Virus record (IMG/VR): IMGVR_UViG_3300027782_000064
Span: 1 to 64,000 of that record
Length of the DNA stretch: 64,000 nt
Direction: 5' to 3' (one strand)
Origin: a virus
Positions 1 through 64,000 of this stretch are shown piece after piece. Every line of letters starts with the position of its first letter. Position 1 is the stretch's first letter. Under the pieces are notes generated by a model. That model was not told where the DNA came from and did no database searches. It saw only the letters and a program-made list of their open reading frames with translations. The translations under genes were made by a program, and so were the position numbers.

Positions 1-160
1 CGCGCTTCTTAGCAACTTTTTTATCAGAGTCACCGCAAATTGGACACGCAAAATTTAATTTACGGCCAGTATCGCCATCAATTTTTTGTTTCTCCGGCAC
101 ATCATGAAACCGCTTACGTAAAAGTGTTTCAATGAATGCTGTTATTTCCTCAATCTTCAT
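1..160 (-). CDS. DNA primase-like protein, N-terminal fragment (runs off the window)
   Basis: Only about 53 codons are visible. The start ATG at 160 overlaps the last 11 bases of the polymerase C-terminal gene, so the two are translationally coupled. The visible part has a basic helical N-terminus followed by a zinc-finger half-site, CPICGDSDKKVAKKR. This resembles the first zinc-binding loop of phage primases of the T4 gp61/DnaG type, where a Cys-x-x-Cys-Gly-Asp/His-Ser element is followed by basic residues. The position directly after a DNA polymerase gene fits a replisome component. The rest of the gene is outside the window, so the primase call rests on the zinc motif and context only. 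Another zinc-ribbon nucleic-acid protein is possible. Confidence 0.5.
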   Translation of the reverse strand, partial: MKIEEITAFIETLLRKRFHDVPEKQKIDGDTGRKLNFACPICGDSDKKVAKKR

Positions 161-1772
161 TAGTTACGGCTACTGCCTTTACTGGTTTGGGTTTAATTGC
201 GGTTTTATAAGCCTTTTCCAAATCATATCCCATTTTAGAATAGTCTTTGCCTGTTTTAACAGCCTTTTCATATTTTTCAGTTTGTAACCATAACCCGCCA
301 TCTGGTGCATTAATTTCAGTCCAGCAATTTTCAGCTAAATAGGCTTCCATAACTTCGTGTGGAATCGCAAATGGATCACTCACTTCAATACCTTTTTTCT
401 TTGCAACTCTATCTCTATATTTAGCAAGTTCGTGTTTTGGAACAATTACGGTAGTTAGGCCATATTTAGAAATAGCTGAAATGTAGGTTGCAAATAATGC
501 TGGCGGTACCTGTAAATCAGGATTACCAATAAATGCTTGACAACTTTCTGGAATTTCACAATATTCTAATGTTTCAGTATTTACTGAATATAATGGGAAT
601 GTTTCGTCTGGCGTAAAATCTTTACTACGACTTCTTGACTTAACTACTTCAATTTTTCTGGTTAATTTTGGAGTTAACTCAGTAAATCCAATTGCAACCA
701 ATAATTTATTGATTGGCTCAATTATTAATCGAAAGAACTGCTGCTCACGATCCATAGGAACTGCAATTTCTTCAGGATAAGAACCTGGAGCATAGGCAAA
801 AATATCAAAGTTATATGCATTTTGAGCTGCATAATAAAATTTAATTTTTGAACCACTGCGAATTAGTGGATACTTTTGATTATTTGTAGATTTAATTAAG
901 TGGTTATGATATGCAACTGCTCTACCGTAAATTGGCATTCCAGTTTCCAAGACTAATGGAACTAGGCTTTTTAAATAGTCTTCATAAACTCTAACTGAAA
1001 AGTTAAATGCAATTTCTTCAACTGGTAAAGCATCGCATTCAGCTTTTAGTGCTGCTAATTTTGGAATAAGATCGCCTTCTAGGTCAATATTATAACCAAT
1101 ATCAAGTAGATAAGAATATAGGGTTTGCAAGTGTTGCCTTGCCCAAATTGGGTATGAGGCTTGAATTGCTTCAAGTCCTTTAATGATTAGCGACTCTTTA
1201 TCTAAAAGCCTTTCATGTTTATTATCTTTATAAGAAACCTTTAAAATATATTTTTTCTTTGCTAACCAAATTCCAGATCTGGATAAATTTTCAAGTTCAA
1301 AGTTTTGGCGATTATCGGTATTAAAATGAACTGCGTATTTTTCAAAGGCTTGTTCAAAATAATTTTTAAGTCGGTTGCGGTTAATTGCCAAACAAAATTC
1401 AAGAGATTGAGTATCGGTTAATTCAAAATCTTCAATTGAGCGTATTGCATAGTCAAAGCATACATAGACTGAATCAGTATCAGTGTATACGGCTGCTTCT
1501 TTCTCAATTTTATTAATTGTTTTTCCAGAAATACCTAATTGCTCATGAAGTTCTGTATCAAGATGCCATTTTTGTTGAAAATAATGGTTAATTGCCTTGA
1601 TTGAAAATTTAATTAGATCTTGGCCCTGTAAAGTAATAGACTGAGCTATTTCGTTATTATGGAAATAGAAGTACTTATTACCAAATGCACCATAAAATGA
1701 GTTAATCAAGATCTTGATTGCATTTTGTTTTAAATCAAGGGACTTTATTTGCTGTTCTAATTGTTTTGACAT
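150..1772 (-). CDS. 43B: Family B DNA polymerase, C-terminal half (gp43B-like)
   Basis: This 540-residue protein carries the second half of a T4 gp43-type polymerase. Motif B (KILINSFYGAFGN, residues 20-32) appears almost at once and motif C (YTDTDSVYV, about 96-104) holds the two catalytic aspartates. A KKKY element near residue 175 matches the KKRY motif of the thumb/palm junction. The exonuclease domain and motif A are absent; they are in a separate gene at 39959-41341, on the same strand but 38 kb upstream in the direction of transcription. The first 16 residues are helical and charged and may pair with the helical tail of the other half. It has its own start, a promoter-like motif at 1806-1813, and a stop overlapping the primase-like gene. 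The two subunits presumably assemble into one polymerase. Confidence 0.92.
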   Translation of the reverse strand: MSKQLEQQIKSLDLKQNAIKILINSFYGAFGNKYFYFHNNEIAQSITLQGQDLIKFSIKAINHYFQQKWHLDTELHEQLGISGKTINKIEKEAAVYTDTDSVYVCFDYAIRSIEDFELTDTQSLEFCLAINRNRLKNYFEQAFEKYAVHFNTDNRQNFELENLSRSGIWLAKKKYILKVSYKDNKHERLLDKESLIIKGLEAIQASYPIWARQHLQTLYSYLLDIGYNIDLEGDLIPKLAALKAECDALPVEEIAFNFSVRVYEDYLKSLVPLVLETGMPIYGRAVAYHNHLIKSTNNQKYPLIRSGSKIKFYYAAQNAYNFDIFAYAPGSYPEEIAVPMDREQQFFRLIIEPINKLLVAIGFTELTPKLTRKIEVVKSRSRSKDFTPDETFPLYSVNTETLEYCEIPESCQAFIGNPDLQVPPALFATYISAISKYGLTTVIVPKHELAKYRDRVAKKKGIEVSDPFAIPHEVMEAYLAENCWTEINAPDGGLWLQTEKYEKAVKTGKDYSKMGYDLEKAYKTAIKPKPVKAVAVTNED

Positions 1773-1805
1773 ATTGTGTTATACTTGACTTTGCATATTT
1801 TGGTT

Positions 1806-1813
1806 TAATATAC
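1806..1813 (-). promoter_or_regulatory. Candidate early/middle promoter for the polymerase C-terminal gene
   Basis: On the minus strand this reads GTATATTA inside TTAGTATATTAAACC, about 34 bases before the start at 1772. The same TAGTATATTA core occurs before the cassette at 6230 and the thymidylate synthase gene at 31600. It looks like a sigma70-type -10 element. It abuts the opposite-facing late promoter at 1814-1824. Confidence 0.45.
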
Positions 1814-1824
1814 TAATAAATAAC
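1814..1824 (+). promoter_or_regulatory. Late promoter (T4 TATAAATA type)
   Basis: TAATAAATAAC lies 18 bases before the GTG start at 1842. Using the T4 spacing (last A of TATAAATA at -6), transcription would start near 1828. It is one of about ten instances of the core ATAAATAAC placed just before late genes in this window. Confidence 0.75.
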
Positions 1825-1841
1825 TTAAAAGTTAAGGACTG

Positions 1842-2453
1842 GTGAAAGAAATCACTAAAGACGAACGTTTGATTAATCAAACTTATCCATTTTTGGTAAA
1901 TTTCCCATTTAGGGATGAATTTACTATGGAAATTGCAAATTCTCCGGTTCTTGCAGCAATGTTTGATGATGAATTTGAATCAGCCAGACCCACTAAATCA
2001 CCAACCGTAATTGATTTTATTCATAGTGCTAGCCCAATAAAATCAAAAATTTCAATATTTAAAGAAGACTTACTTTGGATAGATGAAGTTGCTAGCTCTG
2101 TTAAAAAACTTGATAAAATATCAAAACAAATAGATCGTGGACTAAAGTCAAAGGATCTATTGGTAAAACGCAATATTTCAATTGAAACTGATGAATGGTT
2201 GACTGGTGTAGCTGACCCAAAAAATGCGCTAAGTAGAGAAGTTTTTAATGAAGTACTTGGAAGCCTTGTATCAAATCAGCCAATCACAAAGGTTACTGAA
2301 CTTGTAAATACTATAAATAAGCTATATTTAAAAAAGGGAATAATTAAACTATCCCAAACTGAGGCAGACTTGATATTCACGTTTATTCATTTTAGATTAA
2401 TTTATGCAAAGCTTATTTTAGGAATTGTTATCTCATCAAAAATATCAATATAA
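1842..2453 (+). CDS. Unknown late protein, 203 residues
   Basis: No family is recognised. The protein is mostly helical with mixed charge and a hydrophobic C-terminus (a LILGIVISS-like end) that could be membrane-seeking or a packing helix. The start is GTG at 1842, chosen because it follows a late promoter by the usual distance and no ATG is nearby. A weak AAGGA lies just upstream. It is the first of three closely packed plus-strand genes ending at 3604. The late promoter suggests a virion or morphogenesis role; nothing more specific can be said. Confidence 0.7.
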   Translation: MKEITKDERLINQTYPFLVNFPFRDEFTMEIANSPVLAAMFDDEFESARPTKSPTVIDFIHSASPIKSKISIFKEDLLWIDEVASSVKKLDKISKQIDRGLKSKDLLVKRNISIETDEWLTGVADPKNALSREVFNEVLGSLVSNQPITKVTELVNTINKLYLKKGIIKLSQTEADLIFTFIHFRLIYAKLILGIVISSKISI

Positions 2454-2456
2454 CAA

Positions 2457-2834
2457 ATGGAGCAGCTGAATCAATTTATTGAATATCTTTACACGGTTGA
2501 AGAAAATTCATCCTCCTTAAACCAAGAGCAAGTAAAAAAACTTCAAATGATTCAGTCAAAGGTTACTGAGATTGTAAATAAAGTTGAGATCATTGCATCT
2601 AATACAGTTAATCAATTACAGCCAGTCTATCAACCTCAATTAGAATTACAGTTAGCTGAAAATTCAGTATTTAGATTTGGTGAATTTATTGAAATTAATG
2701 AGAAAATTGTACAACGAGGTAAAAACTGGGTTGTTATGAATAAAAAAGGTACTAAAGTTTTAGGTACTCATCCAACCAGAGAAAAAGCAGTTAAGCAGTT
2801 ACAAGCAATTGAAATAAGCAAAGCTGGTCGCTAA
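2457..2834 (+). CDS. Unknown small late protein with conserved basic C-terminal motif
   Basis: This 125-residue protein has a helical, Gln/Glu-rich N-terminal half and a distinct C-terminal module, WVVMNKKGTKVLGTHPTREK followed by AVKQLQAIEISK. Modules of this kind (a short strand pair with Lys/Gly, then a helix ending in AI-x-x-SK) recur at the ends of hypothetical proteins in marine and freshwater phages, but I know no function for them. The start lies 3 bases after the previous stop and the stop overlaps the next start (TAATG), so the three genes form one operon under the promoter at 1814. It is probably a virion or assembly protein by context only. Confidence 0.7.
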   Translation: MEQLNQFIEYLYTVEENSSSLNQEQVKKLQMIQSKVTEIVNKVEIIASNTVNQLQPVYQPQLELQLAENSVFRFGEFIEINEKIVQRGKNWVVMNKKGTKVLGTHPTREKAVKQLQAIEISKAGR

Positions 2835-3604
2835 TGAAATTACAAAGATTCCAACAGTTTATTAATGAGGCCAAGCACTGGTCAGAGGAGCCGTTTTTAT
2901 ATGGTCGGTATGCAGAGGTGTTTACTGATTTTGGTTTTGAAGCAGATATTCCTGACTTGATTTATGCAGTTGAACAAAAATGGACTGACTTAAAAAATAA
3001 CTATTGGTGGAATCGAGAGAATAGGCAATGGCGCAAAGATCATTTTGCACTTGATGTAAAGGTACACGCTTGGCCAGATTCAGATACAGTTAGGGAAATA
3101 CTTGGCGAACCGGATATGCCAGAAGAGGCAATTGATGATGAATGGTGGGTTTGGATGAATGACACACGTGAAGGATTTGTTGACGACCTGTTTAGCCTCT
3201 ATCCATGGATTGCTGATATTGATTGGGGAGGTAAAAGCGGCGGCTGGTTATTATTAGCACCACCATTTGATGATGAATCTACCCGAAATGATATTGAAGA
3301 GCGATGTGACGAATATAATAGTGAAAAGCAAGACCTAAAGGACAATGGAGATTTTGAAGAATTAGTAAATCAGTCAAATGAGCTAGACTATCAAGAATTA
3401 AAAGATCTAGGATTAGCCGATGAGCTTAATGAACTTACTTTATTAAAAGCAACAATTGAAGGATTTAAAAACAATTTAACTGAAACTATTGAACAATTAA
3501 CACAATGGGAAGCTGATATGGAAGCAATACAAGCTAGAGTTAGTAAATTTGAAGATAACGCTCAAGAATATTTTCATGCATGGTTAAGAAGTAAAGAAGA
3601 TTAA
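2834..3604 (+). CDS. Candidate capsid-targeted protein, acidic and Trp-rich
   Basis: The N-terminus MKLQRFQQFINEA closely matches the T4 capsid-targeting sequence (MKTYQEFIAEA-type), which sends internal proteins into the prohead and is removed by the gp21 protease after Glu in a hydrophobic-x-Glu|Ala site. Here the predicted cut is INE|A. The body (256 residues) is very acidic, with many Trp residues in its first half (KWTDL, NNYWW, DEWWVW) and a coiled-coil C-terminal third. I recognise no enzyme family. It is the last gene of the late operon 1842-3604 and ends just before a strong terminator. The inference is an internal head protein ejected with the DNA. Confidence 0.65.
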   Translation: MKLQRFQQFINEAKHWSEEPFLYGRYAEVFTDFGFEADIPDLIYAVEQKWTDLKNNYWWNRENRQWRKDHFALDVKVHAWPDSDTVREILGEPDMPEEAIDDEWWVWMNDTREGFVDDLFSLYPWIADIDWGGKSGGWLLLAPPFDDESTRNDIEERCDEYNSEKQDLKDNGDFEELVNQSNELDYQELKDLGLADELNELTLLKATIEGFKNNLTETIEQLTQWEADMEAIQARVSKFEDNAQEYFHAWLRSKED

Positions 3605-3610
3605 AAATAT

Positions 3611-3641
3611 ACGGACTTAGGACCGTAATAGCCTCGGCTAT
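3611..3641 (+). other. Two small hairpins preceding a terminator
   Basis: ACGG/CCGT (3611-3614 with 3623-3626) and ATAGCC/GGCTAT (3628-3641, tight loop) follow each other directly after the stop at 3604 and precede the terminator hairpin at 3644. Three stem-loops in 64 bases is unusual in this compact genome. The structure may stabilise the 3' end of the late mRNA or be a small structured RNA. Confidence 0.4.
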
Positions 3642-3643
3642 TT

Positions 3644-3684
3644 GAACCTCTCGATATCGCTATCCGAGAGGTTCTTCGTTTTTA
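3644..3684 (+). terminator. Intrinsic terminator of the 1842-3604 late operon
   Basis: GAACCTCTCG (3644-3653) pairs perfectly with CGAGAGGTTC (3665-3674) around an 11-base loop. It is followed by TTCGTTTTTA on the plus strand. There is no T-run on the minus strand, so it mainly ends plus-strand transcripts. The T-run reaches the 3' end of the minus-strand UvsW gene. Confidence 0.85.
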
Positions 3685-5217
3685 TCGACCTATAAATTTA
3701 GTAAGATCAAATCTGTGTTTGCTTACAATAAATTTCTCTTTAAGATAAATTGTTTCTCTAGCTTTTCCGTGTTTTACAATATAACCATCAAGGTCATCAA
3801 TTAAATCGTATACGGTAACTTCATGTTTTCCAGCAAGTTTACGCATACCTCGACCAATTGCTTGTCTAATTGTAACTTCTGATTTATAGCTCTCAGCAAA
3901 AATAATTTGATTGACACGCTTTAGGTCAATACCTGTAGCAAAAGTACCATAACTTGCAACAATAACTGCACCAACTTCTCGTTCCATTGCCTCTTTATAA
4001 TCAGCGCGGTCCCCGCCGTCAACTCCACCGTCTATATAATATGCATGTTCATTCCACTCTTTTATCTTATCGCAAATTCTTTGGCCGTATTGATCCTTTA
4101 CATTAATGAATAGGATTAAGGTATTACCTCCAAGTTTTTGGACAAATGAAGAAATAAACTCAATTCGGGGTTCATATGAAATAATAAATGCTCGTTCTGC
4201 ATCAAATAATTCCTTACCAGCTTTGCCGGACTCTCTAAGTGCTTTGTATTCTCTAACAAATGGTTCAGTTATTGGATAGTCTAAACTAACCATTTTAATA
4301 TAGACGTTAGGCGAGTGCTCTTGATCAATTAGGAAGCTTGACTTAAGCGTCATGCTTAATGGGCCTAAAAATTCTTGAATCTTAAAAAAATCAGAATATT
4401 GTTCTTCAATTTTAATTGTACCAGAGAGCCCAAGTTTATATTCAACATTAGTTGATGCCAATAAAATATCTCTAATTGAAGCACCTCTTGATGTATGGCA
4501 CTCATCTATACAAATAACTGAAAATCTTTTAAAAAATTCAGGCTCTTTATTTTTTAAACTTTGATATGTAGAAATAACTAGATCGGCTTCTTCAAACTTC
4601 TCTTCAGAATACTTGTTTTGACCGCCAACCGATAGCACGGAATAATTCATTAAGCCAGTATGATAATCCTTTTCAAATTTCTCGGCAGTTTGGCCGACTA
4701 ATGAAATATTGGGAACTACAATTAGGGCTTTTTTATCTTTAGTGATAATACCTTTGCGTTTTAAGAAAGAAAGGTAAATGTATAGGATTAGGGTTTTACC
4801 AGCAGAGGTTGCAAGTTCTTGAGAACAGAATTTATATTTTAAGGCTCGATGAGCTGCTTCAAGCTGGTAATCATATGCAGCAATTGATAAACCATCTAAT
4901 AATACAGATGCAAATTTATCTAATTGGTCTTTTGTAAATGATAGGTTAAGTAGATCCTCTAAGCCGTCAATGTTTATTTCGTAATCGTATTTCTTGCCGA
5001 AATTAATAATTTCCTTCCATAAACCAACACCAATCTTAAAATCCTTATCGATAAATTTATCATAACCATCCCATAATTTTCGTTTGTATAGCTTATTAAA
5101 ATGATAACCTTTTTGTCTCTTCCTAAAATAAAGTTGCAGGTCCTTAAGCTCGCGCTTCATTTCGTGCTTAACTAATTGTAGGTGCTGACGGTCATCAGTT
5201 AATTTAAAAGTTAACAA
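3682..5217 (-). CDS. uvsW: UvsW-like DNA/RNA helicase (SF2)
   Basis: In T4, UvsW unwinds branched DNA and R-loops and switches replication from origin to recombination mode. This 511-residue protein has the SF2 motifs in order: an N-terminal domain of about 110 residues, a Q-like motif (YDYQLEAAHRAL), Walker A variant ATSAGKT, motif Ia VVPNISLVGQTAEKF, Walker B DECH, motif III GLSGT, and the C-terminal motifs VASYGTFATGIDL and AIGRGMRK. T4 UvsW has 587 residues, so this is slightly short. The gene is followed on the minus strand by the terminator region at 3644. The gene upstream (5232-5675) is separated by only 14 bases and probably co-transcribed. Confidence 0.9.
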   Translation of the reverse strand: MLTFKLTDDRQHLQLVKHEMKRELKDLQLYFRKRQKGYHFNKLYKRKLWDGYDKFIDKDFKIGVGLWKEIINFGKKYDYEINIDGLEDLLNLSFTKDQLDKFASVLLDGLSIAAYDYQLEAAHRALKYKFCSQELATSAGKTLILYIYLSFLKRKGIITKDKKALIVVPNISLVGQTAEKFEKDYHTGLMNYSVLSVGGQNKYSEEKFEEADLVISTYQSLKNKEPEFFKRFSVICIDECHTSRGASIRDILLASTNVEYKLGLSGTIKIEEQYSDFFKIQEFLGPLSMTLKSSFLIDQEHSPNVYIKMVSLDYPITEPFVREYKALRESGKAGKELFDAERAFIISYEPRIEFISSFVQKLGGNTLILFINVKDQYGQRICDKIKEWNEHAYYIDGGVDGGDRADYKEAMEREVGAVIVASYGTFATGIDLKRVNQIIFAESYKSEVTIRQAIGRGMRKLAGKHEVTVYDLIDDLDGYIVKHGKARETIYLKEKFIVSKHRFDLTKFIGR

Positions 5218-5231
5218 AGTATTTAATAATT

Positions 5232-5675
5232 TTAATGCCCATCCAATAATTTTTGGACATCTAATCGCGTTTTTATTCCAAACAAAACAGCATCAGTTGT
5301 TTTAATTGATTCTGCATAAAATGCAATTTGATTTTCAATCTGTTCTAATTTTTCTTTGATTGTTGCAGTTTTACCATCAACTATTGTATTCTTTTCATTT
5401 GTACCATATCGAATTTGATGATTCTTTGAAGCATCAACCCATTCTTCACCTTTCTTTTCTCGATAAGTTTTCTTTAATTGGGTAAAGTGTTCAATTAGGG
5501 TATGGTTTTCCTCTAATAATCTTTGGCGCAAACTTAGGAAGGTAACTTGAGCTTCTGGTATCTTTCGGATATTTTCCAGTAACTTGATTCCAATATAGAT
5601 TTCTCCGGAGAAAGATTCTCTCTTTTCTCTGAATACTTCAGCAATAGTTCTTTTTTGGGGAATTTGTTCTTCCAT
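5232..5675 (-). CDS. Unknown 147-residue protein
   Basis: No family is recognised. The protein is charged and almost entirely helical, with likely coiled-coil stretches (LIEHFTQLKKTYREKK and KEKLEQIENQIAFYAE). It lacks signal peptide, membrane segment and cysteine motifs. It lies directly upstream of the UvsW gene with a 14-base gap, so it is likely expressed with it and may act in DNA metabolism. The start ATG at 5675 follows an A/T-rich leader as is usual in this genome. Confidence 0.7.
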   Translation of the reverse strand: MEEQIPQKRTIAEVFREKRESFSGEIYIGIKLLENIRKIPEAQVTFLSLRQRLLEENHTLIEHFTQLKKTYREKKGEEWVDASKNHQIRYGTNEKNTIVDGKTATIKEKLEQIENQIAFYAESIKTTDAVLFGIKTRLDVQKLLDGH

Positions 5676-5707
5676 CTAATTATTTTATCAAAAAGCCTAG
5701 TTAAGTT

Positions 5708-6178
5708 TTAACTAACGAAAGAATAATATACTCCTTCTATTTGATAAAAGTCTGATAAAAAGTCAGTAATTGTGGTACTTGCGTAAATTGTATTGCCAAG
5801 TGGATGATTATCGCCATTCTTATAGAATACAGATACTCCTCCATCATATAGGCACACTATTGAATCTAAGTTATAGTGCTTTATCGAACCTTTTGCCATG
5901 TTCTTAAATTCATCATGTGTCACTTCAGTATCGTGATTAGTAACAAAAATACTTGGAAAAGCACGTTTCATTCGGTAACCTGAACTTTCAATTGAGTGTA
6001 TCACTTGTAGAACATAACTTAATTTGCCATAGGAATCAAGGTCAGCTAAGACTTTATTATATTGATCAGGATCTGTAAAGTTGTAAACAACAAACGGTCT
6101 TTGGTTTTGCACACAATCTCTAACCAGGTTGTACCTGTTTCCATTGTATTCTCTGGTATGTCGTATTGCTCTGCTCAT
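5708..6178 (-). CDS. Unknown late protein, 156 residues
   Basis: No family is recognised. It is a soluble alpha/beta protein with aromatic residues throughout and a C-terminus rich in Tyr (FYQIEGVYYSFVS). The start at 6178 lies about 29 bases after a minus-strand late promoter core (6207-6216), so, unlike its early neighbours, it is probably a late gene. It faces away from the HAD/kinase/ligase cassette at 6230. The 29-base gap to the next minus-strand gene may let the late transcript run on into 5675. Confidence 0.65.
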   Translation of the reverse strand: MSRAIRHTREYNGNRYNLVRDCVQNQRPFVVYNFTDPDQYNKVLADLDSYGKLSYVLQVIHSIESSGYRMKRAFPSIFVTNHDTEVTHDEFKNMAKGSIKHYNLDSIVCLYDGGVSVFYKNGDNHPLGNTIYASTTITDFLSDFYQIEGVYYSFVS

Positions 6179-6184
6179 TATTTA

Positions 6185-6192
6185 GTATATTA
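6185..6192 (+). promoter_or_regulatory. Candidate early/middle promoter for the 6230-9331 cassette
   Basis: TTTAGTATATTAGATAAAAC on the plus strand contains the core GTATATTA, 38 bases before the start at 6230. The same core is found before the polymerase C-terminal gene and the thymidylate synthase gene. Confidence 0.45.
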
Positions 6193-6206
6193 GATAAAAC
6201 TACTAG

Positions 6207-6216
6207 GTTATTTATC
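6207..6216 (-). promoter_or_regulatory. Late promoter for the gene at 5708-6178
   Basis: The minus strand reads GATAAATAAC. With T4 spacing the transcript would start near 6203, 25 bases before the start codon at 6178. It overlaps the leader of the divergent plus-strand cassette. Confidence 0.65.
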
Positions 6217-6229
6217 AGTAAAATATTCC

Positions 6230-6760
6230 ATGGAAAAAGCACAACACATTAATATATTCGATTTTGATGAAACCTTATTTAGGGTTCCCGGTTATACGTG
6301 CAGTGAAGCCAAAGGAAAGAGCCCATATGAATGGTTTGACTCGGCTGAATCACTTGACCGAAAGTTTAATATTTGCGGTATTACTAATACTATTGAGCAA
6401 GCTAGAGCAGATGGTTTAAATTATTTGATAACTCATAGAGTTAAAGCATGTCAACCTAAAGTTCTAGATCTACTTGCAGAGTATAAGATTAGGTTTGAAA
6501 AGACCTATTTTTTAGGAAGAGCAGGCGATAAAGCAGAGATTGCAATTGACTTAATTAGAGAAACTGATGCTGATTCAATTACAATATACGAAGATTCTCT
6601 TTGGGAAATTATCAAATATACTTCATGGTTCCTAGATGCTGGGCTTACTATTGATATTAATTTTATTTTTATCGATAAAAGTCGAGTAATTACAATAGAT
6701 TGGGATACGGCTCGATCCCTAGAAGAATTTTCAATAACTGAAAGATTAAGATTAATATGA
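6230..6760 (+). CDS. HAD-family phosphatase
   Basis: The N-terminus carries the HAD catalytic motif I, FDFDETLF (residues 10-17), with Asp11 as the expected nucleophile and Asp13 as general acid. A motif II Ser/Thr is plausible in YLITHR, and the later acidic motif is ITIYEDS. The arrangement (motif I followed by a proline-containing loop and an inserted aromatic segment) resembles the HAD phosphatases associated with polynucleotide repair, such as the 3'-phosphatase domain of T4 Pnkp. The gene overlaps the following P-loop kinase gene by 4 bases (ATGA), and that is followed by a ligase-like fusion. This suggests that kinase and phosphatase activities, fused in T4 Pnkp, are here separate genes. 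Substrate is inferred, not shown. Confidence 0.75.
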   Translation: MEKAQHINIFDFDETLFRVPGYTCSEAKGKSPYEWFDSAESLDRKFNICGITNTIEQARADGLNYLITHRVKACQPKVLDLLAEYKIRFEKTYFLGRAGDKAEIAIDLIRETDADSITIYEDSLWEIIKYTSWFLDAGLTIDINFIFIDKSRVITIDWDTARSLEEFSITERLRLI

Positions 6761-7365
6761 TATTATTTGTAGAAGGCGCCAGACACTGTGGCAAAACATT
6801 TTTAATTAATCAATTTATAGAAAAGTGTAATGATCCACGAATTGAATATTACAAATTCTATTTTGCAGATCACATTAAAACCTTAGATTTGGTAGAGTTA
6901 GATAGTGATCCAAGTTTACACTATTTTAGTTTAGGAAATATTATGACCATTATGGAAATGAATCTTAGACCTGAATATAGAGATAAAATTTGGATATTTG
7001 ACAGAGCAATCATATCTGCCTATACTTGGGCAATCCTAAGAAAAAGATTGACCCGAAATAAAGCTGAGCTTGAATTCTTAAAACTATTGAATACTACTCT
7101 ATATTCAAATTCCAAAACTTTAGTAGTTAGAGTAGCTGGCCAAACCGGCGATTCAAATCGAGTTAAAGATACTTGGGATGGAGCTCATTCAACAATAGAA
7201 GAACAAAGATTAATGGCTCATTTAATTGAGTTAGCAGTGACTGAATTAACTGATTCAGCTAAAAATAACAAACTAAGCATTGTTTTTAATAGTTTTGATG
7301 AAGCATCAGTCAACTCATTTAATCAAGAGTGCTATGCATTATTAGGAATAGAGCCTAATAAATAA
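6757..7365 (+). CDS. P-loop nucleotide or polynucleotide kinase-like protein
   Basis: Residues 6-14 form a Walker A motif (EGARHCGKT) at the end of the first strand. A DR motif follows in FDRAIISAYTW (about residue 74), as in deoxynucleoside and thymidylate kinases, where the Asp-Arg pair contacts the substrate. The length of 202 residues fits that superfamily. The C-terminal half has a lid-like basic region (NRVKDTWDG). It could phosphorylate nucleosides or nucleotides, or nucleic acid 5' ends; the neighbours (HAD phosphatase upstream by overlap, ligase-like protein 6 bases downstream) favour a repair or nucleotide-salvage role. The exact substrate cannot be read from sequence. Confidence 0.7.
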   Translation: MILFVEGARHCGKTFLINQFIEKCNDPRIEYYKFYFADHIKTLDLVELDSDPSLHYFSLGNIMTIMEMNLRPEYRDKIWIFDRAIISAYTWAILRKRLTRNKAELEFLKLLNTTLYSNSKTLVVRVAGQTGDSNRVKDTWDGAHSTIEEQRLMAHLIELAVTELTDSAKNNKLSIVFNSFDEASVNSFNQECYALLGIEPNK

Positions 7366-7370
7366 CCAAT

Positions 7371-9251
7371 ATGGCAGGATTATCGCACTTACGAGATGTT
7401 TATGAAAAACGTGGAAAAGAATTTTTAGAAAATCTTCTTAACAAGACAGTTATCATTAATGAAAAAAATGACGGTGCCTATTTTGGTGCCAAGAGAGATG
7501 AAAAACAGAATAACTTTAACTTCTTTAAAAAAGACAGTAAAATTGGTTACATCGACCGAGTTCTTAGTAAGTACTACGAGCCGGGCATTAGACATTTTGA
7601 AAGTATTGGGGCTAGTGTAACCTCAATACCTGAAAATTATGTATTTGGAATGGATTATAATCCGGCTAAAGAGTTACCATTAACCCTAAGTCATATTAAA
7701 GTACTTGATGAAAATTATCAAACTTCTAAACTTATCCATGATAAAACTGAATTAGATAAATGGGCTGGAGTACTTGGAGTTAACTCACCAGCTATTATAT
7801 TTCAAGGAAAATTAAATGATGAGCAAAAGGTAAAAATTCAAGAGTTTATATTTACAAACTTGCCAATGCTTGCTGAGAAATTTAAAACTCAATCATTTAG
7901 CAAACATATCCTATCGGTATTAAATCCAGTAGTTGATGAAAATGCTCAACCTGAATTAAGCGATAGAGAAATTAGCGAAATTGTATTTAGATTCTTTGAT
8001 GAAGAGGACCCAACTGGAGATTCTTCTACTTTAGCAAAGATTATTGATCCAGTATTTTACGATAATGCAAAGAACCTACCTCAGGAAAAGGTTCAAAAGA
8101 AAAGCGATGACTATGTTTGGATTATTGTTACTGACTTAATGAATTTTATTGAGAGCTACCGCATGTCTGATCTTAGAAGTTTTACAATTTCTGGAGAAAC
8201 AGCAGATGAGAGATTTATTTCATTAATTAATCACCTTTTTATTGAGTTTATTAAAGATTATGGAGATAAATTTAATGATTTAGAAATTCAAATACCCCAG
8301 TTTTTAACTAGACCTGAATTTGATATTAATCCAGAACTAATCAATGATCCAAATGTAATTGATATACTTGGTAAGAATCCGAACTACAAAGAAATTTACA
8401 GAATATTCATTAATATTTTTAGAAAAAAGAAAATCAAAGTTAATTCAACTCTATTTACTGATGCAATGAAAGCTAATTTAATTGATCAAATTGACAAACT
8501 TTCAAAAGTTGCAATGGGCGATCAATTATTTGAAAATTATTTTCCATCATTTAGTGAATTTGTTGGAGATGGTAAGACTCCTGGATATTTTGAAACATAT
8601 GATGTTGCTGAAAATGAAGAACGTAAAGTAAAAAAGGTTAACCTATTAATATCGGATTTTCAACCAATACACAAAGGCCATCTTAAAAATGCAAAAATCC
8701 TAACTGAAAAGAATGGACTGTCTACCCTATTTGTATGTGTTCACCCTGGCAAATCTGGAAAAATGTTTCCATTTAAAAAAGAAACTTTAAATAATTCATT
8801 AGCTAAATTAGCAGCACATGATAAACAAAATATTGCCGGTCATGTAATGGTAAAAGACGGAAATATTGAAACTATCTTAAAAGCAATAAAACCTGGATTT
8901 GAACCCTTAAGTATAGCAGCTGAGCCTAGTAGAATAAAAGATCTAGCACTACAATTAGAACTTGCAAAAAAAAGATCTAGAAACCTAAATATTAAACGAG
9001 ATACTCAATTAATTGAATTACCTATAACTACAGTTGGAGACTTAATCTTAAAGTCAATTAAAGATAGAGATTTTGCAGCATTTAAAGAATCATCGCCAGC
9101 TCCAATTCATTCAGAATTTTATAACTTAAATAAAGACTTAATTGAATCATTAAATGAAAGTGCAACTGAACAAATAACTGAAGCAGTTACTGAAATAGTA
9201 TCAGGTGTAACCTTTTCTACACCAGAACCAATAATCCAAATAGAATCATGA
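7371..9251 (+). CDS. Fusion: ligase-like nucleotidyltransferase domain plus NMN adenylyltransferase-like domain
   Basis: The 626-residue protein looks bifunctional. Near the N-terminus, NEKNDGAYFGAK (residues 30-41) fits the Lys-x-Asp-Gly motif I of the covalent nucleotidyltransferases (RNA/DNA ligases), with Lys32 as candidate AMP acceptor. Later ligase motifs are not clear. The C-terminal third begins with a strand and FQPIHKGH (about 430-437), the HxGH-type signature of cytidylyltransferase-fold enzymes such as NadM/NMN adenylyltransferase, and continues with a typical Rossmann pattern. The middle (about 170-410) is helical and unassigned. It follows the kinase gene by 6 bases. T4-like phages such as KVP40 carry NAD salvage enzymes, and T4 has RNA ligases, but I know of no standard fusion of the two. 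Substrates are inferred. Confidence 0.65.
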   Translation: MAGLSHLRDVYEKRGKEFLENLLNKTVIINEKNDGAYFGAKRDEKQNNFNFFKKDSKIGYIDRVLSKYYEPGIRHFESIGASVTSIPENYVFGMDYNPAKELPLTLSHIKVLDENYQTSKLIHDKTELDKWAGVLGVNSPAIIFQGKLNDEQKVKIQEFIFTNLPMLAEKFKTQSFSKHILSVLNPVVDENAQPELSDREISEIVFRFFDEEDPTGDSSTLAKIIDPVFYDNAKNLPQEKVQKKSDDYVWIIVTDLMNFIESYRMSDLRSFTISGETADERFISLINHLFIEFIKDYGDKFNDLEIQIPQFLTRPEFDINPELINDPNVIDILGKNPNYKEIYRIFINIFRKKKIKVNSTLFTDAMKANLIDQIDKLSKVAMGDQLFENYFPSFSEFVGDGKTPGYFETYDVAENEERKVKKVNLLISDFQPIHKGHLKNAKILTEKNGLSTLFVCVHPGKSGKMFPFKKETLNNSLAKLAAHDKQNIAGHVMVKDGNIETILKAIKPGFEPLSIAAEPSRIKDLALQLELAKKRSRNLNIKRDTQLIELPITTVGDLILKSIKDRDFAAFKESSPAPIHSEFYNLNKDLIESLNESATEQITEAVTEIVSGVTFSTPEPIIQIES

Positions 9252-9331
9252 AAAAACTATTTAATTTTTTAGCACTAATTGAATCATATAGAATTAACTG
9301 TATGATCCATCACGGCTGGGGTAAATTATAA
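9248..9331 (+). CDS. Possible tiny gene, 27 residues
   Basis: ATG at 9248 overlaps the stop of the preceding gene (ATGA) and an open frame runs to TAA at 9331. The N-terminus MKKLFNFLALIESY resembles the capsid-targeting motif in other genes here (aromatic residues, then hydrophobic-x-Glu|Ser). No homologue is recognised and the peptide may be non-functional. It lies just before a terminator. Confidence 0.3.
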   Translation: MKKLFNFLALIESYRINCMIHHGWGKL

Positions 9332-9352
9332 TATACATAATTTATTTTGCAT

Positions 9353-9380
9353 AAAAAAAGCTCCAATAGGAGCTTTTTTT
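9353..9380. terminator. Bidirectional intrinsic terminator
   Basis: AAAAAAAGCTCC (9353-9364) pairs with GGAGCTTTTTTT (9369-9380) around AATA. It has T-runs on both strands, so it ends both the plus-strand cassette 6230-9331 and the converging minus-strand gene 9401-10972. Confidence 0.9.
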
Positions 9381-9400
9381 ATGTGAGGTAATTTAAAATA

Positions 9401-10972
9401 TTAGGTTAAGGTTGTAAATTCTCCTTTAATAAAGTTAATATGTTGAGCCTTACCATCATGATGAATGATTACATGTGATTGTAGCCATCCACTTGGGCCT
9501 ACATTATAGTTAACTCTTAATTTAGTTGAAGTCCCGACAGCTAGTGCTCCATCCTTACGGCCTGGCGAATGATAGTGGCCAACTACAATTTTAGTATTTA
9601 ATTTACGAAATTGAAGTAGAGATCCACGTGAACCATTTGATCCAACGTCTCCGTGTTGAGCAAGTTCCCAGCCTTTTATTACAAGACTATCACTTCTTCC
9701 TAACGTTTTAAATGTTGGAAATTTTTGATTAATTAAATATGGTATTACTCCATTTTGGGCAATACCTTTTAATAGTATAGCACTATATTCCATATATTCA
9801 AGAGAATTCTTTAAAGTTGAAGATTTTCTCCAATCAGTAGATTTTAACCAGCGATCTAAAAAGTCATCATGATTACTTCGGACAATTGATACATTATAAT
9901 CTTTAAAATCTTCAAGCCCATTTAACATTGCATCAACTTCTTTTCTTAAAGAGTTTGAACCATCAAGTTCTCTACGATATTGAATAAATGGATCACTTAT
10001 TTCATGATGATTAATTGAAAGTCCATCAAATACATCATGTAGAATAACATTTTCCGGTTTTAATCTTTTAAATAGCTCTAGAGTTTTGGAAATTATACGT
10101 GGATCATGTTGACCATAGTGTAAATCTCCTAAAATGGCAACTGCAATTGAAGTAGCTTGACTAATTTCACTAGATTCAGAATCTTCATTATATTCAACGC
10201 TATTATAAAGATCAGTAAAATTGCCATCTTCAGTTGCCGTTACTTGTCTAGCAAAAAAGGTGTTTACGTCCTTTATTTCAATAACTACAAAACCTAAAGT
10301 ATGATGGAATTCTCCTTTTTTACCTGATTTTGAGTCAGTATAGTTAGAAACGGTACATGCGCCAGTAGTCATCATCATTTTTGGAAGATTTCCTTCCAAT
10401 ACTGGAATTGTTTCTAAATGTACCCTAGGCGACCCAAATACGCATGAATTAATACCGCTCATTCCTTGTAAACCAGTCATTGGATCAACTGATGTTGGCT
10501 GAATCTTAATATCTGACATGATCCACATGTGTTTATGAACTTCATGGCGACCTGCATCTAGATAAGTTTCAATTCTTTCAGCCCAAGTTTCGTAATTCTT
10601 ATCAGAAAATACAGAAGTTGGGTTTTTATATCGACCTGCAATTACATGGATATCTGCATTAATATGCTCTGCATATTTTTCAAGATTGGATACAAATTCT
10701 TCATGTACTGGTGTATCATTTTGTGCCCAGGTGATGATAAATCGTTTTTTCTTTTTGTTAAACTTACGTTCTCTGGCTTTAATTAGCTGCGGAGACTCTT
10801 GTATTGAACTTTCAGTTATTCCTAATTTAGATAACCACGTTTGTGCGGTTCTTTCAGATTTATTAAGAAACTGACTAAGTTCTTTCATTCGATTATCCCA
10901 ACTTAAGTCCTTATTCCAATAGATTTCGGACAATGTTGAAATATCGGCTGGTGTTAATTCTTCAAACTTCAT
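9401..10972 (-). CDS. A1-like: T5 A1-like calcineurin-type phosphoesterase (putative DNase)
   Basis: The C-terminal half has all metallophosphoesterase motifs: GDLHYG (282-287), HDVFDG (312-317), SNHDD (366-370), QHGD (about 443) and GHYHSPG (about 467). The N-terminal half (RYKNPTSVFSDKNYETWAE, then PRVHLETIP and a LPKMMMTTGACT stretch) is the characteristic region of T5 A1-type proteins. A basic helix-turn-helix-like segment (FLNKSERTAQTWLSKLGI, 35-52) opens the protein. In T5, the pre-early A1 protein is needed for host DNA breakdown and for control of early gene shutoff. By analogy this 523-residue protein may degrade host DNA or help take over the cell. It stands alone on the minus strand between two terminators or promoters. 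Confidence 0.75.
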   Translation of the reverse strand: MKFEELTPADISTLSEIYWNKDLSWDNRMKELSQFLNKSERTAQTWLSKLGITESSIQESPQLIKARERKFNKKKKRFIITWAQNDTPVHEEFVSNLEKYAEHINADIHVIAGRYKNPTSVFSDKNYETWAERIETYLDAGRHEVHKHMWIMSDIKIQPTSVDPMTGLQGMSGINSCVFGSPRVHLETIPVLEGNLPKMMMTTGACTVSNYTDSKSGKKGEFHHTLGFVVIEIKDVNTFFARQVTATEDGNFTDLYNSVEYNEDSESSEISQATSIAVAILGDLHYGQHDPRIISKTLELFKRLKPENVILHDVFDGLSINHHEISDPFIQYRRELDGSNSLRKEVDAMLNGLEDFKDYNVSIVRSNHDDFLDRWLKSTDWRKSSTLKNSLEYMEYSAILLKGIAQNGVIPYLINQKFPTFKTLGRSDSLVIKGWELAQHGDVGSNGSRGSLLQFRKLNTKIVVGHYHSPGRKDGALAVGTSTKLRVNYNVGPSGWLQSHVIIHHDGKAQHINFIKGEFTTLT

Positions 10973-11057
10973 TAATACATACAGTTTTATTAATTACTTA
11001 TATTTAACAATCACATAAAGTTTTAGCCGGATCCTCTGGAAGTTGAGTTAGGTTGGC

Positions 11058-11068
11058 TAATAAATAAC
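11058..11068 (+). promoter_or_regulatory. Late promoter directly before the start at 11072
   Basis: TAATAAATAAC is a perfect match to the late core but ends only 4 bases before the ATG at 11072. With T4 spacing the transcript would begin at the ATG itself (leaderless), or the true start of the first gene is Met23 at 11138. It would drive the long late operon from 11072 to the terminator at 15047. Confidence 0.65.
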
Positions 11069-11071
11069 TCT

Positions 11072-11254
11072 ATGGAAAAGACGGCTAAAAATATTGATAA
11101 CTACAGAAAGGGTAAAGAACCTTTAAAAAATGCAGTTATGCAACATCCAACCGGTAATGATGTATATGATTTTTTACAAAAAAACATTGATCGTGACTTT
11201 TGGGTGACGCCTTTTTCAAAATGGCAAAAGACACAAAAATACCATAACAAATAA
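11072..11254 (+). CDS. Unknown small late protein, 60 residues
   Basis: A short basic protein with no recognised family. The ending WVTPFSKWQKTQKYHNK is rich in aromatic and basic residues. The TAA stop at 11252-11254 runs straight into the next start (TAATG). If the late promoter at 11058 works as in T4, the mRNA would be leaderless for this start; the alternative start Met23 at 11138 would leave a 38-residue product. It is the first gene of a late operon that includes a Dps-like protein and candidate internal head proteins. Confidence 0.55.
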   Translation: MEKTAKNIDNYRKGKEPLKNAVMQHPTGNDVYDFLQKNIDRDFWVTPFSKWQKTQKYHNK

Positions 11255-11673
11255 TGTTTGGACTAGACGATTTAACTGACCCTCAAACTGGATCAGAAAA
11301 TACAATTTCATATTTTATGCTATCTCTTATGCAGATTGCTGACCAAGCTAAAATTATACACTGGCAAACTGGGTATGATGCAGAGCACCGTCACTTTGGA
11401 ATGTTTTACGAAACTTTCATTGAGCAAATGGATACACTAGTAGAAGCAATTGCTGGTAAATATGGTTCACAAAACCTTAAATTTGGCGAAGCTGCAATTA
11501 TGGTATATGATTATGACCTATCACGACCTGAATTTTTTAATCTGGTTCAAGAAGCTCTTCGTGGAACATTTTGCGAAATTTTTGAAAAAGACAAAGACTC
11601 TGAATTATATAATTTAGTGGATGAAATTTTAGACTTAACAAACAAAACTCAGTATTTACTGCAACAAAAGTAA
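11254..11673 (+). CDS. Dps/ferritin-like protein
   Basis: Four-helix protein of 139 residues. Residues AKIIHWQTGYDAEHRHFGMF and the MDTLVE stretch that follows shortly after recall the ferroxidase region of Dps: His36, His45/His47, Asp60 and Glu64. The Asp-to-Glu spacing (4) and the His45-to-Asp60 spacing (15) equal those in Dps; the first His loop is 3 residues shorter. Such ferritin-like proteins are frequent among hypothetical genes of T4-like phages, though their role is not established. Dps binds DNA and oxidises iron in bacteria. Here it lies in a late operon, so it could be a virion or DNA-protection protein. Whether it binds iron is an open question. Confidence 0.6.
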   Translation: MFGLDDLTDPQTGSENTISYFMLSLMQIADQAKIIHWQTGYDAEHRHFGMFYETFIEQMDTLVEAIAGKYGSQNLKFGEAAIMVYDYDLSRPEFFNLVQEALRGTFCEIFEKDKDSELYNLVDEILDLTNKTQYLLQQK

Positions 11674-11674
11674 T

Positions 11675-13237
11675 ATGTTTTTAAACGTAAAACGATTATC
11701 AATATTTGAGAAGCTACTTCTTGAAACTGACTTGATTCAAATAGGATCAGGCATTAATGACCTAGTTACTAAGATTAAAGATTCTACCAATAATAAAGAT
11801 CAAGGCTCTGATAAAAAAATTGATATAACGACTCAAATTAATCAATTATTAGATTACCTTTTTAGTCTGGGCGAAGAAGGCCTTAATGATAAATTAAGTG
11901 AACCTGAGTTTATGAAAGTATTTGGAGATCCTGCAGTAAAAAAAGCACTGGATCTATATTTTGCCTATTTAGAAACCGAATTAAAAACTTTTCGTGAAGA
12001 GTTAACGGCAGCCCTTAATGAACCTGAAATTAATGTTCAACTAGTTGAGAAAATAAGTCAAAAAATGATGACCTTTGCGGCTAGAATTCATGTAGTTGAA
12101 AGAATTTATGCAAAGCAATCGGAAGCCGGTCAATCTGAATTTAGTAATGAAATTAGCGAAAAGGTTAAAAAGATTCAAGAGGAATTACTTAACATTTATT
12201 CATTAAAAGTTATGGTACCTGCTAAAAAAACGCAAGAATCATATTCAAAATATCAAGCGGCGCAAACTGACGAAGAAAAAACTGAGGCAGCTACTGAAAT
12301 TTTATCAAATATAGAAGCAGCTGATCAAATGTCAGAAGATATGCCAGCTGAAGTTATTTCAGGAATTGAAACTGCTAATACTGAATATAAGAATAAGATT
12401 GAGAAAGATTTAGGTAAAGAAACCCTAGCTAATATATTATCAGGAGTTCATGTAAATAAAAATGTTGCTGCATTAATTCGTAGGATATTTCAATTTCAAT
12501 ATACAATGTGGACAAATGAAGATGATATTAATCGTGAAGCAAATTCTCTTAAGGTTAGTATTAATGGTTTTCCGGATGTATCAGAAGAGGCTAAAGAATA
12601 TTTACGTAGACTTGTTGAAAATATCCAAGCTGAATTACTTAAAAAAGCAAAAAATAAAGACTTTGATACTAAGCAATATAAAGGAATTCACTATGACTTT
12701 AATAAGAAATTACCATTGTATGAAAGAACTGCACTACCTGTTACTGGTAAACAAATAGCAGATGATTCTAAATTAATGAAATTTAGAAAAGCTTCACAAG
12801 ATCTAATGGGGCTTATTTTTGGTGCTGGCGGTCATCCAGACACTGAAGCACGTAGAGCGTTTGCCGCAACTGGAAAACATTTACACGCAATCTATGCAAA
12901 AAGCCTTAACGGTTTAGGCAAGGTTATCGGCAAAGCAATTGGCGGTAGAGAAGGAGAAATGAAAGCCGATGCTTATACCAGAATGTTTATATTAGATACG
13001 TCAGTTGTTGATCAACCAAAAACAAAACAAATTAGCGAAGATGGCGGGGTCTCTGCTCCAGGTGTAGCAATTCAAACTCCTGGTTCAATTGGGTCAATGG
13101 GACCAATTACGCCTCCTACCACAACCTCACTAGGTTCAGGAGATAATTTTGGACCAAAAATTAATAAAAAGAAAACCAAAAAATCTTCATCCATCCTTGG
13201 ATTTGCAGATTTTATAAAAGAACAAAATAATCTATAA
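11675..13237 (+). CDS. Unknown late protein, 520 residues, with capsid-targeting-like motif at both ends
   Basis: No family is recognised. The N-terminus (VKRLSIFEKLLLETDL) and the C-terminus (ILGFADFIKEQNNL) both resemble the aromatic/hydrophobic-x-Glu motif found on candidate internal head proteins here. The body is helical, Lys/Glu-rich and has predicted coiled coils (residues about 60-250). A Gly/Pro/Thr/Ser-rich linker (GSIGSMGPITPPTTTSLGSG) sits near residue 480. It starts 2 bases after the Dps-like gene and is followed after 2 bases by the next gene. The context suggests a structural or internal virion protein. Confidence 0.65.
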   Translation: MFLNVKRLSIFEKLLLETDLIQIGSGINDLVTKIKDSTNNKDQGSDKKIDITTQINQLLDYLFSLGEEGLNDKLSEPEFMKVFGDPAVKKALDLYFAYLETELKTFREELTAALNEPEINVQLVEKISQKMMTFAARIHVVERIYAKQSEAGQSEFSNEISEKVKKIQEELLNIYSLKVMVPAKKTQESYSKYQAAQTDEEKTEAATEILSNIEAADQMSEDMPAEVISGIETANTEYKNKIEKDLGKETLANILSGVHVNKNVAALIRRIFQFQYTMWTNEDDINREANSLKVSINGFPDVSEEAKEYLRRLVENIQAELLKKAKNKDFDTKQYKGIHYDFNKKLPLYERTALPVTGKQIADDSKLMKFRKASQDLMGLIFGAGGHPDTEARRAFAATGKHLHAIYAKSLNGLGKVIGKAIGGREGEMKADAYTRMFILDTSVVDQPKTKQISEDGGVSAPGVAIQTPGSIGSMGPITPPTTTSLGSGDNFGPKINKKKTKKSSSILGFADFIKEQNNL

Positions 13238-13239
13238 AA

Positions 13240-13674
13240 ATGAAATTAATTAAAACATTTGAAAATTTTATGCACAATGAAGTAGAGCTCGATTCATTTG
13301 AGCCACTAGAAATTTCTCATCAATCTACAGATATTGATCATGAAGCTCATCATGAAGTTGAGAACTATATGTTCTTTGGCAATTTAAAAACAATTCAACG
13401 ACTGATTGAGATCATGTTGGAAATGGATCCAATGAAGGTTGATCAGTTATTAAAAAATGGTCATAATTGGGCAGAAGATCATGTAACCTCATCAAAGGAC
13501 GATCTTGAAGAAGTTGCAGATTTCTTAATGGGCGAAATGACTAAACATGAAGTTCAAGAATCTAGTGCAATGACCTATTCATGTAATGAATGTGGTTCAA
13601 TGTATGAAGATTATGAGATTAACGAAGACCATATGTGTTCATGTGGAGGTAAACTAGAAGAAAATTTAGGATAA
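13240..13674 (+). CDS. Late protein with C-terminal zinc ribbon
   Basis: This 144-residue acidic protein starts MKLIKTFENFMHNE, again similar to the capsid-targeting pattern. The middle is helical and His-rich (HEAHHEVENYMFFG). The C-terminus has CNECGSMYEDYEINEDHMCSC, a Cys-x-x-Cys ... Cys-x-Cys arrangement that fits a small zinc ribbon. No specific family is recognised. Genes before and after are separated by 2 bases each, so it is part of the same late operon. A zinc-binding virion or assembly protein is the most that can be said. Confidence 0.6.
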   Translation: MKLIKTFENFMHNEVELDSFEPLEISHQSTDIDHEAHHEVENYMFFGNLKTIQRLIEIMLEMDPMKVDQLLKNGHNWAEDHVTSSKDDLEEVADFLMGEMTKHEVQESSAMTYSCNECGSMYEDYEINEDHMCSCGGKLEENLG

Positions 13675-13676
13675 TT

Positions 13677-14150
13677 ATGAAAAACAATTACATTAAACCT
13701 TTTAGTATATTTAATGAGGCATTAGCCGACTCTGCATTAAATAAGTCAAGTTGGTATTATGGAATTGCTGACTGCCATGGATTAGAGTCGTTTGTTAAAG
13801 AGCCGAATATGGCTAAGGCAAATGAGTTAGATGATATGTTTGACTTGGGGCTTAGTGACACTGATTCAAAAAACGATCCTGTTAAAAAAAAATATATTGG
13901 TAATTTAGCATTAATGAAAAGTCGGTGTGACGTCAATTTACAACGCCATCCGGTTATTTACCGAGTAAAATTAGCAGAAGAAGATGCTGATATGGTAGAA
14001 GATTTGCTCAGTATTGGTGACTATATTAATGCGCTTAATGTAGTTAAAGGAAATTCAGAAGAAGTTCAATTATATAAAAGCAGAAATGGTTCTTCAGCTG
14101 AAAAATCTTGGAAAATTATTCCAAATCCAGATTTTGATCCAATGCACTAA
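13677..14150 (+). CDS. Unknown late protein with capsid-targeting-like N-terminus
   Basis: 157 residues. The start MKNNYIKPFSIFNEALADS fits the pattern with a possible cut FNE|A. The following segment SSWYYGIADCHGLESF is distinctive (Tyr-Gly-Ile-Ala-Asp-Cys-His), but I cannot tie it to a known family. The rest is a small alpha/beta domain (PVIYRVKLAEEDADMVEDLL). It lies 2 bases after the previous gene. It is possibly an internal head protein delivered to the host. Confidence 0.6.
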   Translation: MKNNYIKPFSIFNEALADSALNKSSWYYGIADCHGLESFVKEPNMAKANELDDMFDLGLSDTDSKNDPVKKKYIGNLALMKSRCDVNLQRHPVIYRVKLAEEDADMVEDLLSIGDYINALNVVKGNSEEVQLYKSRNGSSAEKSWKIIPNPDFDPMH

Positions 14151-14162
14151 AAAATAAATATT

Positions 14163-14492
14163 ATGAAAAAAATAAACTCAAACAATAAAGCTCTTAAACT
14201 AGGTGACAGAATTAAGATTCACATAAATGCGGAAGAAATGCAAAATGATTTGCTTGAAATGGTAGATGGCCAAGAAGCTGTCATTACTGAAATCTATCAA
14301 AACAGTTATGAACCTGATGTTGACCGAATTGAAGTTGAATTGGTTAATCCAGTTGAATTTCACGGACAAAGCCTAGTGGTTGTTCCGGGTTTGTACATGG
14401 ATAATATTGAAAAAATTAAAAAGCTTGAAGAAAGCAAAAAAACTGGTAAAAGATACCTAAGTAGATTTGTTGGAACTTTTGCAAATTATTAA
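14163..14492 (+). CDS. Unknown small late protein, 109 residues
   Basis: No family is recognised. The first half looks like a small beta-barrel (LGDRIKIHINAEE, then GQEAVITEIYQNS, then IEVELVNPVEF), which could be SH3-like and nucleic-acid or protein binding. The C-terminus is basic (KKLEESKKTGKRYLSRF). It lies within the late operon, with an AAAATAAATATT stretch before it that is too poor a match to call a promoter. Confidence 0.6.
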   Translation: MKKINSNNKALKLGDRIKIHINAEEMQNDLLEMVDGQEAVITEIYQNSYEPDVDRIEVELVNPVEFHGQSLVVVPGLYMDNIEKIKKLEESKKTGKRYLSRFVGTFANY

Positions 14493-14494
14493 TT

Positions 14495-15022
14495 ATGAAA
14501 TCTGGTATAAAACTATTTGAAGCATTTCACGGAAAGGATTATTTAGAGCATGAATTTGGCAGATTTGATAGTGATATTGAATTTTATAAAACAGTTATTA
14601 GGTATCCAACTGGTACAGATATATCAGATTTAGCTGAATTAGGTTTGGCTGATAATATTGCTGAGATTGAAGATACTAGTTTTGATAAAGTTAGGATTAC
14701 ATATGAACTGAAACCTTATTTTGATAATGCTGGAATTTATGACATTGACCTTATTTTAAGGACTGTTTATATTGTTGGCGAATATACAATCTGGGATGAA
14801 GCTAAACAGGAAGAAACTCGATATGATTTTGAAATTGAAGATGCTGGCCCATTTGAAGGTAGAGTTATGGTAAAATGGGGCAGTTTACCATTTTATCCAC
14901 AAGATATTGTAATTGAGACTCAAGGTTCTAATACTAGTAATAAGGTTCAAACCAAACAGCCATTTGATCCATCAGCCCCAGACTCATCTAATTTTAAATA
15001 TACAATAAATATAGGCAACTAA
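14495..15022 (+). CDS. Unknown late protein, 175 residues
   Basis: Begins MKSGIKLFEAFHGKDYLEHE, weakly similar to the capsid-targeting pattern. The body is acidic and beta-rich (VRITYELKPYF, TVYIVGEYTIW, GRVMVKWGSLPF), with a Pro/Ser-rich C-terminal linker. No family is recognised. It is the last gene of the operon that starts at 11072 and is followed by an intrinsic terminator. Confidence 0.6.
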   Translation: MKSGIKLFEAFHGKDYLEHEFGRFDSDIEFYKTVIRYPTGTDISDLAELGLADNIAEIEDTSFDKVRITYELKPYFDNAGIYDIDLILRTVYIVGEYTIWDEAKQEETRYDFEIEDAGPFEGRVMVKWGSLPFYPQDIVIETQGSNTSNKVQTKQPFDPSAPDSSNFKYTINIGN

Positions 15023-15046
15023 TACCTAACTTTATTGATATTAAGT

Positions 15047-15078
15047 AAAAGGAAGGTCTCATACTCTTCCTTTTTTTA
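15047..15078 (+). terminator. Intrinsic terminator of the 11072-15022 operon
   Basis: AAAAGGAAG (15047-15055) pairs with CTTCCTTTT (15066-15074) around a 10-base loop, followed by more T residues. The next late promoter lies only 10 bases downstream. Confidence 0.85.
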
Positions 15079-15086
15079 TTTAGGTC

Positions 15087-15096
15087 GATAAATAAC
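15087..15096 (+). promoter_or_regulatory. Late promoter of the baseplate gene block
   Basis: GATAAATAAC, 25 bases before the ATG at 15121. With T4 spacing transcription starts near 15100. The block has no terminator until 26302, so the transcript may cover baseplate genes, DnaJ, the protease-scaffold and the capsid protein. Confidence 0.75.
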
Positions 15097-15120
15097 CTTA
15101 TAAAAAAATAGTTTAATACT

Positions 15121-17178
15121 ATGTCTGGAATAAATCCAACCCTTGGACTATCATTAGTAACCGCTGAAGCATTTGCTGGAGTTAATTATTTGGAAAAATT
15201 AGCAGCTCCACTTGGTAAAGCAGGTTTTGCAGAATTAGCAAAAGGAATAGAGCCTGCGGCTAATGAAACTGGGACGTTACAAACAAATGTAAGCTCAATA
15301 TTTAATAAGTTTTCAGTATTTCAGTATTCAGCGTTTAATGCAGGTGCTAGCTATAAAACAGAAGGTCACTTTATTGGATTTTCAAGTAATTTAAAATCCA
15401 ATGCGGAATACGAGGCTGAGGTGGCAAAGGCCTTTACTGAAAAGAAAACTATTCTGGAGAATTTAAAAAAGAATAAAGTTACTACTACCGCTGGGACAAA
15501 GATAATAAATGACCAATTAGCTGCGCTTGATAAAAGTAAGACAGGCGCGGCTGGACGAGCTCGTAGTTTTAAATCAAATATTGAAAATACATTATCAAAT
15601 CCAACTGCACCAGTTTTAATAAAATGGGGAGCAACAAAGTCAGCTGGATCGCCAGTTGGCTTTCAACCATATTCGCTAACTGATTTTATGTTTTGTAAAG
15701 ATTATGGTAAAATTCCAAATAACCGGTTAATAACATTACGTAGATTTCCATTTCCAGTTGATGATTCATTAAGGTTAGGGCAAGTTGACCGAAAACGTAA
15801 TGCATTTCCAGTTGCACAAGCGGTTACCTGGTTTGGTAGTGATACTAATAATTCATTAAGTTCTATTGGAGTTTTTAAATGGGATATGACATTTGGAGAA
15901 CTTTCAGTTAGTGAACAAATTATTACAGGTAATGAAGTAACTCTTACTGATTTACTTGGAATACTAGAAGGCGTTGGAGGAAAGCCTGCTGTTGTTGGAG
16001 GAACTGAAATCGCAAATGTTCTAAAAACTGCATATGCAGCAATTAATGGATCAGATGAAGGTATGCAGCAATTTAGTGGGTATGACGCAAAAATACAAAA
16101 CTATCAAAAGTCCCTATATGATTCAACCTCTGGTCCATATTGGAACCGTATATACGGCCCAGTAAACGTAATTCATAAATCAATGAGACGGGAGAGAGGA
16201 ATGCAAAATCAAAATTGGAATACTTCATTTAGTATAAATTTTAGATATTCATTTAGGTCATTTAATGGTATGAGCCCAAAAATTGTAGCACTAGACTTAA
16301 TTTCAAATTTTATTAACTTGACGTATAATGATGCTCAATTTTTAGGTCAACTTGCTCGATATTTTCCAAAAACCGGATTAAAAATGAGCCCAAGCACAAC
16401 TGAGGCATTTGGTAAAATTTTAACAAGTTGGGGATCAAGCTATACTGGAAATAATGCTGATGCGTTTAGTAAAATTTTAACAAATATGAATAGTGCATTA
16501 GAAGCCGCTGGAAGTTCAATTGCAAATGATCCAATAAAGATAATCGGTCAAGGTCTTCAAACTGGCCTAATGGCACCTGATAAATTAGGAAAGGCAATTC
16601 CTGATCTTATTTCAATTAAATCAGCACTATCAGATAGGCCGGTTGGAGAATGGCATATTGTTGTAGGTAATCCGCTTAATCCAATTTTTGTAATGGGTGA
16701 TTTATTATGTACAAATGTTGATATGGTATGGGATGAAGAACTTGGACCGGATGATTTTCCAACCGGCGTTAAGTTTACCGTAACTCTAAAACAGGGAAAA
16801 CCCAGAGATAAAACTTCAATTGAAAGAATGCTTAATCTTGGAGAAACTAAATTAACATCAGGTATGTTAAGAACGTCCAGCTCATTTGATACATTTGGTG
16901 AAGATAATAGTAAATTATGGAATGAAATAGTAGCAACAGCAGAAGGTGGTCAACAAAAATCGCTTGAGGCGTATTATCAAAGTCTTAGCGCTGGTAAAGG
17001 TACGGATGGTAATAAAGCGAAAGATAGATTTAATCTATTTAGAAATAGATTTTTAACTGGCTATGGAATATATAATAGCGATGAATTGAAAGACGTAACT
17101 ACTGGAGCAGTTGGTAAAAAAGACCTTGATGATAGTTTACTATTATTTTACTATCAACGTCAATACGGTAAAAACTAA
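15121..17178 (+). CDS. Putative baseplate/tail structural protein, 685 residues
   Basis: I cannot assign a T4 counterpart with certainty. The C-terminal half has a pattern seen in tail assembly and baseplate-tube junction proteins of large phages: WNRIYGPVNVIHKSMRRERG, then EWHIVVGNPLNPIFVMGDLL and, after a short acidic stretch, KFTVTLKQGKPRDKTSIERM. This suggests a protein with a strand-rich, tube-like fold similar to gp48/gp54-type or hub-associated proteins. It opens the block that contains the hub (17794), a repeat protein (19293) and the spike (20743), so a baseplate role is likely. N-terminal residues 1-170 are helical and may be an assembly domain. Confidence 0.6.
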   Translation: MSGINPTLGLSLVTAEAFAGVNYLEKLAAPLGKAGFAELAKGIEPAANETGTLQTNVSSIFNKFSVFQYSAFNAGASYKTEGHFIGFSSNLKSNAEYEAEVAKAFTEKKTILENLKKNKVTTTAGTKIINDQLAALDKSKTGAAGRARSFKSNIENTLSNPTAPVLIKWGATKSAGSPVGFQPYSLTDFMFCKDYGKIPNNRLITLRRFPFPVDDSLRLGQVDRKRNAFPVAQAVTWFGSDTNNSLSSIGVFKWDMTFGELSVSEQIITGNEVTLTDLLGILEGVGGKPAVVGGTEIANVLKTAYAAINGSDEGMQQFSGYDAKIQNYQKSLYDSTSGPYWNRIYGPVNVIHKSMRRERGMQNQNWNTSFSINFRYSFRSFNGMSPKIVALDLISNFINLTYNDAQFLGQLARYFPKTGLKMSPSTTEAFGKILTSWGSSYTGNNADAFSKILTNMNSALEAAGSSIANDPIKIIGQGLQTGLMAPDKLGKAIPDLISIKSALSDRPVGEWHIVVGNPLNPIFVMGDLLCTNVDMVWDEELGPDDFPTGVKFTVTLKQGKPRDKTSIERMLNLGETKLTSGMLRTSSSFDTFGEDNSKLWNEIVATAEGGQQKSLEAYYQSLSAGKGTDGNKAKDRFNLFRNRFLTGYGIYNSDELKDVTTGAVGKKDLDDSLLLFYYQRQYGKN

Positions 17179-17188
17179 TCAATATAAT

Positions 17189-17794
17189 ATGATAGATTTA
17201 AAAATATTAGGAAATAAGCTGAATTTTACAAAAACAAATGGTGATATTGTTATTGACCTAACTAGGCGTAGTGTTTCATTTAAAGGCGTATTAGTAAATC
17301 AAGGTAAAAGTTTTATAGTTGATGATGGATTACAGATGAGAGGAGACCTACTTTCAAAAATTCTATATCAAACTACTTCATTTATGTGTGTTTTGTTTAA
17401 GTATAATGGAATATCCAATCCATTTTCATTAGATATTAATGATTTTATTAAAGCGCCAGACGGTGGAGTATTATCGGCAATGTTAACTGAGCCAAGCACC
17501 ATTAATGGAAGTAATAATAATTGGGAGACTTCTACCAGAAAAAAGAAAAAGACTTCATTAATTTCTCCAAAAACTAAACAGGATAAAATGCGGCTTGATT
17601 ATTTACAAAAAAATTCAGGTGTAAATTCAACAATCGCACCTCCTAATATAGCCAAAGACACCTCAGTAAAAGTTGTGAATGGTAAGATTATTTTTGGAGC
17701 TGACGTTACCTCGGTGAAAAAGGAGGACTGCCCTGATCCAATTTCTAGGACTAAGCTGCAAGCCGCATTGGTAAAAAATAAAATATTTGGTTAA
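17189..17794 (+). CDS. Putative baseplate protein, 201 residues
   Basis: The start ATG at 17189 is chosen over one 78 bases upstream because it lies after the stop of the previous gene and follows an A/T-rich leader. The segment CVLFKYNGISNPFSLDIN followed by DFIKAP resembles the LysM-like element of tail proteins such as gp53-type wedge components, where a short 'coupling of position and address' motif ends in a proline. The rest is unassigned, with a basic linker (TRKKKKTSLISPK). The stop overlaps the start of the hub gene (TAATG). Placement between two baseplate genes supports a tail role. Confidence 0.5.
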   Translation: MIDLKILGNKLNFTKTNGDIVIDLTRRSVSFKGVLVNQGKSFIVDDGLQMRGDLLSKILYQTTSFMCVLFKYNGISNPFSLDINDFIKAPDGGVLSAMLTEPSTINGSNNNWETSTRKKKKTSLISPKTKQDKMRLDYLQKNSGVNSTIAPPNIAKDTSVKVVNGKIIFGADVTSVKKEDCPDPISRTKLQAALVKNKIFG

Positions 17795-19290
17795 TGGCAG
17801 CGGTTAAAGATTTAATTATACAAACACTTGAGCCAAAGATTACTCCACCAAGTATTAGTGTGCCTGATTTTGAAACTGCTGGCTCAGATAATAAGATTAG
17901 ATCTGCTGAACAGTCTGGTTATGCTCAACAGTTGGGTAAAAAATCTCCATTAATTAGAATTGGAAATTCCACTATTGCTCCAAATAATGTAATATCAATG
18001 TCAGTATCAATGAATTCAATTATACCGACCATTCATGTAGCGGTAATTGATCCAATGGGAACACTAACTTCACGAACCTATCCTAGAACTAGTTTATTGA
18101 TTACTGCATTTGTTGCACAAAGTCATCCAAAATTAAAATCATTTTCTCAATCATTCTTAATTACAAATGTTCATTCAATACCATTGGGCTTTGGAGAAAC
18201 CAGATATGATTTCTTTGGAGAATTGTATATTCCAAATTTGAATGGTAATTTTATTAAATCATATACTGGCTTAACTTCAGCACAAGCACTAAAAAAAGTA
18301 GCAGAAGAATTGGGATTAGGTTTTGCAACAAATGAAGACACAACTGATGATAAAATGACATGGATTAATCCTAACTTAAATTATAAATCATTTATTAAGC
18401 AGGTAACAGATCACTCATATAAAAATGAAAAATCTTTTTTTGAATGTTTTATTGACAGATATTATGTACTTAATTTTATTAATGTTGAAAAGCAGTTTAA
18501 ACAATTTAGTGATGATAAAGAAATATCAGATGGATATCCGGCAGTATCAACCGATTCAATAGATACGTCTAGAGCAGAAAATGGAAATACGATAGAAGCG
18601 CCAGATGCAACAATTAAGCTTATTTTAACTAATGGCTCAATTGGCAATAAATATTCTGAAATGAAAATTTTGGAATATTCAATGATTGGCGAAAATGGAG
18701 ATATTTTAAAAAATAATGGTTTTAGAAAAAGAATTTTGATCTATAAACATGGAGAGGTTGATCCACTTAATACCTGGTTTGTTGAACCGCTATCTGAAGT
18801 ATCAGCTGATGGAGCAAGTGTATATCAAGTCCCAGAGCTACAAGATTATATAGATAATGATGTTGTTAAATGGATGGGAACCGATTATAATAATACTCAT
18901 TCAAATTATAAATTTGCAAAATTATTAAATAATCATAATTTAGCTGAAGCAAATAAAAATGCACTATTAGTTAAATTGCCAGGATTTAATCATAATATAC
19001 TTAGAGGAAGTAGAGTTAAGGTACACATATATTCAACTAGAGCTCAACAAATGAGTCATGATAGAATAAAAAATGAGTTGGCAGAACCAGTAGATTCTCA
19101 AAAATCTGAGAATCCAATGGAAAGCACTGCCTCCTCTGAAATATTTGATACGTATTTAAGTGATACTTATTATGTAAAAAGTATAGAGTATAATTATAAT
19201 ATACAGGACCCAGAATATAAATTTACAACAACAATGATTTTAGGTAGAAAAAATTGGTTACCTGAACCAAAGGTAGAAAATAAAGAATAA
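17794..19290 (+). CDS. 27: Baseplate hub protein (gp27/gpD-like)
   Basis: The order of strand-rich domains matches hub proteins that form the ring to which the central spike binds (T4 gp27, P2 gpD). Supporting segments are an N-terminal domain with SPLIRIGNSTIAPNNVISMS, a helical element LTSAQALKKVAEELGLGFAT followed shortly by MTWINPNLNYKSFIKQV, and a second barrel with FFECFIDRYYVLNFIN. The C-terminus has KSIEYNYNIQDPEYKFTTTM, typical of the last strand pair. At 498 residues it is longer than T4 gp27 (391). It starts on the stop of the previous gene and is followed after 2 bases by the next gene. The spike gene at 20743 is its expected partner. Confidence 0.65.
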   Translation: MAAVKDLIIQTLEPKITPPSISVPDFETAGSDNKIRSAEQSGYAQQLGKKSPLIRIGNSTIAPNNVISMSVSMNSIIPTIHVAVIDPMGTLTSRTYPRTSLLITAFVAQSHPKLKSFSQSFLITNVHSIPLGFGETRYDFFGELYIPNLNGNFIKSYTGLTSAQALKKVAEELGLGFATNEDTTDDKMTWINPNLNYKSFIKQVTDHSYKNEKSFFECFIDRYYVLNFINVEKQFKQFSDDKEISDGYPAVSTDSIDTSRAENGNTIEAPDATIKLILTNGSIGNKYSEMKILEYSMIGENGDILKNNGFRKRILIYKHGEVDPLNTWFVEPLSEVSADGASVYQVPELQDYIDNDVVKWMGTDYNNTHSNYKFAKLLNNHNLAEANKNALLVKLPGFNHNILRGSRVKVHIYSTRAQQMSHDRIKNELAEPVDSQKSENPMESTASSEIFDTYLSDTYYVKSIEYNYNIQDPEYKFTTTMILGRKNWLPEPKVENKE

Positions 19291-19292
19291 CC

Positions 19293-20681
19293 ATGGCAAA
19301 ATTAATAAATGGAACAAGAAGATGGAAGCAATTTGTAAAAAGTTCGCTTAATGATGTACAAGACCCAGTATTCCTGACATTTGACTTGGACTTTTTATTA
19401 GACATTAATAAACCTGAATTAAGTCACCAACAAACTGCATCAAACGATGGATTATATTTTGATGGATTATTTAAGGCACCACGAACGGAAGTGACTGATG
19501 CAAACGAATATAATATAGTAGAATGGGCAGCAATTGACTGGTTGGAAAGATATGGTTCTCCATGGGCAAAACAGAATTGGCAATATTTAGCAGATGCCCA
19601 AGTATTGTTAAAACAATTACAAGAGAGTCCATGGTATTTTCAATCTATTATGGGAATAGACCAATTATGGAAAGCGGCAAGTAGAGTTAAAGAAGGGGAT
19701 AAAAAAGTTGAAATTACGATAAATTGTCTTGATTCAATACAGCAACCATTACTTAAATTTGCAGAATCCTATCGTAGAGCAATTTATGATTTTGATAAAT
19801 TATGTTATACATTACCTGATAATCTTAGAACATTTGATATGACAATTACCCTATTTGAAATTAGGGATATTAATGATCCTAATGGTAATTTAGAAGATGG
19901 GCTTCACCAATTAAAATATAGACTGCAGCGCTGTGAATTTGATTTTTCAGACATACTTAATGGAGTAGGCTCTACTGAAATTAAATCATATATTGAAGAG
20001 AAGCCATTTACTACATCATTTAAAATTAGAGCAGCTTGGGTAATGGAAGAATCTGAAGCCTCAACTGAGTCAAATTATCATTCACTAGGTATTTTTTCAG
20101 GCCTAGCAAGTTCGCTTGGAAATAAAGCTCAAAATTTACTAGGCAGTATAGCACGACTTCCAGCCCGAATAATTGGAGATCTTACTAATCAATTACAAAC
20201 TAAACTTGAAACCGCATTAGGCGAAAATGTGTATAATAGAACTACTGAGGTACTTGGAACAAATCAACTGTTTGGTAGAACTTCACCAGTTGGACCAGGT
20301 GGCGGAGGAGCTGTTGTTAATGATGATATTTACCCAGGAGTAAATGTGAACCCGAATATAACCAAAATAGCAGAGATTTACCCAGGAGTAAATGTGAACC
20401 CTAATATAACCGATATAGCCGATATTTACCCAGGAGTAGATGTGAAGCCTGACGTAACTGATATAGATGATATTTACCCAGGAGTAGATGTGAAGCCGGT
20501 TATAACAACTGGTATTGATGTTTACCCAGGAGTAGATGTGAAACCTAACGTAACAACCGGAATTGACGTTTACCCAGGAGTAGATGTGAAACCTAACGTA
20601 ACAACCGGAATTGACGTTTACCCAGGAGTAGATGTGAAAGACATAATTAAGGATGGCGATTTGGGTGATGTTTATCCATAA
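19293..20681 (+). CDS. Baseplate-associated protein with seven C-terminal 16-residue repeats
   Basis: The first 340 residues form a mixed alpha/beta domain (for example VEITINCLDSIQQPLLKFAE and FDFSDILNG), possibly a hub or tube-initiator protein, but no family is certain. After a Gly-rich linker (PVGPGGGGAV), residues 346-457 hold seven near-identical repeats built on (I/V)YPGV(N/D)V(N/K)P. Such Pro/Gly-Tyr repeats suggest an extended or beta-solenoid-like appendage. The position between hub and spike genes implies a baseplate centre component. The repeat number could vary between relatives. Confidence 0.6.
   Translation: MAKLINGTRRWKQFVKSSLNDVQDPVFLTFDLDFLLDINKPELSHQQTASNDGLYFDGLFKAPRTEVTDANEYNIVEWAAIDWLERYGSPWAKQNWQYLADAQVLLKQLQESPWYFQSIMGIDQLWKAASRVKEGDKKVEITINCLDSIQQPLLKFAESYRRAIYDFDKLCYTLPDNLRTFDMTITLFEIRDINDPNGNLEDGLHQLKYRLQRCEFDFSDILNGVGSTEIKSYIEEKPFTTSFKIRAAWVMEESEASTESNYHSLGIFSGLASSLGNKAQNLLGSIARLPARIIGDLTNQLQTKLETALGENVYNRTTEVLGTNQLFGRTSPVGPGGGGAVVNDDIYPGVNVNPNITKIAEIYPGVNVNPNITDIADIYPGVDVKPDVTDIDDIYPGVDVKPVITTGIDVYPGVDVKPNVTTGIDVYPGVDVKPNVTTGIDVYPGVDVKDIIKDGDLGDVYP
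20328..20663 (+). repeat. Seven tandem 48-bp coding repeats
   Basis: Each 48-base unit encodes 16 residues starting (I/V)YPGV. Units 5 and 6 (20520-20567 and 20568-20615) are identical at the DNA level, which points to recent duplication; the first units have drifted more. The array is inside the reading frame of the gene 19293-20681 and keeps its frame, so copy number changes would only lengthen or shorten the protein. Confidence 0.9.
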
Positions 20682-20742
20682 TTTTGACAATGTGTAAAGT
20701 GGAATGCTATTAATATGTAAATTGAAAAGTTAAAAAATGTAA

Positions 20743-21546
20743 ATGATAGGACCAAATCAAGATATAGAAAAAGATCCAACTGGATCAGATAATTTAACTA
20801 CCAAATTTCTTGGTGAAGTAATTGATGTTACTGACCCATTACGTGAGGGTCGATGTAAAATTAAAGTATTTAGTATTTTTGATACTTTACCAGTTGAGGA
20901 TATTCCATGGGCAACACAGTCTCAAAAACCTGCATTTTTTGGGCAAGATGCAAAGGCCGGCTCAATTTCAATTCCTAAAAAAGGTGCAATTGTAAATGTC
21001 AGATTTAATAATGGCGACCTTTATTCTCCGGAATATGAACAGGTGCAGGAAATTGGAGATGATATTAAAGAAGAACTTAAAAAGAGTACTGACTATGAAT
21101 ATGAAGGAGCTCACTATATCCTATTTGATGGAGATGAACAAATTAAATTTTGGTTTAATAAAGGTAAAGGCTTAACTCTTGAAATGAAAGACTCTTACCT
21201 AAACATTGATCAAAATTCTAAAATTGAACTTTACCATAAAGACGGTTTGTCGTCAGTTGAATTAGATGGAAATGTTATTACAGTAATGAGTCAATCTCAA
21301 GTAAATGTAGTTTCAAACTCAATTAAAACCAGTGCTCAAAATGTACATATTGATGGTAAAACAACCAGAATTGGATCATCAAATATTGTTGAAAGTGCAG
21401 TAATGGGAGATACGTTATATGCTGCACTATATGGGTTAGCTGCAATGGTTGATGCTAAAATGCCTTCAACGCCAGGAGCAGCACAACAATATATACAAAA
21501 TTTAAGAGATACAATGCTCTCCGAAACTGTAGCAATTGGCCATTAA
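20743..21546 (+). CDS. 5: Baseplate spike protein (gp5/gpV-like OB domain, no lysozyme)
   Basis: The N-terminal OB-fold is recognisable: GEVIDVTDPLREGRCKIKVF at the start, then DIPWATQ, then GSISIPKKGAIVNVRFNNGD with LYSPEY. This is the pattern shared by T4 gp5, P2 gpV and VgrG. The C-terminal half contains repeated beta strands (LTLEMKDSYLNIDQ, IELYHKDGLSSVELDGNVIT, QVNVVSNSIKTSAQNV) suitable for a triple-stranded beta-helix needle. At 267 residues it is less than half the size of T4 gp5 and lacks the central lysozyme domain, so cell-wall cutting must be done by another protein. It sits after the hub gene, its expected partner. Confidence 0.8.
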   Translation: MIGPNQDIEKDPTGSDNLTTKFLGEVIDVTDPLREGRCKIKVFSIFDTLPVEDIPWATQSQKPAFFGQDAKAGSISIPKKGAIVNVRFNNGDLYSPEYEQVQEIGDDIKEELKKSTDYEYEGAHYILFDGDEQIKFWFNKGKGLTLEMKDSYLNIDQNSKIELYHKDGLSSVELDGNVITVMSQSQVNVVSNSIKTSAQNVHIDGKTTRIGSSNIVESAVMGDTLYAALYGLAAMVDAKMPSTPGAAQQYIQNLRDTMLSETVAIGH

Positions 21547-21596
21547 ACTTATTTAGCCTAATTAGTATTAGATAATTAAATTATAATTTACATTTT

Positions 21597-22505
21597 TTGA
21601 AAAATCATTACCAGACACTTGGGGTTTTGGAAACCTCAACTCATGACGATATCCGAAAGGCCTATCGAAAATTGGCAACTAAATATCATCCAGATAAAAA
21701 TAGTGGAAGTTCTGAAGCAGAAGATAAATTTAAAGAGGTAGCAGCAGCTTATGAAACCTTAGGTAATGAGGATAAGCGTAAGGCATATGACCATTCCAGA
21801 AATTTTAAAGGATCGGCTAATGCTGATTTTTTTGGTAATTTTGGATCATTTAGAGATTTTTCATTTGGTGGATCTAGAGTACATGATTTTAAGAATTTAA
21901 CAATACCTATTGATAAATGGGCAACAATTAAGGAATTAATGGATGGAGCTATATTTGATATACCATATATTGTAAATAAAACAATTAGTGGCTCAACTAA
22001 AGCTGAAAATAAACAAGTTAGGGTTAAAATTGACTTGGCAAATGAAAGTTATCCAATTTCATTTGATAATGGAAGATATTTAATTACTTTAAAGATTAGA
22101 GGAGGAGGTTCAAGTCAAGAAATTGAAGACTTTGACTATTCTGGTAAAAAAAGAAATACCGTAGTTACTGGTGATTTAATAGTTCGAATAAACATTGATA
22201 TGTTAGGCCTTGCTATTGATCAAAGTGATATTATTCAAGAGTTTGAGCTAAGTTTACATGATATATTATTTACTGAAGAAGTTATCCTGGAAAGCCCAAT
22301 GGGCAAAAAATATCGTATTAAATCATTTAATCGAGATAATTTAAGTAATATAACAGTTAAAATACCTAATCAAGGATTGATCTCAGCTTTTGGTAATACA
22401 GGAAGCTATGTGTTTAAGATCCTGGTTAAAAAGCCAAATTTTTTAAATATTAGTGAAGAAAACTTACAAATTTTAAAAGACTTGCTGATTGACGTTAATA
22501 AATAA
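21597..22505 (+). CDS. dnaJ: DnaJ/CbpA-like co-chaperone
   Basis: Residues 1-70 are a full J domain: [20 protein letters not shown], then [10 protein letters not shown] with the essential His-Pro-Asp, then [20 protein letters not shown] Gly/Phe-rich linker ([15 protein letters not shown]) follows, then two beta-sandwich substrate-binding domains as in class II J proteins (CbpA). There is no Cys-rich zinc domain. It would stimulate a host DnaK. The start is TTG at 21597 (MKNHYQTLG), as no ATG lies in frame before the J domain. It is located between spike and prohead protease genes, so it is expressed late, when virion proteins must be folded. Confidence 0.92.
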
Positions 22506-22544
22506 TGTTAGTACGGCCTACCTAGAGTAATAGGAATGGGCGCG

Positions 22545-22555
22545 TATAAATAATC
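22545..22555 (+). promoter_or_regulatory. Late promoter of the protease-scaffold gene
   Basis: TATAAATAATC, an exact T4-type TATAAATA core, lies 18 bases before the TTG start at 22573. Predicted transcription start near 22558. Confidence 0.75.
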
Positions 22556-22572
22556 AAAAAAGTCTAACTAAG

Positions 22573-24561
22573 TTGACTACTACTAATATTAAAAGTTTAA
22601 ACCAACCTGCTATCCCAGAGAATTCAGTGTTTATCATTGAGCATCTAAATGAAGCAGTTACGGTAACTACAGAAAACAATGATGTTATTCTTGAAGGTAC
22701 GGCGGCAGTTTTCGGAGTAATGAATGAGAACAATCGTATTTACCAAAAACAAGAATATTTACCTCATTTAACTTACTTAAATGAGAAGATCAAACAGCGT
22801 AGACTATTTGGTGAACTTGATCATCCGCAAAAATTTGATGTTTCATTAGCTAATGTATCCCATGTAATTTTGGGACTTACATATGATGAACCAAGCAATA
22901 GCGTAAAAATTAGACTACAGTTATTAGATACACCATGTGGTAGAATTGCAAAAACTTTAGTTTTAGCAGGTTGTACTACTTCAATTTCTTCAAGAGCTGC
23001 AGGTAATGTTAATAAAGACGGAAATGTTACATTAGCAAAAATATTCACATACGATTTGGTTGCAGAACCAGGTTTTGCACAAGCTGCGCTTGGCCAAGTA
23101 TCTGAAAGTTTGCAAAATAACTATTCTGCAATCTTTGAATCATTAGATTCATTAAGAACTAGCGCAATCACTACCCAATTAACAGATATTTCTGAAAACT
23201 TCGGTTTTGAGGATTCTGTGAAGATTTACCGAATAAATAATCAAGAAATATCAACTAAACAAAATAATACACAGCAAATGGCTAATGAGTTTGTAACAAA
23301 AGAAGAGATGAATCAGTATTCTGAACTGGTTAAAAAGAAATTTTCTTCTCTACAAGAGAATATCTCTAAAAACAATAAAGGTCTTCAAAAGATCAGTGAA
23401 AATGCAACAGAAGGAGAATCTCCAGTTGTTGCTAAAATGGTAGAATACGTTAACTATTTAGCTGGCGAAATGGAGCAATTAGTTGAATACTCTAACTATC
23501 TTTCAACAATGTTAAATCAAGGTATTAATTACACTGAGCATGTTGCAGAGAAAGTTAATACAGTAATCGATTATTCTGACTATTTAGCAGGCACAGTAGA
23601 AAAGAATATTCAATATTCTAGCTACTTAGGAGAAAAACTTAATGAAAACATTAACTATTCTGAATATATTGCTGAAAACGTAGAAAAAACAGTTGAATAT
23701 GCTAACTACATTGCAGAAAATGTAGACAGCAGTATTCAATACACAGAATACGTTGGACAAAGTGCAGAAAAAGGAATTCAATTTTCAAATTACTTAGCTG
23801 AGAATTTAGATGCATCTATTAAATACTCTAACTATTTAGGACAAAACCTTAATGAAGGTATTAGATATTCAGAATACATTGCTGAATCATTAAATGAAAA
23901 AATCACTCCTTCAGCTTTAACTAAAACTCGTTCTTTACTTGGAGAAGTTAAAAAATTAAATGAAGGCGTAGAATTTGAAGTTAATGAAACTTCTTCAGTT
24001 GATGACCTAGTTGGAGCAGTTGATGGACTATTAACTCACATTAAATCAAATTCAGCTAAATCTATTTTGGAAAACAAATATCCATTCTTAAAATTGTTAA
24101 CTGAAGGTCGTAAGCAAGCATTCTATAATTTAGATCAGCCTACTAAATCTGCAATTGTTGAAACAATGCAAGGAGCTATCTACTTTAACGAAGCTGAAGT
24201 AGTTAATATTATGGAAGCAGTTCTTAACAAACAAGTTGAAAACACGCCTAATTATATTAAACTTATGCCAGCTGCATACAAGCAATTATTTGAAAGTATG
24301 ACTGACGGAGAAAGAAATTGGATGGCTTCTCAAGCTAACAACTTCACTTTAAATACTTCATATCAAGTTAAGTCTTTTTGGGATTCTCGCGATTTAAGAG
24401 GAGTTAATGAGAGACTTGCAACTGAAACAATTATAAATAATAATTCTATTAACGAAAACCAAGGTAAAGAAGGTTACGTATCGTTAAACCAAATAAACGA
24501 AAGTCTACGTGGTTATTCTAATAACTACATGGACGCTCTTAAAAGAAGAGCACAAAATTAA
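22573..24561 (+). CDS. 21: Prohead protease (gp21-like) fused to a coiled-coil scaffold domain (gp22-like)
   Basis: Residues 35-190 are a gp21-type maturation protease: GTAAVFGVMNENNRIYQKQE, RRLFGELDHPQ (catalytic His), then LLDTPCGRIAKTLVLAGCTT and SISSRAAG (catalytic Ser). In T4 this serine protease cuts head proteins after Glu in the prohead, and scaffold gp22 is a separate gene. Here the frame continues without a stop into a Gln/Asn/Glu-rich coiled-coil region with eleven 14-residue repeats (290-443) and a helical C-terminal domain. An internal start at 23278 with its own candidate late promoter could yield the scaffold alone. The start is TTG at 22573. The capsid gene follows 17 bases downstream, as expected. 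Confidence 0.85.
   Translation: MTTTNIKSLNQPAIPENSVFIIEHLNEAVTVTTENNDVILEGTAAVFGVMNENNRIYQKQEYLPHLTYLNEKIKQRRLFGELDHPQKFDVSLANVSHVILGLTYDEPSNSVKIRLQLLDTPCGRIAKTLVLAGCTTSISSRAAGNVNKDGNVTLAKIFTYDLVAEPGFAQAALGQVSESLQNNYSAIFESLDSLRTSAITTQLTDISENFGFEDSVKIYRINNQEISTKQNNTQQMANEFVTKEEMNQYSELVKKKFSSLQENISKNNKGLQKISENATEGESPVVAKMVEYVNYLAGEMEQLVEYSNYLSTMLNQGINYTEHVAEKVNTVIDYSDYLAGTVEKNIQYSSYLGEKLNENINYSEYIAENVEKTVEYANYIAENVDSSIQYTEYVGQSAEKGIQFSNYLAENLDASIKYSNYLGQNLNEGIRYSEYIAESLNEKITPSALTKTRSLLGEVKKLNEGVEFEVNETSSVDDLVGAVDGLLTHIKSNSAKSILENKYPFLKLLTEGRKQAFYNLDQPTKSAIVETMQGAIYFNEAEVVNIMEAVLNKQVENTPNYIKLMPAAYKQLFESMTDGERNWMASQANNFTLNTSYQVKSFWDSRDLRGVNERLATETIINNNSINENQGKEGYVSLNQINESLRGYSNNYMDALKRRAQN
23232..23242 (+). 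promoter_or_regulatory. Candidate internal late promoter inside the protease-scaffold gene
   Basis: AATAAATAATC differs by one base from the TATAAATAATC that precedes the same gene. The predicted transcript would begin near 23245, 33 bases before an in-frame ATG at 23278. It lies inside coding sequence, so a chance match is possible. Confidence 0.45.
23278..24561 (+). CDS. Candidate nested scaffold protein made from an internal start
   Basis: ATG at 23278 (residue 236 of the fusion) lies exactly where the protease domain ends and the scaffold begins. It is preceded by an A-rich leader like that of the capsid gene and by a late-promoter-like core at 23232. Starting here gives 427 residues (MANEFVTKEEMNQYSELVKK...), made of the coiled-coil repeats and C-terminal domain only. 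The arrangement would mirror phage lambda, where scaffold Nu3 is made from an internal start within protease gene C. It is inferred from sequence; the protein itself is not shown. Confidence 0.45.
   Translation: MANEFVTKEEMNQYSELVKKKFSSLQENISKNNKGLQKISENATEGESPVVAKMVEYVNYLAGEMEQLVEYSNYLSTMLNQGINYTEHVAEKVNTVIDYSDYLAGTVEKNIQYSSYLGEKLNENINYSEYIAENVEKTVEYANYIAENVDSSIQYTEYVGQSAEKGIQFSNYLAENLDASIKYSNYLGQNLNEGIRYSEYIAESLNEKITPSALTKTRSLLGEVKKLNEGVEFEVNETSSVDDLVGAVDGLLTHIKSNSAKSILENKYPFLKLLTEGRKQAFYNLDQPTKSAIVETMQGAIYFNEAEVVNIMEAVLNKQVENTPNYIKLMPAAYKQLFESMTDGERNWMASQANNFTLNTSYQVKSFWDSRDLRGVNERLATETIINNNSINENQGKEGYVSLNQINESLRGYSNNYMDALKRRAQN
23440..23901 (+). repeat. Eleven 14-residue (42-bp) coding repeats
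   Basis: Units follow the pattern (I/V)xY(S/T/A)xY(L/I/V)(A/G)ExLxxx, for example IQYSSYLGEKLNEN and VEYANYIAENVDSS. Fourteen residues equal two heptads, so the block should form a long regular coiled coil with Tyr at fixed positions. DNA copies have diverged, so the repeat is old. Confidence 0.9.
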
Positions 24562-24578
24562 AAAAACATTTTTAAAAA

Positions 24579-26276
24579 ATGGCAACAAAAATTTTCAAAA
24601 AATTGAACGACGCTTCAATTAAAGAAACTTGGACCCCAATTTTAGAAGGTTATGGTGCAAACGTTACAACTCGCCCTTGGTTAGTTGACTACGCTCACAA
24701 TCATGCTATCTTCGATAATGCAGGTTCAATCAATGAATCAAACACTGGCGTAGCTCCAGGTTTATTCTTACAACAACCAGGTTCTATCAGTTCTATTGGT
24801 GCAATTAGTTCTCCAACAAGTTCTATGACTCCATTCACAGGTGGTGCTAAAAACGGTTACGGTGCTTCTGTATCTGGTTCTGGTGATAAATTCCCAAGCC
24901 TTTTACCAGTTGCTATCCAAGTAGCTGCTAAAACTATTGGTTTTGACCTAGTTGGTGTAGTTCCTATGGATTCTCCAGTAGGTTTCTTACCTTACTTGGA
25001 TTATGTATACCAAGGTGGTAACGTAGACAAGCAATACGAACCATATTTGATTAAAATCACAGGTTTGTTAGAAAACCCAGCTGGTGGTGCTAAATTCACA
25101 GTAGCAACTCTTCCATTTACTGAAGGTTCTAACTATGGTGTTAACGAAAGTAACACTGACTTGATTTTACAATTTGTTGGTAAATCACGTGTTGATGGTT
25201 CTCCAATCTTCAAAGTTATCCTATCTCATGATGGTGGTACTCTTGCTGATTACTTTGCAGTTGACGTTGATATTCAACCAGCTAATGCAACTGACGTTTC
25301 AGGTACTGCGGTAGCAACTTACCGTATTGCTGATAACAAAGTTGAATTAGTTTCTGCTTTAGAAAACCATATTTCTGGTTTTACTTCAGTATCTGACGCT
25401 GATTATGCTACATCTGACTTCAATGGTCCTTTTATGGGAACTACTGGAACTCAAATGGAAGGTATGGCTCGTCAAACTGCAGAAGGTTCTAAATTCCGTC
25501 AAATGGGTCTTCGTATGTTCACTAAGTTCATCGAAGCAAAAGGAGATCAAGTTTCTATTTCAGCAACTGTTGAACAAATCCAAGATCTTAACCGAGTTTG
25601 GAACTTTGACGTAATCTCTATGTTAGAGAACGTAGCAGTTAACGAATTAGCTCAATCTATTAACAAGAAATTAGTTGATAGAGTTCTTAATTTAGGAGCT
25701 ACTCACGCAACTGCAGTTAATGCGGTTGAAGGTGCTGGTATTACTACTTTAGACCTAACTGTTGGAACAATGGGATATGAGAATATTTCAACTCTACAAC
25801 GTCGTGTTGTAACTAAAATTCTTGAAATGGCTAACTTGATTTATCATAGAGGTCGTTTTGGTGCAGGTACATACATCGTTACTAACGGTCGTGTTGCTTC
25901 TGCTTTAGCAGATGTAGCTGGTTATACTTTCTCTCCATTCAATAACGATTTACCATCTACTGCTGGTCAATTATACCCTGCTGGTAAAGTACACGGTTTA
26001 ACAATTTATGTTGATCCTAACTTGAAATTCACCGATAACCGTATTCATATTGGTCGTAAAGGTGCGGATGAAGAACCAGGTGTTAAATTCCTTCCATATA
26101 TCATGGCAGAGTCTCTTCAAACAATTGCAGAGGGAACTTTCTCTCCAAAAATTGGTATGAAATCTCGTTATGCTATCACTGAAGCTGGATGGCACCCAGA
26201 AACTCAATACATTACTTTGAACGTAACAGGTCTAGGTGTATTGACAGGATCTGTAGCACCAGCTGCTTCTTACTAA
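24579..26276 (+). CDS. 23: Major capsid protein (gp23-like)
   Basis: The 565-residue protein aligns in pattern with T4 gp23. The N-terminus WTPILEGYG corresponds to WKPLLEGEG in gp23, and PSLLPVAIQVAAKTIGFDLV followed by GVVPMDSPVGF matches the RRAIPNLIAFDICGVQPMNS region. In T4 the protease removes 65 residues after a hydrophobic-x-Glu site. Here SINE|S ends at Glu53, a likely cut that would leave a mature protein of 512 residues. Codon use is notably cleaner than in neighbours (many GGT, CGT, AAC), as expected for a highly expressed gene. It follows the protease-scaffold gene by 17 bases and is followed by a strong terminator. Confidence 0.93.
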   Translation: MATKIFKKLNDASIKETWTPILEGYGANVTTRPWLVDYAHNHAIFDNAGSINESNTGVAPGLFLQQPGSISSIGAISSPTSSMTPFTGGAKNGYGASVSGSGDKFPSLLPVAIQVAAKTIGFDLVGVVPMDSPVGFLPYLDYVYQGGNVDKQYEPYLIKITGLLENPAGGAKFTVATLPFTEGSNYGVNESNTDLILQFVGKSRVDGSPIFKVILSHDGGTLADYFAVDVDIQPANATDVSGTAVATYRIADNKVELVSALENHISGFTSVSDADYATSDFNGPFMGTTGTQMEGMARQTAEGSKFRQMGLRMFTKFIEAKGDQVSISATVEQIQDLNRVWNFDVISMLENVAVNELAQSINKKLVDRVLNLGATHATAVNAVEGAGITTLDLTVGTMGYENISTLQRRVVTKILEMANLIYHRGRFGAGTYIVTNGRVASALADVAGYTFSPFNNDLPSTAGQLYPAGKVHGLTIYVDPNLKFTDNRIHIGRKGADEEPGVKFLPYIMAESLQTIAEGTFSPKIGMKSRYAITEAGWHPETQYITLNVTGLGVLTGSVAPAASY

Positions 26277-26301
26277 TAATAAGATTTAATAAGCTAATCT
26301 C

Positions 26302-26330
26302 AAAAAGGCTCCTCACAAGGGAGCCTTTTT
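26302..26330 (+). terminator. Intrinsic terminator after the major capsid gene
   Basis: AAAAAGGCTCC (26302-26312) pairs with GGAGCCTTTTT (26320-26330) around a 7-base loop, followed by further T residues. Confidence 0.92.
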
Positions 26331-26350
26331 CTTTTTTAAGGATGGGTCGC

Positions 26351-26361
26351 TAATAAATAAC
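26351..26361 (+). promoter_or_regulatory. Late promoter of the 26394-29826 operon
   Basis: TAATAAATAAC, 33 bases before the ATG at 26394 and just after the capsid terminator. Predicted transcription start near 26365. Confidence 0.75.
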
Positions 26362-26393
26362 ATTCTAAAGTACTTAAAAAATAATATAAACAA

Positions 26394-26759
26394 ATGAGCA
26401 ATTCTGTTTTAAACTACTCACAATTTCTTTTAGAAAAGAAAGCAATCAACCAAGAAATGGCAATGTTGCCTAAAGGTAAAGGTTCAAAATCTACTAAATC
26501 AGTAGGATCTGAAATGTCTGAACTTCCAAAAGGAAAAGGAAAAGGTATTAGCAAATCAGTAAAACCTGAAATGTCTACTCTTCCTAAAGGAAAAGGTAAA
26601 ATGATTGGAAAATCAGTAGATACGAAAGTTTCTAAATTACCTACAACTAAAGGTGCTTCACCTAAAAAATCAGTAGACTCTAAAATGTCTAAATTGATAA
26701 TTAAAGGTAAAGCTATTAGTAAGAAAGTTGAGCCTAACATGGCTAAAATGCCTAAGTAA
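26394..26759 (+). CDS. Lys-rich repeat protein, candidate DNA-condensing internal head protein
   Basis: 121 residues. The N-terminus SVLNYSQFLLEKK fits the capsid-targeting pattern. From residue 21 there are five repeats of about 19 residues with the form EMSxLPKGKGKxIxKSVxx. These are strongly basic (Lys about a quarter of the protein) and low in complexity, like histone H1 tails. There is no globular domain. It is the first gene after the capsid gene and has its own late promoter. The inference is a small basic protein packed with the DNA, comparable in role to T4 internal proteins IPI-IPIII, though with no sequence similarity to them apart from the leader. Confidence 0.65.
   Translation: MSNSVLNYSQFLLEKKAINQEMAMLPKGKGSKSTKSVGSEMSELPKGKGKGISKSVKPEMSTLPKGKGKMIGKSVDTKVSKLPTTKGASPKKSVDSKMSKLIIKGKAISKKVEPNMAKMPK
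26454..26735 (+). repeat. Five 57-bp coding repeats of the basic protein
   Basis: Units of 19 residues (the last 18) begin at codons 21, 40, 59, 78 and 97 of the gene at 26394. The first three keep LPKGKG; the last two have diverged (LPTTKG, LIIKGK). All keep a Lys-Ser/Lys-Val end. Confidence 0.85.
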
Positions 26760-26778
26760 TTAAAAAACCCATTCTGAA

Positions 26779-27084
26779 ATGTCAGATCAAAGAAAACACA
26801 AGGTCACGTCCTTTCAGTCGTTTGTTATTCAGGAAAATTCAATAAAGGATTTAGTTGGAAAAACTGATGACGAGCAATTGGACTTAGATGACGCTCGTAG
26901 TATTGGAAAAAAGATTTCCAAAATGAAAGGTGAAGATCGTAAGAAATATGTTGGCATTGTTAATTTTATGGGAGCATCTTGTAGAATTTACAATGAGATT
27001 TGGGCTAACTATAAACCAGTTGATCCATCAACCAAAAAATCAAACCGTGGAAAAGAATTCCAAGGTGAAAAAGAAGTAGGTTAA
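26779..27084 (+). CDS. Unknown small late protein with capsid-targeting-like N-terminus
   Basis: 101 residues. VTSFQSFVIQENS near the N-terminus fits the aromatic-x-x-Phe-x-x-hydrophobic-x-Glu pattern. The centre is a charged helix (DDARSIGKKISKMKGEDRKK) and the end is basic and hydrophilic. No family is recognised. It lies 19 bases after the basic repeat gene and before a TTG-started gene, in the late operon from 26351. Confidence 0.6.
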   Translation: MSDQRKHKVTSFQSFVIQENSIKDLVGKTDDEQLDLDDARSIGKKISKMKGEDRKKYVGIVNFMGASCRIYNEIWANYKPVDPSTKKSNRGKEFQGEKEVG

Positions 27085-27087
27085 TAA

Positions 27088-28176
27088 TTGAGTGCACAAG
27101 GAGTAATAGCTGAATCGGTTGCAAGTTTTAAAATAACTTGGGATAATCCAGGCAATGGTCAACAACCAAAGTGGGATCAAACTAAACAGTCAATTGAGTT
27201 AAATCAAACTGACGTTTATCCTGACTTACAATATGTGTCAGCATTTGCAGCTCCAATCTATACCAAGTATACATCTGGATCACTTTTAAATGACTTAATA
27301 GTTGAGATCAATAAAGTTATTGACTCTAAATTAGCTAGTACCTCTGATAAAAAAGAGAAAGTTGATGAATTATCTTTGCCGGCAGGTCAACCTGCAGCTA
27401 AGCAGCTAGGAGCAGGTCAACCTAATCCTTTTTTAGATGACCCTGACGAAGAAGAGACAGATACTAAACCTGCACAAGAAAACGAACCTAATAATCAAAT
27501 AATTCAAGGCAAACCTGAAGATGATTTAGTTAATCCCGAGTCATCTCAAGCAGCTGAGGTTATAGGTAATAAGCCTACACAAGAAAAAGAACCAGAGGTG
27601 ACGACAAATGATCAGGACCTGGTTATTAATAATACAACAACTACAACGACTACTGCACCACAAAAAGCAGAGTCATCGGCCTATACTGTTACGGTATATG
27701 GTGATAAATTAAGATTTTTAGAAGGACAAGAGGGTCGAGGAGCTTATTCTTCAGGTATTAAGTTTTTATATAAGGTTTCAAATAACCTAACTAAACAAGT
27801 AGCTGGAGAACAAATTGATAACAGAACAAAGATTTGGGCAGAAGTTGCTCTAGCTGGACTATTATCAAAAGTAGTAAGATTTGAATTTGCGGATTTTGAT
27901 GAAATTGAATTTAAGTTTGGAGGAAATTTACTAGCTCAGGTATTACCTTCAATTGAATTAAGTTTTACACCAGATCCAAATTCAATTTACTCAAAAGAAA
28001 AACCTGAACTTGATATTGCAGATGTTATTAAAGCTACTAATATTACATTAGGAACTAAAACCACTTCTGAAATTATGTCTTTACAGAAACAAATACAGAA
28101 AGAAATCGACTCACGTGAACCTGTTGAAAAACAAAAGCAGCCTGGTAAACAAAGTGATTCGGTTGATAATAAATAA
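27088..28176 (+). CDS. Unknown late structural protein with long disordered linker
   Basis: 362 residues starting at TTG 27088 (SAQGVIAESVASF), since no ATG is suitably placed. A short N-terminal domain (about 1-95) is followed by a disordered Pro/Gln/Glu/Thr-rich linker (about 96-205, ending in a run of Thr). A C-terminal beta-rich domain (SSAYTVTVYGDKLRFLEGQE, then SGIKFLYKVSN) and helix follow. No family is recognised. The end of the gene overlaps a late-promoter-like core that precedes the tail tube gene. Confidence 0.6.
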   Translation: MSAQGVIAESVASFKITWDNPGNGQQPKWDQTKQSIELNQTDVYPDLQYVSAFAAPIYTKYTSGSLLNDLIVEINKVIDSKLASTSDKKEKVDELSLPAGQPAAKQLGAGQPNPFLDDPDEEETDTKPAQENEPNNQIIQGKPEDDLVNPESSQAAEVIGNKPTQEKEPEVTTNDQDLVINNTTTTTTTAPQKAESSAYTVTVYGDKLRFLEGQEGRGAYSSGIKFLYKVSNNLTKQVAGEQIDNRTKIWAEVALAGLLSKVVRFEFADFDEIEFKFGGNLLAQVLPSIELSFTPDPNSIYSKEKPELDIADVIKATNITLGTKTTSEIMSLQKQIQKEIDSREPVEKQKQPGKQSDSVDNK

Positions 28177-28177
28177 C
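28169..28177 (+). promoter_or_regulatory. Possible late promoter of the tail tube gene
   Basis: ATAAATAAC at the end of the preceding gene, 20 bases before the tail tube start at 28197; the predicted transcript begins near 28181. The match includes the codons Asn-Lys-stop, which arise by chance in this AT-rich genome, so it is less certain than intergenic copies. Confidence 0.45.
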
Positions 28178-28196
28178 TAAAAAAATACGAGATAAA

Positions 28197-28784
28197 ATGG
28201 CAGGTCTACCACATTTTAAAAATTCAGCAGCAGGTCCAGGTAAATATGAACCCCTGTACCTTAATCAATTTGAGGTGATTATTACGGCACCACCATTGGT
28301 ATCAGGTAAAATAGGTTTCAATAACAACTTAATGCTTGAGCACGTAACTAAAGTAACAAGTTTACCAGAATATTCAGGATCAGGATCAGGAGTAGTTACT
28401 CAAAACTATAAATTCTCTCAAAGAACTTATGCTCCAGCTAAGCCAGCTCAAACATATCATCAGTTTAATATTGAGTTTGAGGTTAACTTAAATAACAATA
28501 ATGATATGTATATCTACAATGCTCTTAGAGCATGGGGAGATTTAATATATGATCCATTGACTGGTCGTCAAGGTCTAAAGACTGATTATGCAAATGCAAG
28601 TATTCAAGTAACAATGTTTAATAGAGCTGGTGTAATTTATAGAGATTTTGTATTTACCCCAGTATTTCTTGGTCCAACTAAAATGACTGAAACTGTTCTT
28701 GACTATACTGCAGATAATTCAATTTATAAGTTAACTGCACAATTTACAGCAGACAAATATACAGACACTCGAATCGGTCAATAA
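28197..28784 (+). CDS. 19: Tail tube protein (gp19-like)
   Basis: 195 residues, close to T4 gp19 (163). The start region with LYLNQFEVIITAPP is the usual first strand of tube proteins, followed by LEHVTKVTSLPEYSGSGSG, a middle helix (MYIYNALRAWGDLIYDPLTG) and a C-terminal beta region ending DNSIYKLTAQFTADKYTD. The protein would polymerise as hexamer rings inside the sheath. An A-rich leader (AAAAAATACGAGATAAAATG) replaces a ribosome binding site. The sheath gene is separate, at 41976. Confidence 0.88.
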   Translation: MAGLPHFKNSAAGPGKYEPLYLNQFEVIITAPPLVSGKIGFNNNLMLEHVTKVTSLPEYSGSGSGVVTQNYKFSQRTYAPAKPAQTYHQFNIEFEVNLNNNNDMYIYNALRAWGDLIYDPLTGRQGLKTDYANASIQVTMFNRAGVIYRDFVFTPVFLGPTKMTETVLDYTADNSIYKLTAQFTADKYTDTRIGQ

Positions 28785-28802
28785 AATAACAGTTATTATA
28801 AA

Positions 28803-29456
28803 ATGGACATGTTTAATGTAAAACGCCGAGATAATCCTTCAATGGATAAACATATGGATCTAAAGAAGCCAGGCTTCGGTGGACCAAATTCAAAGGAAGA
28901 CTTTGATAAATCAAAAAGAAAATCACTTGAAGGATACCAACGAGTAGTTGACAGAAATGCCGATTTCGAAGGTGGAAATTTCAATCATAATTATGATCCA
29001 ACGTGGAAAGCAGTAACCCGTGATTTAATTTCAAGAACTGCAAAGAAAAAACCATTTAATCCAATGTACGCAAAACAAACAATTGCAACAGTTAATGCTG
29101 TTGAAGAAGGTACTATCAAACGCTTTGAACAATTCGTTAATGAAAACGAAGGTTTTAATATGTTCGCTGAAGCCGAAGACGAAACTACTCCAGAAATGGA
29201 AGAAACTACTCCAGAAATGGAAGAAGTTGAAGTAGATCAAGAACAAGTAGAAATGCTAATGGCAGATTTCGGAGATGCTCTTGAAGAAATGATTGATGAA
29301 ATCGCTGAAAAAATGGAACTTGAAAAAGAAGAAGTTTGCGATATTTTATGTGCAGCTATTAAAAAGATGTGCGCTCCTGCTGAAGAAGAGGAAGAAGAAG
29401 ACAATCAAGACAATCAAGACAACGAAGACCCTTCTACTGAAGAAGACGAAAATTAA
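28803..29456 (+). CDS. Very acidic late protein with internal protease-site motif
   Basis: 217 residues. The first 100 are basic to neutral and Asn/Lys/Asp-rich. Then comes IKRFEQFVNENEGF (about 105-118), which matches the capsid-targeting/protease site pattern but is internal here. The rest is extremely acidic: TTPEMEE twice in tandem, a helical block with MLMADFGDALEEMIDEIAEK, and a Glu/Asp-rich tail. Acidic head proteins of T4 such as gp67 are scaffold parts that are cut to internal peptides; this protein may behave similarly. No direct homologue is recognised. Confidence 0.6.
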   Translation: MDMFNVKRRDNPSMDKHMDLKKPGFGGPNSKEDFDKSKRKSLEGYQRVVDRNADFEGGNFNHNYDPTWKAVTRDLISRTAKKKPFNPMYAKQTIATVNAVEEGTIKRFEQFVNENEGFNMFAEAEDETTPEMEETTPEMEEVEVDQEQVEMLMADFGDALEEMIDEIAEKMELEKEEVCDILCAAIKKMCAPAEEEEEEDNQDNQDNEDPSTEEDEN

Positions 29457-29466
29457 GCCCAAATCA

Positions 29467-29826
29467 ATGAAATTGATTAAATTATTTGAACAATGGGTTT
29501 CCGAAGAAGGATTAGAACCACTAAAACTTGAAGTACCTGAGGTACCAAAAGAAGCGGTTGAAGATACGTATACTCTTGCGTTATCAACTAATGAATTTGG
29601 AGATTTTGAAGTTACTGCAGTTATTGATTCAGAAGTTACAACTGACTCAACTGAGGCGTTTAAAGTAATTAGTTCAAATACTTCAAACATTGAAGTCGGA
29701 GCAACGATTATGGTTTCATCAACCGTTGATAAAAATGATGATTCTGATATTGTTATAATAAATGACCAAAATCGCCCAGAAGATTCATTAATTTATTCAG
29801 GGAAAATTCAAATTACTAAATTGTAA
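29467..29826 (+). CDS. Unknown small late protein with capsid-targeting-like N-terminus
   Basis: 119 residues starting at ATG 29467 (MKLIKLFEQWVSEEGLEP). The start was chosen because it lies 10 bases after the previous stop and gives the leader motif found on other genes; an upstream extension would overlap the acidic gene. The body is acidic and beta-rich (TYTLALSTNEFGDFEVTAVI, ending LIYSGKIQITKL). No family is recognised. It is the last gene before the convergent terminator. Confidence 0.6.
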   Translation: MKLIKLFEQWVSEEGLEPLKLEVPEVPKEAVEDTYTLALSTNEFGDFEVTAVIDSEVTTDSTEAFKVISSNTSNIEVGATIMVSSTVDKNDDSDIVIINDQNRPEDSLIYSGKIQITKL

Positions 29827-29850
29827 ATTTTAAAAGTATATTAGATTAAG

Positions 29851-29875
29851 AAAGGGGCTTTATTGCCCCTTTTTT
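29851..29875. terminator. Bidirectional terminator between convergent blocks
   Basis: AAAGGGGC (29851-29858) pairs with GCCCCTTT (29865-29872) around TTTATT, with T-runs on the plus side and a shorter one on the minus side. It separates the late plus block from the minus replication block. Confidence 0.9.
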
Positions 29876-30261
29876 ATTGTATCTACCCCAGTTAGGTCCC
29901 CAATCTCTAAGTCTGAATCAATTAAGTGTGGAACAAAGTCAATTGTTGAGTATGCGGTATTTAAGAATTTAACAGTATTGTTAATATTACTTGCACTTAG
30001 GCCGGCGTTAACATAAATTATTCGATTGTATTTTCTGTTTCTTACGTTAATTGCCTTATCAATTAATTTCTTAATTTCATAATTAATTAAGAATGACTGT
30101 ATTTTATTAGGAACTAGAATTTCCTGATCAAATTTTTCTTTAATGATTTTATTTACATTTAGTAAATAATCGCATTTTTGCTTTTTAGTAAAAATTTGAA
30201 TGAATTGTTTTTGATCCTTTACGAAAATTATTTCGAGAGTACGATCTACTGAATCTATCAT
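29860..30261 (-). CDS. Unknown 133-residue protein
   Basis: No family is recognised. It is Lys/Ile/Asn-rich with alternating strands and helices (RTLEIIFVKDQKQFIQIFT, then YNRIIYVNAGLSASNINNTV). The stop lies inside the terminator stem. The start at 30261 overlaps the stop of the dCMP deaminase gene by 4 bases, so it belongs to the thymidylate synthase/deaminase operon. A role in nucleotide metabolism is possible by context only. Confidence 0.6.
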   Translation of the reverse strand: MIDSVDRTLEIIFVKDQKQFIQIFTKKQKCDYLLNVNKIIKEKFDQEILVPNKIQSFLINYEIKKLIDKAINVRNRKYNRIIYVNAGLSASNINNTVKFLNTAYSTIDFVPHLIDSDLEIGDLTGVDTIKKGQ

Positions 30262-30713
30262 ATTAAATCATGGTCGATTTTTTTAACCTCAATTCCAGCA
30301 CGACGTAAAAAATCTAAGCCGTTTATATCTCGGTATTCTTCAAGATATACAACTCGTTTAATACCAGCCTGTAGAATTAATTTACTACAGTCAGTGCATG
30401 GGGAATATGTAATATATAAGGTTGCACCATCACTACTTTGAGTAGATTTAGCGACTTTTGCTAATGCATTGGATTCGGCATGTAAAACATACCATTTAGT
30501 TTTATATTCTTTAAAAGAACCATCTTCATTATTGATAGCCTCTTCACATTCATTTTCAAAGCCAGAAGGGGTTCCATTAAACCCATCTGATATGATTGTG
30601 TTATTTTTTACAATTAATGCACCAACCTTTTTTCTAGTTGCATGAGATAACTCTGCCCAAACTTGAGCCATTTTAATGTATGTTATATCTATTTTATGTT
30701 GCTTTTGAGACAT
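30258..30713 (-). CDS. cd: dCMP deaminase
   Basis: Converts dCMP to dUMP, the substrate of the thymidylate synthase encoded directly upstream. The zinc-dependent deaminase motifs are clear: LHAESNALAK (His-Ala-Glu, zinc ligand and general acid) and SPCTDCSKLI (Cys-x-x-Cys). KKVGALIVKNNTIISDGFNG and TPSGFENECEE are typical of the dCMP deaminase/ComEB group. At 151 residues it is shorter than T4 Cd (193) but complete. It lies 2 bases after the ThyA gene. Confidence 0.93.
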   Translation of the reverse strand: MSQKQHKIDITYIKMAQVWAELSHATRKKVGALIVKNNTIISDGFNGTPSGFENECEEAINNEDGSFKEYKTKWYVLHAESNALAKVAKSTQSSDGATLYITYSPCTDCSKLILQAGIKRVVYLEEYRDINGLDFLRRAGIEVKKIDHDLI

Positions 30714-30715
30714 TT

Positions 30716-31600
30716 TTAGTTAGATTGAATAGTTTTATCATATATCCATTTAAAAATATCTTCTCCATCTTGGAATAGAATAATATCATTGGACTCTGAC
30801 GTAATTGAATTAAACAGCGTTTTAAAATCTGCGGTTTGGCTGCCATCTATTTCAATTAAGTTTGATACAATTGGCGGTAAGGTTATTGGTGTAAATGGTT
30901 CAGCTAGCATTCTTGAAGCAAGGTCATAGTGTCTATCATAGACATGATATGAATTTGCAACATGAGTATAGGTTCCCAATTCAAGATCTGGATAAAAAGG
31001 TTTTAGATGAGATAGTATTTGCATCTGTAATGAACAAAAGAAGGCTACGTCAGTTGCTGTACCCCATATTGCATCATTACTTCTCATAAATACACTCATG
31101 TATAACTTATTTTGTCTGATATGTAAGTTTGCATACATTGTACAAACAAAATCTTTATTTGAAGGGTATTGATGTTTTGGTTTATTAAAGTGTAATACGG
31201 CTTGTCTAGTATTCTGGTCAGTTGCTAAACTTTGGATTGCCCATTGGTATTGGCTAATTGCATGCTCATTCTTTTCAGTAAATATCAAGTTTCCATATGC
31301 TGAGTTAACTGTTCCATCAATATTTTGAATTTCTTCCCAAAACTTTGCCCATTTTGAAATAAAGGCTACGTCACTACGACCTGCATAATACCACAAAAAC
31401 TCAGCAGCAATATATTTTTGCTGAGAACCCCTAACTGAATTTTCATAAAGACATTGGGTTGGGTCTTCAATAACTAGCGCAACATTTAATAACTCTTTAC
31501 TAGTAGTGCCTCGTGCATTATTAACAAGTCCATAAGTTAATAAAAACTTAATAGAATCACTATATGCATCAGCAAATGTTAAACCTTTAAATATTATCAT
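30716..31600 (-). CDS. td: Thymidylate synthase (ThyA type)
   Basis: Makes dTMP from dUMP with methylene-tetrahydrofolate. The 294-residue protein keeps the ThyA landmarks in order: RGSQQKYIAAEFLWYYAGRS, NSAYGNLIF, RQAVLHFNKP, then FVCTMYANLHIRQNKLYMSV with the region of the catalytic Cys, MRSNDAIWGTATDVAF and the YTHVANSYHVYDRH signature. The usual catalytic 'PCH' motif appears as VCTM, as in the more distant phage and archaeal-type synthases. A TAGTATATTA promoter-like motif lies 42 bases upstream. The gene leads the operon with dCMP deaminase and the 133-residue unknown. Confidence 0.88.
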   Translation of the reverse strand: MIIFKGLTFADAYSDSIKFLLTYGLVNNARGTTSKELLNVALVIEDPTQCLYENSVRGSQQKYIAAEFLWYYAGRSDVAFISKWAKFWEEIQNIDGTVNSAYGNLIFTEKNEHAISQYQWAIQSLATDQNTRQAVLHFNKPKHQYPSNKDFVCTMYANLHIRQNKLYMSVFMRSNDAIWGTATDVAFFCSLQMQILSHLKPFYPDLELGTYTHVANSYHVYDRHYDLASRMLAEPFTPITLPPIVSNLIEIDGSQTADFKTLFNSITSESNDIILFQDGEDIFKWIYDKTIQSN

Positions 31601-31641
31601 ATATTTTGTTAATTTTAATCCAACTCACCGTTAGATCTTAT

Positions 31642-31649
31642 TAATATAC
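31642..31649 (-). promoter_or_regulatory. Candidate early/middle promoter of the thymidylate synthase operon
   Basis: The minus strand reads GTAGTATATTAATAAG, with the core GTATATTA at 31649-31642, about 42 bases before the start at 31600. It has the same core as the motifs at 1806 and 6185. Confidence 0.45.
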
Positions 31650-31684
31650 TACGAAAATGAAAAAGGGTTAACGTGGCCTATATA

Positions 31685-33346
31685 TTAAATGATGGTTAGA
31701 TCTGAGAAGTGATCAGTATTTTCAACTTGGATTTTAGTATCAAAGTATTCTTCCGGCAATGGGTCATGCGAAATTACAAAGACGGTCATATTATATTTCT
31801 TTGAAAAGGTTTTAAGTAGATCAACTACTCTAAATATTGAGTCAACGTCTAACGATGAAAATACTTCATCTAAGAAAAGAAGATTTACTTTATTATGTTT
31901 TAGTTTAATTAGTTCAAGAATACATAATAGCACAATTAAATTCATTTTCTTTTGCTCTCCAGAAGATAATGAGTCAGGTGAAACTTGCATACCTAAATGG
32001 GTAATGATTGGATTAAATTCTAAATCAAACTCAAATGCAAATTTGAATTCAAGAACCTTGGCTGTTTTTAAAATCTTTTTATTTAATAATGGAATAATTT
32101 GACTCATTAGCATACGCTTCATACCATTATCAGATAAGATCATTTCCATTTCTTGAGAAACTTTTAATTTTTCAGTTTGACCAACTAAACTAGTACCAGC
32201 AGTACTTAGTTCAGTCTCAATATTTTTTATTACTTCAACTAGGTGTTTATCTGATGTTTGTTTTCCTTGTTGAGATAACTGTTGAATTTCTCGTTTTACC
32301 GTAGAGACTTGAGCATCAATTTTATAGAATTTGTCCTTTGCTCTATTTTGGTCTGCTTCTATTAATGAAAAACCTGATTCATTACTCTTAATTATTTGTG
32401 AAATATTTGGAATAGTGGACTCTTGTGATTCCTTTAGTTTTAATAATTTGTCCTTTATTTGACTATGGATTTCATCAGTTAAGTCAGATAGACAATGTGG
32501 ACACTTATTTTTATTGTAAAGATCAAGTTTCTTTTGTATTTCTAAAATATTTGCTCTAATTGTAGTTAATTCATCACGTGATGCTCTAACCATTGTTTGT
32601 ATTTCTGAAAGCTTTGTTGTAAAACTACCCGCTTCAACTCTGGCTGTCTCTTTTAAATCAACTAATTTTTTTAATTCAAGATTAAGCTCTTCAATTCTAG
32701 CTGTATTAGTTGCCTGAATTTCATTTTTTAAATTTTCAAGTTGGTTAATTGATGATTCTAATAATCTTTGGTTACTTGCAATTGAAGATTCAAGTGGGGT
32801 AATTTCTCCTTTAACTCTTTTAGTATCTTCTTTAGATATTTTAGACATGTCATTAACTATATCTAGTCCAAAAATTTTATCAATTATTTGGCGCTTATCT
32901 GCTGGACTTAATTTAACAAAACTTTTAAAGTCATTTACTGATAAGCTGATTGTATTTGAAAATACATTAAATGGTAATTTAGTTAATTCCTCTTCAATAA
33001 AATCATCAACTCTTCTTTTATCTGGTAAATTATATTCAGCACCATCAATTGAAAGCTTTGAGAAATTTGGCTCAAGACCTCTTTCTATATCAATAAGTCT
33101 ACCATTGCCGGTTGTAAATTTAATTTGAGTATAGGCATTCTTATTAATTCGGTTTGGAATTTCTTTAGTTTTACGAATTGCTGACTTTCCATAAATTGCA
33201 ACAGTTAATGCATCAGAGATTGATGATTTGCCGCTGCCATTTTTACCCTGAACCAGGATTAATCTAGGATCATCTGTAAATTTAAAAGTCTGTAATTTAT
33301 TGCCGTATGAGCAGATATTCCTAAAGGAAAATTCGTGTATCTTCAT
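31685..33346 (-). CDS. 46: Recombination endonuclease subunit gp46 (Rad50/SbcC-like ATPase)
   Basis: 553 residues, close to T4 gp46 (560). Walker A is GKNGSGKSS (34-42). A long coiled coil is split by a zinc hook CPHC (about 282-285). The signature LSSGEQKKMNLIVLL and Walker B LLFLDEVFSSLD follow near the C-terminus. With gp47 it resects DNA ends for recombination-dependent replication and helps destroy host DNA. Its start codon at 33346 touches the stop of the SET-domain gene, which separates it from gp47 encoded upstream. Confidence 0.93.
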   Translation of the reverse strand: MKIHEFSFRNICSYGNKLQTFKFTDDPRLILVQGKNGSGKSSISDALTVAIYGKSAIRKTKEIPNRINKNAYTQIKFTTGNGRLIDIERGLEPNFSKLSIDGAEYNLPDKRRVDDFIEEELTKLPFNVFSNTISLSVNDFKSFVKLSPADKRQIIDKIFGLDIVNDMSKISKEDTKRVKGEITPLESSIASNQRLLESSINQLENLKNEIQATNTARIEELNLELKKLVDLKETARVEAGSFTTKLSEIQTMVRASRDELTTIRANILEIQKKLDLYNKNKCPHCLSDLTDEIHSQIKDKLLKLKESQESTIPNISQIIKSNESGFSLIEADQNRAKDKFYKIDAQVSTVKREIQQLSQQGKQTSDKHLVEVIKNIETELSTAGTSLVGQTEKLKVSQEMEMILSDNGMKRMLMSQIIPLLNKKILKTAKVLEFKFAFEFDLEFNPIITHLGMQVSPDSLSSGEQKKMNLIVLLCILELIKLKHNKVNLLFLDEVFSSLDVDSIFRVVDLLKTFSKKYNMTVFVISHDPLPEEYFDTKIQVENTDHFSDLTII

Positions 33347-33840
33347 TAATTTAAAAAATAAGTAAGTTCTTGATCTGGATCAATATCTTGTACTGTATAG
33401 AATTTATATAGTTTTTTATCAAAATCATAGTCCCAATTAATATTAGGTGAAACTGACCTTCTATAAATTGAACCAAAGCCTAATAGAATTGCATGAGAAT
33501 TTATGTGCAACATTTTATTTGGATTAATTACATCGTATACAATTGCTTTAAATTGGTCAGTTGTAATAAGCCCGCGATCTAATCTTTCCTGTAAATTAAG
33601 TTCTGCAAGTTTTTCGCCAATCTCGCGTTCTTTATTAAGACCGTCTGCGTTGACAAATAGCCGGTTATTTAATTCTTGATCATGCCTATTAAGTAAAATT
33701 TGAGTTTTTTGGCTTATTGGAATCCATGCACAAAATTCAATTGTTGAATTTCTATAAATTTGGGTATTACTAAATACCCCAAATTCTTTAGAATTTACAG
33801 GTTTTACATATAAACTAGATAGGATATTTGGATTACTCAT
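33346..33840 (-). CDS. SET-domain protein (putative protein lysine methyltransferase)
   Basis: 164 residues. The N-terminus VKPVNSKEFGVFSNTQIYRN followed by TIEFCAWIPIS matches the start of SET domains (basic residue, Gly-Val-Phe, then a hydrophobic strand). The C-terminus FGSIYRRSVSPNINWDYDFD, then TVQDIDPDQELTYFLN, matches the core: the 'NHS-x-x-PN' knot appears as RRSVSPN, and the last strand with the catalytic-type Tyr appears as QELTYF. It would use S-adenosylmethionine to methylate a Lys on a protein. The gene overlaps gp47 by 8 bases and touches gp46, so it is expressed with the nuclease. The substitution of Asn-His by Arg-Arg may affect activity. Substrate unknown. Confidence 0.65.
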   Translation of the reverse strand: MSNPNILSSLYVKPVNSKEFGVFSNTQIYRNSTIEFCAWIPISQKTQILLNRHDQELNNRLFVNADGLNKEREIGEKLAELNLQERLDRGLITTDQFKAIVYDVINPNKMLHINSHAILLGFGSIYRRSVSPNINWDYDFDKKLYKFYTVQDIDPDQELTYFLN

Positions 33841-34945
33841 CGGTTGCTTGTTGTTTTACTAAATTATGAATTTCTATAAATTTTTGGGCTAATTCTGTTT
33901 TAAAAGTCTGTGAATAGTCTTTTGTCTTTATATAGCTTTTAAATATATCAATAACATTAAATTGATCTTCTGGATTAAAGTCAGTTGATGTAGACTCATC
34001 GGTTACTTGATCTACATATGTAAAAAATTCAACTTTTCTATGAGTTGATTTTGAAATAAGTTCTAAGAATCTAGTTATTGAAAATTTATTAACAAAATTT
34101 ACGCTAATCATAATATCAACAAATGAATTATTTAATTTTTCAATTACTTTATTTGCTGGCATTTCCAATAATTCAAATATATCAAATTTCTTATATACTG
34201 GCGATTGAGTATTCTCAATAAAACTTTCAATTACCTTTTGAGAAGATATGTCTAATTGATAAAAGCCTTTAGTATTATCGCGGTCTCCTCTATCCATTTG
34301 ATATGGGGTTCCAGTATAGAGAACATTTTTAAATTCTTGACGATGATGAATATGTCCAGCATAAACACGTTTATAGGAAGACAATATGTCTACTTCAATT
34401 CCATGTTCAACCTTTGTCCATTTGTTAAAGCTAAGACCTTTAATATCGGCATGACAAACAATATATTCACATAAATCTTTATGGTCAGTTATTATTTGAT
34501 TTAACCGATTAGTGTCTTCAACCCAAGGTAACATTAAAAAATTATGGGACTCGTTAATTGTAATAATTTCAGGATTTTCAAATACATGAATATTATCAGC
34601 AATATGTGAAATTGCTTTTAATGAATGAACGGCATTTCGATCTTTATAATAGACGTCATGGTTTCCTATAATAATATAGATACCTCTTTTAAATTTATCA
34701 GAAAGCTTCTTAAAGATTGTTAGAGCTTCATCATGTACTCTAACATTAATGGATTCACGTGAATGAAATATATCTCCTTCTAAAAATAATACATCTTGAT
34801 CTTCATCAAAATCTTCATCTACTTTATTAATTAAAAAGTCCAATAGAAAATCCTTTTGTATTTGGATCCATTCTATTGAATTATTTTTAATACCTAAATG
34901 TAAATCACCAACTAGTGTTATTTTTCGAATATTTGTTAACTTCAT
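33833..34945 (-). CDS. 47: Recombination endonuclease subunit gp47 (Mre11/SbcD-like)
   Basis: 370 residues (T4 gp47 has 339). Metallophosphoesterase motifs are in order: GDLHLG (13-18), EGDIFHSRE (about 55), IIGNHDVYYK (about 92), CHADIKG (about 165) and YAGHIHHRQE (about 192). The C-terminal part, with a helix-rich capping and gp46-binding region, is less conserved. It forms the nuclease with gp46, encoded 495 bases downstream after the SET-domain gene. Confidence 0.93.
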   Translation of the reverse strand: MKLTNIRKITLVGDLHLGIKNNSIEWIQIQKDFLLDFLINKVDEDFDEDQDVLFLEGDIFHSRESINVRVHDEALTIFKKLSDKFKRGIYIIIGNHDVYYKDRNAVHSLKAISHIADNIHVFENPEIITINESHNFLMLPWVEDTNRLNQIITDHKDLCEYIVCHADIKGLSFNKWTKVEHGIEVDILSSYKRVYAGHIHHRQEFKNVLYTGTPYQMDRGDRDNTKGFYQLDISSQKVIESFIENTQSPVYKKFDIFELLEMPANKVIEKLNNSFVDIMISVNFVNKFSITRFLELISKSTHRKVEFFTYVDQVTDESTSTDFNPEDQFNVIDIFKSYIKTKDYSQTFKTELAQKFIEIHNLVKQQATDE

Positions 34946-34946
34946 T

Positions 34947-35618
34947 TTAAAATATTTTATAGTTCTTACCCATACTATCCAAAAATCCGTATTTACTATT
35001 TAACTCAACTAATAAAAGTTCTTTATTTTCATAAGTTAACATATCAAATATTTTTTTATATTCCATGTTAAGAGTTGAAGAAATTGATTCAAGTACTTGG
35101 ATTGGGCTAATGAATACTGTTGTATTTGTTCCAGTACTTAACCCATTTAAAATTGTACTAAATATTTGGTTAATTTGTATTTTTGTAAATTTTTGTTTTT
35201 CAGGTTCATCACCTAGGATCTCCTGTAACTCAGAGCAGCCTTTAATGAAATTATATATGTCTCTTTGGACAATAGTATAGTCTACATGATTTGAATATCG
35301 ATCTGGGTCAGACATAGCAAATTCAGCAGATCCACTTTCTAATTTAATAGCTGAACTTGAAGTTGGTGAATTATTGTCGTCTTCATCATTATGTTCATAA
35401 CCTAAATTATAAGTATTTCCAAAAATCTTATCGTTTCTTTTTAGGTCAGAATAGGCAACTCGACGTCTTTCTAATTCTTCATCGTCATATTCTCCTTCAG
35501 CTAATCCTTCTTCTTCAATAATTACGTCATCATCGTCAAATTCTAAAGTATCGTCTTGTTCAACGGTTAAATCATTATCTAAATCTGAAAAATCGTCTGG
35601 GTGTTTTCTTGGTGCCAT
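34947..35618 (-). CDS. Unknown 223-residue protein with acidic N-terminus
   Basis: The first 60 residues are strongly acidic (EFDDDDVIIEEEGLAEGEYD). A helical C-terminal domain follows (YNFIKGCSELQEIL, IQINQIFSTILNGLST, LESISSTLNMEYKKIF). There are no cysteine or nucleotide-binding motifs. It lies between gp41 and gp47 with gaps of 16 and 1 bases. Its position in the replication operon suggests an accessory replication factor, and acidic tails often contact ssDNA-binding proteins or helicases, but no family is recognised. Confidence 0.65.
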   Translation of the reverse strand: MAPRKHPDDFSDLDNDLTVEQDDTLEFDDDDVIIEEEGLAEGEYDDEELERRRVAYSDLKRNDKIFGNTYNLGYEHNDEDDNNSPTSSSAIKLESGSAEFAMSDPDRYSNHVDYTIVQRDIYNFIKGCSELQEILGDEPEKQKFTKIQINQIFSTILNGLSTGTNTTVFISPIQVLESISSTLNMEYKKIFDMLTYENKELLLVELNSKYGFLDSMGKNYKIF

Positions 35619-35634
35619 TTGTGTATGTATATTT

Positions 35635-37170
35635 TTATATCGAATTTAACAGATCATCATAATCAGCAGATGTTCGATGGGTTTGGATTGGTACTGGCAT
35701 AGCTAGTGCAACATCCATAGGTATTAAATTTTGAGGTAGCGTTGTAGTATTAGTATGAGCAGTTTGATATTGAGTTCTCATTTGATTTTCAAGAGATTGT
35801 GTATCATCGTCATCTGAATAAAATTCGCTAGCTGGATCGTATTCCTCTGTTAATTTAGCAAATTCATAACTCATTCTATACATTTTAAAACTTTCAGTAT
35901 AGCCGCCATCCCTATTTGCAATTAACTTGATCTTCATACGCTTTTCCATAGGTCCACGGATTAATCCAAATAGTGAATCTACTGTATGTACTAGACCAAA
36001 TGATTCTGCAATATCTGACATGCTTAAGTCTTGATCATCAACTGCATCTCTTTTAATTTGAGTTGCTGTAATAATACACCATTCATTTCGGATTGCAACT
36101 GCTCTAAGTTCTTCAGAAATAACCTTAATTTTTTCATAAGTATTACCTTGCTCACGAAGAGGTCGCATTAAGTTAATATAATCAACTACAATTACCGTAA
36201 ATTTAATTCCAGAATTTTGTTGAACTTTTAAAAAGTAATTTTCTACATCAATTGCTGAGGCAGTTCCAGTAGGAAATTCCTTAACTATTAATTGGCCAAG
36301 CTGAGGCATATCTAACTTGAGCTTTTGTATTTTACTAGTAACTTCAGATACTTGATTATTATCTAGCATTGAATCATAGTCCTTAAATGGAATACTTAAT
36401 ATGCTTGAACCAAGTCGCTTCATGTATTTACGATCAGATAATTCAAGAGTTCCGATTCCTACATGACAACCTGCCATAAATGCTCTAGCCGCAATATTTG
36501 AAAGAACCATTGATTTACCTACTTTAGGTCTTCCTTGAAAAACAACTAAGGTTTTTGGATTCCAACCGCCGCCTAATGTTTTATCAAAGAATGGAAAGCC
36601 GGTTGGATTTCCAATTTTTGAAAGTTGAACGTGATCAATTGAAGTAAAAAAGTTTAGACCAGATTCCGCGCTTGTAAATGAAACATTTAATTTGCTATTA
36701 AATTTTTCTCTAACATCATTTGTAATTAATTCAACATTCTCTGGATTAATATCAGTTGTCTTTAAATACGATAACACATCAATTACTGATGCATTTAAGT
36801 TTTTATAGAAAATAAAAGCTTTTGTGTATTTAAAAAGAAACTCATAATTATAACTAGATAAGTCAACCTCAAATAGTGCATTAAATTTTTGTTCTGAAAT
36901 ATCTAGATTTGAAAGATTTGCAATTTGGCGTAATTCATTTCTGGTTGGAATTTTAGAATATTCAATAAAGAATTTTTTAGCTTCACGATATAATCTTTGT
37001 AGAGTATCATCATTGAAGTAATGAGCTTTAATTAAAGGAATAACTTCTCGTTTGTCTAATGATTCGAAGTTTTTAGGTTTAATGATTATATCATTATCAT
37101 CTTCGGTTAGAACAAAGTTAAAAATTATTTTTTCGAGAAGCTCAATATTCTCTTTGAAATCTATCATCAT
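35635..37170 (-). CDS. 41: Replicative DNA helicase gp41 (DnaB-like)
   Basis: 511 residues with the RecA-fold helicase motifs: GGGWNPKTLVVFQGRPKVGK with Walker A GRPKVGKS (213-220), TLELSDRKYMKRL (H1a), VIVVDYINLM (Walker B), and CIITATQIKRDA with DIAESFGLVHTVDSLFG (H3/H4). The N-terminal 150 residues form the helical collar domain. T4 gp41 has 475 residues. It unwinds the fork and works with primase. Here the primase-like gene lies far away at the window start, while UvsX lies just upstream, with a small unknown gene between. Confidence 0.93.
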   Translation of the reverse strand: MMIDFKENIELLEKIIFNFVLTEDDNDIIIKPKNFESLDKREVIPLIKAHYFNDDTLQRLYREAKKFFIEYSKIPTRNELRQIANLSNLDISEQKFNALFEVDLSSYNYEFLFKYTKAFIFYKNLNASVIDVLSYLKTTDINPENVELITNDVREKFNSKLNVSFTSAESGLNFFTSIDHVQLSKIGNPTGFPFFDKTLGGGWNPKTLVVFQGRPKVGKSMVLSNIAARAFMAGCHVGIGTLELSDRKYMKRLGSSILSIPFKDYDSMLDNNQVSEVTSKIQKLKLDMPQLGQLIVKEFPTGTASAIDVENYFLKVQQNSGIKFTVIVVDYINLMRPLREQGNTYEKIKVISEELRAVAIRNEWCIITATQIKRDAVDDQDLSMSDIAESFGLVHTVDSLFGLIRGPMEKRMKIKLIANRDGGYTESFKMYRMSYEFAKLTEEYDPASEFYSDDDDTQSLENQMRTQYQTAHTNTTTLPQNLIPMDVALAMPVPIQTHRTSADYDDLLNSI

Positions 37171-37175
37171 ATTTT

Positions 37176-37514
37176 TTAGTTCGAAATTATGTAAAATTTT
37201 AAAAATTCAGATTGGTCAATTATTATAAATTCGCCTTTCTTAATTAGAATATTGTCTTCTATTAAGTCTTTCATTAATAGTTTTAATTTTTCTAAAAATT
37301 CAGCCGTTAATTTATCTCCAAACACATATTTTAAAGTTTTTGTTGAAAATTTAATATCTTCTGGGTCAAACTCTTTAGACTTGACTTGGGTAACTCTTAC
37401 AATATACGACACAATATCAAATATAAAGTCTTGCCTAGTTGGATAGCTAGGCAAGACAATATGCGACTCTAGTAAGTATTTAAGCGGAATATTTGGTTGT
37501 AATTTAAAGATCAT
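37176..37514 (-). CDS. Unknown 112-residue protein between UvsX and gp41
   Basis: Alpha/beta protein with a possible winged-helix C-terminus (LEKLKLLMKDLIEDNILIKK, then GEFIIID). The start overlaps the end of the UvsX gene by 11 bases and the stop lies 5 bases before gp41, so translation is coupled to both. A helicase loader (T4 gp59 role) or a DNA-binding accessory would fit the position, but I see no clear similarity to gp59. Confidence 0.65.
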   Translation of the reverse strand: MIFKLQPNIPLKYLLESHIVLPSYPTRQDFIFDIVSYIVRVTQVKSKEFDPEDIKFSTKTLKYVFGDKLTAEFLEKLKLLMKDLIEDNILIKKGEFIIIDQSEFLKFYIISN

Positions 37515-38694
37515 TGTCAGACTCAGTTAAATCTTCTAATTCATCTATTTCCATTTCATCTATTCCATCTTGAGTTTCAGGAAATTTAAACTTGGGTTTA
37601 ATTGTGGTCTCATCTAGTTGAGTTAGCACTTCATGAGTAAATAATCTATCTGAGAAAAATTCTTTAACTGGAACTGCATCGCCATTGTGTTTGATAATAT
37701 AGGTTTTACCAAGTTTTTTTGGTAGAAAATAGAAAGTCTCTCCAGCCACTTCAAATTTTGAACATAATTCTGATTCGTCTGGTTTTAGTTTAGAGAATTC
37801 CTTTTCAGTTAATTTATTACCTCTACCAACTCCACATGTTTCCCAACTAACATATTGTTCAAGGCCTACGAATTGATTCATACCTTTATGGAATGAAATA
37901 TGGAATTCAATATCAATTGGTCGAGCTAAACGATTCTTTTTAGTTTTAGAGCGAACAATAATTCCAGTAGTGGTTTTAGCTTCATCTCTAAGAGTTCCTT
38001 TACTTAACATCAAGATAATTGATGCAGAGAATTCTGGACCTCCACCGCCTGACATACCCTTTGGAGTATATTGATCCATTGAGGCATATGTGTGGTTTGT
38101 AAAAATAAATGGAACTTTATAATTTGAAAGATCCAAAGTTAATGATTTGAATAGTGACCTCATTTCTTTTGCACGAAGTCCCATATCTGCAGCATTTTTA
38201 CCTGCATCCATATCACGCTGACTTTTATCAGTATCAAGCATTCCTACTGAATCTACAAATAGTGCAATCTTAAGTCCTGGATTCTCCTTGATTGTGTCAA
38301 TTAGATCGTGGACATAAAATTTAACCTCACTAATAAGACCCATACGTAAATACTTTAATTTACTTAGATCTACTCCAAATTTAACATAGTCACTTGAATC
38401 AATTGCACCCTCGGTGTCAATATAAATTACCATGTAATCCATTTTTTGTAATTCACGAACTGCATTTAAACATAGGAAAGTTTTACCTGAGCCAGAGTCT
38501 CCAGCAATTCCAATACTTCGAGTATTAGGATAACCTCCAAATAACGAGCCTGACATTTGTGCATTTAGTAAGTAATTTCCAGTTGGAATGTACTCTTCAA
38601 TATCAGAGAACCCTCTGATTTCAATTTTTGATTTGACTTTTTTCTCGAGCAAGTCGTTAAACTTGGCGAATGCGTCCATTGTTGATTTTGCCAT
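37504..38694 (-). CDS. uvsX: UvsX recombinase (RecA-like)
   Basis: 396 residues, nearly the T4 UvsX length (391). Walker A is GDSGSGKTF (65-73) and the Walker B region VIYIDTEGAID (89-99). KIALFVDSVGML and FTNHTYASMDQYTPKGMSGG (L2-loop region) follow. The C-terminus is acidic, as in UvsX, and ends LEDLTESDNDL. It catalyses strand invasion for recombination-dependent replication with gp32 and UvsY. An A/T-rich leader with a TTTTAGTAT motif precedes it (38735-38745 region). Confidence 0.95.
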   Translation of the reverse strand: MAKSTMDAFAKFNDLLEKKVKSKIEIRGFSDIEEYIPTGNYLLNAQMSGSLFGGYPNTRSIGIAGDSGSGKTFLCLNAVRELQKMDYMVIYIDTEGAIDSSDYVKFGVDLSKLKYLRMGLISEVKFYVHDLIDTIKENPGLKIALFVDSVGMLDTDKSQRDMDAGKNAADMGLRAKEMRSLFKSLTLDLSNYKVPFIFTNHTYASMDQYTPKGMSGGGGPEFSASIILMLSKGTLRDEAKTTTGIIVRSKTKKNRLARPIDIEFHISFHKGMNQFVGLEQYVSWETCGVGRGNKLTEKEFSKLKPDESELCSKFEVAGETFYFLPKKLGKTYIIKHNGDAVPVKEFFSDRLFTHEVLTQLDETTIKPKFKFPETQDGIDEMEIDELEDLTESDNDL

Positions 38695-38744
38695 GTGTAT
38701 AAAATTAATATTTAATATCTTTTACAAAGGATACTAAAATGGGT

Positions 38745-39314
38745 TTAGTTAAAATATGAAGCTAGTAAAAAAGATCCAGATAGTATTGTTGTATCTGGAA
38801 AGTCACCATTAACTACTTGATGAAATCCTATATTAATGATTTTAGAATCATCTTTTGTAAAATTATCTTTAGAAAGATTTCTAGTAAATTCAAATCCGTC
38901 TTTTGCTGGTTTTCCCAAATCAATTCCATAACAGTGCATGGTTAGAGTTATTGGTGAATTCATTGCAATATCTCCCAAATAAAATATTTGGTTCTCAGTT
39001 AAGCCGAGTTGTTCAATATTTAATCCAGCCTCTTCAACTAGAGCTCTACATACTGAATCATATGGAGTACGGTCTAAATCTGAATTAACTTCGTCTATAA
39101 TTAAGGTATGAGCAGTTTGGCCATTTGCTTTATTTGGAAACTCAAGAGCATAAATTGACTTAATTGTATCTTCCGCAGTTTTAGTAAATGGTATTAAACA
39201 AATATATTCTGAATCAACTGATAAGTATTGAGCTGAGTGTTGATCACGGTTAACTGTTAATAAGTTAAATTTTCCTATCTTGCTAGGAGTTTCATTAGAT
39301 ACTTGATTATGCAT
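38745..39314 (-). CDS. Unknown protein with a degenerate Nudix-like box
   Basis: 189 residues. YDSVCRALVEEAGLNIEQLG fits the second half of a Nudix box (R-E-L-x-E-E-x-G-L), but the first Glu is Ala and the preceding Gly-x5-Glu part is missing (DLDRTP). The flanking strands (EYICLIPFTKT, AHTLIIDEVNSD, QIFYLGDIAM) fit a Nudix fold. It may be an inactive or altered Nudix domain, or a nucleotide-binding protein. The start overlaps the stop of the next upstream gene by 8 bases. It lies between UvsX and the polymerase N-terminal half. Confidence 0.55.
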   Translation of the reverse strand: MHNQVSNETPSKIGKFNLLTVNRDQHSAQYLSVDSEYICLIPFTKTAEDTIKSIYALEFPNKANGQTAHTLIIDEVNSDLDRTPYDSVCRALVEEAGLNIEQLGLTENQIFYLGDIAMNSPITLTMHCYGIDLGKPAKDGFEFTRNLSKDNFTKDDSKIINIGFHQVVNGDFPDTTILSGSFLLASYFN

Positions 39315-39939
39315 TAGCTGTAGATTTTTTAGTAGGTGTTGTACTCAACATTTTCTTCATAGTCCTTTTAATTGAGTCAGCAGTTACGTTATTATTTATA
39401 TAGTCAGACAATTTTGTTAAAAACTCTTCTTTATTCTTAGAGTTTGAATACATCATCTTTAATAAATTTTTACTAGGTAATTTAATTTTAACAGAAAGAG
39501 CTAAATCCGTATCTTCTAGTGAAAACATACCAAATAAATCACCTGGATCAGTAGAAACTTTAAGTTGAGCGGGTTGAGCTGGTGGTGGAGCTATTGTTTT
39601 TGGTGCAATAATGTCAGACCTAAATTCGGCTGGAATTTCTTCAGTTACTTTAAAATCTTCATTTAATGAAGGAATATAATTGATTGACTGAATTTCGGCC
39701 ATTGACATTGGCTGTTGATCTTCAGTGACCATCATTAAGTCAGAAGAAACTCGGTCAGTATCAAGTTGAGTACCGTCTGACAGAACTGCCATAAATCTAC
39801 CATTTCTAGATGGCATAACGTCCCTAACTTGGACTACTTTTCCTAATTTAGTACGATCAGTAGTTTTGATCCATTGAAAGTCGTTTGATTGGAAGCTGCT
39901 TTTTATTGCAACTAGAGTATCAATATCGTAGTTATTCAT
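39307..39939 (-). CDS. Unknown 210-residue protein downstream of polymerase N-terminal half
   Basis: Start chosen at ATG 39939 (MNNYDIDTLVAIK), after the polymerase stop at 39959; a longer form from 39975 would overlap the polymerase gene. The N-terminal 75 residues look like an SH3/KOW-type small barrel (GKVVQVRDVMPSRNGRFMAV, then LSDGTQLDTDRV). A Pro/Ala-rich linker (IAPPPAQPAQ) and a helical C-terminal domain with a basic tail (KKMLSTTPTKKS) follow. No family is recognised. The tight arrangement with the polymerase gene suggests a replication role. Confidence 0.6.
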   Translation of the reverse strand: MNNYDIDTLVAIKSSFQSNDFQWIKTTDRTKLGKVVQVRDVMPSRNGRFMAVLSDGTQLDTDRVSSDLMMVTEDQQPMSMAEIQSINYIPSLNEDFKVTEEIPAEFRSDIIAPKTIAPPPAQPAQLKVSTDPGDLFGMFSLEDTDLALSVKIKLPSKNLLKMMYSNSKNKEEFLTKLSDYINNNVTADSIKRTMKKMLSTTPTKKSTANA

Positions 39940-39958
39940 AATTATGTTTTTTATTTTT

Positions 39959-41341
39959 TTAAGCCACTTTTTCACTTGACAATTGTTCTTCTAATTTTTT
40001 CATTTGATTCTTTGTATCTACTCGACCATTATATAATTTAGTAAGAATTGTTCGAGCAGCTGAATCCATTTTATTTGTGAAGACTGTATCGTTTTTTGTT
40101 AATATTTGATCAGGCTGTAGTTCAATACCAGGTTTAATTTTTCCCAAATACGCATCTGGAGAAATATTAAATTGAATCTGAATGTTTGGATACATTGAGG
40201 CAAAGTCAAAACATGAAACATACTTGTAATAGCCAGGTTCAGGTTTTGCAACATACGCTCCATCATAAGTTGCATCTTCTTCTAGGTCTCTTCGATCATT
40301 TGCCATATAACGGCCTCTATCTAAAAACTCACGACACATTAATGATTCAGTAATGAATACTGCTGAGAATACTTTTGAAACATCAACCTTTGCAAATTTT
40401 GAAATTGCAAATGCAACATCAAGTAGTCCAAGTTTATCTTCAATTAGTTTAATAAGAATTGTATCAATAATATTATATTTGATAAAGTTTTCAATATCTT
40501 GTTGGGCTTCCATCATAGTTGCATACTCACTATGAAGTTTAGTTGTTCCTAATACTAGGTTAGCAATATAATCTAATTTATAATTTTCAACTACTTTATA
40601 GGGTTTAGTATTCATAAATACTTCCATGTAATCTAAAAGACCTAAATGAATTGGCATTTTTGATTTACCGATTAAGGTTTTAGAAGGCATTGTTTTCATT
40701 GGATCAATATCCAATTTTTTACAACGATTAATTAGATAAATCCAGTCAAATCCAATAACATTCCAACCGGTTAAGAATGGAATTTTTGGAAGAACTTTAT
40801 GAAAGAAGGTTTTCATTAACTCTTCTTCAGTTTCAAAGAAAAGATATTTAAGAGTAAACGTTTGACCGTGAGCTTTAAAATATTCATTCACTTCATCTTG
40901 CATTTGTAAAATTGGAGACTCTTCCAATTTCTTCATGGTTGACATTACAAAACAAACATTGTCCTCATTAACAAAAGTAATTAAATTAACTGGCATTGCT
41001 GCTTTTGCTGGATCAGGAAACTCTTGTGAAGTTAACTGAATCTCAATATCTAAATAATATTTTTTTGGACTGTCATCTGAATAAATTGAGGCAAGCTCAG
41101 TTTCATCTAATCTGGTTTGGGTTAATTCCTCAAGTCTAAATTTACTTAACCATTTACCTTGAACTTTTTTTAGGAACTTTCCATCCCAATTTCGGTGTTC
41201 AGTTGGAGTTGGAGTTAAGTTCCAATTATAAAGATCATGTGGAAGTATTGGCTTTTTCATAAAGCCGATTGTACCATCCGGTTTATAATAAGAAATAACT
41301 AATGTTGAGTCTTCTGTGTGAAATTCTGTGCTTACAATCAT
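39959..41341 (-). CDS. 43A: Family B DNA polymerase, N-terminal half (gp43A-like)
   Basis: 460 residues with a 3'-5' exonuclease domain and the first polymerase motif. Exo I is YLDIEI (Asp98, Glu100), Exo II GWNVIGFDWIYL (Asp199), Exo III YNIIDTILI (Tyr289, Asp293), and motif A is DFASMYPNIQIQF (Asp379). The protein then stops after LYNGRVDTKNQMKKLEEQLS, in the fingers; motifs B and C are in the gene at 150-1772. I chose Met at 41341 over the longer frame from 41401 because it avoids overlap with the dUTPase gene and gives a gp43-like N-terminus. A GTATATTA motif (41350-41357) lies just upstream, but is very close to the start. Confidence 0.92.
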   Translation of the reverse strand: MIVSTEFHTEDSTLVISYYKPDGTIGFMKKPILPHDLYNWNLTPTPTEHRNWDGKFLKKVQGKWLSKFRLEELTQTRLDETELASIYSDDSPKKYYLDIEIQLTSQEFPDPAKAAMPVNLITFVNEDNVCFVMSTMKKLEESPILQMQDEVNEYFKAHGQTFTLKYLFFETEEELMKTFFHKVLPKIPFLTGWNVIGFDWIYLINRCKKLDIDPMKTMPSKTLIGKSKMPIHLGLLDYMEVFMNTKPYKVVENYKLDYIANLVLGTTKLHSEYATMMEAQQDIENFIKYNIIDTILIKLIEDKLGLLDVAFAISKFAKVDVSKVFSAVFITESLMCREFLDRGRYMANDRRDLEEDATYDGAYVAKPEPGYYKYVSCFDFASMYPNIQIQFNISPDAYLGKIKPGIELQPDQILTKNDTVFTNKMDSAARTILTKLYNGRVDTKNQMKKLEEQLSSEKVA

Positions 41342-41363
41342 ATTTGTTCTAATATACCAAAAA

Positions 41364-41801
41364 TTAATGAGTTCCTGTTGAACCAAATCCGCCTTCTCCA
41401 CGCTCAGTCATCTCAGAATAAAGCTCTTCAAGTGGAACGTCCTCAATTATATCATAAAATACTGGAACAAGTACAAACTGGATTAATTTTTGACCCGGAG
41501 TTATGAGTTGGGCCTCGGTTCCAACATTAATCACATGGATATGAATTTCGCCTTGATAATCTTCATCACAGACTTCAGCCCCTTTAATTAATAACTGTTT
41601 GGTTGCAACGCCTGACTTGTTAAAGGCAGTTAACATATACCCAGTAGGAATATCGGCTTTAATACCAGTTGGAATTAGGGCAGAGTTCCCAGGAAGTAAT
41701 GTTAGTTCCAAATAATCGTTTGGAACAAAAAAATCTATACCTGCAGATTTAGAAGTTCCTCTAGTTGGGATCTTAACGTCCCGAATTCTTGAAATTTTCA
41801 T
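41364..41801 (-). CDS. dut: dUTPase (trimeric type)
   Basis: Hydrolyses dUTP to dUMP, keeping uracil out of DNA and feeding thymidylate synthase. All five motifs are present in 145 residues: SAGIDFFVP (1), NKSGVATK (2, usually PRSG), GAEVCDEDYQGEIHIHVIN (3, with the catalytic Asp), KLIQFVLVPV (4) and RGEGGFGSTG (5). It is encoded just before the polymerase N-terminal half, on the same strand. The plus-strand sheath promoters lie upstream on the other strand. Confidence 0.95.
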   Translation of the reverse strand: MKISRIRDVKIPTRGTSKSAGIDFFVPNDYLELTLLPGNSALIPTGIKADIPTGYMLTAFNKSGVATKQLLIKGAEVCDEDYQGEIHIHVINVGTEAQLITPGQKLIQFVLVPVFYDIIEDVPLEELYSEMTERGEGGFGSTGTH

Positions 41802-41880
41802 TAATTATTGGTTTTATATAGTATTACTTGTTCTTTTACCCCCAAAGTAAAAAAAGTTTAACTTTGGATACAATATTGCT

Positions 41881-41890
41881 GATAAATAAC
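41881..41890 (+). promoter_or_regulatory. Late promoter 1 of the tail sheath gene
   Basis: GATAAATAAC, 86 bases before the sheath start. The predicted transcript would start near 41894. A second copy lies 63 bases downstream. Confidence 0.6.
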
Positions 41891-41943
41891 TTTATCAACT
41901 CGTAGACCGTTTTTAAATTTATGAATTTGGGACGAATGTGATA

Positions 41944-41953
41944 AATAAATAAC
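41944..41953 (+). promoter_or_regulatory. Late promoter 2 of the tail sheath gene
   Basis: AATAAATAAC within GTGATAAATAAATAACTT, 23 bases before the ATG at 41976. The predicted transcript starts near 41957. Two tandem late promoters fit the high demand for sheath protein. Confidence 0.75.
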
Positions 41954-41975
41954 TTCAAAATAATACGCAAAAGCG

Positions 41976-44900
41976 ATGGCAGAAAAATTAAATCTGAACA
42001 GATTCAAATCAAGCGGAGTCTATACAGTAGAAATTGATGAGAGCTCTAACCTTTCATTACCTCTTTCAACTGGAAGATTGGTAATTGGCTCAAGTAAAAA
42101 AGGACCAATCAATGCAGTAGTACTAGTTAATGACTTACGTACATTATCGGCAGTCTATGGTGATATTGACTCTAAATTAGAAAAAAATGGTAATTATTTT
42201 CATAGAACTATTCAGGTAGCACTAAGAAACGGACCAGTTTATGCACTAAATTTATTGCCAATTGCTGATTCGGATGTTGCTTATTTTACAACATTTAATA
42301 CGGAAGCGGCTTCAAATAACTCAACATGGTCTGCTAGTTCTTATCAAAGCAGCATAGCTGATTTCTATAATACTCAAAAATTATGGTTTGCAGACGTTGA
42401 TGCGGTTAACAAATATAAAAACTTAGCACTAGGCGATTCATTCCCAGCAACTGGAACAGTTGATAGAGATGCAAACAAATTATTAAGTTTAGTTAATCTA
42501 TCTAAGAAGAATGTTACCTCATGGGCTAGAATAGCAGATACAACTGGATATGACATTAAAGTTAAAGAATATTATAAATTACTTGGCGATAAGGTTGAAG
42601 TTCCTGATTTCTTACACCCTGATGATTATGTTGCTGACTATTTTGTAGAACTATCAGTAGTTGAAGGAGATTGGTCAGATGCTCTTAGATTATCAAAAGA
42701 CCCAATTTACCAACAATATTTTAATGAAAGCGGTATTATTTTATCAAAAATGAACGATTTTCTATCATTAAAAGAAGTTACAGTAGTTAATCGTACAATT
42801 GGAGCAATTATTCCAGAATTTACAGACCTAACTGGAGCACCAGCTTCATTAGACGACTTATTCAATAATAAGTTCTCTCAATCTGGAGTTTATTGTGCTC
42901 TTGACTATAAGAAAATTGATATGATTGATTTAGCAAACAATCCAGTATTTGATAGCGGTAGTGCAACTGAATCAATTGAATCACAAAGATTAGATTTAGT
43001 AGGTTATGGTTTTGATGAAATAGATTCTAGCGTTTATTCAGTAGATAGCGGTAATCCAGATTTATCAATTGATCCAGTTAAATTAATTGATGTATTAAGT
43101 TACAGAAAAACTGCTGGTTACGAATATTATTTTAATATTCCAACAACTTCACCTGATAACTACGATATTTTACCTGGAGCTGCTATTAATCCAGGAGAAA
43201 TGTATACAGTTAATCCAACTGGAACTAACAATAATTATATTATTGCAACAATAGGTAGTCCACTGTATAATGCATGGGCAAATGGATTTATTAAAACTGG
43301 AGATACTTTACTTACAGGATCTACTAGATACTTATCAACTGACGGAGTAGTTAAAACAGTTATGAACGGTTTGGTTAAAGTTAGTTATATTGAGTTTTAC
43401 GCCTATAGCGATTTGACTTATACTAACCAAGTTGATGCAGCCGCAATAACTAGTGGATCAAACAAATATTTACATATTAAGTCAGTAACGGTTACTGAAT
43501 TTAACTTTGACTTTGACTTAACTGATACTGATTATTTTATGTCAGGTTTTAGTTATTTTTCGCCTAACCGATTAGTATTTACACTAGCGCCTACTCTTTA
43601 TGGAAATACCGCAAAGAAAGAAATAGCAAATGGAAATGCGGCATATGATGCAACTAAGAGAAGTAAAATTGAAGCCTTTATTAAAACTGGTCAATATGTT
43701 AAAGCTAGTATATTAACTGACTCAGATGGTGACCCAGTTATTCGTGAACGTTTATTAAGGATTAAAACAGTTTATGCAAGAAAAGTAAGTGTTACTTATT
43801 TAGGAGATCCTACTAACACTTTAGAATATACAATTACAGTAGACTCTCCATTAGATATAAATGTAACTGGAATCAATCTTACTGATTCAGTGTTAAAGGT
43901 ATATAAGGGAATTAAAAACTATGTAACTGATCTTAAAGGTTTTTATGTACCAGCAATATCGCTTGATGAAGTTGGTTTATATCCTAATGGAACATCTGCT
44001 CGTCAAGATAAGATTCTTGACTATATGTTTGAAAATACTAATATTGCAACAACCATTGCTGATAATGAGACCCTAAACTTCCGATATATTATCGATTCAT
44101 TTGAAGGTCAAGTTGCACCTGCTTCTAAACAGCAACTTGCACAACTTGCAGCAAATCATGGAAAAGCCTTAGCTATTTGTAATGCTCCATCCTTTGCTCA
44201 ATATGAAAAATCAATTGACCCAAGTTTTATTGATTTTAATACTAACTTAGTATCAACTGAGTATATTTCAACTGGTGGTAACCTATCATCAAATCCTCAA
44301 TTTACATTTGGATTTGCAAGTGGAGATAAGAATGGTATTGCAATTGCATCTTATGCTGCATATTTTATGCCTAACTTAGTAATATTTGATAATGGTAGAA
44401 GTAAATCTGTTCCACCTGCTGCATATATTGCAAATACATATATGAAAAAATATACAGGTGGAAATACTTTCTCAATTGTTGCAGGTAAACGCGGTATTAT
44501 TACTGAGCCTGAAGTAACTGGAATAGAATATGATTTAACTAATGACGATAGAGATTATTTAGAACCAGTAGGTTTCAATATGATTGTTAGACGTAGAGGT
44601 TTCGGAGTAATGATTTTCTCAAATAACACAGGTTATCAAAGAGTAAGATCTGCACTTAATAATATCCACGTTAGAGAGGCATTAGTAACAATTGAAAGAG
44701 ATATTGAAAGAATCTTATTGAATTACCTATTTGAATTTAATGACACAACTACTAGACTAAGAGTTAAAACACTAGTTAAAAACTACTTAGAAGCAGTTCA
44801 AGATGCTAGAGGTATTGCAACATTTGATGTAATATTTGATGATTCAAATAATGGTTCTGAGGTTCTTGAAAATAACGCTGGTGTAATTGATATTATTGTT

Positions 44901-45002
44901 GATTTCCCAAGAGGTATTCAAAAGTTCATCAACCGTATTACAATCACAAGAGCTGGAGGTCAATTGGCTTCTGCTTCTACTGGATTTACTCCTTCTTTCT
45001 AA
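41976..45002 (+). CDS. 18: Tail sheath protein (gp18-like), enlarged
   Basis: The N-terminus has the sheath start (SGVYTVEIDESSNLSLPLST, then GRLVIGSSKKGP). The C-terminal 250 residues are the conserved core: PPAAYIANTYMKKYTGGNTF, then NDDRDYLEPVGFNMIVRRRG, then NIHVREALVTIERDIERILL and ending FPRGIQKFINRITITRAGGQ. The protein polymerises around the tube and contracts. With 1008 residues it is about 350 longer than T4 gp18 (659). The extra is in the middle (about 120-700), where Thr/Asn/Tyr-rich strands suggest additional surface domains. It is a single-gene unit with two late promoters and its own terminator. Confidence 0.93.
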   Translation: MAEKLNLNRFKSSGVYTVEIDESSNLSLPLSTGRLVIGSSKKGPINAVVLVNDLRTLSAVYGDIDSKLEKNGNYFHRTIQVALRNGPVYALNLLPIADSDVAYFTTFNTEAASNNSTWSASSYQSSIADFYNTQKLWFADVDAVNKYKNLALGDSFPATGTVDRDANKLLSLVNLSKKNVTSWARIADTTGYDIKVKEYYKLLGDKVEVPDFLHPDDYVADYFVELSVVEGDWSDALRLSKDPIYQQYFNESGIILSKMNDFLSLKEVTVVNRTIGAIIPEFTDLTGAPASLDDLFNNKFSQSGVYCALDYKKIDMIDLANNPVFDSGSATESIESQRLDLVGYGFDEIDSSVYSVDSGNPDLSIDPVKLIDVLSYRKTAGYEYYFNIPTTSPDNYDILPGAAINPGEMYTVNPTGTNNNYIIATIGSPLYNAWANGFIKTGDTLLTGSTRYLSTDGVVKTVMNGLVKVSYIEFYAYSDLTYTNQVDAAAITSGSNKYLHIKSVTVTEFNFDFDLTDTDYFMSGFSYFSPNRLVFTLAPTLYGNTAKKEIANGNAAYDATKRSKIEAFIKTGQYVKASILTDSDGDPVIRERLLRIKTVYARKVSVTYLGDPTNTLEYTITVDSPLDINVTGINLTDSVLKVYKGIKNYVTDLKGFYVPAISLDEVGLYPNGTSARQDKILDYMFENTNIATTIADNETLNFRYIIDSFEGQVAPASKQQLAQLAANHGKALAICNAPSFAQYEKSIDPSFIDFNTNLVSTEYISTGGNLSSNPQFTFGFASGDKNGIAIASYAAYFMPNLVIFDNGRSKSVPPAAYIANTYMKKYTGGNTFSIVAGKRGIITEPEVTGIEYDLTNDDRDYLEPVGFNMIVRRRGFGVMIFSNNTGYQRVRSALNNIHVREALVTIERDIERILLNYLFEFNDTTTRLRVKTLVKNYLEAVQDARGIATFDVIFDDSNNGSEVLENNAGVIDIIVDFPRGIQKFINRITITRAGGQLASASTGFTPSF

Positions 45003-45022
45003 TTAAAAAGTTTAATACAAAT

Positions 45023-45050
45023 AAAAAGGACCTCAATGAGGTCCTTTTTT
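45023..45050 (+). terminator. Intrinsic terminator after the sheath gene
   Basis: AAAAAGGACCTC (45023-45034) pairs with GAGGTCCTTTTT (45038-45049) around AAT. It is A-rich on the other side, so it may also stop minus-strand transcripts. Confidence 0.92.
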
Positions 45051-45135
45051 GGGCCGACAGGATATGCCAGACATCCACCAATCGGTTTAGAGGTCCGATA
45101 ACCTTATTTTAAAATAATAACCAAGCCGGCAGGTT
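45051..45135. other. GC-rich intergenic stretch with small hairpins
   Basis: Between the sheath terminator and the minus-strand membrane gene, the base composition is distinctly more GC-rich than the surroundings. It includes ATCGG/CCGAT (45081-45085 with 45095-45099), a TTATTTTAAAATAA palindrome near 45105 and a GCCGGC site at 45125. I see no tRNA. It may be a remnant or a structured 3' region. Confidence 0.35.
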
Positions 45136-45148
45136 AATTTAATCTTTA
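45125..45148. repeat. Imperfect direct repeat, copy 1
   Basis: GCCGGCAGGTTAATTTAATC continuing to TTTA. A similar sequence, GCCGGCAAGGCTACCATTTA and then ATCTTTA, lies at 45450-45476. The two copies flank the gene 45139-45426, and the first covers its stop codon. Confidence 0.5.
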
Positions 45149-45426
45149 ATTAATTGTTTTTTTGCTTCGCATTTATCAATACGTGAATCAACGTAAGAGT
45201 GAAGCTGATCTATTCTTTGACCTGTTTGTTTATGCAAGTCATCGAATAAACGATGTGTATCTTGGAAGTTTTTATCCAATCTATTTTCTGCATGGCGCAT
45301 GTGATCTTCTATACTTTGTATTTGGTTTTGCTGTTTTAATACCTTCACAATACCCATAACAATAACGGTTAATATAATAACAGCTACTACAGAGAGTACT
45401 CCAAAAGTAAACGATAGTGTTTCCAT
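45139..45426 (-). CDS. Small inner-membrane protein with coiled-coil tail
   Basis: 95 residues. Residues 5-28 (SFTFGVLSVVAVIILTVIVM) form one transmembrane helix. The rest is a hydrophilic coiled coil (NQIQSIEDHMRHAENRLDKN, then HSYVDSRIDKCEAKKQL). Similar single-span proteins ending in SRIDK...KKQLIKD are known to me from T4-like environmental phages, with no established function. It could be a holin-like, membrane-anchoring or superinfection protein, but lacks a clear holin pattern of two or three spans. It is flanked by imperfect repeats (45125, 45450) and may be a movable cassette. Confidence 0.65.
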   Translation of the reverse strand: METLSFTFGVLSVVAVIILTVIVMGIVKVLKQQNQIQSIEDHMRHAENRLDKNFQDTHRLFDDLHKQTGQRIDQLHSYVDSRIDKCEAKKQLIKD

Positions 45427-45449
45427 ATGTTTATTTTGTTTTTTTAGTT

Positions 45450-45476
45450 GCCGGCAAGGCTACCATTTAATCTTTA
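45450..45476. repeat. Imperfect direct repeat, copy 2
   Basis: GCCGGCAAGGCTACCATTTA and then ATCTTTA, similar to 45125-45148. It lies upstream of the membrane gene on its strand and downstream of the HAD gene. Confidence 0.5.
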
Positions 45477-45498
45477 GTTGAGTCATTAGTCCAAGAAC

Positions 45499-46071
45499 TT
45501 AGTCTGCGATATCCATAATGTCTTCAAGAACTCTAATTGAGTCAGTTGAGTCATTATGTAAAATACCAGTTCCACCGGCATCAGTCCATTTATTTAGCTT
45601 AGTATCAAAGTCATCAATTAAAATGTCAAATTTATCTCTGGCATATTTCCATTTGTCTTGATCTAACACTATTCTGGTTTTACTTGTGAAGTCTTCAGGT
45701 TTAGTAACCGGTTCTTCATCAATATGCAGGTGTAATTTAATCCATTTTGCTTTACCAGCTAAACATTCAGCACTTCTGCTTGGAGCAGATAGAATAATTG
45801 GATCGTATTGTTTTAAATAGTCCCATAATTCTCTACCATCTGGTGTCCATGGTAAATCTGCCCAAAAATCTTCGCCTAATTTATCTAGGATTGGCCAAAT
45901 TGAATTTTTGCCGTGCAGCTCCTCATATGCATGCGGAGAAAGTTTTTCAGGATTTTCTGAAATTTCCATAAAGCCTCGGTTAAAGTCTACTAAGACTCCG
46001 TCTAGGTCGCAAAAAATTGTATATTTTCCGCCTCTTTTTTCAAAGATGAATTGTTTAAATTTCTTAAGCAT
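45499..46071 (-). CDS. HAD-family 5'-nucleotidase-like phosphatase
   Basis: The nucleophile motif CDLDGVLVDF has the DxDGV pattern of 5'(3')-deoxyribonucleotidases (NT5C). Motif II is IILSAPS, Lys is in KTRIVLDQDKWKYA, and the last acidic motif is ILIDDFDTKLNKW. It could dephosphorylate dNMPs, possibly to adjust pools or remove host nucleotides. The start is taken as ATG 46071, overlapping the GroES stop by 8 bases (ATGCTTAA). The N-terminal 14 residues MLKKFKQFIFEKRG resemble the capsid-targeting pattern and are outside the HAD fold, which is odd for an enzyme. Confidence 0.75.
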   Translation of the reverse strand: MLKKFKQFIFEKRGGKYTIFCDLDGVLVDFNRGFMEISENPEKLSPHAYEELHGKNSIWPILDKLGEDFWADLPWTPDGRELWDYLKQYDPIILSAPSRSAECLAGKAKWIKLHLHIDEEPVTKPEDFTSKTRIVLDQDKWKYARDKFDILIDDFDTKLNKWTDAGGTGILHNDSTDSIRVLEDIMDIAD

Positions 46072-46396
46072 TTTCTTTAAGTTCAAATTGAGTATCTTGA
46101 TCTTTGTTAATTATGGCCAAAAGATCATTTGCCATTACTAAATGGTAACCAATACCGTCCCAGGTTACATCAAGTCCTGAATATCTTTGGTATAGAACTT
46201 TATCCCCTGCCTTAACTGGGCATTTTGAATTATTTGCAACAGAATGTCCAACTGAGATTACTTTTCCAGTATTTGGACGCTTGCGTGCATCAACTGATAA
46301 AATAATACCAGTTTCAGTTTTTTTCTCTACTGTATCTGGTAAAATTAGAAGCCTTTCAAATAGTGGCATAAAGCCTTTTGTTATATCAACGCTCAT
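46064..46396 (-). CDS. groS: GroES-like co-chaperonin
   Basis: 110 residues. MPLFERLLILPDTVEKKTET followed by GIILSVDARKRPNTGKVISV and G matches GroES: the start strand, the mobile loop with the hydrophobic tripeptide (GIIL for GIVL), and the dome region. VKAGDKVLYQRYSG matches the following strand. The C-terminus is extended and acidic. It resembles cellular GroES more than T4 gp31. A GroEL gene lies 12.5 kb away at 58947 on the same strand, so the phage carries a complete chaperonin pair. The start overlaps the RNase H stop (TAATG). Confidence 0.93.
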   Translation of the reverse strand: MSVDITKGFMPLFERLLILPDTVEKKTETGIILSVDARKRPNTGKVISVGHSVANNSKCPVKAGDKVLYQRYSGLDVTWDGIGYHLVMANDLLAIINKDQDTQFELKENA

Positions 46397-47508
46397 TAGT
46401 ATTTATAATTTTTTTTAAATTTGTAATAATTGAATTTACGACGAGCTGTTAAATCCACATTTGCTTTTATTGCATCTAATACATCAGTTGGAAAAAGCTT
46501 TGTACTTAATCTTACTAATGTCTTATTGCGATGGATGTTATTCTCAATCGTCTGCCATTCACCAGGTTCCTTTATCTTTAGAGTATCACATGTTATTTCA
46601 CGCATTACATCAAGGAACCCAGAATCACCTAAATCGATTAATTCTTTAACGTCAGACCACTCATAGGATTCTCTAACATGCTCTATTATTTTAGATACTT
46701 TAGAAGCTGTCATTTTTGGATGAACTCTTGGAATATTATCAGAACTGTCTCCAGCTAAACACTTTGTTAAAATATCTAGGGTTGGATCAATTGTTAAGTG
46801 CTGATAGTCTTTTTGAGTTAAGTCATTTATTATATTAATAACAGCTGAGTTATCAATTGACTCAATATCAAAATCAAATAAATTAACTTCTGCAGGAGTT
46901 TCATCTTTACCAAAATCAGCAGTTGTATAAATCTTTTTATACTTTGTCATTTGTTTTGGCATAATTAAAATAACTTTGCGTTTATTACTTTCTAATAATT
47001 GAGTTAAGTCTTTATCAACTGACCAAATACAAATATCTTCTTTTAGATTTTCGCAAATGTAAGCAATTAGATCATCACCTTCTGCTCCAGGAACACGATT
47101 AACCACAACTCCATATTCATCAGAGATTATATTAAGAATCTCAGTCTGGAAGTATTCAAAAAATAGATAAATTTTATCATCGTATTTTCGTTGACCTTTA
47201 TAATTAAAGTCTCCTTCTCCATGTGTTTCAAAATGTTCCTTAATATATTTTTTTCTCCAACTCTTAGAGTCAAATACAAAAAATACAGATTGGATATTTT
47301 CCTTAAATGGAGCAAGGATACTTCCAAAATAATTTGTTGAAAATGATTTAAACGAATCTTTACTACCCTGTTTAAGAATAAAGTTATCGTCGTTTAATAA
47401 ATCAGCAACGTAATACTTTTCACCAATTCTCTTATCGTTTGCAAGAATGTTTTTAACAATACTTACTGCCACGTTTAAAAAAGCATTTCCGTCTATGATT
47501 AGATTCAT
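46396..47508 (-). CDS. rnh: RNase H / 5'-3' exonuclease (FEN family)
   Basis: T4 RNase H removes RNA primers and short flaps from lagging strands. The motifs of the family are clear: LIIDGNAFLNV (first Asp), FVFDSKSWRKKYI, VNRVPGAEGDDLIAYI (acidic cluster), IWSVDKDLTQLL and CLAGDSSDNIPRVH (helix-hairpin-helix region and last Asp). 370 residues is longer than T4 Rnh (305), with an insertion between about 190 and 235. In T4 the order is 32-59-33-dsbA-rnh; here it is 32, a 92-residue gene, rnh, groES. Confidence 0.92.
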   Translation of the reverse strand: MNLIIDGNAFLNVAVSIVKNILANDKRIGEKYYVADLLNDDNFILKQGSKDSFKSFSTNYFGSILAPFKENIQSVFFVFDSKSWRKKYIKEHFETHGEGDFNYKGQRKYDDKIYLFFEYFQTEILNIISDEYGVVVNRVPGAEGDDLIAYICENLKEDICIWSVDKDLTQLLESNKRKVILIMPKQMTKYKKIYTTADFGKDETPAEVNLFDFDIESIDNSAVINIINDLTQKDYQHLTIDPTLDILTKCLAGDSSDNIPRVHPKMTASKVSKIIEHVRESYEWSDVKELIDLGDSGFLDVMREITCDTLKIKEPGEWQTIENNIHRNKTLVRLSTKLFPTDVLDAIKANVDLTARRKFNYYKFKKNYKY

Positions 47509-47509
47509 T

Positions 47510-47788
47510 TTAATTAGTGGGTTGTTTAGGAACTTGTAGTTTCTTTATTGCTTTTAAAATAAGTTCAGATTCTTCTAGTGTAAATATTCCTTTAGCTTGG
47601 CAGTGGTTAGCTGATGCTACTAAAATAAGAACTGCGTGTTCTGGAGTTAAATTTACCAAAAAGTTTTCGTAATCTTCAAGGTTAGTATAACTAATTGAAG
47701 AAAGTAGAGTAGCTATTGGAGCGGCCTCAGGTTGATTTGCGTCAACCTGAGGAGCTTCAACTACTGGTGGTGTTTTTGATTTTGCCAT
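47510..47788 (-). CDS. Unknown 92-residue protein in the gp33/gp59 position
   Basis: A disordered N-terminus rich in Pro/Ala/Glu (APQVDANQPEAAP) is followed by a small helical domain (YTNLEDYENFLVNLTPEHAV, then LTLEESELIL-like KAIKKLQ). It lies between the gp32-like and RNase H genes, with 1- and 19-base gaps. In T4 this interval holds genes 59, 33 and dsbA. Size and position fit a small factor such as gp33, the late transcription co-activator, but I see no clear sequence match, so this is only a positional suggestion. Confidence 0.6.
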   Translation of the reverse strand: MAKSKTPPVVEAPQVDANQPEAAPIATLLSSISYTNLEDYENFLVNLTPEHAVLILVASANHCQAKGIFTLEESELILKAIKKLQVPKQPTN

Positions 47789-47807
47789 TTTGTAGTTTAA
47801 TTATTTT

Positions 47808-48854
47808 TTATAAAGATGCAAATAAATCATCTAAGTCATCTGCTTTTGGAGCAGCTGCTTTAGCTGTAGGTTTAACGGCTGGTGCAGACATTTCAAAGTC
47901 ATCGTCTAAACTAATTGATGAGCTTACATTTTTTACTGCTGGAGCTGGGGTAAATTCAATATCTTCGCCAAGTGGTGCTTGTGTTCTAGCTATTGGAGCA
48001 GATAATTTAAAGTGTTTCTTCATTCTTTCATCTTTAGTATTTGCAACTAAATTGTCAATGATTTGTTTGTAAGGAATAATTGCTTTAATATAGTCAGCAA
48101 CTTTTTCGTATTCAACATCAGTCCAATCCTTTAAGAAATATTGACTCATATCTGGCGAATTCTTTTTAAAGTATTCACTTACAAATTGCATAACCTTAGG
48201 TTCAGTAGATACTGGAATTTCTTTACCTTGAGTTGAGATAATTAATGGGCTAACTTCATTCATGAATTTACTAGCACTAAAATCTCTCCATGCTTTAGTC
48301 TTACGCTTAATAACCAAAACAAAATCTTTACCAGTAGTAAGTGAAAATGGATTGATTTTTTGAGTAGTAACTAATTCCTGTTCAGGATTAATTTCCTGTT
48401 GGATTAAGTTATCAATTGTATATCCGTAAGAATATATTTTAATTTTACCTTCCATTGTAGGAAATTGTGGATCCTTCTTGATATAAACACAAGAATAATA
48501 ATTGTAATAACGATTAAAATACTTTTGAATCTCTTCAACAATTGAAGGCTCTTCGTTTTTCAATCGCTTTAATTCAAGATCAAGCGTCCAAAGAATTGAT
48601 GATGCTCCTGTCGTTGATGGACAATCTACATACAACTTTTCGTTGGTTAAAGGGTTTATTAATTTAGCTGCGTATTTTTTATAGCGGCTCTTAGTTGGAT
48701 CGGTTACCCAAGGGATAAAACGAATAACTGATTTGTAAATACCGTTTTGACCTTGGTCTGGACCGGGATTGTACACGTTGTCGTCGACTTTGCGACCAGC
48801 TGATGATGATTTACCTGAGAAATCATCGAGATTAAGATTGAATAGATCTTCCAT
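47808..48854 (-). CDS. 32: Single-stranded DNA-binding protein (gp32-like)
   Basis: 348 residues (T4 gp32 has 301). The core has an OB-type layout with YKSVIRFIPWVTDPTKSRYK near the start, then YNYYSCVYIKKDPQFPTMEG, KIKIYSYGYTIDNLIQQE and FVLVIKRKTKAWRDFSASKF, all of which match gp32 patterns. The C-terminal 90 residues are flexible and acidic, ending DDLDDLFASL, the usual partner-binding tail. The T4 zinc site (His/Cys set) is not evident. It is preceded by a terminator at 48914, so it must have its own promoter in 48855-48913. Confidence 0.85.
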   Translation of the reverse strand: MEDLFNLNLDDFSGKSSSAGRKVDDNVYNPGPDQGQNGIYKSVIRFIPWVTDPTKSRYKKYAAKLINPLTNEKLYVDCPSTTGASSILWTLDLELKRLKNEEPSIVEEIQKYFNRYYNYYSCVYIKKDPQFPTMEGKIKIYSYGYTIDNLIQQEINPEQELVTTQKINPFSLTTGKDFVLVIKRKTKAWRDFSASKFMNEVSPLIISTQGKEIPVSTEPKVMQFVSEYFKKNSPDMSQYFLKDWTDVEYEKVADYIKAIIPYKQIIDNLVANTKDERMKKHFKLSAPIARTQAPLGEDIEFTPAPAVKNVSSSISLDDDFEMSAPAVKPTAKAAAPKADDLDDLFASL

Positions 48855-48913
48855 ATTGTTTATAATGTTTAATAATTTAATAGAATTGTACTAAATAAAT
48901 GTGAAGAGTTTTG

Positions 48914-48946
48914 AAAAAAAAAGGACGAGTTGTAAAACCCGTCCTT
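48914..48946 (-). terminator. Terminator of the histone-like gene
   Basis: On the minus strand AAGGACGGGTT pairs with AACTCGTCCTT (one G-T pair) around TTAC, followed by a run of T. It ends the transcript of 48971-49162. Confidence 0.85.
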
Positions 48947-48970
48947 AAATGTGAACTTTTAGTCTAAAAA

Positions 48971-49162
48971 TTAAGCTTTAGTATCAACTTTAGATTCTTG
49001 AACGTGAGTTCGGCCTTCTTGACAAAGTGCTTTAATGTCTTGAAGAACTTTACGAGTTCTAGTTCCAGCTGATTTATTTCCTTTTTCGTAGAATTTTCCA
49101 GCTTCTGCTTCTAATTGAGAAACTTGTTCCTTTAGCGATGTTAACCATGTAGGTGTTGTCAT
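48971..49162 (-). CDS. Histone H1-like (Hc1-type) DNA-binding protein
   Basis: 63 residues. A helix (WLTSLKEQVSQLEAEAGKFY) is followed by EKGNKSAGTRTRKVLQDIKA and LCQEGRTHVQESK. The core KGNKxAGTRxRKxL is the hallmark of short Hc1-type histone H1-like proteins, common in Bacteroidota and Chlamydiae and also seen in some large phages. Such proteins bind and compact DNA or modulate transcription. It is a single gene with its own terminator downstream. It could act on phage DNA or on the host nucleoid. It is one of the clues for a Bacteroidota host. Confidence 0.7.
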   Translation of the reverse strand: MTTPTWLTSLKEQVSQLEAEAGKFYEKGNKSAGTRTRKVLQDIKALCQEGRTHVQESKVDTKA

Positions 49163-49215
49163 AATTTCAAATATTTTTTTATCTTATATTTGAGAAATCC
49201 ACCCGGTTTTAAATA

Positions 49216-49941
49216 TTAGTGATATTTGTTTGAAAATTTAGCTGCTGGGTATACCTTTTTAGCAAAAGCTATCCAAGAAGTCATAACTTTGTCAGCTTCA
49301 AGTTGAGAAATTACCTCTGTCTCAATAAATGGCTGTAAATATTCTGTAAACTCCTGATCGAGCGGTACTCGTTTCTTTTTAGCTGATGCATACATACCTG
49401 CAACCATTGCTGGAATTTCATCAGATAATAAAAAGTAACGATAATTATTTTGAGCATCAGCTCTTACTGATTTTCTGGTATTAATAATATGCCCACTTTT
49501 TTTATTTATGCCTTTTTGCAAAAGGTGTTCAAGTTCATGTCGTATATTATCAATTAATTTATAATTTAATACTGGATAACATTGAGGTTCTGCCTCTGGG
49601 CTAATATAAACAACTACTTCAATTTCAGGGTCAACTAACTCAGTTACCTTTGGAATAAATGAATTTGCATCTATTGCAAAACCTTTATTTTCAAAATTAA
49701 TTACCTCCCAAGGAAGTCCACTAAACTCTTTAGATTTAGCTGGCTCAAATTCTTCAACTCTAACTATTTTAATAGATAGCGTAAATTCAAGTGGATTACT
49801 ATATTCAAATTCTTTAAATATTTCTTTACCTATCTTAGAACCAGCAGTTTTCTTAACTACACTAAATAAATCTTTAGCAAAAACTGATGCAAGCGAATCG
49901 TATTTTGATTCAAATATAAATTGTGAAAACCTTTTTATCAT
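49216..49941 (-). CDS. Putative zinc metalloprotease with capsid-targeting N-terminus
   Basis: 241 residues. The N-terminus MIKRFSQFIFESKYDS fits the capsid-targeting pattern, with a possible cut IFE|S. In the middle, DNIRHELEHLLQKG holds HELEH, an HExxH zinc-protease motif, and a downstream Glu in SDEIPAMVAGMYA is a candidate third ligand. The start overlaps the stop of the gene at 49938-50507 by 4 bases, and that gene has a late promoter, so both are probably made late and packed into the head. It could act inside the host after ejection, or in head maturation. The protease activity is inferred from one motif. Confidence 0.6.
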   Translation of the reverse strand: MIKRFSQFIFESKYDSLASVFAKDLFSVVKKTAGSKIGKEIFKEFEYSNPLEFTLSIKIVRVEEFEPAKSKEFSGLPWEVINFENKGFAIDANSFIPKVTELVDPEIEVVVYISPEAEPQCYPVLNYKLIDNIRHELEHLLQKGINKKSGHIINTRKSVRADAQNNYRYFLLSDEIPAMVAGMYASAKKKRVPLDQEFTEYLQPFIETEVISQLEADKVMTSWIAFAKKVYPAAKFSNKYH

Positions 49942-50507
49942 TTTTTAGGTTTAATAAAATTTACTTCTAATTGATTGGTTGATGGTGATAATTTAGCATC
50001 AAACTCTATATCAATATCGCCTTTATCAATACCTAATTTTTTAGCAGACATTGAAGATTTTAATTTATCATAAACTTCTTTATCTAAAAATCCTTCACCT
50101 CTAAGTGCATCAACAATTTCAGCTTTCTTTGAATCAAATTTATTATCAGTTATCCACTTATCTAAATCAGCCTGTTTAAGTTGGTATTCTTTATATCTTT
50201 TAACACCGCCGCCTCCAGTATATTGAGAATGCCATTTTTTATCAGCATCAATTAACACTAGATTAATATCGCCAGTTTGACCGGCGGTTGGAGCTGGTAC
50301 ATTTGGGTCTGGCGGTAATTCAGCAGTTGCAAATGGATCAGTTTGAGTTGTATCGGTTGAAGGTGGAACCGTGGTGTCAGTTGTAACCGTGGTGTCAGTT
50401 GTAACTGGAGTTTCAGTTGCTGCCGGTGGCTCAACTGGTGGCGGAGTAGAAACAAGTTCATCTGCTTCTAGTAATAACTTAAATTGGCTAAAGTCTAGGA
50501 TTTGCAT
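49938..50507 (-). CDS. Candidate capsid-targeted protein with Pro/Thr-rich linker
   Basis: 189 residues. MQILDFSQFKLLLEADE fits the capsid-targeting pattern (cut LLE|A). A disordered linker with repeated Thr-Thr-Asp (VTTDTTVTTDTTVPPSTDTT) follows, about residues 20-75. A small C-terminal domain follows (KRYKEYQLKQADLDKWITDN and beyond). No family is recognised. It is led by a minus-strand late promoter at 50527-50537 and overlaps the metalloprotease gene, so the pair may act together. Confidence 0.65.
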   Translation of the reverse strand: MQILDFSQFKLLLEADELVSTPPPVEPPAATETPVTTDTTVTTDTTVPPSTDTTQTDPFATAELPPDPNVPAPTAGQTGDINLVLIDADKKWHSQYTGGGGVKRYKEYQLKQADLDKWITDNKFDSKKAEIVDALRGEGFLDKEVYDKLKSSMSAKKLGIDKGDIDIEFDAKLSPSTNQLEVNFIKPKK

Positions 50508-50526
50508 AAATATAGTAATTGTTATG

Positions 50527-50537
50527 GTTATTTATAC
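50527..50537 (-). promoter_or_regulatory. Late promoter of the 50507-49216 gene pair
   Basis: The minus strand reads GTATAAATAAC. The T4-type TATAAATA core is exact. The predicted transcript starts near 50523, 16 bases before the start codon at 50507. Confidence 0.75.
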
Positions 50538-50540
50538 AAA

Positions 50541-50566
50541 AAAAGGGAGACAACTGCCTCCCCTTT
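50541..50566 (-). terminator. Terminator of the ribonucleotide reductase gene
   Basis: On the minus strand AAAGGGGAG...CTCCC followed by seven T residues. It lies 23 bases after the stop at 50589 and directly before the late promoter at 50527. Confidence 0.8.
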
Positions 50567-50588
50567 CATATTCAATAGTTAATATTGG

Positions 50589-53162
50589 TTAGCCGCACTT
50601 AGAATCACCACAGTTCTTACAAGATAGGCAACCTTCTGTATAAACAAGTGCATCTGAACCACACGATTTACAGGCTTTACCGGAAACGGTTGTTCCATCC
50701 TTTACGAATTTTTTAAGCATTCGTTTAACTCCGGCTTTCCAGGTAGTAATTAGGTCACCATCTAGGTTTAAAGAATCTAATAATTCAATAACATATGGTA
50801 ATGGCATACCGTGTCGTAATACAGCAGAGATAGTTTTTGCCATATCATGATACTTTTCATCAAATGCATGATTTAAGTTAGGGATCTTAATTGTTTCTCC
50901 AAGTTTATCAATATAGACAACATCATATGAAGATTTTCCTTCTTTTTTAGTTCTAACAATTTTAACTGATTCAACATAAGTTGGAATTGGAAAATTTTCA
51001 TGTTGTCCAGTAAATACTTCATATGGTTTTCCATTTAGTAGTCCAATAAGACCGACCCAACGCTCTCCACTATTCATAAAGGTAGTAACTGAACCGTCCA
51101 AGGATAGTGGTCTTTTTGGAGCTTGCGAATCGCTAAATAATTCCTGTTTTTTCTTATCGTCTTTTGAAATTAATACGCCAGATCTAGAACCGTCTCGGTA
51201 AATGGTACAGCCTTTACAACCTTCTTCCCAAGCAGTCATATAAACTTGATTAACTAATTCTTCAGTAACGTGTTCTGGTAGATTTACAGTAACTGAAATT
51301 GAATGGTCAACCCATTGTTGGATTTTTCCTTGCATTCTAACTTTTTCTACCCAATCAACGTCATTTGCCATTGCTTTATAGTATGGGGACTTTTCAGTTA
51401 GTAACTGTATGGTGTCATCTGAGAGCTTCTCGATAATGTCTGATTCACCATTTGGAATGTATTTGTATCCTTCAATCTCAATCCATTTTTTAAAGCCGTG
51501 ATGAAATACGTGATATTCTTCCCAATGATCCCCAACTGAATCAATAAAATCAGATTTGGAATTTTTATCATTTGGATTAATTTTCTTTCTGCGTTTATAT
51601 GATACCATAAAAGCAGGCTCAATACCTGAAGTAGTTTGAGACATTAATGAAACTGTGCCAGTTGGTGCAATTGTCAATAGTGCAATATTACGTCTACCGT
51701 ATTTCATAAGATCTGCATATAGAGCAGCATCGTATTCTTTAATTCTTTCTAAGAATGGATGGCCTTCTTCTCGAGCTGCGTCCCATATCTTAAATGCTCC
51801 ACGCTCTTTTGCTAGGGTATTAGATGAACGAAAAACTTCAAGTGCATAAGTTCTAGCAACTTCAACTGCAAAGTCAGTTGCTTTTTTAGTTCCATAACGT
51901 AAGCCTAATGCAGCTAACATATCGCCTTCAGCGGTAATACCTACACCAGTACGGCGACCTTCCATACATTTGGTTCGAATACGGTGCCATAGTTCAAGTT
52001 CAGTACGCTTAACATCAGTAGATTCAGGATCACTTTCAATTTTAGAAATAATAGTATCAATTTTTTCAATTTCAAGATCAATAATATCATCCATCATACG
52101 TAATGCAATTTGAGCGTGTTCTTTAAATAAGTCAAAATCAAATTTTGCATTTTTAGTAAATGGATTAACTACATATGAGTATAAGTTAATTGCTAATAAT
52201 CTACATGAATCATCTGGGCATAATGGAATTTCTCCACATGGATTAGTTGAAACTGTTTTATATCCTAAATCCGCATAACGGTCAGCAAATGATTCTCTAA
52301 TTATTTGATCCCAATAAAGAATTCCAGGTTCTGCTGATTTCCAAGCATTATGAATAACTTTATTCCAAAGAAGTTTTGGATCAATTATTTTAGTTACTCT
52401 TGGCGTTTCAGAAAAAATTGGATATTGTTGAGTATATGATTTACCAGCCTTAACTGCTTTCATAAAATCATCGTGCATTTTAAGAGAGATATTTGCACCA
52501 GTAACTTTAGTACTATCAAGTTTAGCATCAACAAATGCTTCTGCTTCTGGGTGTCTAACTGAACATGATAACATTAATGCTCCACGACGACCGCCTTGAG
52601 CAACTTCGCGAGTTGAGTTTGAATATCTTTCCATAAATGGAATAATACCAGTAGAAGTTAGGGCTGAATTTTTAACAGGTAAACCCGCAGGTCGAATATC
52701 AGATAAATCATGACCTACGCCTCCACGACGTTTCATTAATTGAACCTGCTCTTGATCTACTTTTAAGATTGCACCATATGAATCGGATGCTCCATTAACT
52801 CCAATAACAAAACAGTTAGACAATGAAACTGTTTGATTATTATTTCCAATACCACTCATTGGTGAACCTTGCGGAATAATATATTTAAACTTATCTAATA
52901 ATGAAAAGATATATTCTTCACTTAATGGATTTTTATATTTCTTTTCAACTCTAGCAAGTTCTGATGCAATTCGACGATGCATCATTTCTGGATTCTTTTC
53001 ATAAAGATTGCCATCTGAATCTTTTAATGCGTATTTGTTAATCCATACACTGGCAGCCAAATCATCTCCATTAAAATATTCTAAAGATGATGCATTTGCT
53101 TCTTCTTGGGTATATGTCAAGGTAACCACTTTTTCTGTTTCTAATACTAAATTGTCTATCAT
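50589..53162 (-). CDS. nrdJ: Class II (adenosylcobalamin-dependent) ribonucleotide reductase
   Basis: Reduces ribonucleotides to deoxyribonucleotides without oxygen dependence, using B12. About 857 residues from Met at 53162; a longer start at 53204 adds 14 residues. I favour 53162 because of its A-rich leader. Motifs include QTVSLSNCFVIG (first reducible Cys), KRRGGVGHDLSDIRPAG, NPCGEIPLCPDDSC (active-site Cys and Glu), and IAPTGTVSLMSQTTSGIEPA. The C-terminal tail has a Cys pair and a zinc ribbon (ACKSCGSDALVY, CLSCKNCGDSKCG) that re-reduces the active site. T4 has an oxygen-dependent class I enzyme, so this phage differs. A hairpin terminator at 53203 separates it from the S1-like gene. 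Confidence 0.95.
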   Translation of the reverse strand: MIDNLVLETEKVVTLTYTQEEANASSLEYFNGDDLAASVWINKYALKDSDGNLYEKNPEMMHRRIASELARVEKKYKNPLSEEYIFSLLDKFKYIIPQGSPMSGIGNNNQTVSLSNCFVIGVNGASDSYGAILKVDQEQVQLMKRRGGVGHDLSDIRPAGLPVKNSALTSTGIIPFMERYSNSTREVAQGGRRGALMLSCSVRHPEAEAFVDAKLDSTKVTGANISLKMHDDFMKAVKAGKSYTQQYPIFSETPRVTKIIDPKLLWNKVIHNAWKSAEPGILYWDQIIRESFADRYADLGYKTVSTNPCGEIPLCPDDSCRLLAINLYSYVVNPFTKNAKFDFDLFKEHAQIALRMMDDIIDLEIEKIDTIISKIESDPESTDVKRTELELWHRIRTKCMEGRRTGVGITAEGDMLAALGLRYGTKKATDFAVEVARTYALEVFRSSNTLAKERGAFKIWDAAREEGHPFLERIKEYDAALYADLMKYGRRNIALLTIAPTGTVSLMSQTTSGIEPAFMVSYKRRKKINPNDKNSKSDFIDSVGDHWEEYHVFHHGFKKWIEIEGYKYIPNGESDIIEKLSDDTIQLLTEKSPYYKAMANDVDWVEKVRMQGKIQQWVDHSISVTVNLPEHVTEELVNQVYMTAWEEGCKGCTIYRDGSRSGVLISKDDKKKQELFSDSQAPKRPLSLDGSVTTFMNSGERWVGLIGLLNGKPYEVFTGQHENFPIPTYVESVKIVRTKKEGKSSYDVVYIDKLGETIKIPNLNHAFDEKYHDMAKTISAVLRHGMPLPYVIELLDSLNLDGDLITTWKAGVKRMLKKFVKDGTTVSGKACKSCGSDALVYTEGCLSCKNCGDSKCG

Positions 53163-53202
53163 TTTTATTTTTATTTTTTGAGTTATTCTATTGAAAAAAG
53201 AC

Positions 53203-53235
53203 AACTCTACCCCAGCTGTTTACTGAGGTAGGGTT
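53203..53235 (-). terminator. Probable terminator between S1-like and reductase genes
   Basis: On the minus strand AACCCTACCTCAG pairs with CTGGGGTAGAGTT with one mismatch and one G-T pair, around TAAACAG. TCTTTTTTC follows shortly. It may partly stop transcripts of the S1-like gene. Confidence 0.65.
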
Positions 53236-53237
53236 AA

Positions 53238-54425
53238 TTATTGGATAAAATCGTATCTTAATTGTTTACGAATTGCATCAACTTTATGAACTTTTATTTG
53301 ACCAGAGTCTGAAATTTTAGTTCTGCCTTTTAGGTGATTTACATCGCTATTAAAAGTATTTTCTCCGTCTGGCATTATGATGGTAATTGAGAAATTAGAC
53401 TTATCTAAGGAATATGTTAAAGTTTGACCTTCAATTTTATTTTTAAGATCTTGCCATTGAAGTTGTTCTTGACCGATTTTATCATATGAATCTGTTAAGA
53501 TTATACGAGGTTCGCCTTTCTTAAGAATAACGTCCTTAACATAAAATTCAATAGTATCTCCCGAACGGTATTGTTTACTAACCTCTTCATAATTTTCAAA
53601 TTCAGTTTTATGAAGTAATCCTGTAAAGTAGTTTTGGAATTCAACAAACATTCCAAAGTCATATGGTTTATTAGTTAAAATACCTGTATATTTTTCTCCA
53701 ATCTTAAGCTCATGTACTTTTTGAGGTAGTGTCTGTTTAATATATTTCTTGTAGGAAACAATGAATAGATCATTAGTTGAATCGTAATTCTCAATCATTA
53801 CTGGAATTTCCTTATTCAAATATTCGTTAAAGTCTCTAATTACGTTAGCTGCCGCATGCGAACCTGGTAAAAAGCATTTAACGGTTCCTTTATAAAGTGC
53901 AAGGTATCCGCCTTTAACAAGATTAGTAACTTTAACATAGAACCATTTTTCTGTTTTTAAATAGTCTTCCAAATCTTCGCGATGAGTAAGAGCAGCACAG
54001 CGCTTTTCTGAACCTAAGAAATCTCCATTATCGTTTTTATAAACAATAACTTTAAAACTATGGTTAACTTCATTGTGAACTAATAATGAAGGCTCTGAAC
54101 TAAATTCTCTAAATGGAACAAAGATTGTAGATAAAGATGCATTATCTTGAACTTCAATCATTTTCTCATCAAAGTCAATTTTCTTAGCAGTAACTGTACA
54201 AATTGTACCAAGTTCAAAATCTTTATTTGATGGTACAAAAGAAGTTTTTGAATTTGATGAAAAGTACATATCGTACAATTCTTGAGCATAGGGCTCTTTA
54301 CAGAAAATTTTAAGACCAGAACGTTGATCTTCTGGAGTTAATTTAATTGTTTGATTAAATTTAGAATTACCTTGACCGAATAGTAAGTCAAAGTCAATTA
54401 ATTCTCGGGTGTTGTCTTTTTGCAT
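53238..54425 (-). CDS. Ribosomal protein S1-like RNA-binding protein
   Basis: 395 residues with at least two S1 (OB-fold) repeats and a probable third. Around 165-225, FYVKVTNLVKGGYLALYKGT followed by VKCFLPGSHAA matches the S1 'VKGG ... FLPxS' pattern. Around 240-310, GEKYTGILTNKPYDFGMFVE followed by FTGLLHKTEF matches 'GxVxxixxfGxFV ... GLxHxSe', ending GEPRIILT. The N-terminal region (GTICTVTAKKIDFDEKMIEV) may be the third. In bacteria S1 brings mRNA to the ribosome. Phage-borne S1 genes are known from viral genomes. In a genome with no Shine-Dalgarno signals it may help translate phage mRNA. Confidence 0.75.
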   Translation of the reverse strand: MQKDNTRELIDFDLLFGQGNSKFNQTIKLTPEDQRSGLKIFCKEPYAQELYDMYFSSNSKTSFVPSNKDFELGTICTVTAKKIDFDEKMIEVQDNASLSTIFVPFREFSSEPSLLVHNEVNHSFKVIVYKNDNGDFLGSEKRCAALTHREDLEDYLKTEKWFYVKVTNLVKGGYLALYKGTVKCFLPGSHAAANVIRDFNEYLNKEIPVMIENYDSTNDLFIVSYKKYIKQTLPQKVHELKIGEKYTGILTNKPYDFGMFVEFQNYFTGLLHKTEFENYEEVSKQYRSGDTIEFYVKDVILKKGEPRIILTDSYDKIGQEQLQWQDLKNKIEGQTLTYSLDKSNFSITIIMPDGENTFNSDVNHLKGRTKISDSGQIKVHKVDAIRKQLRYDFIQ

Positions 54426-54478
54426 ATGTTATTGTTTAAACGTTGCTATTTAATTATACACCAAAATTAACAGTAGTT

Positions 54479-57400
54479 TTATGAAGTATGCATTCCTGGG
54501 TCAATAATAATAGTAGGCGGTACGGTTGGATAAAAGCCTGGCATTTTTGTTTTAAATAGTAATGTACCAGTTGAATTTATACTTCCTCTCCATGCAAGTT
54601 CATCTAAAAATATTATAAATAATGGATTTTTATAAGTTAATCTTTCCCATGGTGGAATATCATCTTGGTTAAAAAATGGGCTTGATGCAATTCTAGCAAC
54701 TTGAACTCCTGGTATACCACCAAATGCACAAGCAAGTAGTGAAACCAAATATGCTACTTCTTTAACTACTGGCTCAGCAAAAGTAATAACTGGAATATAG
54801 GCGGCCTTTAATAAATTAATTGCCTCTAAATTTGCTAATTTAAGCTTAGATGAATTTGGAATTTCTAGCTGAATTAGCATCAAAGCTAGTTTAATTGGAA
54901 GAATATATGGATTAGCTGAATCAACTACTGTAAAACTTAAATCTTTTAAACTTTTAGTTAGTGATAAAATTGGGCCAACTATTGTTTTTAATGGTTCTAA
55001 AATTCCATCAATTGCAGTATTTAGTAGCCCTTTAATTAATTCAACTAGATCAGTTGCGGTAAGTAGTGCAAAATAACTAACAATATCAAGTGGTAATAAT
55101 GGAATTTTTGGAAGTTTTATATTAAAGCCATTAGGCAATTTTATTGAAACATAGTTTGAAGATTTAGTGGTAGACACGGTTGCAAATTCAGAATTTCCAC
55201 ATGGAATTTGTTTAAGAATTTGTTTTAGTGAATCTTCATTCGGTCCTTGATTAGCAGTTAACATATCGCCAGCGTCAGATAACATTCTAAGTATTAATTC
55301 AAGTAAATATGCAATTGCTAATTTAAGTAATGGTTTAATTACAATATCTAATGGTATTACTATTTGAATTGGAAATGGTACGCCAGTTGGATTTGGAGAT
55401 TGTGGAACACTTAATGCTGATAATATTGGTAATATTACGGCTTGTGAGATTGAAACAATATCGGCTTTTGCAGGTAAAATAATTGGTGGGAGTAATCCAA
55501 GTAGTGAATTAAATAAAGTGGTCAACACTGAAATTCCAATTTCCTCAAGAGCCTCTCCTAATAAACTTTTTAATACATCAATTGTTAGCCCTGATAAAAG
55601 AGCATCAAGCAATGCATTAAAAACGCCAATTGCTGCAAGGATTTGTGGTGAAACTACTTCTGGTGGAGGTTGAGCCGCCGCACAGCATGGAGCAGCTGGA
55701 TCAAATAGTTTTAAATTAGGAGCAGCAACCGATAGTGTAGTAAAGGTTAAGGCTTGTTTAAGACGTTCTTTTCTTAATTTTGCAGCTTCTTTAATTTTAC
55801 CTTTCTCAGCCTCACTTAAGTTTGGATCAATATCTTCCTCAGCTGGATTCGCATTTCCTTGTAAATAATCTAAAGCTTTATTTGCATATTCTTTAATTGC
55901 GTCTTTAAATTCGCTAACGTCTTCATCTTTATTTAAGTTAAATGTTTTTTTACTAAGTAATTTAGCTGGATTAACTTGAGCAGCCATTCTTTTTATTTTT
56001 GCAATAAGGTCAGTAGATTCAAGATCAAAATCTATTAGCCCCTTTGCGGCTTTTTCAATTGTTGGTTGCAATCCGCTAATTGCTGATGGTAATTTTGGAT
56101 TAAGCTTGGTTGGACTATCTGGAAATGAAATTGTGCCTAAGTTTATTTTATCAATATATTCATTAAAATCGTCTAATACACCTGATATTTTAGAAGATAG
56201 AGTAATTGGGTCTAATGATCGTGCGGCTTTTTTGGTCTCTCGTTTCTTTTTTAAGTTGGATTCACCCTCAGCGCCCTTTACTTGAGAGTCACGGTCCTTT
56301 CTGGTTTTATCTTTTAATTTAGCAACGGCAGTTAATTGAATTTCTCCTAATTTATTAAATTGGATATTCATACTTCTTTTAAAATCTGCAATTTGTTTAT
56401 TAAAATCATTTGATAAATCTAAATCTAGAAAGTTCATCATTTTTTCCAAATCGCCAGCATACGAGGCAATATATGTAATAGGGTCAACTTCGCCAATTGG
56501 TGTTCCATCCCTTGTTGTAATATTAGGATTTTTACCAAGTGCTAAAGTTGCAGCAAGTGCGGTAAGTCTAATTGCCTTTGATGCATTGCCGGAAATAGCT
56601 AAAGGACTGACTAGTGAACCTTTAATTAATTGCCCCTTAAATGGATTAGCTGGGTCAAGGCCTAGCGGATTTTCAGATGCTTCAGTTTGATCAATTTCAA
56701 ATCCATATTTTATAGAAGTAGGCGTCATGTATACCAATGGAATATTTGGAGCAAGCAGCATATACTTATTACCATCAGGCGCAAAATATAACATATAAAT
56801 GCTAGGTAATGGTATTCCAAATATTGCAATTGGCATGGTTAGAAAAGTAACAAGTGTTCCAACTGGTGTAGACAGAGTAAATAGGGTTCTCCATTTTTGA
56901 GGTGTTGGTATTAATGCAATACCTAATGGACCAGCTGGTATAATAATATTAACCGGGTAATATCTAAATAGTGGAGCAGTTAAGTCAGGAATTGGTAAAA
57001 GGCTTACTTTATTTAATGATTTTGTAAATTCTCTCCAATAGCAATTATTTGTCATATCCGGTAAACTTGCGTCATTTCCGCCTAGCGTTCTAATGAATAG
57101 TGGATCGCTGCCGAGTTTTTTCATTACTTCCGCTTCGCAATCTTTAGTTGGAATAACCGTTGCTGCTGGCCCCTTAAAACAGGCAACATTAGAAATTTTT
57201 TGGGCTAGAACATCTGGGTCCATTGAATTTTCCTTTATCTTTACCTCTAACAATTCAATTTCAGTATTACACTCAGCTATTTTTGCAAGTAGTTCAGAAT
57301 AAGCTTTAGTATAATATGCTAATTTTTCAGGTAAAACTAAATCAACTGGGTTATACTCAAATGATCCAGTTGAATAAATATTTGAAGTTTGCGCCTTATA

Positions 57401-58846
57401 TGAAGTTGGCCTAGCTAATTTAAGTTGTGCATTAGCAAGTCCTCTAAAAAAATCCGCAACTTCCCTTTTTGCAATAACGGCTAATTCATCAACTGCTGGT
57501 TTTATTTGATTTGGAAAAACGGTTTCCAATTCGGCCTTCTTTTTTATTTCAAGGGTTGAGTTTAGTTTTTCATAAAATTTTTCGTAAGCCGCTTGGCTTT
57601 TAATATAAAATTGGGTATCGCCTTCGGTTATTGAAACTGGTGCATTTTCAATTCCTTTAAACTTTGGATCAATTTTATTTGGATCAACCGAAAGGCCTCT
57701 TTCTTCTAGTGTATATAAATATTGAATTGGATTTGCAAATTTACGATATAATCCAGGATAACCATTTGATACTTGATTGTATAGTGCTCCAGGAACATAG
57801 TCATAATTTGATAAAGGGTTAGAATTTACAGAATCAGCTGGGATACTTAAACAAAAGGTGGCAATAGTATTAGCAAATGGAGTATTGGTTAAATAGGTAT
57901 TTTCTTTAATTGGAATATATTTAGTTATTGAGTCAGAGGTACCGTCTTGGTTTATTTGAGGTACAGTTATTGTGGTTATATTTAAGTCAATTGATCTAAC
58001 TCCAAATGTTGCACTTCTAGCTGGAATCACAATTCCTGAGACTACGTCAGCTGTGTCATTAAAGTTAGGAATTAATTGTCCACTTATTTTATTACATAAA
58101 GAGCTTAGAGTTAAAGAAGTTGTTGGTGCAGTGCCAAGTGAAGGCAATGAGCTAATTTGGTTGGATAGTGCATTGGTTGCGCCTTGTTTAGCAACACTTT
58201 GATTTTCTTCTGCAAGGATTCTATTTTTCCGAGCTTCATAATAATTTTGATATACTCCGCCGTTTATTAGAATACCATAGGCAACGTCTGAAACAAGATA
58301 TGTTGATATATTTTGTGAATTGTATGTCGTAAATGTTTTAAAGATTGCGTCACTTAAATCGTGAATTGTGGTAAGTGCATAATAGTAAATCTCGTAAGTG
58401 GTATTGGTATTAATATAATTACTCCAAATTCCATTTTCAATAGCTAGAGTTCGGTCATATTCATCAGTCCAATATAAGTATTCAGAAGTTAATGGTTCAA
58501 GTGTAGTTATGGTAGAATTAAAAAAGTCAAGCCGTTCTTTATAATATTTGGAAATAATATTATAATGGTCACGGGTTTCTTCTACTTTACCTTTAACTAC
58601 GGCAATTTCAATTGTAGTTGACTGCTTTGCCATTTGATTAATTAGGATAGCCTTTACCTCTTCAACTCCTTGGTTAATACAGTTGCCAGCCTCTTCCGGC
58701 ATTGGAATTTTAAAATCCTTTGAAATTGGGGCAACCGGTTCAGGCAAACAGGCTTTTATATTAGCTAAATCTGCCTCAGTAAAAACTGGTGATGCAAGTT
58801 TGCCGCACTTAATATCATTAATTAGGTTTTTAAATGTGATGTTCAA
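54479..58846 (-). CDS. Giant protein of unknown function, 1455 residues
   Basis: The largest gene in the window. The N-terminal third is hydrophilic with coiled-coil and Tyr/Asn/Thr-rich segments. The middle has Pro-rich hydrophobic stretches (VTFLTMPIAIFGIPLPSIYM, then MLLAPNIPLVYMTPTSIKYG) and basic helices near residue 870 (KDKTRKDRDSQVKG, KKKRETKKAARS). The last 400 residues contain many hydrophobic Leu/Ile/Pro helices (LLGLLPPIILPAKADIVSIS, then PLLKLAIAYLLELILRMLSD). Motifs for enzymes are not visible. It could be a structural protein (baseplate, tape-measure-like or internal) or a pore-forming ejected protein. It lies on the minus strand next to GroEL, without a recognisable late promoter. 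Confidence 0.75.
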   Translation of the reverse strand: MNITFKNLINDIKCGKLASPVFTEADLANIKACLPEPVAPISKDFKIPMPEEAGNCINQGVEEVKAILINQMAKQSTTIEIAVVKGKVEETRDHYNIISKYYKERLDFFNSTITTLEPLTSEYLYWTDEYDRTLAIENGIWSNYINTNTTYEIYYYALTTIHDLSDAIFKTFTTYNSQNISTYLVSDVAYGILINGGVYQNYYEARKNRILAEENQSVAKQGATNALSNQISSLPSLGTAPTTSLTLSSLCNKISGQLIPNFNDTADVVSGIVIPARSATFGVRSIDLNITTITVPQINQDGTSDSITKYIPIKENTYLTNTPFANTIATFCLSIPADSVNSNPLSNYDYVPGALYNQVSNGYPGLYRKFANPIQYLYTLEERGLSVDPNKIDPKFKGIENAPVSITEGDTQFYIKSQAAYEKFYEKLNSTLEIKKKAELETVFPNQIKPAVDELAVIAKREVADFFRGLANAQLKLARPTSYKAQTSNIYSTGSFEYNPVDLVLPEKLAYYTKAYSELLAKIAECNTEIELLEVKIKENSMDPDVLAQKISNVACFKGPAATVIPTKDCEAEVMKKLGSDPLFIRTLGGNDASLPDMTNNCYWREFTKSLNKVSLLPIPDLTAPLFRYYPVNIIIPAGPLGIALIPTPQKWRTLFTLSTPVGTLVTFLTMPIAIFGIPLPSIYMLYFAPDGNKYMLLAPNIPLVYMTPTSIKYGFEIDQTEASENPLGLDPANPFKGQLIKGSLVSPLAISGNASKAIRLTALAATLALGKNPNITTRDGTPIGEVDPITYIASYAGDLEKMMNFLDLDLSNDFNKQIADFKRSMNIQFNKLGEIQLTAVAKLKDKTRKDRDSQVKGAEGESNLKKKRETKKAARSLDPITLSSKISGVLDDFNEYIDKINLGTISFPDSPTKLNPKLPSAISGLQPTIEKAAKGLIDFDLESTDLIAKIKRMAAQVNPAKLLSKKTFNLNKDEDVSEFKDAIKEYANKALDYLQGNANPAEEDIDPNLSEAEKGKIKEAAKLRKERLKQALTFTTLSVAAPNLKLFDPAAPCCAAAQPPPEVVSPQILAAIGVFNALLDALLSGLTIDVLKSLLGEALEEIGISVLTTLFNSLLGLLPPIILPAKADIVSISQAVILPILSALSVPQSPNPTGVPFPIQIVIPLDIVIKPLLKLAIAYLLELILRMLSDAGDMLTANQGPNEDSLKQILKQIPCGNSEFATVSTTKSSNYVSIKLPNGFNIKLPKIPLLPLDIVSYFALLTATDLVELIKGLLNTAIDGILEPLKTIVGPILSLTKSLKDLSFTVVDSANPYILPIKLALMLIQLEIPNSSKLKLANLEAINLLKAAYIPVITFAEPVVKEVAYLVSLLACAFGGIPGVQVARIASSPFFNQDDIPPWERLTYKNPLFIIFLDELAWRGSINSTGTLLFKTKMPGFYPTVPPTIIIDPGMHTS

Positions 58847-58886
58847 TGAATTAGGTTCTTTATTTTATCTATCATTCTCTTTAAAT

Positions 58887-58926
58887 AGACCAGCGCTTGC
58901 GAGGGTTACTCAACAAGCGCCGGTCT
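58887..58926 (-). terminator. Strong hairpin between GroEL and the giant gene
   Basis: AGACCAGCGCTTG (58887-58899) pairs with CAAGCGCCGGTCT (58914-58926) with one mismatch, around a 14-base loop. It is GC-rich for this genome. There is no T-run on the minus strand after it, so it may be an attenuator, an RNA stabiliser or a weak terminator for GroEL transcripts. Confidence 0.55.
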
Positions 58927-58946
58927 GTAATTGTAATTTAAAATTA

Positions 58947-60527
<1,581 letters not shown>

Positions 60528-60543
60528 TTATCATTTGGTTATT

Positions 60544-61287
60544 TTACTTTATTATTATATCAGATTTTTCAATTTGGTTTAGGTTAGAAAGCTTTAATGC
60601 CACTTGAATTAGCGTAATTACGTCTTTTTGGCAATATTCTTTAATTCCATCAACATTTCCGGCCCAATAATTTTCATGTACCTGGTCGCCTTTCATTGCA
60701 TCCTTAGGGGAATCTATTCCAAGAACCGTTGCTAAAAGATCTAATGAGGTAAACCCTTCTTGCCATGCGCCAAATGACCAAAGTTCTGAAGTATCAATAA
60801 TTGAAGTTTCCCAAGGTTTTTTATCCCATACTTGAAGTGGTGTTGCGGGCTCAATATTAAGAATAAATGCTCTTTTACATAAGAACGGAACATCAAACCT
60901 TTTTACATTGTGACCGGCTATTTTTATACCAGTTTTAGAAAGAGCTGACATTAGTTTAAATGATTGGCGTAAAATTTCAGCTTCATCATCTCCAGCATAG
61001 GAAACAATTTGAGCAGTTGGCACTCCATCTACAAATTTCATTTTGCCAAATGAGACACAAACTACTCTGCCAAATTCAGCATGCAGAGCTGATTTCATTT
61101 GATAAAGCTCTTCATCTGACTTGTCTTTATTATCTGGGTATTTAGCCCCTAGCTGATTTTTAAGGATTTCTGCTTTAGCTGACCATAATTCTTGCATTTT
61201 AGGTGAAAGAGAATCAGCATGATTTGTAGTACCAGCTGTTTCTATATCAAAAAACAGCATTTTTTCTAATTGGTGTGGATCGAACAT
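60544..61287 (-). CDS. PolB-like 3'-5' exonuclease (DEDDy)
   Basis: 247 residues. Exo I is [10 protein letters not shown] (Asp, Glu), Exo [17 protein letters not shown] (Asp) and Exo [14 protein letters not shown] (Tyr, Asp). [14 protein letters not shown] after motif I and [10 protein letters not shown] fit the 'predicted 3'-5' exonuclease related to PolB' group, which is frequent in Bacteroidota. It probably trims DNA or RNA ends; the phage polymerase has its own proofreading domain, so this is extra. It lies 16 bases upstream of GroEL on the same strand, with a TTAGTATAATTA motif (61310-61321) before it. Confidence 0.85.
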
Positions 61288-61533
61288 GACTTTAGTATTA
61301 TAAGTTAGGATAATTATACTAATAAAGATAAAAAATAGCCATTAATTAGGATCTAATTGCTAAAGTTTACTTAATTCTTTATATTAATAAAATAAGTAGA
61401 CTAAGTATTTGCTAACTAAGTTTCTGACGCTATACCCTCCCAACACCCTTATTCTACAGTACATTTTACAAAGGTTTTAAACAAAACTAAAAAATATTTG
61501 GTAGTAGAATATTCAAAATCATTAAAATGAACC
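61288..61533. promoter_or_regulatory. Divergent intergenic region
   Basis: 245 bases between the exonuclease gene (minus) and the RuvC-like gene (plus), the longest noncoding stretch in the window. It contains minus-strand TTAGTATAATTA (61321-61310), a likely early promoter for the exonuclease/GroEL operon, and AT-rich stretches with several TATA-like boxes on the plus strand. No late core, open frame or stable hairpin is evident. Confidence 0.4.
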
Positions 61534-62199
61534 TTGGTAGTAATAGGTATCGACTTTTCAATACAGTTTCCAGCTGTATGCATCTGCAAAGACTTTAAAA
61601 GTTTTCATTGGATTGCGTGCGTTAATACCAATACAACTAAAGCCCATCGAAAATTACTTGAAGATACTCAACTTCAATTTCCTGGTCTGGAATTCATATT
61701 TTTACCCCCAAAGAACTTTAAGTACGATACTTACTCTGGTGTAGAACGTGCTAAACTAGCAAACTATTCACTACTAGTTGATACCCTAATAAACCGAGTA
61801 AAAGAAATAATTAAACCTGAACCAGACAGAATCATTTCAATTGAAGGTATTGCATATGGGGCTCAAGGTAATGCCCTATTAGATATAGCCCAGTCAACTG
61901 GTATGCTTAGAAAAAAGGTGCTAGATGACTTATTAAATAATAAACAAGAAAGCCTTTTCATATTTTCACCTGGCGAACTTAAAAATGCAATTGGTGCAAA
62001 GGGTAATGCTGGTAAAATTGATGTTTACAAGCAGTTTATGGAAACCCCACTTCTTGCAAAAGACAGTAGTTTACATAAAGTTTTAATTGAATATAATGCT
62101 CAAATTATTAAAAAAGATGTAGTAGGTTCGCCATTTATGGACATGATTGATTCGTATTTAGCCGTCCTTAAGATCTACACATCGCTAAAAGAATCCTAA
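61534..62199 (+). CDS. RuvC-like Holliday junction endonuclease (RNase H fold)
   Basis: 221 residues. VVIGIDFSIQFPAVCI gives the first strand with Asp. IISIEGIAYGAQGNALLDIA supplies the Glu and the helix, followed by SPGELKNAIGAKGNAGK and a C-terminal MDMIDSYLAVLK with acidic residues, the RuvC arrangement. It could resolve branched DNA before packaging, the role of endonuclease VII in T4. The start is TTG 61534; the ATG at 61527 is out of frame. The late sigma-like gene follows after 4 bases. Confidence 0.75.
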   Translation: MVVIGIDFSIQFPAVCICKDFKSFHWIACVNTNTTKAHRKLLEDTQLQFPGLEFIFLPPKNFKYDTYSGVERAKLANYSLLVDTLINRVKEIIKPEPDRIISIEGIAYGAQGNALLDIAQSTGMLRKKVLDDLLNNKQESLFIFSPGELKNAIGAKGNAGKIDVYKQFMETPLLAKDSSLHKVLIEYNAQIIKKDVVGSPFMDMIDSYLAVLKIYTSLKES

Positions 62200-62203
62200 T
62201 CAA

Positions 62204-62623
62204 ATGGCAAAGGCTAAAGAAAGTAAGTACTACATTAACAACCGAGATTTCACTAATGAAATTATCCGGTGCAAGCATGGAATGCTTAATGAAGTAACCG
62301 GTTATCAGCACACAGCTGGAGAATTATCCCCTATTGCAATTAACTATTTTATAATTCTGGCAAATAGAGCAATCCTAAAATTAAGGTTTAGTAATCCACT
62401 AGACAAAGAAGATTGTATTCAATCCGCTCTATTGGATCTACTTAGATATTGGAGAAACTTTAACGAAGAAAAATCAAACAATGCATTTGCCTATTTTACG
62501 CAGATTGCAAAGAACGGATACGCAAAAGAATACAAAAAGATTTACAAACACATAGGTAAAGGCGAAAAAGTTGAATTTGTATCATTAAGCCATTCTGGCG
62601 AAAGTGAAATTTATACAATATAA
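62204..62623 (+). CDS. 55: Late transcription sigma factor (gp55-like)
   Basis: T4 gp55 is a small sigma factor that reads TATAAATA late promoters with gp33 and the sliding clamp. This 139-residue protein has the same layout: YYINNRDFTNEIIRCKHGM near the start (gp55: YNYVNNKELLQAI), then AILKLRFSNPLDKEDCIQSA and LLDLLRYWRNFNEEKSNNAF, then AYFTQIAKNGYAKEYKKIYK (gp55: HAYITQACFNAFVQRIKKE), the sigma region 2 helices that melt the promoter. It is shorter than T4 gp55 (185). It follows the RuvC-like gene by 4 bases. Matching late promoters across the window support the call. Confidence 0.82.
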   Translation: MAKAKESKYYINNRDFTNEIIRCKHGMLNEVTGYQHTAGELSPIAINYFIILANRAILKLRFSNPLDKEDCIQSALLDLLRYWRNFNEEKSNNAFAYFTQIAKNGYAKEYKKIYKHIGKGEKVEFVSLSHSGESEIYTI

Positions 62624-62670
62624 CGCAATATGTTACCAGCAATTTATAAATCCACTAGTACTAACCTCCT

Positions 62671-62680
62671 TAATAAATAA
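62671..62680 (+). promoter_or_regulatory. Late promoter of the baseplate gene at 62705
   Basis: TAATAAATAA, ending AAGG rather than AAC, 25 bases before the ATG at 62705. The predicted transcript starts near 62685. Confidence 0.65.
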
Positions 62681-62704
62681 AGGTAAAGAGCTAGGTAATA
62701 ACTC

Positions 62705-64000
62705 ATGGACATTAATAATTTAGTATTTTTTGATAAAAACGGTGAATCTTATAACTTTTCACAAAACGCCAATACTGGTGCTTGGGAAGGTTCTGACTAT
62801 TTTTTACCAATATCAACTGCTCTATATGATGTTTCAAACCTGTTTATTCTTGAAAAAGTCGGAGATAATTACCGATTTCCAGTTTTAGAACCAGGCTCTA
62901 AATTAACAGTTACTTGGCAAACTGCTGAGTCTGCTGATAATTTTTTCTTATTTACAATTGCAAAAGAGGATACTCACACTGACTCAACTACCTACTTATC
63001 ACGACAAACTCGGCTTGATATAGATTATGAGGACCTTTCACCTGGTGGATTAGTTGATTTGGATTTAACTTATCCATTACAACTAAACGTAGGCTTTTCT
63101 CCATCTGAGGAGGTTAGTTACAACCGAATCTTAAATATTAACTATGAAATTGGTTCAAGTAAGACGCTAATTGCCTCTATCTACTTTTATGGTGAAGGCG
63201 AAGATGAAGATGAGAGGTTCCGAATTTGGCTAGCTAACTTTGGAATCAAGTTTAATCGAGAAGATGCTCTTTTACTAAAAGATTATGACCTAAAAGAAGG
63301 TTTACCTGATTGGAAGCAAATTAATCAAGCAAGAAAGCAAATATTAGTAAACCGTGATCAAATTTACCCATATGTTGGTACATATAAAGGACTTATTAAT
63401 ATAATTAATATTTTAGGCTACCGCGATGTACTTAGAGTAAAGGAATATTGGCAAGATCAGGACACAAAGTCTGGATACTATGGAAAATACGCAATGGTTG
63501 ATGTTACCGACCTACTTACAGTTGGTGCAATTGATGAATTAGACCTAGTTGACCTAAATGGCCAACTTAAAAAAGGCGGAAAATTCAAAAAGACTGAATT
63601 TCTTGCACTAGTTTATGAATTTTCAATTGCCAGTGATGTTTATGATGATGATGGAATTCCAGAAGTTGAGTTTACCACTGATTTTACAGTAGATGAAATA
63701 TTTTATAAACTAAATCGGCTTTCAACTAAATTAAAAACTGAAATTTTACCAATAAATGTTGTAATTAAAGACGTTATTGGAGAATTCATATATTTTAGTA
63801 AATTTAATATTAGAAGTTGGTCAGATTCTGCAATAATTACTGAATTACAACTAAACGATAATTATAATACAATAATTAACCATCCTTCCCCAAAATCTCA
63901 ACTGTTATTGATTAGAGATATTAAACCGCTATACCCTAAAACTAATGGAACCTCACAATTTCCTGAAATTACGTTTAACCAAACCACAATTTTACCATAT
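62705..64000 (+). CDS. Putative baseplate wedge protein, N-terminal part (runs off the window)
   Basis: 432 codons are visible from ATG 62705 to the window end without a stop. A beta-rich N-terminal domain (LVFFDKNGESYNFSQNANTG, LTVTWQTAES) is followed by INQARKQILVNRDQIYPYVG and TYKGLINIINILGYRDVLRV with KEYWQDQD. This Tyr-Lys-Gly, helix, Leu-Gly-Tyr pattern resembles the conserved core of gpI-type tail proteins and their gp7-like wedge relatives. A second beta domain follows (FLALVYEFSIASDVY). A late promoter lies 25 bases upstream. It is probably the first of a block of wedge genes; the exact T4 equivalent is uncertain. Confidence 0.6.
   Translation, partial: MDINNLVFFDKNGESYNFSQNANTGAWEGSDYFLPISTALYDVSNLFILEKVGDNYRFPVLEPGSKLTVTWQTAESADNFFLFTIAKEDTHTDSTTYLSRQTRLDIDYEDLSPGGLVDLDLTYPLQLNVGFSPSEEVSYNRILNINYEIGSSKTLIASIYFYGEGEDEDERFRIWLANFGIKFNREDALLLKDYDLKEGLPDWKQINQARKQILVNRDQIYPYVGTYKGLINIINILGYRDVLRVKEYWQDQDTKSGYYGKYAMVDVTDLLTVGAIDELDLVDLNGQLKKGGKFKKTEFLALVYEFSIASDVYDDDGIPEVEFTTDFTVDEIFYKLNRLSTKLKTEILPINVVIKDVIGEFIYFSKFNIRSWSDSAIITELQLNDNYNTIINHPSPKSQLLLIRDIKPLYPKTNGTSQFPEITFNQTTILPY

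What the first reader, a model, noticed from the sequence alone, without database searches (positions are those of the whole stretch)
39959..41341. DNA polymerase split in the fingers, halves 38 kb apart
The N-terminal gene (exonuclease plus motif A) ends at 39959. The C-terminal gene (motifs B and C) begins at 1772, on the same strand, after 38.2 kb that includes late structural genes on the other strand. Split gp43 is known from some Aeromonas T4-like phages (gp43A/gp43B), where the two parts are neighbours. Here each half has its own start, stop, neighbours and promoter-like motif, so the polymerase must assemble in trans. All catalytic residues appear kept.
Basis: partly seen in the sequence, partly recalled or inferred. 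Interest (0 to 1): 0.85.

Follow-up and report, generated by a model that had tools for sequence, protein, structure and literature searches.

The report
Viral DNA polymerase in two genes
A large virus of bacteria encodes its DNA-copying enzyme as two separate proteins from genes about 38,000 bases apart, cut at the tip of the part that grips incoming nucleotides, and its relatives, giant gut phages among them, share the same cut, so the enzyme very likely assembles from two pieces whose genes have moved apart.

Summary
A T4-type family B DNA polymerase is split in the window: N half 39959-41341 (-) with exonuclease, motif A and first fingers helix; C half 150-1772 (-) with motifs B and C and the thumb. 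Folded singly, they match RB69 gp43 residues 4-502 and (in part of the rows) 545-894, so only the fingers tip is missing. It is not an assembly error: 23 of 38 IMG/VR relatives, the window's record and a separate 254 kb contig carry both halves 12-67 kb apart, and a closed ~271 kb genome shows just these two PolB pieces. PAU, PTm1, pT24, MA9V-2, Lak and 462-735 kb huge phages share the cut, with halves from 1.2 kb to about 280 kb apart. No intein, intron or substitute polymerase was found for the window's group. Metal and dNTP sites are divided between the chains, so a non-covalent heterodimer is the best explanation (0.85). Split PolB is known (Aeromonas gp43A/gp43B, archaea), so this is a new variant: an old, unlinked, intein-free split. 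My ten paper searches found no description of it. Whether it arose once is unresolved.

The parts
39959..41341 (-). N half of PolB (460 aa): N-terminal and 3'-5' exonuclease domains, motif A, first fingers helix (R440, K444)
   Evidence: PF03104 and PF00136; fold matches RB69 gp43 4-502, Z 29.5
150..1772 (-). C half of PolB (540 aa): second fingers helix with motif B (K20, N24, Y27), motif C (D98, D100), KKxY, thumb, C-terminal extension
   Evidence: fold matches RB69 gp43, 1-372 on 545-894 or 10-372 on 466-894 by row, Z up to 21.6
150..656 (-). C-terminal extension of the C half (residues 373-540), no PHROGs match
   Evidence: window:153-653, 0 families
1..160 (-). start of a DNA primase gene, its ATG overlapping the end of the C half; whole gene (373 aa) seen in L008
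   Evidence: primase by PHROGs (phrog_47, E 6.7e-32) and by match to DNA primase chains in the PDB (E 4.8e-6); no Pfam match
3682..5217 (-). UvsW-type helicase, 1.9 kb upstream of the C half
41364..41801 (-). dUTPase directly upstream of the N half
   Evidence: (PF00692)
37504..38694 (-). UvsX/RecA gene downstream of the N half
35635..37170 (-). DnaB-type replicative helicase
   Evidence: PF03796
22573..26276 (+). prohead protease and gp23 major capsid protein: late genes on the other strand between the halves
1806..1813 (-). GTATATTA motif upstream of the C half (weak)
41350..41357 (-). GTATATTA motif upstream of the N half (weak)

Best explanation
The phage's replicative family B polymerase is a heterodimer made from two unlinked genes. 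The break is at the tip of the fingers: the N chain carries the exonuclease, motif A and the outgoing fingers helix; the C chain carries the returning fingers helix with motif B, motif C and the thumb. The chains meet without a new peptide bond; the two helices pair as an antiparallel hairpin and the palm sheet is completed by strands from both chains (inferred). Metal ligands (N-half D379 = RB69 D411, C-half D98/D100 = D621/D623) and dNTP contacts (N-half R440/K444 = R482/K486, C-half K20/N24 = K560/N564; roles recalled) are divided, so neither chain should polymerise alone; the exonuclease site lies wholly in the N chain. The split arose once or a few times in an ancestor of a lineage of large T4-type phages, several with Bacteroidota hosts; the N half probably kept the old gp43 site beside uvsX and the C half moved, in the window's group to a site before the primase gene. 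Shown: the split, its conservation, residues, folds of each chain, gene places. Inferred: heterodimer, inactivity of single chains, direction of movement.
For: Two matches and no full-length gene in the own record. 12 of 18 and 11 of 20 IMG/VR records have both halves, the other 15 only one. Distances 11.7-67.0 kb in 25 records, same strand, N upstream (in G006 and G007 across the contig ends). 184 viral-contig loci: 104 with an N ORF, 80 with a C ORF, 0 with both in one ORF or one locus. Closed ~271 kb genome: the end and start of G007 are contiguous in G005, G006 and G008. The folds complement each other on RB69 gp43; low-confidence parts are those that need the partner: N 350-395 around motif A, C 8-48 around motif B. 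Purifying selection on the motif A-fingers part of the N half (dN 0.09-0.15 with dS over 1 against G005, G015 and G004). N and C trees agree in the main groups (path-length correlation 0.97 over 28 split rows). No PolA in 13 of 13 records. Precedent: gp43A and gp43B of Aeromonas 25 co-purify and are active (PMC2988022, passage read).
Against: No biochemistry. The two chains were not modelled together (the folding tool takes single proteins). The C half alone folds with modest confidence (pLDDT 72.3, pTM 0.56) and also has low stretches far from the break. On the single origin: fused MaF61 and L285 fall within or at the base of the same clade; the split rows stand as one side of a branch in only 2% and 0% of 200 bootstrap trees, although holding them together is not rejected (p-AU 0.285 and 0.156). 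N and C trees differ in the places of the LR megaphages, Lak and G015/G016.
Confidence: 0.85

Rival explanations
1. The halves are joined after expression, by protein trans-splicing (split intein) or by trans-splicing of two mRNAs, giving one polypeptide.
For: Split inteins do interrupt this polymerase elsewhere in the lineage, at motif C: Intein_splicing matches in the Lak-A2 and PTm1 pieces (below Pfam's cut-off) and in the LR756500 piece (above it) (seen by eye).
Against: No intein match in either half of the window (E <= 0.01), and none seen by eye at the ends in relatives. No Rfam match in the window at gathering cut-offs. 149 of 149 non-fused N ORFs that reach the profile's end stop 1-9 residues after it (many are near-copies), and 34 of 34 C halves have an ATG near the aligned start.
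Confidence: 0.05
2. The separation is an assembly artefact or a one-off rearrangement of a gene that is whole in the real phage.
For: The window is from a metagenomic record of 87 kb; reads were not available.
Against: Same split and ends in many assemblies, with conserved neighbours in the window's group, including a closed ~271 kb genome and a 254 kb contig of another data set, and in the phage records PAU, PTm1, pT24 and MA9V-2.
Confidence: 0.01
3. The halves no longer form a replicase: the N half is a free exonuclease, the C half a relic or accessory protein, and another polymerase copies the genome.
For: The exonuclease site is complete in the N half, and that domain folds confidently alone.
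Against: Motif A, fingers R440 and motif B/C residues, useless to a nuclease, are invariant in all aligned rows and the part that holds motif A is under purifying selection. No PolA match, and no PolIII alpha match above cut-off, in 13 records (G000 and some others are fragments). Use of the host enzyme cannot be excluded.
Confidence: 0.06
4. Several independent splits at the same fingers tip within this lineage, or one split with re-fusions, rather than one lasting split.
For: The Aeromonas split at the same tip is separate, so the site tolerates breaks; fused MaF61 and L285 lie in or at the base of the clade, and the split rows form one side of a branch in 2% and 0% of bootstrap trees.
Against: Starred branches force only one change for the split group; one-clade trees are not rejected. 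In the best tree L285 branches first, outside the split rows.
Confidence: 0.3

Closest known systems
Aeromonas phage 25 / 44RR gp43A-gp43B (PMC2988022, passages read; record NC_008208)
   Same: T4-type PolB cut at the fingers tip: 43A ends at about RB69 residue 512 by sequence alignment, the window N half at 502 by structure; the phage 25 parts co-purify with polymerase activity
   Different: In phage 25 the genes are 851 bases apart around a homing endonuclease gene; separate origin within Straboviridae; in the window group the halves are 12-67 kb apart, each with its own stable neighbours
PAU gp105/gp110, PTm1 ORF236/239/241, pT24 gp165/gp168, MA9V-2 polymerase gene pairs
   Same: Same clade in the tree and same break
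   Different: Halves 1.2-3.5 kb apart on one strand; PTm1 has a second break with intein parts; annotated as separate DNA polymerase genes
Split PolB3 of Methanobacteriales (PMC4104785, passages read)
   Same: Family B polymerase in two genes
   Different: Archaeal; attributed there to erratic intein excision; cut site not compared here
Nanoarchaeum equitans split PolB (PMC4104785, passages read)
   Same: Two non-adjacent genes for one PolB
   Different: Parts carry intein halves and could be trans-spliced into one chain
Pseudomonas phage MIJ3 split PolB with intein (PMC6892783, passages read)
   Same: Jumbo phage, split PolB
   Different: Neighbouring ORFs around an HNH endonuclease, with a putative split intein
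Jug phages (PMC12363816) and OM43 phages (PMC10580990), passages read
   Same: DNA polymerase genes reported as split
   Different: Split by intervening endonuclease sequences or by one small ORF, not unlinked; whether the Jug cut is at the fingers was not compared
Minimal split PolIII alpha of group 2.2 jumbo phages (PMC7824862, passages read)
   Same: Polymerase in two distant genes, in a group that includes Lak and PTm1
   Different: A different polymerase family; none of the passages with 'split' concerns the family B enzyme

Membership tests
Family B DNA polymerase, T4 gp43 type | Exonuclease motifs (DIE, N..D, Y..D), motif A (DxxSxYP), motif B (KxxxNSxYG), motif C (DTD), KKxY | tested here: met
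   key residues invariant; window halves match PF03104 and PF00136; numbering against RB69; motif names recalled
Family B DNA polymerase, T4 gp43 type | gp43 fold | tested here: met
   N 1-460 on RB69 4-502, Z 29.5, rmsd 4.3, 361 aligned; C best rows Z 21.6: 10-372 on 466-894, rmsd 4.6, 321 aligned, and 1-372 on 545-894, rmsd 7.2, 327 aligned
Family B DNA polymerase, T4 gp43 type | single polypeptide | tested here: not met
   two genes in the own record and in each of the 23 relatives that hold both halves
Family B DNA polymerase, T4 gp43 type | polymerase and exonuclease activity | not testable with these tools
   needs purified proteins
Split gp43A/gp43B as in Aeromonas phages | cut at the fingers tip | tested here: met
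Split gp43A/gp43B as in Aeromonas phages | parts adjacent, separated by a homing endonuclease gene or untranslated stretch | tested here: not met
   38,187 bases apart
Split gp43A/gp43B as in Aeromonas phages | common origin of the split | tested here: not met
   Aeromonas 25 (N part only) nests among fused Straboviridae, 100/99
Split-intein PolB (N. equitans, MIJ3) | intein parts at the break | tested here: not met
   no Intein_splicing match in either window half, while the same scan finds it in the Lak-A2, PTm1 and LR756500 pieces
PHROGs families phrog_2062 and phrog_1918 | match to half-length DNA polymerase families | tested here: met
   N half to phrog_2062 (E 9.8e-73), C half to phrog_1918 (E 3e-61); full-length phrog_262 matches N in its first and C in its second part
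'Moraphages' (PMC12619734) | genome in the published set | not tested
   I did not look for their genomes; resemblance only (two DNA polymerase VOGs, Bacteroidota hosts predicted; passages)

The most novel reading that the evidence does not exclude
A whole lineage of jumbo and mega phages, up to 735 kb, has replaced its one-chain replicase by an obligate two-gene heterodimer whose composite active site has been inherited for so long that the genes drifted up to about 280 kb apart and onto opposite strands. Because the exonuclease chain can be made without the chain that completes the polymerase, and the two sit with different partners (uvsX/dnaB against primase in the window's group), the level of the C half could act as a second key that sets the time and amount of replication, with free N half acting as a nuclease in recombination.
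Probability: 0.2. Interest if true: 0.8.

Novelty: new variant of a known kind. Interest (0 to 1): 0.6.

Why it matters
Replicases are among the most constrained enzymes. A deep lineage of large phages, found in many metagenomes, that keeps its replicase as two unlinked chains cut between the residues that hold the incoming nucleotide makes it testable whether a replicative active site can be held together without a covalent link, and why this is kept. It also shows how family searches come to list halves as separate polymerases (two PHROGs), and it gives natural split points for split-polymerase tools. Phage records with named hosts (pT24, PTm1, PAU, MA9V) suggest that direct tests are possible.

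Tried and rejected
Assembly error: rejected. Intein at the fingers break: no match in the window halves; split inteins at motif C in other members are a second, separate break. RNA introns: no Rfam match in the window at gathering cut-offs. Another polymerase: PF00476 in 0 of 13 records, PF07733 in 1 of 13 and below cut-off. Promoter difference between the halves: TATAA 4-25 nt upstream in 9 of 22 C halves, 2 of 20 N halves and 95 of 2130 window ATGs (the window's own two starts not counted); the rows are related, and four N rows (L187, L188, L190, L192) were placed at a codon that is not ATG, so I draw no conclusion. More fused near relatives: a viral-contig scan with fused L285 gave 12 candidates and 0 relatives. 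RB69 positions of the N tails from plain MAFFT were scattered, so I used the structure alignment; the figure of 512 for Aeromonas comes from that MAFFT alignment. Rows dropped: LR756500 and Aeromonas 25 have no C part in the trees and neither was in the separate N and C trees; for Lak and PTm1 only one C piece was used; nine near-duplicate rows were thinned. Neighbour test: rows outside the window's group mostly showed no match, partly because those loci are short. Two-chain modelling was not possible. Literature: ten searches; subscription papers such as the PTm1 report (seen only in a reference list) and all supplements were not read.

Full report
OBSERVATION. The N half (39959-41341, minus) and C half (150-1772, minus) are open genes with their own starts and stops. 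Pfam DNA_pol_B matches them at profile positions 16-145 and 131-239, with no other match in the 87,004-base record. The gap is 38,187 bases. It holds plus-strand late genes such as prohead protease and gp23 and minus-strand recombination and helicase genes.

ANATOMY. N half: exonuclease residues D98, E100, N194, D199, Y289, D293; motif A D379 and Y384; fingers R440. C half: K20, N24, Y27, G28 (motif B), D98-T99-D100 (motif C), K172-K173-Y175. These are invariant in 15 of 15 and 11 of 11 aligned proteins, some only 20-36% identical to the window's, and in 22 of 22 and 23 of 23 closer ones. K444 is not invariant. The RB69 counterparts were checked by number on the RB69 sequence; their roles are recalled. 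Counting on the printed proteins, 20 residues follow R440 and 19 precede K20, 39 in all, against 35 between the same residues in fused cyanophage Syn1: the tip is cut, not lost.

STRUCTURE. The N half folds well alone (pLDDT 83.4, pTM 0.80) except residues 350-395 around motif A; its last helix (428-459) is the fingers helix. It matches RB69 gp43 4-502 (Z 29.5, rmsd 4.3, 361 aligned). The C half folds less well (pLDDT 72.3, pTM 0.56), poorly at 8-48 around motif B and in a few stretches elsewhere, mostly towards the C end. It matches RB69 with Z up to 21.6; some rows place 1-372 on 545-894, others 10-372 on 466-894. The weak parts near the break are those that need the other chain. I read this as support for an obligate complex, not proof.

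DISTRIBUTION, IMG/VR. Of 18 records 12 have both halves and 6 one; of 20 further records 11 have both and 9 one. With the window's record and L284 that makes 25 with both. They lie on one strand with N upstream, 11.7-67.0 kb apart; for G006 and G007 this runs across the contig ends, and for G023, G026-G038 and L284 the distance is between Pfam match ends. Among 184 viral-contig loci none has both profiles in one ORF or one locus (104 N, 80 C); some loci are overlapping fetches of one contig; distinct proteins are 62 N (of 102 with a stop inside the locus) and 52 C. The four ~270-271 kb records are one genome in different permutations: the end and start of G007 are contiguous in G005, G006 and G008 at 100% identity, and the halves are 43,177 bases apart in G005 and G008, 43,178 in G006. 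L284, a 254 kb contig binned with an uncultured Bacteroidetes MAG, has them 37.9 kb apart.

DISTRIBUTION, NAMED PHAGES. Of 12 records, 10 are split and 2 fused (AG-345-P14, Mosig). Of 7, PTm1, pT24 and Aeromonas 25 are split, while MaF61, T4, RB69 and Syn1 are fused. Distances between genes: pT24 1.2 kb, PTm1 2.0, PAU 2.4, MA9V-2 3.5; from match and gene positions about 10 kb in LR756500, 101 in LR745206, 132 in LR756502, 221 in Lak-A2 and 280 in LR756504. In LR756501 they are 618 kb apart in the linear record, or about 116 kb if its ends join; I leave it out of the range. In LR745206, LR756502, LR756504, LR756501, Lak-A2 and Lak-C1 the halves are on opposite strands; in Lak-B2 they are on one strand, about 7 kb apart, with the C parts upstream. 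So linkage is not needed and has been reshuffled even within Lak (3 Lak records searched). L285, from a 3.9 kb contig of an uncultured bacterium MAG, is fused.

TREE. The split rows and fused MaF61 form one group against T4 and cyanophage types (100/100); with L285 added the group holds 25 split and 2 fused rows (100/100). Aeromonas 25 lies among the Straboviridae. The split rows alone form one side of a branch in 2% and 0% of 200 bootstrap trees, yet holding them together is not rejected (p-AU 0.285; 0.156). In the best tree, rooted on the T4/cyanophage side, L285 branches first, which would place the split after it; but the deep forks have bootstraps of 23-57 and MaF61 sits inside on a long branch. 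One origin is possible, not shown. Separate trees of N and C agree in the main groups and differ in the places of the LR megaphages, Lak and G015/G016; path lengths correlate at 0.97 over 28 split rows.

GENE PLACES. In 16 C-half loci of the window's group a primase gene follows within 232 bases or overlaps; it is called primase by PHROGs (E 6.7e-32) and by match to DNA primase chains in the PDB, with no Pfam match. UvsW ends 1.7-3.5 kb upstream in 15 of these 16 (the short locus L201 shows none). In 13 N-half loci of the group UvsX follows at 1.0-1.8 kb, then DnaB, with the sheath gene on the other strand; dUTPase lies directly upstream in the window and within 0.6 kb in the 11 loci where it was matched, but was not matched in others. 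In fused S13, RB49, Syn1 and L285 a uvsX/RecA gene follows gp43 directly or after one small gene; in T4, RB69, JS98, MaF61 and C48C1 other genes follow. Hence I infer, cautiously, that the N half kept the old site and the C half moved.

MECHANISM. Metal ligands and dNTP contacts lie on both chains, so polymerisation needs both; the exonuclease site is complete on the N chain. No intein or Rfam intron was found in the window, and no PolA or above-cut-off PolIII in 13 records. The heterodimer is therefore the simplest reading. Precedent: gp43A and gp43B of Aeromonas 25 co-purify and are active (PMC2988022, passage).

NOVELTY. Split PolB is known (PMC2988022, PMC6892783, PMC4104785; passages), and polymerase genes split by inserts are reported in Jug and OM43 phages (PMC12363816, PMC10580990; passages). 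PHROGs already holds half-length families named DNA polymerase that match the halves, and the PTm1 record names an intein-containing split DNA polymerase precursor. The word 'split' has no hit in the main texts of the Lak, huge-phage and moraphage papers (PMC6784885, PMC8346664, PMC11165621, PMC7162821, PMC12619734) nor in a 2026 review (PMC13282480). The jumbo-phage survey (PMC7824862, passages) reports a split PolIII alpha in related phages, not a split PolB. I therefore rate it a new variant of a known kind: an old, intein-free, unlinked split at the fingers tip across a lineage. Interest 0.6.

Noticed in passing
L105/L115 (Lak-A2), L104/L116 (Lak-B2), L103/L114 (Lak-C1), L117 11522-14328 (PTm1), L099 (LR756500): The C half is broken a second time at motif C. 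Intein_splicing matches the facing ends in Lak-A2 and PTm1 (below Pfam's cut-off) and the N-side piece of LR756500 (above it); Lak-B2 and Lak-C1 by eye. These phages seem to need three genes plus protein trans-splicing for one polymerase.
   Followed up: partly
G034:C1:47459-48872 and G038:C1:27823-30532: The C half of two further IMG/VR relatives also lies in two ORFs, perhaps the same motif C break.
   Followed up: no
window 150-656: C-terminal extension of the C half without PHROGs match; its first part is kept in the window's group, the rest only in the nearer relatives. A clamp-binding tail like that at the end of gp43 was not recognised by eye.
   Followed up: partly
L285 161-2686: A fused 841-aa polymerase followed directly by a RecA-family gene, 33% identical to the N half: possibly the pre-split arrangement.
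   Followed up: yes
L083 5525-8826: Chryseobacterium phage MA9V-2 has a TnpB-family gene between its polymerase halves, a possible mobile cause of separation.
   Followed up: no
G016:C1:153419-153691: Weak PolIII alpha match (E 0.008, below cut-off) about 7 kb after the N half; may relate to the minimal split PolIII of PMC7824862.
   Followed up: no
window, 11 sites: GTATATTA, 11 copies against 4.62 expected, several just upstream of genes: a possible promoter element.
   Followed up: partly
L289 (contig CADBGE010000001.1) and L284 (contig CAIWBA010000291.1): Large phage-like contigs binned as Erysipelotrichaceae and Bacteroidetes MAGs carry this split polymerase; in the 400 kb one the halves are about 178 kb apart on opposite strands.
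   Followed up: partly
PMC12619734, Table 2 (passage): The 'moraphage' set lists two DNA-directed DNA polymerase VOGs (VOG00275, VOG00710; 27 and 25 occurrences), perhaps the two halves unrecognised.
   Followed up: no
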